NCBI GenBank assembly: GCA_024220525.1
Contig: JAMYWO010000332.1
Coordinates: 18,022 to 39,764, forward strand
DNA: 21,743 nucleotides
Direction: 5' to 3'
DNA from: Cochliopodium minus
Taxonomy: Eukaryota; Discosea; Himatismenida; Cochliopodiidae
Positions 1 to 21,743 of this stretch are shown here, in pieces; the first letter of the stretch is position 1; each line of letters opens with the position of its first letter. Made by a program: the position numbers and the translations under genes. The notes beneath the pieces are model-generated. The model had not been told where the DNA came from and made no database searches. It saw only the letters and a program-made list of their open reading frames with translations.

Positions 1-77
1 AAAAAATTAATTAATTCTTCTATTGTTCCTCTTTTGAAATATGGGAAAGTAGATAATTCATTTTTTCTCAATAATAC
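1..77. repeat. 77-bp terminal direct repeat, left copy
   Basis: These 77 bases are identical to the last 77 bases of the window (21667-21743). An exact 77-base overlap is a common k-mer length in de Bruijn assemblers, so it most likely marks a contig that closes on itself or two graph edges sharing a k-mer, not a biological repeat. The YKT6 reading frame runs through it without a break. Confidence 0.95.
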
Positions 78-134
78 GAGTGGTTCTTCTTCATTTTTAT
101 ATTTTAATATGTGAATTCCAATCAATTGAACCAT
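1..134 (-). CDS. YKT6: YKT6 R-SNARE, N-terminal part of exon 1 (continues at the right end of the window)
   Basis: The start codon is at 134 (minus), and the frame runs to base 1 and then continues at 21666 when the 77-bp terminal overlap is merged. The first residues (MVQLIGIHILKYKNEEEP, then LSTFPYFKRGTIEEL) form the start of a longin domain like that of YKT6 (FSFFQRSSVQEF in the human protein). Merged with the pieces at 21609-21666 and 21144-21551, the gene has two exons and encodes 199 aa, against 198 in human. The ATG is chosen because the longin fold begins directly there. The rest of the annotation is under the right-end entry. Confidence 0.9.
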   Translation of the reverse strand, partial: MVQLIGIHILKYKNEEEPLVLLRKNELSTFPYFKRGTIEELINF

Positions 135-572
135 TTTTTTTTTGTTTTTTAAAATATCAAACTGCGTGTTCAATAATATAAGATTTCGCAATGTGTATTC
201 AACCAATCATTTGAATGCGTTATAAAGCGGTTTCAATTATACAATAATCACTATGATTTTAAGCATTATACTTGAAATGATCTGATATAAACAAAACCCA
301 AAAATTTGATACCAAAAATTTCGTATAATTCAAGATTATTATAGAAATTACACCTGTTATATTTGATCAGTATTTGTTTGATTAATTCATATTGAAAATT
401 TTTTGGTGAATGTGCTCTAACATATAATTTCAATTTTTATAACATCAATCTTTTTTTTAATTTTTATTTTATGGTTCTTGTTTTATAGTATATGATTATT
501 TTTTTTTATTTGATTAATTTTATAACAACAAATTTAAATAAAAAAAAATTACTTATTTGCTATTAGAAAAAA
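135..572. other. Divergent intergenic region between YKT6 (minus) and RPS8 (plus)
   Basis: 438 bases with no open frame of note. It must hold the promoters of both divergent genes. The only structure I see is one copy of a diverged repeat at 206-345, listed separately; the rest is AT-rich with T and A runs, such as 451-520. No tRNA-like or snRNA-like block was recognised. Confidence 0.6.
206..345 (+). repeat. Diverged ~140-bp repeat, copy 1 (upstream of RPS8)
   Basis: Matches the reverse complement of 7331-7477 at roughly 85% or better by eye, with one gap of about 6 bases. The longest shared blocks cover the middle (around 265-290) and 320-340. Internal dyads: 206-212 pairs with 275-281 (7 bp), 214-218 with 263-267, and 246-250 with 254-258 around a 3-base loop. 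The 7-bp pair and the small inner hairpin are kept in the other copy. It may be a shared 5' regulatory element, a non-autonomous mobile element or a structured RNA; the sequence does not decide. Confidence 0.75.
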
Positions 573-1051
573 ATGGGAATCAGCCGTGATAGCAAGCACA
601 AAAGAAGAAAAACTGGAGGTCGTCGTGAAAAATATATGAAAAAGAGGTATGTTTAATTCTTTCAATACCTGTAAATAGAAAATGAATATTGATATAAAAT
701 TTAATATAATAACATGAAAATTTTGAAATATTTTTATAATGATGAATTAAATTGTAATAAATAACACATTAACTAAAAATATTTTCAATATAATGAATAA
801 AGAAAACATTGTTTGGGACGCCCACCAGCAATGACCAAAATTGGAGGAAGAAGAGTCCATCTTGTTAGAGCAAGAGGAGGAAACTTAAAATTTAGAGCTC
901 TTCGTCTTGAAACTGGAAATTTTTCTTGGTCTTCTGAATGTATTGCTAGAAAAACCCGTATTCTTCAAGTAGTTTATAATGCATCAAATAACGAATTGGT
1001 CAGAACCAATACACTTGTAAAGGGATGTATTGTGCAAATTGATGCGCATCC
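573..1051 (+). CDS. RPS8: 40S ribosomal protein S8 (eS8), 3' end missing
   Basis: Structural protein of the small cytosolic ribosomal subunit. Exon 1 is 573-646, opening with [16 protein letters not shown]; the intron is 647-802 (GT...AG). Exon 2 is 803-1051, with the eS8 blocks [28 protein letters not shown] and [17 protein letters not shown]. The join is phase 2 and restores the family's Lys/Arg stretch. Homology stops at codon 108 (CCN, Pro) exactly at the single N at 1052. The next ~100 residues usual for eS8, including the expected YRQWYESHY-like block, are absent in all three frames after the N. What follows belongs to another gene on the opposite strand, so the gene is cut by an assembly gap. 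A short frame continuing from 1053 to a stop near 1121 is not eS8. Confidence 0.95.
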
Positions 1052-1052
1052 N
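1052..1052. other. Single ambiguous base (N) marking a gap or join between two broken genes
   Basis: The only non-ACGT base in the window. Plus-strand RPS8 homology ends at 1051 and minus-strand ABCG homology begins at 1053. Both genes lack their 3' ends here. The N therefore probably stands for a gap of unknown length, or for a scaffold join made without true overlap. Confidence 0.85.
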
Positions 1053-1837
1053 CACAATCAGGCCCAAGTCGAATGTCTTCACCAGAATGGAAATGGAAAC
1101 TCCGAAAACTATTTTTTATAAAAAAAAAATGGAAATTAAATGTAAAAATTTTAAATTTTAAATTTTTTTAATTTTTTTAATTTTTTTAATTTTTTTAATT
1201 TTTTTATTTTTTTATTTTTTTATTTTATTTTTTAAATTTTTTAATTTTTTAATTTTTTTAATTTTTTTAATTTTTGAATTTTTACCAGTTGCAAAATGCA
1301 TTACCAACATCAAGGCACAACAAAAAATGAAGAATTTTCCAGGATCACTTCTCAACCCCACCAACCAATAAATAATAAAGCCGTAGATAAAAGCTAAAAA
1401 ATAACAAATAATAAGTAAATAAAAATAAAAAATAAAAAATAAAAAATAAAAAATAAAAAATAAACAATAAAAAATAAAAAATAAAAATAAAAATAAGAAA
1501 TAAAAAATCAAAAATTAAAAATAAAAAATAAAAAATAAAAAATAAAAAATAAAAAATAAAAAATAAAAAATAATAATAAATAAATAAATAAATAAATAAA
1601 TCAGATTTGAAAAATGAAAAATAATATATAATTGTTAATAGTGAAAAAATAATTTAATAAATTAAATAAAATAAAATAAAATTACGAGATATAATCTGCA
1701 TTGGAATTCCCATTGTAAACTTTGAAAAATAATAGGCTAGCAAACCGTACCACCCTCCCGTTTTTTCTCTGAGGAACAAGTGTCTTTCGTTGGGAAATGC
1801 AAATAGCTCTCCCATCATGGTTGGGAATATGAAGTTA
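1053..1837 (-). CDS. ABCG-type (White/WBC) ABC transporter, three exons of the transmembrane part only
   Basis: Membrane exporter of the ABCG half-transporter family, seen only in its transmembrane domain. Minus-strand exons are 1837-1686, 1393-1286 and 1108-1053, joined in phases 1 and 1. Exon a carries the family pattern FPNERHLFLREKTGGWYGL followed by LAYYFSKFTMGIPMQ; exon b carries FIYGFIIYWLVGLRSDPGKF; exon c begins VFGVSISILVKTFDLG. These match the ABCG block 'FP.ER..F.RE....Y...AY...K....P', then the YW..GL segment and the following membrane helix. The ATPase domain (Walker A, signature, Walker B) and the first membrane helices should lie above 1837, but only AT repeats and then a kelch gene on the other strand are there. 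The 3' end is cut at the N (1052). Either it is a fragment or both joins are assembly errors. Confidence 0.85.
1140..1276. repeat. Low-complexity AT tract in ABCG intron
   Basis: Repeated units of AATTTTTTT/TTTTTTTA fill most of the intron 1109-1285. Similar tracts (AATAAAAAT type) occupy 1425-1600 in the next intron. They hold no gene. Confidence 0.85.
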
Positions 1838-2052
1838 CTAAAATAAAATGAATTTAATGAATAAAATAAAACAAAGAAATAAATAAAATAAAAAATAAAA
1901 AAATAAAAAATGTTGATAAAATAAAAATAAAAATAAAAATAAAAATAATGGATACAAAAATATAAATTTCAGAAAAAAAAAAAGATAAAAAATAAATAAA
2001 AAAAAAAATATAAAATATAAATAAAAAATAAATTGAAAAATAATTTTTATAG
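1838..2052. repeat. Pure A/T low-complexity stretch between two 5'-truncated genes
   Basis: About 215 bases of AATAAA/AAAAATAAA-type sequence with no coding signal on either strand. To the left is an acceptor of a minus-strand ABCG exon, and to the right an acceptor (2051-2052) of a plus-strand kelch exon. Both sides are thus intron sequence of opposite genes. A real divergent promoter would be preceded by first exons, which are not here. A misjoin through similar low-complexity introns explains this best. Confidence 0.7.
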
Positions 2053-3108
2053 TTGGTCACAGAACAATCATTCACAAAGACAGGTTCATTTATTTATTTG
2101 GAGGTATTATGATTTAAAAAAAATTTAATTAAAATATTTTCAAATTAATTTGAAAAATAATGAATAAACAAATAAAAAAAATATATTTAATAAATATTTA
2201 ATAAAAAAAATTAAAATTAAAATATTTATTAAAATAGGAACATCTGTGGAATATTCAACAAACTTTCCAAATGGACAATATTTTTACTTTGATGATTTTT
2301 ATGTTTTCGATACTGAGGTGGACACTTGGAAGAAGGTTTACTCTTTGAATGCTCCCTCTCCTCGTCATTCTCACAACATGCTTCTTTACAATCAACGTTT
2401 CCTCATTTTGTTTGGTGGGAACTCTGACGTAACTGATCGTGAAAAAGTAAAAAAAAACAAAAAAAAAATATAAAAAAATGAAAAAATAAAAAATAAAAAA
2501 ATAAAAAATAAAATAATAAAAAAATAAAAAAATAAAATAATAAAATAATAAAAATAATAAAAATAATAAAAATAAAAAGCAAGAAATAATATTGTTTATT
2601 AATTAAAAAATCTTTTTAAAGTGTAATCATTCAGACTTGTTTGTACTTGATTTAGAATCTAGAGAACTTGTATGGGAAAAAAAGTAAAAAAAATTTGAAA
2701 AACTAAAAAAAAATAAAAAAAAAAATATCTAAAGAATAGAAAAGATAAGTGATCAATTCGGTTGGTGCGCTTCATCTTTTATCAAGGGAGACAAACTAAT
2801 AATATTTGGAGGGTATGGAACAGAGTCTTTGCCTGTTTCCATCACCCACGTGGTAGATTTGACTAATTTCACCACCCAATTCGTTGTTTTGAGCAATTCA
2901 TATGATCTTTCTCATCATGACCTCTCTCCTTTGTTTGGGTATTTCTTTTAATTATTATTATTATTATGAATTTTAATCAAAATTTATTAACAAAAGATAT
3001 TGTATTGAGTATCAAGATAGAATCTTTTATTATTCTGGAATTGTCAAGGGAAAGACAGAAAAAAACTTGCTATTTTTACAAACGAATAATATTTCAAACA
3101 AATTTTAA
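2053..3108 (+). CDS. Kelch-repeat protein, 5' end missing
   Basis: Kelch repeats form beta-propeller protein-interaction domains, usually cytosolic. Exons in phase: 2053-2103, 2238-2446, 2622-2683, 2750-2938 and 2997-3108, ending in TAA, for 207 residues. Three kelch cores ending in a hydrophobic strand plus GG are seen: HRTIIHKDRFIYLFGG, then PRHSHNMLLYNQRFLILFGG, then ASSFIKGDKLIIFGG. The first is followed by FYVFDTEVDTWKKV and the second by LFVLDLESRELVWEK, the typical inter-strand pattern with a Trp. A propeller needs four to seven blades, so one or more upstream exons are missing. The region upstream is only AT repeats. The 2750 acceptor is not the first AG after the intron but is the one that keeps phase. 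Partner domains cannot be told. Confidence 0.8.
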
Positions 3109-3171
3109 AGGAAATAAATAGTTTTATTTTTATTATTAAACAATCTCCCTTTTAAGTTATTTTTAAAGTTT

Positions 3172-5985
3172 TTAAATAGATTGAATTTTCAAAGAATCTC
3201 TTGGTTTCATCAACCTGTAGAGAAATGGAAAGAAAATGAAACAAATTATATAGGTGCATAACTGCAAAATGTTCACAAAGAGCCAGTTTCCTTTGAACTT
3301 GTTTAAAGTCACATCAACCAACAAATTTTGCTTTTCAAAAAAAAATTAATTAAAAAATAATTATTAAAAAATTATAAAAAAAAAAATAAAAGTTTACCAA
3401 AAGCATGAAAAGAGAACAAGTGAGGTTTAGAATGCCAAAAACTCTTCCAAATCTCTCATAACCATAAATTTTGGGAATGAGAGCAATGGCACTGCTATAA
3501 AAGAGGGCTCTGTAGAGACTGAAAAGAAAGAAATTGACAACTTGAAACTGAATCACTTTTTCTATGAACACACAAACACAAAACAGAGTTCCTACTATTT
3601 GGGTAATAACCAGTCCAACATACAATCCTTTCTTGTCCAACAAAGTACCTGTTAATAAAAAAAATATTTAAAAATTTATTTGATTTTCGGAACATTATTA
3701 ATTAAAAAAAAAATAATGTTAAAAAATTTTTAAATAAAAACAATTTAATGATATAATGAATAAAAAATGTTTATTAATAAAAAATATAGAATAAAATGAA
3801 TAATAATAATTATTTTACCAATGAAAGGAGCCATTAAGATCGAGCAAGGCATGATGAAAGAGAAAATGGTGACATATTTATGAACTTTAATAGAATCTTT
3901 CGAAATAGAAACCAATCTCTGTTCAACAAATCCAATGTAAGAGTCCAACCTAAAAAAAATAATAAAAACAAAAATAGATTGTTAAAAATAAAAATAAAAA
4001 TAAAAAATAAAAAAATTTTTTTAAATACCAAAATACTGAGGTAATGTAAAAAAACCAGAAAAGATAGAAAAAACGAGTCCTAAATATTTGAATGAAAGGT
4101 ATCTCCACAAACTGGTTTGATCTTTCTATTTCATTTTCAGCTAAAGAGAGAAATTAGTAAAAATAATAAATAAAATAAAAAAATAAAAAAGATTTTTAAA
4201 ATAAAGCCTACTTTCTGTTATACCAAGATCATTTATGGGTACAAAACTTTTTTTCTTATTGATATCTTCAGTGTGTTTATTTTCAAGGTTTTCGTTTGTT
4301 TCTCCATGTTTAGTTTTTGTTTCTTCAGTAACAATATATCTTTTTTCAACATCAACATCATGTTCCATCATTTCTTTATTTTCATTTTCGTTATCTTCTT
4401 CATTATCATTATTTTCATCATCATTTTCATTATCATTTTTATTATCATTTTTATGATTATGATTATTATGATTATGAAGTGTTTTGTTTTCATTTTTTAG
4501 AATGGGAGCGATGTGTTTAATTTCTCCTAGTTCTGTTTGATGTTCTTCCATGTCTATCTTGTAGAGATCTTCTTTTTTTGATTTGGGAGTTGGCCAGATC
4601 ACAACCAGTATCACCAAAAACACACTTATCACATTGTAGCTTCTAAAAAATGATTTCAATGACCTAAAAAAAAATTCACAATAAAAATTATTTCATTAAT
4701 AAATAAATAAATTAAAATTGATTTGTATTGTTTTATTAAATTTATAAATTTTAATTTTAATTTATTTATATTTTAATTTTAATTTAATTTTTTTGTTTAT
4801 ATTTTAATTTATTTATATTTTAATTTTAATTTTTTTGTTTATATTTTAATTTAATTTTTTTTGTTTATATTTTAATTTAATTTTATTTAAATTTTATTAA
4901 TTTTACTGTTTTTATGTTTAATTTATTTTTGTTTTATTTTTGTTTAATACCAATCGGTGTAAGTGTTGATGGTTTTATAGAGAATATATATGAGAGTGGA
5001 GCTGTCGAAGGAGCAACTAAATACAGACATCACTAACCCCTCCCTTCCCACAAAATACTGAGTAGTAGGTATCACACTAAAAAAAATAAAAAATAAAAAA
5101 TAAAAATATCAATAAAATCTTAAAATAAAAATAAAAAAAAAAAATAATGAAAAATAATTAAATAATTCAAAAAAAAAATATTTCAACAATTAAACAATTA
5201 AACAATTAAACAATGAACTAAAAATTATTCTGACCTAAAGTATACACCAGCAGTCCCAAAGTTCATGAGTACGAAAGCGGGAATCCAAACATCGAAGGTC
5301 TTTGAGTCTGCAAAGCTCGCCAAAGTTGTTCCCAAAGTTATAGTTATCGCACAAATCAACAATGAGATTCTACTCCCAAATTTATCCACAATTACTCCTA
5401 GAAAAATAAAAGAAATAAATAAAGAAATCAATTAAATAAGAAAAAATTATAATTGAAATTTATTTTACCTAAAATTGGAGATGAAATCAATACAACTATT
5501 GTACAAATCGAATATATAAGATTTAATTTCAATGTTTGTGGATTGCACTGACAAAAAAAATTTTAATAAAGATTTTCAGTCTTCATTTTTATTTTCACTT
5601 ACATTCATCAAATCTGCATTGAATAGATTGGGAATGCAATATTCTGAATATTCTCCTAAAAAAAAATCAACATTATAAACAATATTTGGATTATATAATA
5701 TTGAGCATTTTTTTATTTTTATATTTTATTTTTTTTTTTATCAAATCTCAATAAATTATCAAAAAATTTTATCTCTTTGACTTTTTTTACCTTCTTTCAA
5801 GAAGACCAATAACAATGATGCCCAACCAAAGATGATCCCGCTTGTGAAAAATATAGCTGACAAAATTATTTTACGAATTCAAATTATTTTCTTTTTGTTT
5901 TTAAAAAATCATTACCTATTGATGTTAATACAAAAAAGAACCATAAGTGAACCTTTTTGTCTCTATCTAATTGTAAAATGATCAT
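3172..5985 (-). CDS. MFS transporter, SLC43 (LAT3/LAT4)-like
   Basis: A 12-helix carrier resembling the SLC43 system-L amino-acid transporters, likely in a plasma or vacuolar membrane. Eleven exons join in phase: 5985-5916, 5856-5791, 5655-5603, 5547-5469, 5397-5235, 5076-4951, 4663-4212, 4140-4029, 3949-3819, 3648-3398 and 3330-3172, giving 553 aa, the family's size. Family-like stretches are TSGIIFGWASLL in helix 1, GVIVDKFGSRISLLIC (the MFS loop 2-3 signature, DKFG.R) and VFSCSFDSSTLIYILY. Between helices 6 and 7 the cytosolic loop holds about 60 residues of Asn/Asp/Glu/His-rich low complexity, coded by a GAT/AAT/CAT-rich tract near 4370-4470. The start is the first ATG before helix 1. The gene ends 63 bp from the convergent kelch gene. 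The substrate is inferred from the family only. Confidence 0.88.
4741..4890. repeat. Intronic AT minisatellite-like repeat
   Basis: Inside the 287-bp intron 4664-4950 of the transporter gene. The unit GTTTATATTTTAATTTA occurs exactly at 4795, 4837 and 4863, with degenerate copies upstream. It has no coding value. Confidence 0.7.
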
Positions 5986-6254
5986 GTTTTTTTTTTATCA
6001 ATTGTTTCCCTTTTTTTCTATTAATAAACTTGTAAAAGAAATTTCTTCCTCCAACCAGATAATCTTTTTTCTCAGATATCTTTCAGTATTTAACTTCCTC
6101 TCCAAAATTATTAATTAATTAAATCAAAAATCTAAAAAAAATTTTGAAGAGGAGGTAATCGGGACATATCGGATGTATTCTTCACTGACTTTTATTATGA
6201 TTGAATGTTAACAAACTAGAATTTTTACTCTTTTGTGATTAAAATAAATAAACT

Positions 6255-7305
6255 TTAATTTTTAAAGTAATTAAGTTTCAAAAAATCAAAGAAACCATTG
6301 ATATCTTGAAGATAATCATTCCAAATGCTTTTATCTTCTTGTCTATCAACGTAAGAAGAAAAGTGAATCTTAAGATTGAAAAAGCCCGCAAAAAGCTCCA
6401 ACAAATCCTCACGTGACAAGGTATCAGTGTCCAAACCAAGTTTGTAAGGTAGGATATCTGTGAAAATGTACTCTGTTGGTACATTCTTGTCCAAAGTACA
6501 CAATTGGATGAGATCTTTTGCAAACAAGACCATATCATGCACTGAAAAGCAATTGTCCGTAACATTTGTCACTTGATGATAATATCCGGAAGGTATTATA
6601 ACCAATTGACCTTCTGAAACATATGCAACCTTTATGTTGAAATTATTGAAAAAATGGATTTAAAGACATCATCAAAATTTGTTTGATGGAATTGGGTAGA
6701 TATGTCTTTGACAATGATTAAAGATGATTGATCTCATTTTATTGAAAATAAACGAATTTCTTTACCTCACCACCACAATAGCAAATATCTTGGGCTAATT
6801 TATCCTTGATCTCGAGATCAAACCACATCTCCTTGAAATCCCCAAATTTTTCTTCCAACTCTGTCTTTTTGTCAGGAGGAAATAAAATGATCCTCTTCGT
6901 ACCACTGAAAACATAAAACCAAGCAAAACCCAAGGGATTATCATCGTGAATGATACCATGTGTAGATTTACCTCCCAAAAATAGAGATTGCATAAGGCTT
7001 GCACTTTTCGTATTGTACCAATTTCGTTTGAAAATGTGAGGATATTTCAACATCTTTTTGTTTTCCAACCTTTCTATCTCTCTTAAGTAGATTTCTGTGC
7101 AATAGAGTAAAGGATTCTCCTCTTGTTGAATGAAAAATTCTTCCACCAAAACCCTTTCTTTTTGTATCTGTTGATCCACTATCCTTTCTTTGGAAGATAG
7201 ATCCAATAATGTGCAATTTAATTCTTTGCTATGTTCTATTTGTATAAAATTTATTGAAATCGATTGAAAAATAGTCTTTTTTTCCATTAAATTTGTCCAT
7301 TTCAT
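6255..7305 (-). CDS. JmjC-domain (cupin-8) Fe(II)/2-oxoglutarate oxygenase
   Basis: Probable protein hydroxylase or demethylase of the JmjC family. Two exons (7305-6766 and 6629-6255) with a phase-0 join through CYCGGE|VAYVSEG encode 304 aa. The metal-binding triad is complete: His120-Asp121-Asp122 in STHGIIHDD (HxD) and His198 in PSGYYHQVTN. Lys137 in FSGTKRIILFPP fits the 2-oxoglutarate-binding residue after the 'G.K...L.PP' turn. The layout (short N-terminal helical part, JmjC core at ~95-215, helical C-terminus) is like small JmjC enzymes of the JMJD4/JMJD6/JMJD7 type rather than the large multi-domain histone demethylases. I cannot name the substrate. The start ATG lies 26 bp from a repeat shared with the RPS8 upstream region, so that repeat may be part of its promoter or 5' UTR. 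Confidence 0.88.
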
Positions 7306-7330
7306 TTTAAAATGTGATATTTTTATAAAA

Positions 7331-7477
7331 ATTACAAAAATCTTGAATTATTCGAAATTTCTTAGCATCAAATTTTTGAGTTCTGTTTATATCAGATCAT
7401 TTCAAGTATAATCCTTTAAATCATGGTGATTAATGTATAATTGAAATCACTTTATCTTTATAATGCATTCAAATGAT
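7331..7477 (-). repeat. Diverged ~145-bp repeat, copy 2 (upstream of the JmjC gene)
   Basis: On the minus strand this reads in the same direction as copy 1 at 206-345. In both cases a gene (JmjC here, RPS8 there) lies downstream in the same orientation. It keeps the 7-bp outer pair and the 5-bp hairpin with a 3-base loop seen in copy 1, and differs mainly by single substitutions and one short insertion. The intergenic stretch around it (7306-7596) shows nothing else I can name. Confidence 0.75.
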
Positions 7478-7596
7478 TTTTACAAATAATTTTGGTGGGG
7501 GTACTCATTATGCCCGAAAATAACATATCTTAATTAGAAAGATAAATATTTTATTTTTTTGTTTTAATTTCGATGCGATTCTTGGTTTTTAACTGT

Positions 7597-7836
7597 TTAC
7601 TCGATAAAGTTTATAAAAAAAATTTCAAATGTAAGGATCTTCATTTTGTATTTTATTTTTACTTTTATGATTTTACTTTTGATATATTCTATTGATATTT
7701 CTCCACCCAAATCCAATCCATCAATCAAGGTGGGTCTATATAGAAAGCGTTCATGAAGAATATCTTTAGATCCAAGCTTGATATGATTAGTAATGTTGAT
7801 GATACTTAATCTTTTGTCTTCCAAATAAAGATTCAT
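7597..7836 (-). CDS. Small hypothetical ORF (79 aa), uncertain
   Basis: A single open frame from an ATG at 7836 to TAA, with no intron needed. The middle part (DILHERFLYRPTLIDGLDLG) has better codon composition than the surrounding AT sequence, which is why I keep it. The C-terminal third is Lys/Ile/Phe-rich and could be chance. I do not recognise the protein. The opening MNLYLED recalls the Sm1 motif, but the strand that should precede it is missing, and no splice acceptor is present upstream to supply it. It lies between the RGS gene and the JmjC gene, all on the minus strand. Just upstream of its ATG the DNA TGGACAAATT..ATG resembles the first codons of the JmjC gene, which may hint at an old duplication. 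Confidence 0.4.
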   Translation of the reverse strand: MNLYLEDKRLSIINITNHIKLGSKDILHERFLYRPTLIDGLDLGGEISIEYIKSKIIKVKIKYKMKILTFEIFFINFIE

Positions 7837-7952
7837 ACAATTTGTCCAATTTTTTTTTATTTTCAAAGTAACAAAAAAAAAATAATGAAAATCATTTTAA
7901 TAAAAAAAATCCATAAATAAACAAATATAAACTACCAAAAATTTTTGGTTTC

Positions 7953-9965
7953 TCAGACATTCTCCTTGAACATCTTTTTAAGAATTTTAAAAAAATACTT
8001 TGAATAAATGAAGCGAGGAAAACAATCAGAGTCAATGAGATACTTGATTTCTTCTTTTGCTTTCTTGAAAATATCAACAGAATAAGAGTCAAAAATTTTA
8101 TCAAGATCTTCTATGGTATCTGAATTCAGATTGATGATTCCTTTGTCAATGAAATTCGAATAGATTTTTTTGCCTAACTCTTTCCTCATTTCCAGAGAAG
8201 ATGTATTTTCATATTGCTGACAAATGATAAAAAATTCTAAAGGAAAAATAATTAAAAAATTTTAAAAAACAAAAAAAAAATTTTTTACCAAGATTTTCTA
8301 GAGTAAAATCTGAAATGAGATTTTGGCGTAAATACTTTGAACAAATTTTGTTTTGAAGAAAAGGATCACTGAAATTATAGAGCCATATGTTCTGAGCCTT
8401 GAAAGATTGGAGGATATTAAAATTGAGATCCTCTTTTTGCTTCTCGTTCAAGAATTCGCTCTGGGTGAAGGAGTATCTTTTTTTGCTGCCAAACTGGCTC
8501 TTGGGAAGGACTTGTATCAATTTTTTGGTAATCAATTTATTCAAAGCAATCTCACTTTCCTTTGTGCTGTAATTAAGTGTTTTTTTCATGTATGTAAAAT
8601 AATCCGATTCTATTTAAAAAGAAATAATAATAATAATAAATTTATTAAAAGTTTGGTTAATTTATATTTTATTATTAATTGTATTACCAAAAAATGCATG
8701 ATGTGCTTCTGGTATATCTTCTGAAGATACTGGCGGTATGAGATACACATGTCTCTTGATTCCCTTCTCTTCGTCTTTCAAATGGATAAGCAGTTCAGGA
8801 ATCTTGAAGGAAATAAAAATATTTTAAAATGATAAAATAAGGATCTTAAAAAAAAAGAAAAAATAAATTAAGGATTTTATTCATAACATGAAAGAATATT
8901 AAATCTATATATTTGTATTGATTCAAATACATACAAGTCTATATTTGAATTCATTTTATAATATTTATTTTGATTAGTATATTATTTACACTGTATGTTC
9001 TCTTTGCATTTTTGGTGAGTGAGAGAAGATCTAATTCAGATTTGGGTTTTTTGGAGAGGTGGATGTTACCCAGAAGTTGTCTCTCCTTAAATGTTTTCTC
9101 CTCGTTATTCTCAAGAGATGTCTTCTTCTTGAAAGCTGGCAAAAGGGATGTGGAACTGTTGAATTGATTGAATTTATCTCCCAATGGGCTGGTTGACTTT
9201 GTAATATTCCTCATCGAGAATTCAGATTGTGATAAAGGAGATAAGGGGAGATGGTTGTTTTCCTCATTTTCACTATCTTGATAATCTCTATGACTGTGTA
9301 TGCTTATCTCATTATCTCCTGATGATGATTGCAATTCAGTTCTACTACTTTTTATTTCATCTTCATCTTCTTCTATTGGTTCCAAATCTGTTTTCTTTTT
9401 GAAGCTAAATCTTTCCATGGTTCTTGATTTCTTCAATGCTTGATTGGATCCTATCAAATCGGATTTGGTTTTTGAATTATCTTGTTCATATTTTCCTCCC
9501 TTCATTTTTCTTGATGATTTTTCTTCTTCTACTGAGCTTATTTTTGGTTTTAATCTTTTGAATGCTAGAGATTTCTTTTTTTGTTTGCTGTGTTTTTAAT
9601 GAACGTTATATAAATTTTTTTTATTTTTTATTTTTTAAAAATATTCAAATTTGGACTATTTCCATCCATTAAGGAGTTTACCTATTGAGGATCTCTGATA
9701 TTCTTTTCGACAAATTATATATTTTTACTTTTATTTTTATGATAGAAAAAATGAGGTCTAATATAATTTGATTCTCCGTCATTGATTGATATTCATGTAT
9801 GAATAAATCAAATTCATTCAGTAGGTATTCTAATCTCATATTCTTTTTATGTAAATTATCAAGATCTTTTAATGAGGTCGAATTATTTTGAAATGTGCCT
9901 TCTAATTCAGAAAATTCGTCCATTAATTCATTCATTTTTTTTACCACTTCCATATTTTCATCCAT
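7953..9965 (-). CDS. RGS-domain protein with N-terminal coiled coil and long disordered linker
   Basis: Likely a GTPase-activating regulator of heterotrimeric G-protein alpha subunits. Five exons in phase: 9965-9682, 9587-8990, 8802-8688, 8609-8289 and 8236-7953, 533 aa. Residues 1-95 are an acidic helical or coiled-coil segment. About 96-294 is Ser/Lys/Glu-rich and probably disordered. About 335-400 may be a DEP-like winged helix (EIALNKLITKKLIQVL, then GSKKRYSFTQ), which is only a suggestion. The RGS box fills about 410-530: LENLEFFIICQQYE spans the exon 4/5 join and matches ENLEFW..CE.Y; IINLNSDTIEDL matches the central loop; SDCFPRFIYSKYF matches the closing helix. The in-frame ATG at 9965 follows a stop. 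A competing first exon near 8955 would also keep phase, so the N-terminus is less sure than the RGS part. Confidence 0.87.
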
Positions 9966-10316
9966 TAGTGTATTTTCCCAGATATTTCAAATTAGATTTT
10001 TTTTAAATTTAAATAATAATATAAATTTAAGGATATTAGATTTCTTCAACAAGTAATGAAAGAGAAACATGATTCAAATGATCTTTGTAATTGCTGAGAT
10101 TTTTCATAATTTCTTAAAAGAGTAAGAAATAAAAGAATATATCGGAAAATAAATAAAATTTTTTTATTTTTATATTTTTTCCAAAGATATTGCCTAAAAA
10201 GAAGAAATCCACAAATATTTTTGAAAATAAGTACAATTAAAAAAAAGTTTAAGACATTTTAATGCTAGAGCTAACTCAATATGTGCAAATGAGATTAGAA
10301 AATTGAAAAAATTTGC
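9966..10316. other. Intergenic stretch without a convincing gene
   Basis: 351 bases between the starts and ends of two minus-strand genes. A minus-strand ORF of 23 codons (10107-10036) has better base composition than its surroundings and follows a possible splice acceptor. A longer minus-strand open frame without an ATG overlaps it. No in-phase upstream exon could be found for either, so I do not call a gene. It presumably holds the RGS promoter and the BLUF 3' UTR. Confidence 0.5.
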
Positions 10317-10965
10317 TCAATTAAGTTTATTTTCATTGTTTCTAGATATATAAAAAGTTCTCATCAAAAGGAGTGCTGGATGCACTTTATTTTCTATTTT
10401 GACATCAAAAATACCCTTCAAATCAATATCCTTGGCATAGGCATATTTTTCAAGACCTTCCATATTATCAAAATGGGAGTATCCCATGCTCCATTCAACG
10501 AATAATCTTTCATCAGCATAACATGAGATCAAAGTTCTGACAAGTTCATGTCTTTTATCTTTTTTAATTGAATCATATAATTCTAATACTTCTTCTTTTT
10601 TGCCTTCCAAAAGCTGAATAAAATCATTCTTGATATAAAGCAATAATCCTTAAATATGAAAAGGATATAAGAAGATTATTATATAATAATGTGATGAAAA
10701 TTCTTCTATGATGTGTTTAAATGAGAATTTCCCATTTTGATAAGAAATATGACATATTTGAAAATTATATTTTTACCCGTTATATTTTTTTTGGTATTGT
10801 ATTTACGTGCCCCTTCTAATATTTGACCCACTTCATTTGAATCCATCTCTTTCAAAGATTGGCTGATGAATATAAAATTGAGGGTAATAAAATGGAAAAA
10901 TAGATTGATATTTATTTATAATTTTACCTTGTATACAGTAATTGAAATATCTTTTCACCTTTCAT
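10317..10965 (-). CDS. Stand-alone BLUF blue-light photoreceptor
   Basis: BLUF domains bind FAD and sense blue light. Three exons (10965-10928, 10862-10777, 10648-10317) give 151 aa in phase. The flavin-pocket residues are all present with AppA spacing: Tyr11 (AppA Tyr21), Asn35 (Asn45), Gln53 (Gln63), Trp94 (Trp104) and Met96 (Met106). Family blocks are YNTKKNITGLLLY, FIQLLEGKKEEV and RLFVEWSMGY. After the domain come about 50 residues, as in short bacterial BLUF proteins such as PixD/Slr1694, and no output domain such as an adenylyl cyclase. The first exon is only 38 nt and holds the essential Tyr, so ORF-based searches miss it. It is a nuclear gene with introns, hence not bacterial contamination. 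Output is unknown; in PixD-type proteins it is a partner protein. The RGS neighbour is suggestive only. Confidence 0.93.
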
Positions 10966-11243
10966 ATTCAATAAACAATTAAATGGATGTTTTCAGCTAT
11001 ATTATTCCTTTTTTTATTTATTTTTTATTTAATTTTTTATAATTGAATTCTATTCCTTAAAATTCAAAGTTGAAAAAGAAAGAGTACTATTCTATAACAT
11101 GAGAGGATGAAACCCGAAGGAGGAAGATACAGTTTAGATAAATATTTGTTCTTAAATAAGAAAATTTAGTTAATTTGAAATATAGCATATATATATTCAA
11201 ATTATTATTTTTTTTGAAAAAATTTCTTTAATTTTAAAAAAAT
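10966..11243. other. Intergenic stretch with a short GC-richer island
   Basis: No gene is called. At about 11099-11140 a purine-rich island stands out from the AT background. It contains a 20-codon plus-strand ORF (ATG at 11107) with plausible codons but no stop-free upstream exon. It could be a tiny exon, a small RNA or UTR sequence. Confidence 0.4.
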
Positions 11244-12057
11244 TTATTTGGATCTCTCATTGAGATTTTCTTTGCTTTGGCAATTCCACATCACGAGACT
11301 TGAGTTCAAATTAAGGTATTCCCTGCAGTTGGAGTCTTGTACATAAATATCAGTAGCAAGAAATTGGAACATCTGAAATGTTGTAAATCTTTTTAAAAAA
11401 GAAATAATTTTTCAAATTTAGTTTATTAGAAAATAATTAAAAAAAAAGATAATTTAATTTTAAATTTAAAAATTGAAAATTATAATATTTACGATGTAAT
11501 AGGTGGATTAACAATTCCTGGTACGTAATTCTGATATTTACAATAACAGTCACCTAAAATAAAACAAAAGTTAAAAAAACTATCATTGGTTTGGTTGATT
11601 TTTTAAAAATTTTTATACCCCATCTTTTTTCGCATTTAAAAAATAATTATATACATTAAAAAGTTCTTACGTTGCCAATATTAATGCGATAGCAGAATTG
11701 GAGCACTCTTTATGAAGGGCAAATTTCGTTTCGTTGCTCTTTTTTTTAATCAAATCATTTTTATTCAGCTTTTAATTTTGAATTTACCCATTTTATTACT
11801 GCACTTGAATCTTGTGATTTATAGGTTTGGTAAGAAAATTAATTTTATATGTCAAATAACAAAAGCAATTTTATTTACTCATGTCTCCAATTCCTTCTGA
11901 TAGTAATTTGCTTGCACCATAATAAGCTTTTTTTTTTTGAGAATAATTAGTTACTAATTGATTTGAGAAAAATACCAAGGGGTGAGAAGCAAAATTTGGT
12001 TGAATATGTTTGAATGAATATGAATATAATTAAAACACAAAAGAGTTTGATTTTCAT
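11244..12057 (-). CDS. Small secreted cysteine-containing protein, unknown family
   Basis: Not recognised. Seven exons keep phase: 12057-11976, 11926-11879, 11810-11788, 11738-11671, 11623-11619, 11553-11493 and 11388-11244, 143 aa. The N-terminus MKIKLFCVLIIFIFIQTYS is a textbook signal peptide (Lys, hydrophobic core, small-residue end). The mature part has six Cys (KFC, KEC, GDC, CYC, DSNC, WNC) and three N-glycosylation sequons (NSS, NET, NSS), no further membrane segment and no retention signal. An extracellular or vacuolar disulfide-bonded protein is inferred. Exon 5 would be only ATGGG (5 nt); without it exons 4 and 6 do not join in phase, and with it the join reads LILATWGDCYCK. That microexon is the least certain point. 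The ATG overlaps the stop of the small ORF before it. Confidence 0.65.
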
Positions 12058-12301
12058 TTTTTTTTATTTAATTCTCCAAAATTTTCAAATCCTATTTCTT
12101 CAGGCCAAAAAGCTTCTAATGTTTTTTTTGTATTGACCAATGGATTTAAATCCTTTTTAAGAAGTTTTTGGTCCAAAACTAAAAAATTTTCAATCAAGAT
12201 AATATCTTGATTTTCTTTTCAAAAAATAAGTTCAAATATTGATTGGAAACTTATTTGCTAACTAAACTTTCTTCACCTGGTAACCACAATATAATGGACA
12301 T
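12054..12301 (-). CDS. Possible 49-aa protein, uncertain
   Basis: Two exons (12301-12277 and 12178-12054) give 49 aa in phase. The second exon is convincing as protein (KDLNPLVNTKKTLEAFWPEE), with a codon mix unlike intergenic DNA. The first exon (MSIILWLP) is short and weakly supported; its frame also stays open for nine more codons if the GTGAAG donor is not used. The family is unknown. Its TGA overlaps the ATG of the secreted-protein gene (ATGA), and it starts about 100 bp after the helicase stop. It may be the last exon of a gene whose first part I cannot see. Confidence 0.4.
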
Positions 12302-12403
12302 CAAGACATTTTTTTCGTTTTATTTAATTTTTGAAAGAAAATTTTTAAAATTTTTAAATTATCAAAATGTTATCTTTCACAAAACCAAAAACTTTTCCAG
12401 TTT

Positions 12404-15400
12404 TTACCTTTTTTTGGATTTTTTAGTTTGAGATTTGGTGCTGGGTTTTTGAGGGACATTTTCTTTGTTTCCTACTCCATTATGATCATTCGCATCTTCT
12501 TTAGGAACAATCTGTTGTTTGGATCTTTTGATTTTAGGTTTAGGTTTAATGTTAGTCTCCTCTCCAATTTGATTCTCCACCTCCTTTTCTTTTTTCTTTC
12601 CTTTGATTGACTTTTTTTTGGCCTTTTTGATTTTGGTGTGGAGTTTTAAAGTTTCTTGATCTTCTTCTTCGACTACTTGATGTTCATATTTTTGCAAGGA
12701 GGAGAGTTTTTCTTGTTGGATGAGGGAGATCATGTCGGAAATTCCGTCCACCTTTAAAATTTTGTGCCCTTCTTTAGAGAGAGTGCTGATTCTCTGTTTG
12801 GAGTGTTCTTCGAGGTAGTGGTTGGTAGTGTTGTAGAAATCGTGATAAAAAATTACGTCTTTATCTTTTGCCTTTCTCAATCCTCTTCCCATAATTTGTA
12901 TTGTAACTGATGAATCTTTTCCTCCAAATCTGCAAAAAAAAATTAATTAAAAAAAATAAAAATTTAAAGAAACCAAAAAAAAAAAAAAGAATAAATTATT
13001 TCTGTTTTTACGCGTTGATCAGGTGATGCACATAAACGTTTACGCCAATAAAACCTATAGAAGAAAAAATAGCAACTACTTTTTTGTCTGTGGAGCTTCT
13101 TAACTTCTCCAAAACGAATTCTCTAATTAGAAAATAAAAATTAAAATAAAAAAAATTAATACAAAAAATATTTATATTTCAAAAAATAAAAAAAAAAAAA
13201 GAAGAAAACCTTGTGCTAGATGAATCTTCTCCTTTTACCCAATATGCTCCTGGAATCAAATTTGAAAGAGTATCTCCATGGGTCAATCTTTGGACCTAAT
13301 AAAACAAAAAAATGAAATAAAAAAGAAAAATATTCAAAAATATTTTAAACAAAAAAAAAATGAACCAGAATCAAAATCCTTCCTTCTTCGATCCTATCCA
13401 CGATCTCTTTTATTTTTTGATTTAAATGATCATTTTCTACAATACCCTAAAAATATGTAAAAAAAAAAAAAAAAAAATTAAAAAAATGTCAAATATTCTT
13501 AAATTAAAAGAATATTAAAAAATAAAAAAGTACTTTTAAGAGGGCTTCATCATATTTGAGAGATTTAATTCTTTTGGGGTGAGAAATTTGATGGAATAAA
13601 GCAATACTTTTACTGAGAATTTTGGTGGACTGGAGATAGTCTGTGGAAATGTCACATATTTGGTGTCCTATCCATGATTTTATTTTCCAGTTGTGTATGG
13701 GGTTTGTTTCTTTCCATGGTGTAGCTGAAAATCCTTTTTAAAAAATAAAATGAAAATAAAATATTTGAAAATAAAATAAATTAAAAATAAAATAAATTAA
13801 AAAATAAAATAAATTAAAAAATAAAATATAAAATAATAAAAATAAAATAAAAATTATTGAAATAAATAAATAAAAATAAAGTTTTTCAAAAGAAACAAAA
13901 AAATAATACCTAGCCTCATCCATGCATTTTCGAACATCTTCAAAGCGTCTATGGAAGTTTTGGAAGAAAATTGGTGACACTGTAAAAAATTTTTGTAATT
14001 GAATAATAAATTTTTTTACTTTTCATTTTTTTTTATTTTTTTTATTTTTATTATTTTTTAATTTTTTTTATTTTTTTTATTTTTTTTTATTTTTTATTTT
14101 TTTCATTTTTTATTTTTTCTTATTATTTTGTTTAAATTTTTACTTCGTCAATGAGGAGAATACTGGTATTTTGAATGAGCGAAGGAGGAAGCTTGTGGAT
14201 GGACTGAACAGTAGAACAAATCACATTTTTTCCAATCTCCAAGTACTCCGAGTTGAGTCTCCCTATAGATTTTATCCCCACCTTCTCCAGCACTTTGTAT
14301 GTTTGATTTACTAACGTCTTACTTCTGAACAAACTATGGTAATAAAAAAGAATTAAAAAAAAAATGTAAATAAAAAAATCAAAAAATAAAAAAATGAAAT
14401 AATAAAAAAATAAAAAAATAAAAAAAATAAAAAAATAAAAAAAATAAAAAGATAATAATGAAATAATAATAAATGATAAAATAATAAAAATAAAAAAACA
14501 ACAATTTTTTTTTTTTTGAAAATGTAAATAAAAGAATAAAAAAATAATAAATAAAAAAACATTGAACTAATAAATGAAAAAATAATAAAAAATAAAAAAA
14601 GAATAATTTTTTTAAAAGTAAAAGAGAAATGTAAATAATGAGAAGGATAGTGTTATAAGTCTACATGACAGTTTGATATTCTTTTTCCATGAGAGCTTTG
14701 ATCAAAGCAGAAAAAATGATTGTTTTTCCACCTCCTGTGGCACATTTTACTACTCCTAAAATAAGTGTTGAAAATAAAATTATAAGAAAATTTTTTGAAC
14801 AAAATGAATAGAAAAGAAATTATTTGAAAAAAAATTTTAAACAAAATTAAAAAATAAAAAAAAAAACAAAAAAAATAAAAAATAAAAAATAAAGTTACAA
14901 AAAAATGAACAAAAAATAAAATAACAAAAAAAATAATCAAAAAATACCTCTGATCCCTCCTATAGGGTGATTTTCATTGATAATGGTGGACAAAATCTGA
15001 TATTGAAAATTGAAAAGAGTGATATTATCGCCATTAAGAGAATCAGGATTGGTGTGAAGAATGTTGGGTGATAAATTGAGTTTAGAGTCTAAAATTTCTT
15101 CGATGGGAACTTTTACACTTTCGTCGACCACTTTGTAATCAATCCCCATTTCTTTCAACTTGAATGTTATATCTGAGAATATTCCTGTTGGAAAACTTCC
15201 TCCATTTTTTGTCATATTGAAGAAAGATGCTTTTCCGTCAAACCACTTTCCTTTAAATTAAATATTAAAAAAAAAAATAGTTGGGATAATAATTATTATG
15301 TCTTATCTCAATAATTTTTCGTATTGATTTTCATTAAATGTTTATCTGAATCATTTGAGATTTATTTCCTATTTAGACTGATTATTTTTACCTGTATTTT

Positions 15401-15566
15401 TATATCTCCTTATCAAATTGAATCTATTCTGAAGATATTTGCTGTTTAATTGGAATTCAAATGTTTTTTTCAATGTCTTGAGCAATTCTTTATCAATATT
15501 TTCTTTCTCAAATTTCAATTGAGAATTTATTTTCCCACAATGAAGAATAACTGCCTTGCTGCTCAT
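12404..15566 (-). CDS. DECH-box superfamily 2 helicase (UvsW/XPB/IRC3-like) with Lys-rich tail
   Basis: ATP-dependent nucleic-acid translocase or helicase. Ten exons in phase: 15566-15392, 15250-14948, 14755-14665, 14333-14144, 13979-13910, 13733-13534, 13446-13366, 13295-13210, 13122-13012 and 12929-12404, 610 aa. All core motifs are present and intact: FNFQYQ before motif I, ATGGGKT (Walker A, ~165-171), ILFRSKTLVNQ (Ia), LLIDECH (II, ~249-255, split across exons 4/5), GFSATPW (III), SSIGFIGVNV (V) and IQIMGRGLRK (VI, ~446-455). The arrangement and GRGLR motif VI resemble the UvsW/RadD/IRC3 and XPB branch, not DEAD-box RNA helicases. The last ~110 residues are basic and low-complexity, possibly a nucleic-acid binding or nuclear-localisation tail. 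Exact role (recombination, repair, mitochondrial DNA) cannot be assigned. It is transcribed divergently from ornithine aminotransferase, with 191 bp between starts. Confidence 0.88.
14334..14664. repeat. Longest intron of the helicase gene, AT low complexity
   Basis: A 331-bp intron consisting mostly of AATAAAAAAAT-type sequence. No exon or other gene is visible in it on either strand. Confidence 0.8.
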
Positions 15567-15757
15567 TTATCAAAGCTTTTTTTACCCAAATTTTTTTTAA
15601 TTTAATTTATTTTAATAGTGATCAAATCTTTTTGAAGAATATTTTATCTTTTACTTTATATATGAATCCAATCCATCTAGCAATTAACAAAATAATTACT
15701 TGCAATTAAATTCTTCCAAAAACAATGAGGAATAAAGACAAAAAATTAAAAAAAAAA

Positions 15758-17897
15758 ATGAAAAGCATTATCAAGTAAGAAATATATTTGAAAGCGATAC
15801 TTCTATTTTATTAAGATTTTAACTTTCTCAGATATAACAAAATTAAATCGAATAACATAAAGAGATATTTCGGAACCACAAGCATAAAATTCAATCCAAA
15901 ATTGAGCTCTCAACAGATCATCGAGAGGGAGGGAAAATATGCAGCACATACTTATCATTCTCTCGATGTTGTATGGTCCAAAGCATCTGGATGCACAGTA
16001 TGGGATCCAGAAGGAAACAAATATTTGGATTTCTTGGCTGGTTAATTTAATTTTTAAATTCTTCCAAATTAAATTTTCACTTTTTTACTTTTTTACTGAT
16101 TTTTTATCAGGTTACAGTGCATCCAATCAAGGACATTGCCATCCTAGATTAATTAAAGCTCTAACTGATCAAGCGAATATCCTCGATATGTCTTCAAGAG
16201 CATTTTATTCAGATAAATTCGGCGAATATGCAGAATTTGTAACAAAATATTTTGGCTATGAATCTGTTTTGCCAATGAATACAGGTGAATAAAATAACCT
16301 TAATCAATCTAATATCATTTTCTCAAAAAAAAAAAAGGTGCCGAAGGAGTGGAAGCTTCTATGAAATTGGCAAGAAAATGGGGATATGTGAAAAAAAAAA
16401 TTCCTGAAGATCAAGGTCAAAAAAGAAAAGAATTAGACTTTTTTCTAATCTATTTTTTATTTATTTTTTAATCTCACTTTATTCTCATTTTTTATTATTA
16501 ATTTCCTATCTATATAGGTATTATAATCACCTTCACCGAAAATTTCCATGGGAGAACAATTACCATCATCTCTGTATCAACCGATCCTGAAGCATATACA
16601 AATTTTGGGTGAGGATAATATTTCAAAATCCTTTTTTTAAAATTTTAATTATCAATGTTAATTTTATATTATTGTTACATCATTTTTTTTTTGGCAGACC
16701 TAAAACTGGAGGGTTTGTTACACTTCCCTACAACGACATCAAGGCCTTGGAAAATTACTTGAACGAAAATGGAAAACGTGTCTCTGGTCTCTTGATTGAG
16801 CCCATTCAAGGTGAGGCTGGCATCAAAATTCCAGATGATGGTATCTTTTTTTTTCTCATAATCTTTTTTCTCATATTTTTTTATTAATATTTCATTTTTA
16901 ATAATTTGGCTTTTTAATTTGAAAAAATTAGGATATCTTAAGGGAGTTTCTGCTCTTTGCAAAAAACACAATGTTCTTTTCATTGCAGATGAAATTCAAT
17001 CTGGTTTAGGAAGAGCTGGTTAGTTTATTATTTCAAAAATTACCAAATTTTTTATTTTTATTTTTGTTTCAATTTGAATTTATTTTATTTTAATTTATTG
17101 TAATTCTAATTTTTTTTTATACAGGAAAATTGTTAGCTGTAAATTATGATAATGTTAGACCAGACGTTTTGGTATTGGGAAAAGCATTGTCAGGAGGTAT
17201 GTTTCCAGTCAGTGCTATTCTTGCAGATTGGAACATCATGGACAGCATCCAACCTGGTCAACATGTAATTTATTCTACGTTTCAAATAAAAAGAATTATT
17301 TTCACTATCTTCATTCATTGTCTTCATTATCATTATTTTCATTATCTTCATTATCATTATTTTCATTATCTTCTTTTAGTATCATTATTTTCTTCTTTAA
17401 TTTTTACTAAAGGGTTCTACTTATGGTGGACATCCTATTGGATGTGCCGTTGCTATTGAGGCTCTCAAAATAATCAAAGAAGAGGGGCTTGTTGAGAATG
17501 TAACCTTTTTTTTATGATTGAACCAAAGGAATAATTACTTATTTTCAAAAATTATTTCTTTTAAAACTTTGATATTTCTTTACTCAAAGTAAATTTTTTT
17601 TATTCTTCTTAATTCTTTTAGTCTTACGAAATGGGAAAATACTTTAGAGATTCAATTTCTTCCATTAAAAGTCCTCTCATTAAGCAAATAAGGGGGAGAG
17701 GTCTTATGAACGCCATCGAAATTCATGAAGATTCCAAAGTTCCTGCTTGGGATATTTGTTTAAAATTTAGGGACAATGGTTTGCTTGCAAAGCCCACTCA
17801 TGAAAACATCATTCGCATGACTCCTCCTTTGGTCATCACCAAAAAAGAAGTTGATCAATCTATTGATATCATCAACAATGTTTTCAAATCTTTATAA
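15758..17897 (+). CDS. OAT: Ornithine aminotransferase, mitochondrial
   Basis: PLP enzyme converting ornithine and 2-oxoglutarate to glutamate semialdehyde and glutamate, linking arginine and proline metabolism. Ten exons in phase: 15758-15774, 15832-16040, 16111-16284, 16338-16415, 16518-16608, 16698-16840, 16932-17018, 17125-17264, 17413-17499 and 17622-17897, 433 aa (human 439). Family blocks are [75 protein letters not shown] and [15 protein letters not shown]. The PLP-binding lysine is in [10 protein letters not shown] (about Lys286; human Lys292). The first ~25 residues, [19 protein letters not shown] then GTTS, are basic, lack acidic residues and fit a mitochondrial presequence; it is split after a 17-nt first exon. 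Donors at 16041 (GTTAAT) and 17019 (GTTAGT) depart from the GTA/GTG used elsewhere. The gene looks intact. Confidence 0.95.
17323..17370. repeat. Tandem 24-bp repeat in an OAT intron
   Basis: Two perfect head-to-tail copies (17323-17346 and 17347-17370) of a TTCATTATCATTATTTTC-type 24-mer within the intron 17265-17412, with degenerate units on both sides. The composition resembles the low-complexity coding tract of the transporter at 4370-4470. Confidence 0.85.
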
Positions 17898-17998
17898 AAA
17901 ATTTTTAATTAAAAATTTTCTATTAAATATTTCTCCTTCATTTTTTTCACAAACTTTTGAATATAAATAAAAATAAAAAAAAATTGAAATTTATATTC

Positions 17999-18443
17999 AT
18001 GGCCAGAACAAAACAAACAGCTAGAAAGAGCACTGGTGGTAAATTAAGAAAATTTTATATTTTTTTTCTATAATTTTTACTTATATTAAAGGAAAGGCAC
18101 CAAGGAAAAGTAAGTTTATTTTTGACAAAATATTAACTTACTTTTAAATCAATAGGTAAAAAGAATCCAATTTTGATTCAATAATTAATATATTTTCAAA
18201 ATATAAAAAATAGTGAGGACATATGCTATGGATATACAAACACAAACAATAACTGCCAAATTAACACCCATAAAAATTCCAAAAGGGGTAGAATTTTTAT
18301 ATTGTAAATTAAAAATTAATTATTTTCTCCAGTATCAATCAAAAAAGGGAGGTGCTGATAAAATTTGTGATTTATCAATTTCCAGCTCAGAAGAAGAAAT
18401 AGAAATTAAAGAGAAAAAAGAGACCAAAAATAAAAAAAAATAA
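17999..18443 (+). CDS. Histone H3-tail mimic: 80-aa protein with exact H3 N-terminus and SIM-like motif, no histone fold
   Basis: Four exons keep phase: 17999-18038, 18092-18109, 18214-18287 and 18333-18443 (80 aa, TAA). Residues 1-19 are MARTKQTARKSTGGKAPRK, identical to canonical H3, so H3 K4, K9, S10, K14 and K18 equivalents are all present. Then the sequence leaves H3 (MRTYAMDIQTQTITAKL) and has none of the alpha-N or histone-fold blocks. The C-terminal half holds DKICDLSISSSEEEIEI (53-69): a hydrophobic/Asp-Leu core followed by Ser and Glu, like the SUMO-interacting motif of PIAS proteins (VIDLT then Ser/Asp/Glu). It ends in a Lys-rich tail, perhaps nuclear-localising. I infer a nuclear peptide that could be read or modified by H3-tail enzymes. 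It lies 102 bp downstream of OAT. An alternative acceptor at 18155 would give a 28-aa product ending NPILIQ. Confidence 0.72.
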
Positions 18444-18701
18444 TTATAATGATAATTATTTCAATAAATTTTTAAAAATTTCACTTCTTTCTTTAATCTC
18501 TTTGATTTTTAATATAATATCAACGTCAAAATGCATATTCTCCTTTGAAAATTGGCGCAAATCAAAAAAAATTCTATTTGCCATGTTAATTCAATAAAAT
18601 TATTGAAGGTTTAATTTTAATTGACTTTCAAAAATTTTCCATTTGAAAAAAAAAATAAACTTTTTTTGAAAATGGAATAGGTGAAGTAAACTCTACATTT
18701 T

Positions 18702-21001
18702 TCAAATCATGAGAGAGTCTTGCAAAGATTCATTATTGTTTTTTTTGTTTTTTTGCTTGGAGATTTTTTGAGGAAGTTTTTTTTTGTTTGATTTTGTCTT
18801 TGATTTTTGTTTAGGAGGAGGAGAAGATTCTTGAAGAAAAGAAGATTGATCTTGGGGAGGGACAGAATACTCTTCTACTTGCATTTCACTGATGTTGTCA
18901 GAGAGCAAAGTAAAAGAAAGAGAATCAGATTCAAGATGATCTCCTTCTAACTGTAAGTTTCCATTGTTTATTAATTGAAGAGAAGCAACAAAAGTTCTTG
19001 CAATATCAAATGTTTCCATCCCTTTGACCAAGTTTTGAAAAGAAACTTTTTTTTTTTGATTCACTTTAAGCCTGGAAAGAATTTGAGAAGAATAATCTTT
19101 AATAACGAAAATAGGTCTTTCTTTTTGTCTTTGAATCAATGGTTCTAACTTGTTTCTCCAATTTGTTACTCTTTTAGACAATTCACTTTCTTGAATGTAA
19201 GAAGAAGCACTAGAAATATACTTTTCAATGTGTTCTCTGCACATTTTTTCATAAGAATCTACTCCTCCTTCTTCCTGTGTGTTAAAAGCTTTTTCAATGT
19301 CAGCGTATTGACCAACCTCCCTTTCTTCATTTGTTTTCCCTCCTTCTTCTCCTTGTGTGTTTAAAAAGAAAGGAATGGGAGCATGGGGATTATCCAAGTT
19401 GTTGTCTCTTCCTATCCCTTCATCTCCCTTTTCTCTTTCTTCTCCTAATCCCAACTCTATTCCCACCCCTTCTGAAGAATCATCATCACTTTCCTCTTCA
19501 TCGTCTTCTCCCTCCCTTCTTTCTCTTCTTTCTTCCCGCTCTCCTCCTTCTACCATGTATCTTACTTTATTGGTGGTACGTTTTGTAGAGGAAACAAGAG
19601 AAGTTTTGGGTTGAGAAAGATAAAGATAATCAAATTGAGAGAGAAGTGGTTTTTTAAAATTTTTGAAATTTATAAAATCATCAAAAGAAAGGAAATAAGA
19701 AGCATTTGTAATCTTTTTGGAACCATTTTTAGTTTTTGAAGAAGTTTTTTGAAAAGAAGTAGAAAGAGAATCTTCAAAACAAAAATCATTCTCTTTTTTT
19801 CTGTTTTGAGAAGTACTGGAAGAAGAAAGAAAAAAAGAAGAAAGAGGAGAAGATGGTTTTTTAGGGGGATGTTTAAAGGGTTTAAAAGGTTTTGCTTTTC
19901 CATTTTCTTGATGAGGATCAAGGGGATAAAGATAAGGATCATACACTTCTTCTTCTTCTACTTCTTCCCCTTCTACCATCCTTTCTACTCCTCCTTTGCT
20001 ACCAAAATTAGGAATAGGGAGAGAGGAACCAATCAAATTGGTAGCGGGGATGTTGTTATCATTGTTGGTTTCCTTAACTTTGTTGTTTTCTCTTCCATCT
20101 TTTTCATTATCATTTTCTTCATCACTATCTTCACTGCTTGCTGCTCCCAAATCAATTCCTATCCCTTCATTTTCTTGTGTTTTTTTGGATTGATGTGTTA
20201 TGATTTGTTCTTCTCCATTTTTTTTAAGAGCATTTCCAAACAATTGATTCCCATTTGTTTCCATCACGTTATATTCTTGAATGTTTGGGAAATTTGATTG
20301 GAAATCAAATCTATTATCCAATAATAATCCTCCACTTGGATCTATGAGACATTTATTTATCTATTTTTAAATTAAAATTAATGAAATTTGAAAATTGAAA
20401 AATCTTTTTACACAATAATCGGTTTGTTTTAAAAAGTTGGAAGAATGATTAAAGTTGTTTTGATTCATATTGGTGATGAGATGAAAAGAGGTATCAATAT
20501 TCAAGTTTTCCAAAATTAAATTATTCGATTGATTTTCATCTTCGACCAAATTTATATTCTTTCCCTCTATAAATAAAAAATAGAAAAAGATGAGTTACTT
20601 TAAATTTATTGTAAAGAATTACCTTTTAACTCAGTTTTTTTGAGAAAGATTTGATCATCTTCCTGATCTTGATTTCCAGAATCTTCTTCCTTGATATTAA
20701 TATTCTCTTTATCTGTATTATTCTTTTTTTCATTCATCTTTTGTTTATTTGCGAGGAATTCAAGGGTTTGATAAATCAATTTGTACAAAAATTCAACTTT
20801 TTTGCTATAAATATTTGCACTTGATTGAATTAATAAAGCAGCTTCTGCAAAATTTAGAGTATTCCCTTTCCCATCAAATGAAAATGATATCTTATCTAGA
20901 TCTTCCATATATTCTTCTAATTCTGATGCAAGATCAACATTCCAATTATCTGCTAAATCTTTTATAGGTTGTAATAAGTGAGCAAATTTATTTCCTTCCA
21001 T
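18702..21001 (-). CDS. NCAPH2: Condensin-II complex subunit H2 (kleisin)
   Basis: Kleisin that bridges the SMC2/SMC4 heads in condensin II, acting in mitotic chromosome shaping. Three exons (21001-20623, 20566-20412, 20360-18702) give 730 aa in phase (human 605). The N-terminal kleisin domain is very clear: [57 protein letters not shown] short [12 protein letters not shown] block follows. The middle is acidic and Ser-rich, with [21 protein letters not shown], then a conserved-looking [12 protein letters not shown]. The C-terminal winged-helix kleisin region has [20 protein letters not shown] and [20 protein letters not shown]. It ends in a Lys-rich tail. The acceptor at 20361 is set by phase (INKCLIDPS). 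The extra length comes from low-complexity insertions. This shows condensin II is present in this lineage. Confidence 0.94.
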
Positions 21002-21143
21002 TCTTTTGATTTCAATTTTTTTTTTTTCTTTATTAATTTAATTTTTGGCGCCAAATGAATATTTAAAATAACGATCTAAAATTCTCAAAAAAGTTTTATT
21101 GAGGTTAAGAGAAACAAAATAAGCTTTTTAATTTTTAATAATA

Positions 21144-21743
21144 TCACCAAGAACCACAACAATTATCTCCCTTTGATTGTTGTAAAAATATTTTGGAAGA
21201 TTCAGATAAATCTTCAGATTTAGAGATGACAGTATCCAATTTTTCCCCTCTATCCAATAATTGTTCTATTGATTTCACCATTGTTGATTGAACATCATTT
21301 AAATCATTTTGAATAGCACTAATATTATCTACTTTCTCTGGTTGTTGATAAGATACTATAAAAGAATCAATCTCTTGGCAAGTCATTGAATTAGGTGTTT
21401 GTATATCTTTCCATTTTTCACCATTTTGTTTGATGAAAGAATTTAATGATTTTTCAATCAAAGAAAAAGCTATTCTATGATTATATTCTGAATCTGTTAT
21501 AACACAGCAAATCAATCCTTGAGAATTATGCTTACTATGGCAAATATATTCCTAATATTTCACAAAATTAAAATTTCTTTCAATTTTAGGCAAAAAAATA
21601 TAAAGTACATTTTGTTTGACAACGTTATCTTCTCCTATTTTGGTTCTTTTGGCAACAGTTCTTGAAAAAAAATTAATTAATTCTTCTATTGTTCCTCTTT
21701 TGAAATATGGGAAAGTAGATAATTCATTTTTTCTCAATAATAC
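21144..21743 (-). CDS. YKT6: YKT6 R-SNARE, main part (start lies at base 134 across the end join)
   Basis: Longin-type R-SNARE for ER-Golgi, vacuolar and autophagosome fusion. Exon 1 runs from 134 over the terminal overlap to 21609; the intron is 21608-21552; exon 2 is 21551-21144. The total is 199 aa. The intron removes an in-frame TAG and joins as VVKQN|EYICH, aligning with VKEQDYLCH of human YKT6. Exon 2 has NHRIAFSLIEKSL (longin end) and the SNARE helix with the zero-layer Arg in IEQLLDRGEKLD. The C-terminus is NCCGSW: two Cys in the positions that are palmitoylated and farnesylated in YKT6, but the CaaX box would be CGSW, with Gly/Ser instead of aliphatic residues and a terminal Trp, which is unusual for prenyl transferases. 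A spliced alternative 3' end is possible but not seen. Confidence 0.93.
21667..21743. repeat. 77-bp terminal direct repeat, right copy
   Basis: Exact copy of bases 1-77. Merging both copies yields a continuous YKT6 gene and a closed length of 21,666 bp, subject to the doubtful joins at 1052 and 1838-2052. Confidence 0.95.

Follow-up and report, generated by a model that had tools for sequence, protein, structure and literature searches.

SNAG-domain factors such as Snail and GFI1 carry N-terminal mimics of the histone H3 tail that bind LSD1 and have few residues in common with H3. Published reports describe ARKS-like short linear motifs in WIZ and LIG1 that are methylated by EHMT1/EHMT2 (PMC10611923), and chromatin proteins in which a tail-like segment competes with the real tail: the linker of BAZ2B, itself a target of poly(ADP-ribosyl)ation by PARP1 (PMC5663869), and the auto-inhibitory H3-mimic sequence of Swi6/HP1 (PMC7192584). 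The locus of Cochliopodium minus described here resembles the host H3K9-type mimics in that a non-histone protein carries a stretch treated as H3 (a candidate for such treatment in our case), but those mimics are short and built around a core of four residues (PMC10611923), whereas this protein has all of the first 18 residues of H3 at a true N terminus, coded over two exons. BAZ2B and Swi6/HP1 show a loose likeness and control in cis, whereas the identity here is exact and the protein that bears the tail has no known reader domain. Histone H3 variants have the same tail, but a histone fold was not found in the present protein. Among the papers listed by full-text searches of the open literature on H3-tail mimicry, on histone tails together with PARP, and on protist tail fusions, none was seen to describe such chimaeras.

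The window, i.e., the whole stretch of 21,743 nucleotides that was analyzed (C329:18022-39764), belongs to an AT-rich, intron-containing assembly of 44.65 Mb in 598 contigs. Within it, a gene on the plus strand appears, from the modelled exons, to make an H3-tail protein of 80 amino acids, its four exons being joined in frame to give 243 nt. Exon 1 (17999..18038) supplies the ATG and the H3 tail as far as the first nucleotide of the Gly13 codon (MARTKQTARKSTG), a peptide that also occurs in three full H3 genes, and is followed by intron 1 (18039..18091; GT...AAG, 53 nt). The 18-nt exon 2 (18092..18109) codes GKAPRK of the H3 tail, and a competing acceptor site lies before 18156 within intron 2 (18110..18213; 104 nt, GTAAGT...TAG). 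Exon 3 (18214..18287), the first codon of which is split by the join, codes the non-H3 sequence MRTYAMDIQTQTITAKLTPIKIPKG, for which no relative was found. After intron 3 (18288..18332), which is 45 nt long, in frame and without a stop, exon 4 (18333..18443) codes YQSKKGGADKICDLSISSSEEEIEIKEKKETKNKKK and the stop codon, with an acidic/Ser patch followed by a Lys-rich end. The earlier note had stated that four exon joins keep phase; the joins are indeed in frame, but there are three of them.

The contrast in G+C content between the exons (0.45, 0.44, 0.34, and 0.25) and the introns (0.09, 0.15, and 0.16) supports this gene model, and GT is present at all three donors. The odd acceptor of intron 1 (...TTAAAG) is matched by ...ACTAAAG at one of the four intron ends read in the neighboring aminotransferase gene. 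Coding potential was scored with a codon model derived from 7,290 nt of this genome, in 19 coding stretches, and compared with nucleotide shuffles. Exons 3 and 4 in frame outscored all but 0.2% of the shuffles and exon 4 alone all but 0.05%, while the score of exon 3 alone was reached by 19.5% of the shuffles and was not significant. The coding support for exons 3 and 4 is therefore modest, because the raw per-codon log-odds are about zero (-0.05) for the two together and negative (-0.34) for exon 3. Since intron 3 lacks a stop and preserves the frame, a 95-aa form in which it is kept is equally open, and splicing to the acceptor before 18156 would result in a protein of only 28 aa, made up of the tail and SKKNPILIQ. 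We consider it quite improbable that the model is wrong in the sense that the tail ends through the 18156 acceptor or is unjoined to exons 3 and 4, these being a separate open reading frame or non-coding; the usable AG before 18156, the optional in-frame intron 3 and the score of exon 3 speak for such an error, but exons 3 and 4 exceed their flanking introns in G+C and are in phase with the tail.

The gene is flanked on one side by an aminotransferase class-III gene (PF00202), the last frame of which ends at 17897, and on the other by a 552-residue frame on the minus strand (18702-20360), with the N-terminal domain of condensin II CAP-H2 (PF06278; 20606-21037, minus strand) farther out. Elsewhere in the window, the frame at 801-1121 (plus strand) resembles ribosomal protein S8, a cupin-like protein occurs at 6739-7347 (minus strand; Cupin_8 match below its cut-off), and a longin-synaptobrevin protein, Ykt6-like, occurs at 21144-21551 (minus strand).

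The first two exons (17999-18109) code MARTKQTARKSTGGKAPRK, i.e., 19 residues including Met, or A1-K18 in H3 numbering, all 19 of which are shared with the three full-length H3 genes found in this genome, a pair on C65 and a single gene on C24. The canonical tail over two exons that the earlier note had read from the sequence was thus confirmed, as was the presence of true H3 genes for which it had proposed to search. The protein has the conserved N-terminal tail of histone H3 and, within it, an H3-like motif including ARKS as in H3 histone mimics; the modifiable residues R2, T3, K4, R8, K9, S10, T11, K14, R17, and K18 are all in place. No histone fold was found, in agreement with the earlier reading: the Pfam search of the 80-aa protein returned zero matches, and none of the 12 matches listed in a genome search for the histone fold (PF00125) lies on C329. 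A join of exon 2 to a normal H3 core elsewhere, which would have made the present join an artefact, was rejected, since the three full-length H3 genes are all intronless and no fold match on C329 is among the 12 listed. A chance origin of the tail was also rejected, as about 3e-16 exact matches are expected under a uniform model.

At the DNA level, the tail differs from the C65 H3 genes at 14 of 57 nt (12 of 19 codons) and from the C24 H3 gene at 11 nt (10 of 19 codons). All of these differences are silent, an outcome obtained in 0 of 200,000 simulations of 14 random substitutions. Because the codon differences are silent throughout, the peptide seems to have been retained while the DNA drifted, and the window tail looks old because just 3 of these codons distinguish the C65 H3 genes from the one on C24. 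On this sequence evidence, selection on the tail peptide is probable, although the silent drift could predate the separation of the tail from a whole H3 gene. Three further histone-like genes were seen in the genome: a divergent H3 in two coding pieces with a non-canonical tail of its own (C182:3008-3547), perhaps a centromeric variant; an H4-like gene (C343:31038-31331) with a match that begins only at residue 6, as would be seen if the tail were interrupted by an intron following SGRG; and another divergent H4-like gene, split into two pieces (C381).

Genome-wide tail searches, made with H3 and H4, revealed further chimaeras. Protein searches with the H3 tail returned the three H3 genes, the window gene and loci on C247, C344, and C5, while canonical H4 as the query led to H4 genes and to a locus on C146. 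At least four genes beside the window gene thus carry H3 (C247, C5, and C344) or H4 (C146) tails, so the window gene is not a lone oddity; since each of the H3 searches scored only 8 candidates, the five carriers are a lower bound. Outside the genome, a profile of the H3 unit gave no confirmed match among 70 candidates from viral contigs and 76 from prokaryote genome contigs, sets to which protists do not belong.

The most elaborate of these chimaeras (C344:9952-16141, minus strand) is a PARP4-like gene followed by four successive exons, each with a GRTKQTA... unit; the four were recovered when a C344 unit was used as the query. BRCT, PARP_reg, PARP, VIT, and VWA domains all scored above the curated Pfam cut-offs on hand-joined exons, as in PARP4, the vault PARP, and the H3-tail-like exons are placed downstream of the VIT-VWA part. 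PARP4 is not otherwise known to carry H3 units such as these four. Two of them are complete (GRTKQTARKSTGGKAPRK) and another ends after STG; in the remaining unit, ARKS has become AGLS and GGKAPRK has become GGSAPLS, with the loss of R8, K9, K14, R17, and K18; with one unit degraded and one broken off after STG, not all units have been kept intact. The last two units share a near-identical intron-plus-exon stretch, which points to recent exon duplication. By eye, the ends of the unit exons fit phase 1, one of them only via a GC donor, and we infer from these joins that the units belong to the PARP4-like gene. Being internal, they are without a free N terminus and have GRTK instead of ARTK.

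A second PARP chimaera (C146:72627-74764, minus strand) begins with a perfect 21-residue H4 tail that is contiguous with a BRCT domain (4.6e-13), with no intron between them. An acidic stretch follows the BRCT domain, and a PARP catalytic match (46.6 bits) lies about 2 kb downstream in a later exon; the exon joins would place BRCT and PARP, as in BRCT-PARP proteins, in one gene with the tail. WGR and PARP_reg matches were also seen, both below their cut-offs. As in the window gene, the codons of the tail differ silently from those of whole histone genes: 4 of 21 and 3 of 21 differ from the two H4 genes compared, and all of the differences are silent. When histone tails were sought within about 1.5 kb of PARP catalytic matches, this H4 tail was the only strong match, a distance too short for units as remote as those of C344; weak STGGKAPRK matches near PARPs on C6 and C142 (26 and 27 of 47) were taken for chance. 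In addition, three separate PARP catalytic matches occur on the 12.5-kb contig C571.

On C247 (54638-56723, plus strand), the H3 tail MARTKQTARKSTGGTAPRK, in which K14 is replaced by T, runs without an intron into a 266-residue frame. The exon series ends in a PBZ finger (PF10283; 3.5e-14; 55 bits at C247:56636-56713), the domain of PBZ proteins, and would unite finger and tail in one gene; the preceding family member has the same layout with a terminal PBZ. The partner family, partly tandem, comprises at least 50 matching pieces including this one, many of them on C247, and gave no Pfam match outside the C-terminal PBZ finger. Four other starts of the family, as read, have N termini that differ from the H3 tail.

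The remaining chimaera (C5:301155-302300, plus strand) lies just downstream of another gene and has the H3 tail MARTKQTARKSTGG, of 13-15 residues according to the join chosen, followed by exons of an unclassified protein for which the Pfam search gave no match. Its exon joins are ambiguous, and the sequence allows an intron with the position and phase of intron 1 of the window gene (18039..18091); no histone core was found there. Such an arrangement would fit a shared intron-bearing H3 ancestor and with it the reading that the window tail is a relict, either of an old intron-bearing H3 gene that has lost its core or of a scattered 5' H3 fragment, inherited but jobless, the C5 copy being another such fragment. 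The C5 and C247 tails are near H3 in their DNA (5-8 of 57 nt differ), which also agrees with a relict, as do the coding scores of exon 3 alone and of exons 3 and 4 together. Nevertheless, we regard this reading as unlikely: all 19 residues of the window tail are intact despite 12 changed codons, the rest of its frame is open with a coding-like composition in exon 4, and a relict leaves unexplained both the four units in one PARP gene and the H4 tail on another PARP.

As the earlier note had suggested, the 61-residue remainder of the window protein (residues 20-80) appears unrelated to H3, and no relative of it was found in the sets searched. Pfam held none and the genome returned the locus itself; the searches outside the genome covered virus and prokaryote sets, phages, and the PDB, which do not address protist relatives. 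Among IMG/VR contigs, 0 of 16 candidate stretches were confirmed, phages yielded no relative, and the only PDB matches were to a pair of designed repeat proteins (E 0.2); in a second PDB search, the best 60 of 134 matches cover the tail.

The PIAS-type SUMO-interaction motif (SIM) that had been proposed for ICDLSISSSEEE did not hold up, since none of five SIM consensus patterns, including two variants of one form, matched it, and the protein does not group with SUMO-interacting proteins on these patterns. The sequence fits only a relaxed pattern that was written after it had been seen and that occurs in 1 of 20,000 shuffles; this match was not counted as evidence, and the SUMO link was dropped as an established fact. 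A more general possibility is that the window protein acts as a decoy or adaptor for whatever binds the H3 tail (COMPASS, acetyltransferases, PHD and HP1 readers), with the C-terminal part linking to SUMO and no tie to ADP-ribose. The full set of modifiable tail residues would suit this role, and ICDLSISSSEEE does resemble a PIAS-type SIM under the relaxed pattern, but the failure of all five patterns and the partners of the other tails, which indicate PARP and PBZ rather than SUMO, make it decidedly unlikely. The earlier interpretation as a whole is partly supported.

That note had not considered ADP-ribosylation, to which the four carriers other than the window gene point, three of them being PARP or PBZ proteins (two PARPs and one PBZ protein). 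Grouped by place, the 23 PARP and 23 PBZ matches of the genome represent about 18 and 19 places, respectively (about 37 in total), two of the PARP places having sub-cut-off matches only. Assuming 8,000-20,000 genes, the chance that at least three of four carriers are PARP or PBZ is 4e-7 to 2.5e-8, and that for at least three of five is 1e-6 to 6e-8, figures to be taken as orders of magnitude only because the category was chosen post hoc and gene families are not independent. Tails were found at only 2 of the 18 PARP places and 1 of the 19 PBZ places, where the other genes were read in part. For the window protein itself, the tie to ADP-ribose is one of association only, because it has no Pfam match. 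From the company of two PARPs and a PBZ protein, we infer that ADP-ribosylation is the shared theme, with the proteins being made and their tails modified or read, and ADP-ribose signalling appears to be a stronger lead for function than SUMO, indeed the strongest that these sequences offer.

In animals, HPF1 is the factor for serine ADP-ribosylation; a search for it gave no match here and none in the control genomes either, so its absence here carries no meaning. Human PARP1/HPF1 ADP-ribosylates H4S1 and also H3S10, which lies in a Lys-Ser context, and acetylation of H3K9 excludes ADP-ribosylation at H3S10 (PMC6172693). In Dictyostelium, the build-up of Ku at breaks is described as needing ADP-ribosylation of H3b at S10/S28 and as depending also on a PBZ domain, and the authors were unable to identify a homologue of HPF1 in this organism (PMC8758696). 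Both acceptor sites are present in the tails found here; the acceptor tail of the PARP1-HPF1 system sits on histones or nucleosomes (PMC6172693), whereas here the candidate acceptor is part of the PARP or PBZ protein.

We give about an even chance to the reading that the detached tails act in ADP-ribose signalling, as built-in acceptors or ligands of tail-modifying enzymes, PARPs in particular, and that the window protein is a free H3-tail carrier, the product of one of at least five genes with an H3 or H4 tail on a non-histone protein. After removal of its Met, the window protein would display A1-R2-T3-K4...K9-S10...K14...K18 just as the nucleosome does, and because the tail on display would be nucleosome-like, the H3-tail enzymes and readers of the cell should bind and modify the protein off chromatin. 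In the PARP and PBZ proteins with tails, the acceptor would be built in and accessible to the enzymes that write on H3 and H4. Within this set, the window protein would be the one member without a tether, either a soluble acceptor or a decoy in the ADP-ribose circuit. More tentatively, and at somewhat less than even likelihood, the detached H3 and H4 tails may be portable modules that have been mounted repeatedly on ADP-ribose writers, on a reader, and on small free carriers.

Histone mimicry in host proteins is otherwise known as short motifs; the presence, in a single genome, of complete and exact tails on several proteins unrelated to each other would take this idea to a different scale. 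If the portable-module reading is true, the enzymes of the histone code would act on the PARP machinery, and PARPs would bear their own histone-type acceptors. The bias of the carriers toward PARP and PBZ proteins predicts that acetylation of K9 and phosphorylation of S10 in the tail would switch the ADP-ribosylation of the carrier. Moreover, the tail chimaeras of this organism would part the function of the tail from that of the nucleosome in a natural setting.
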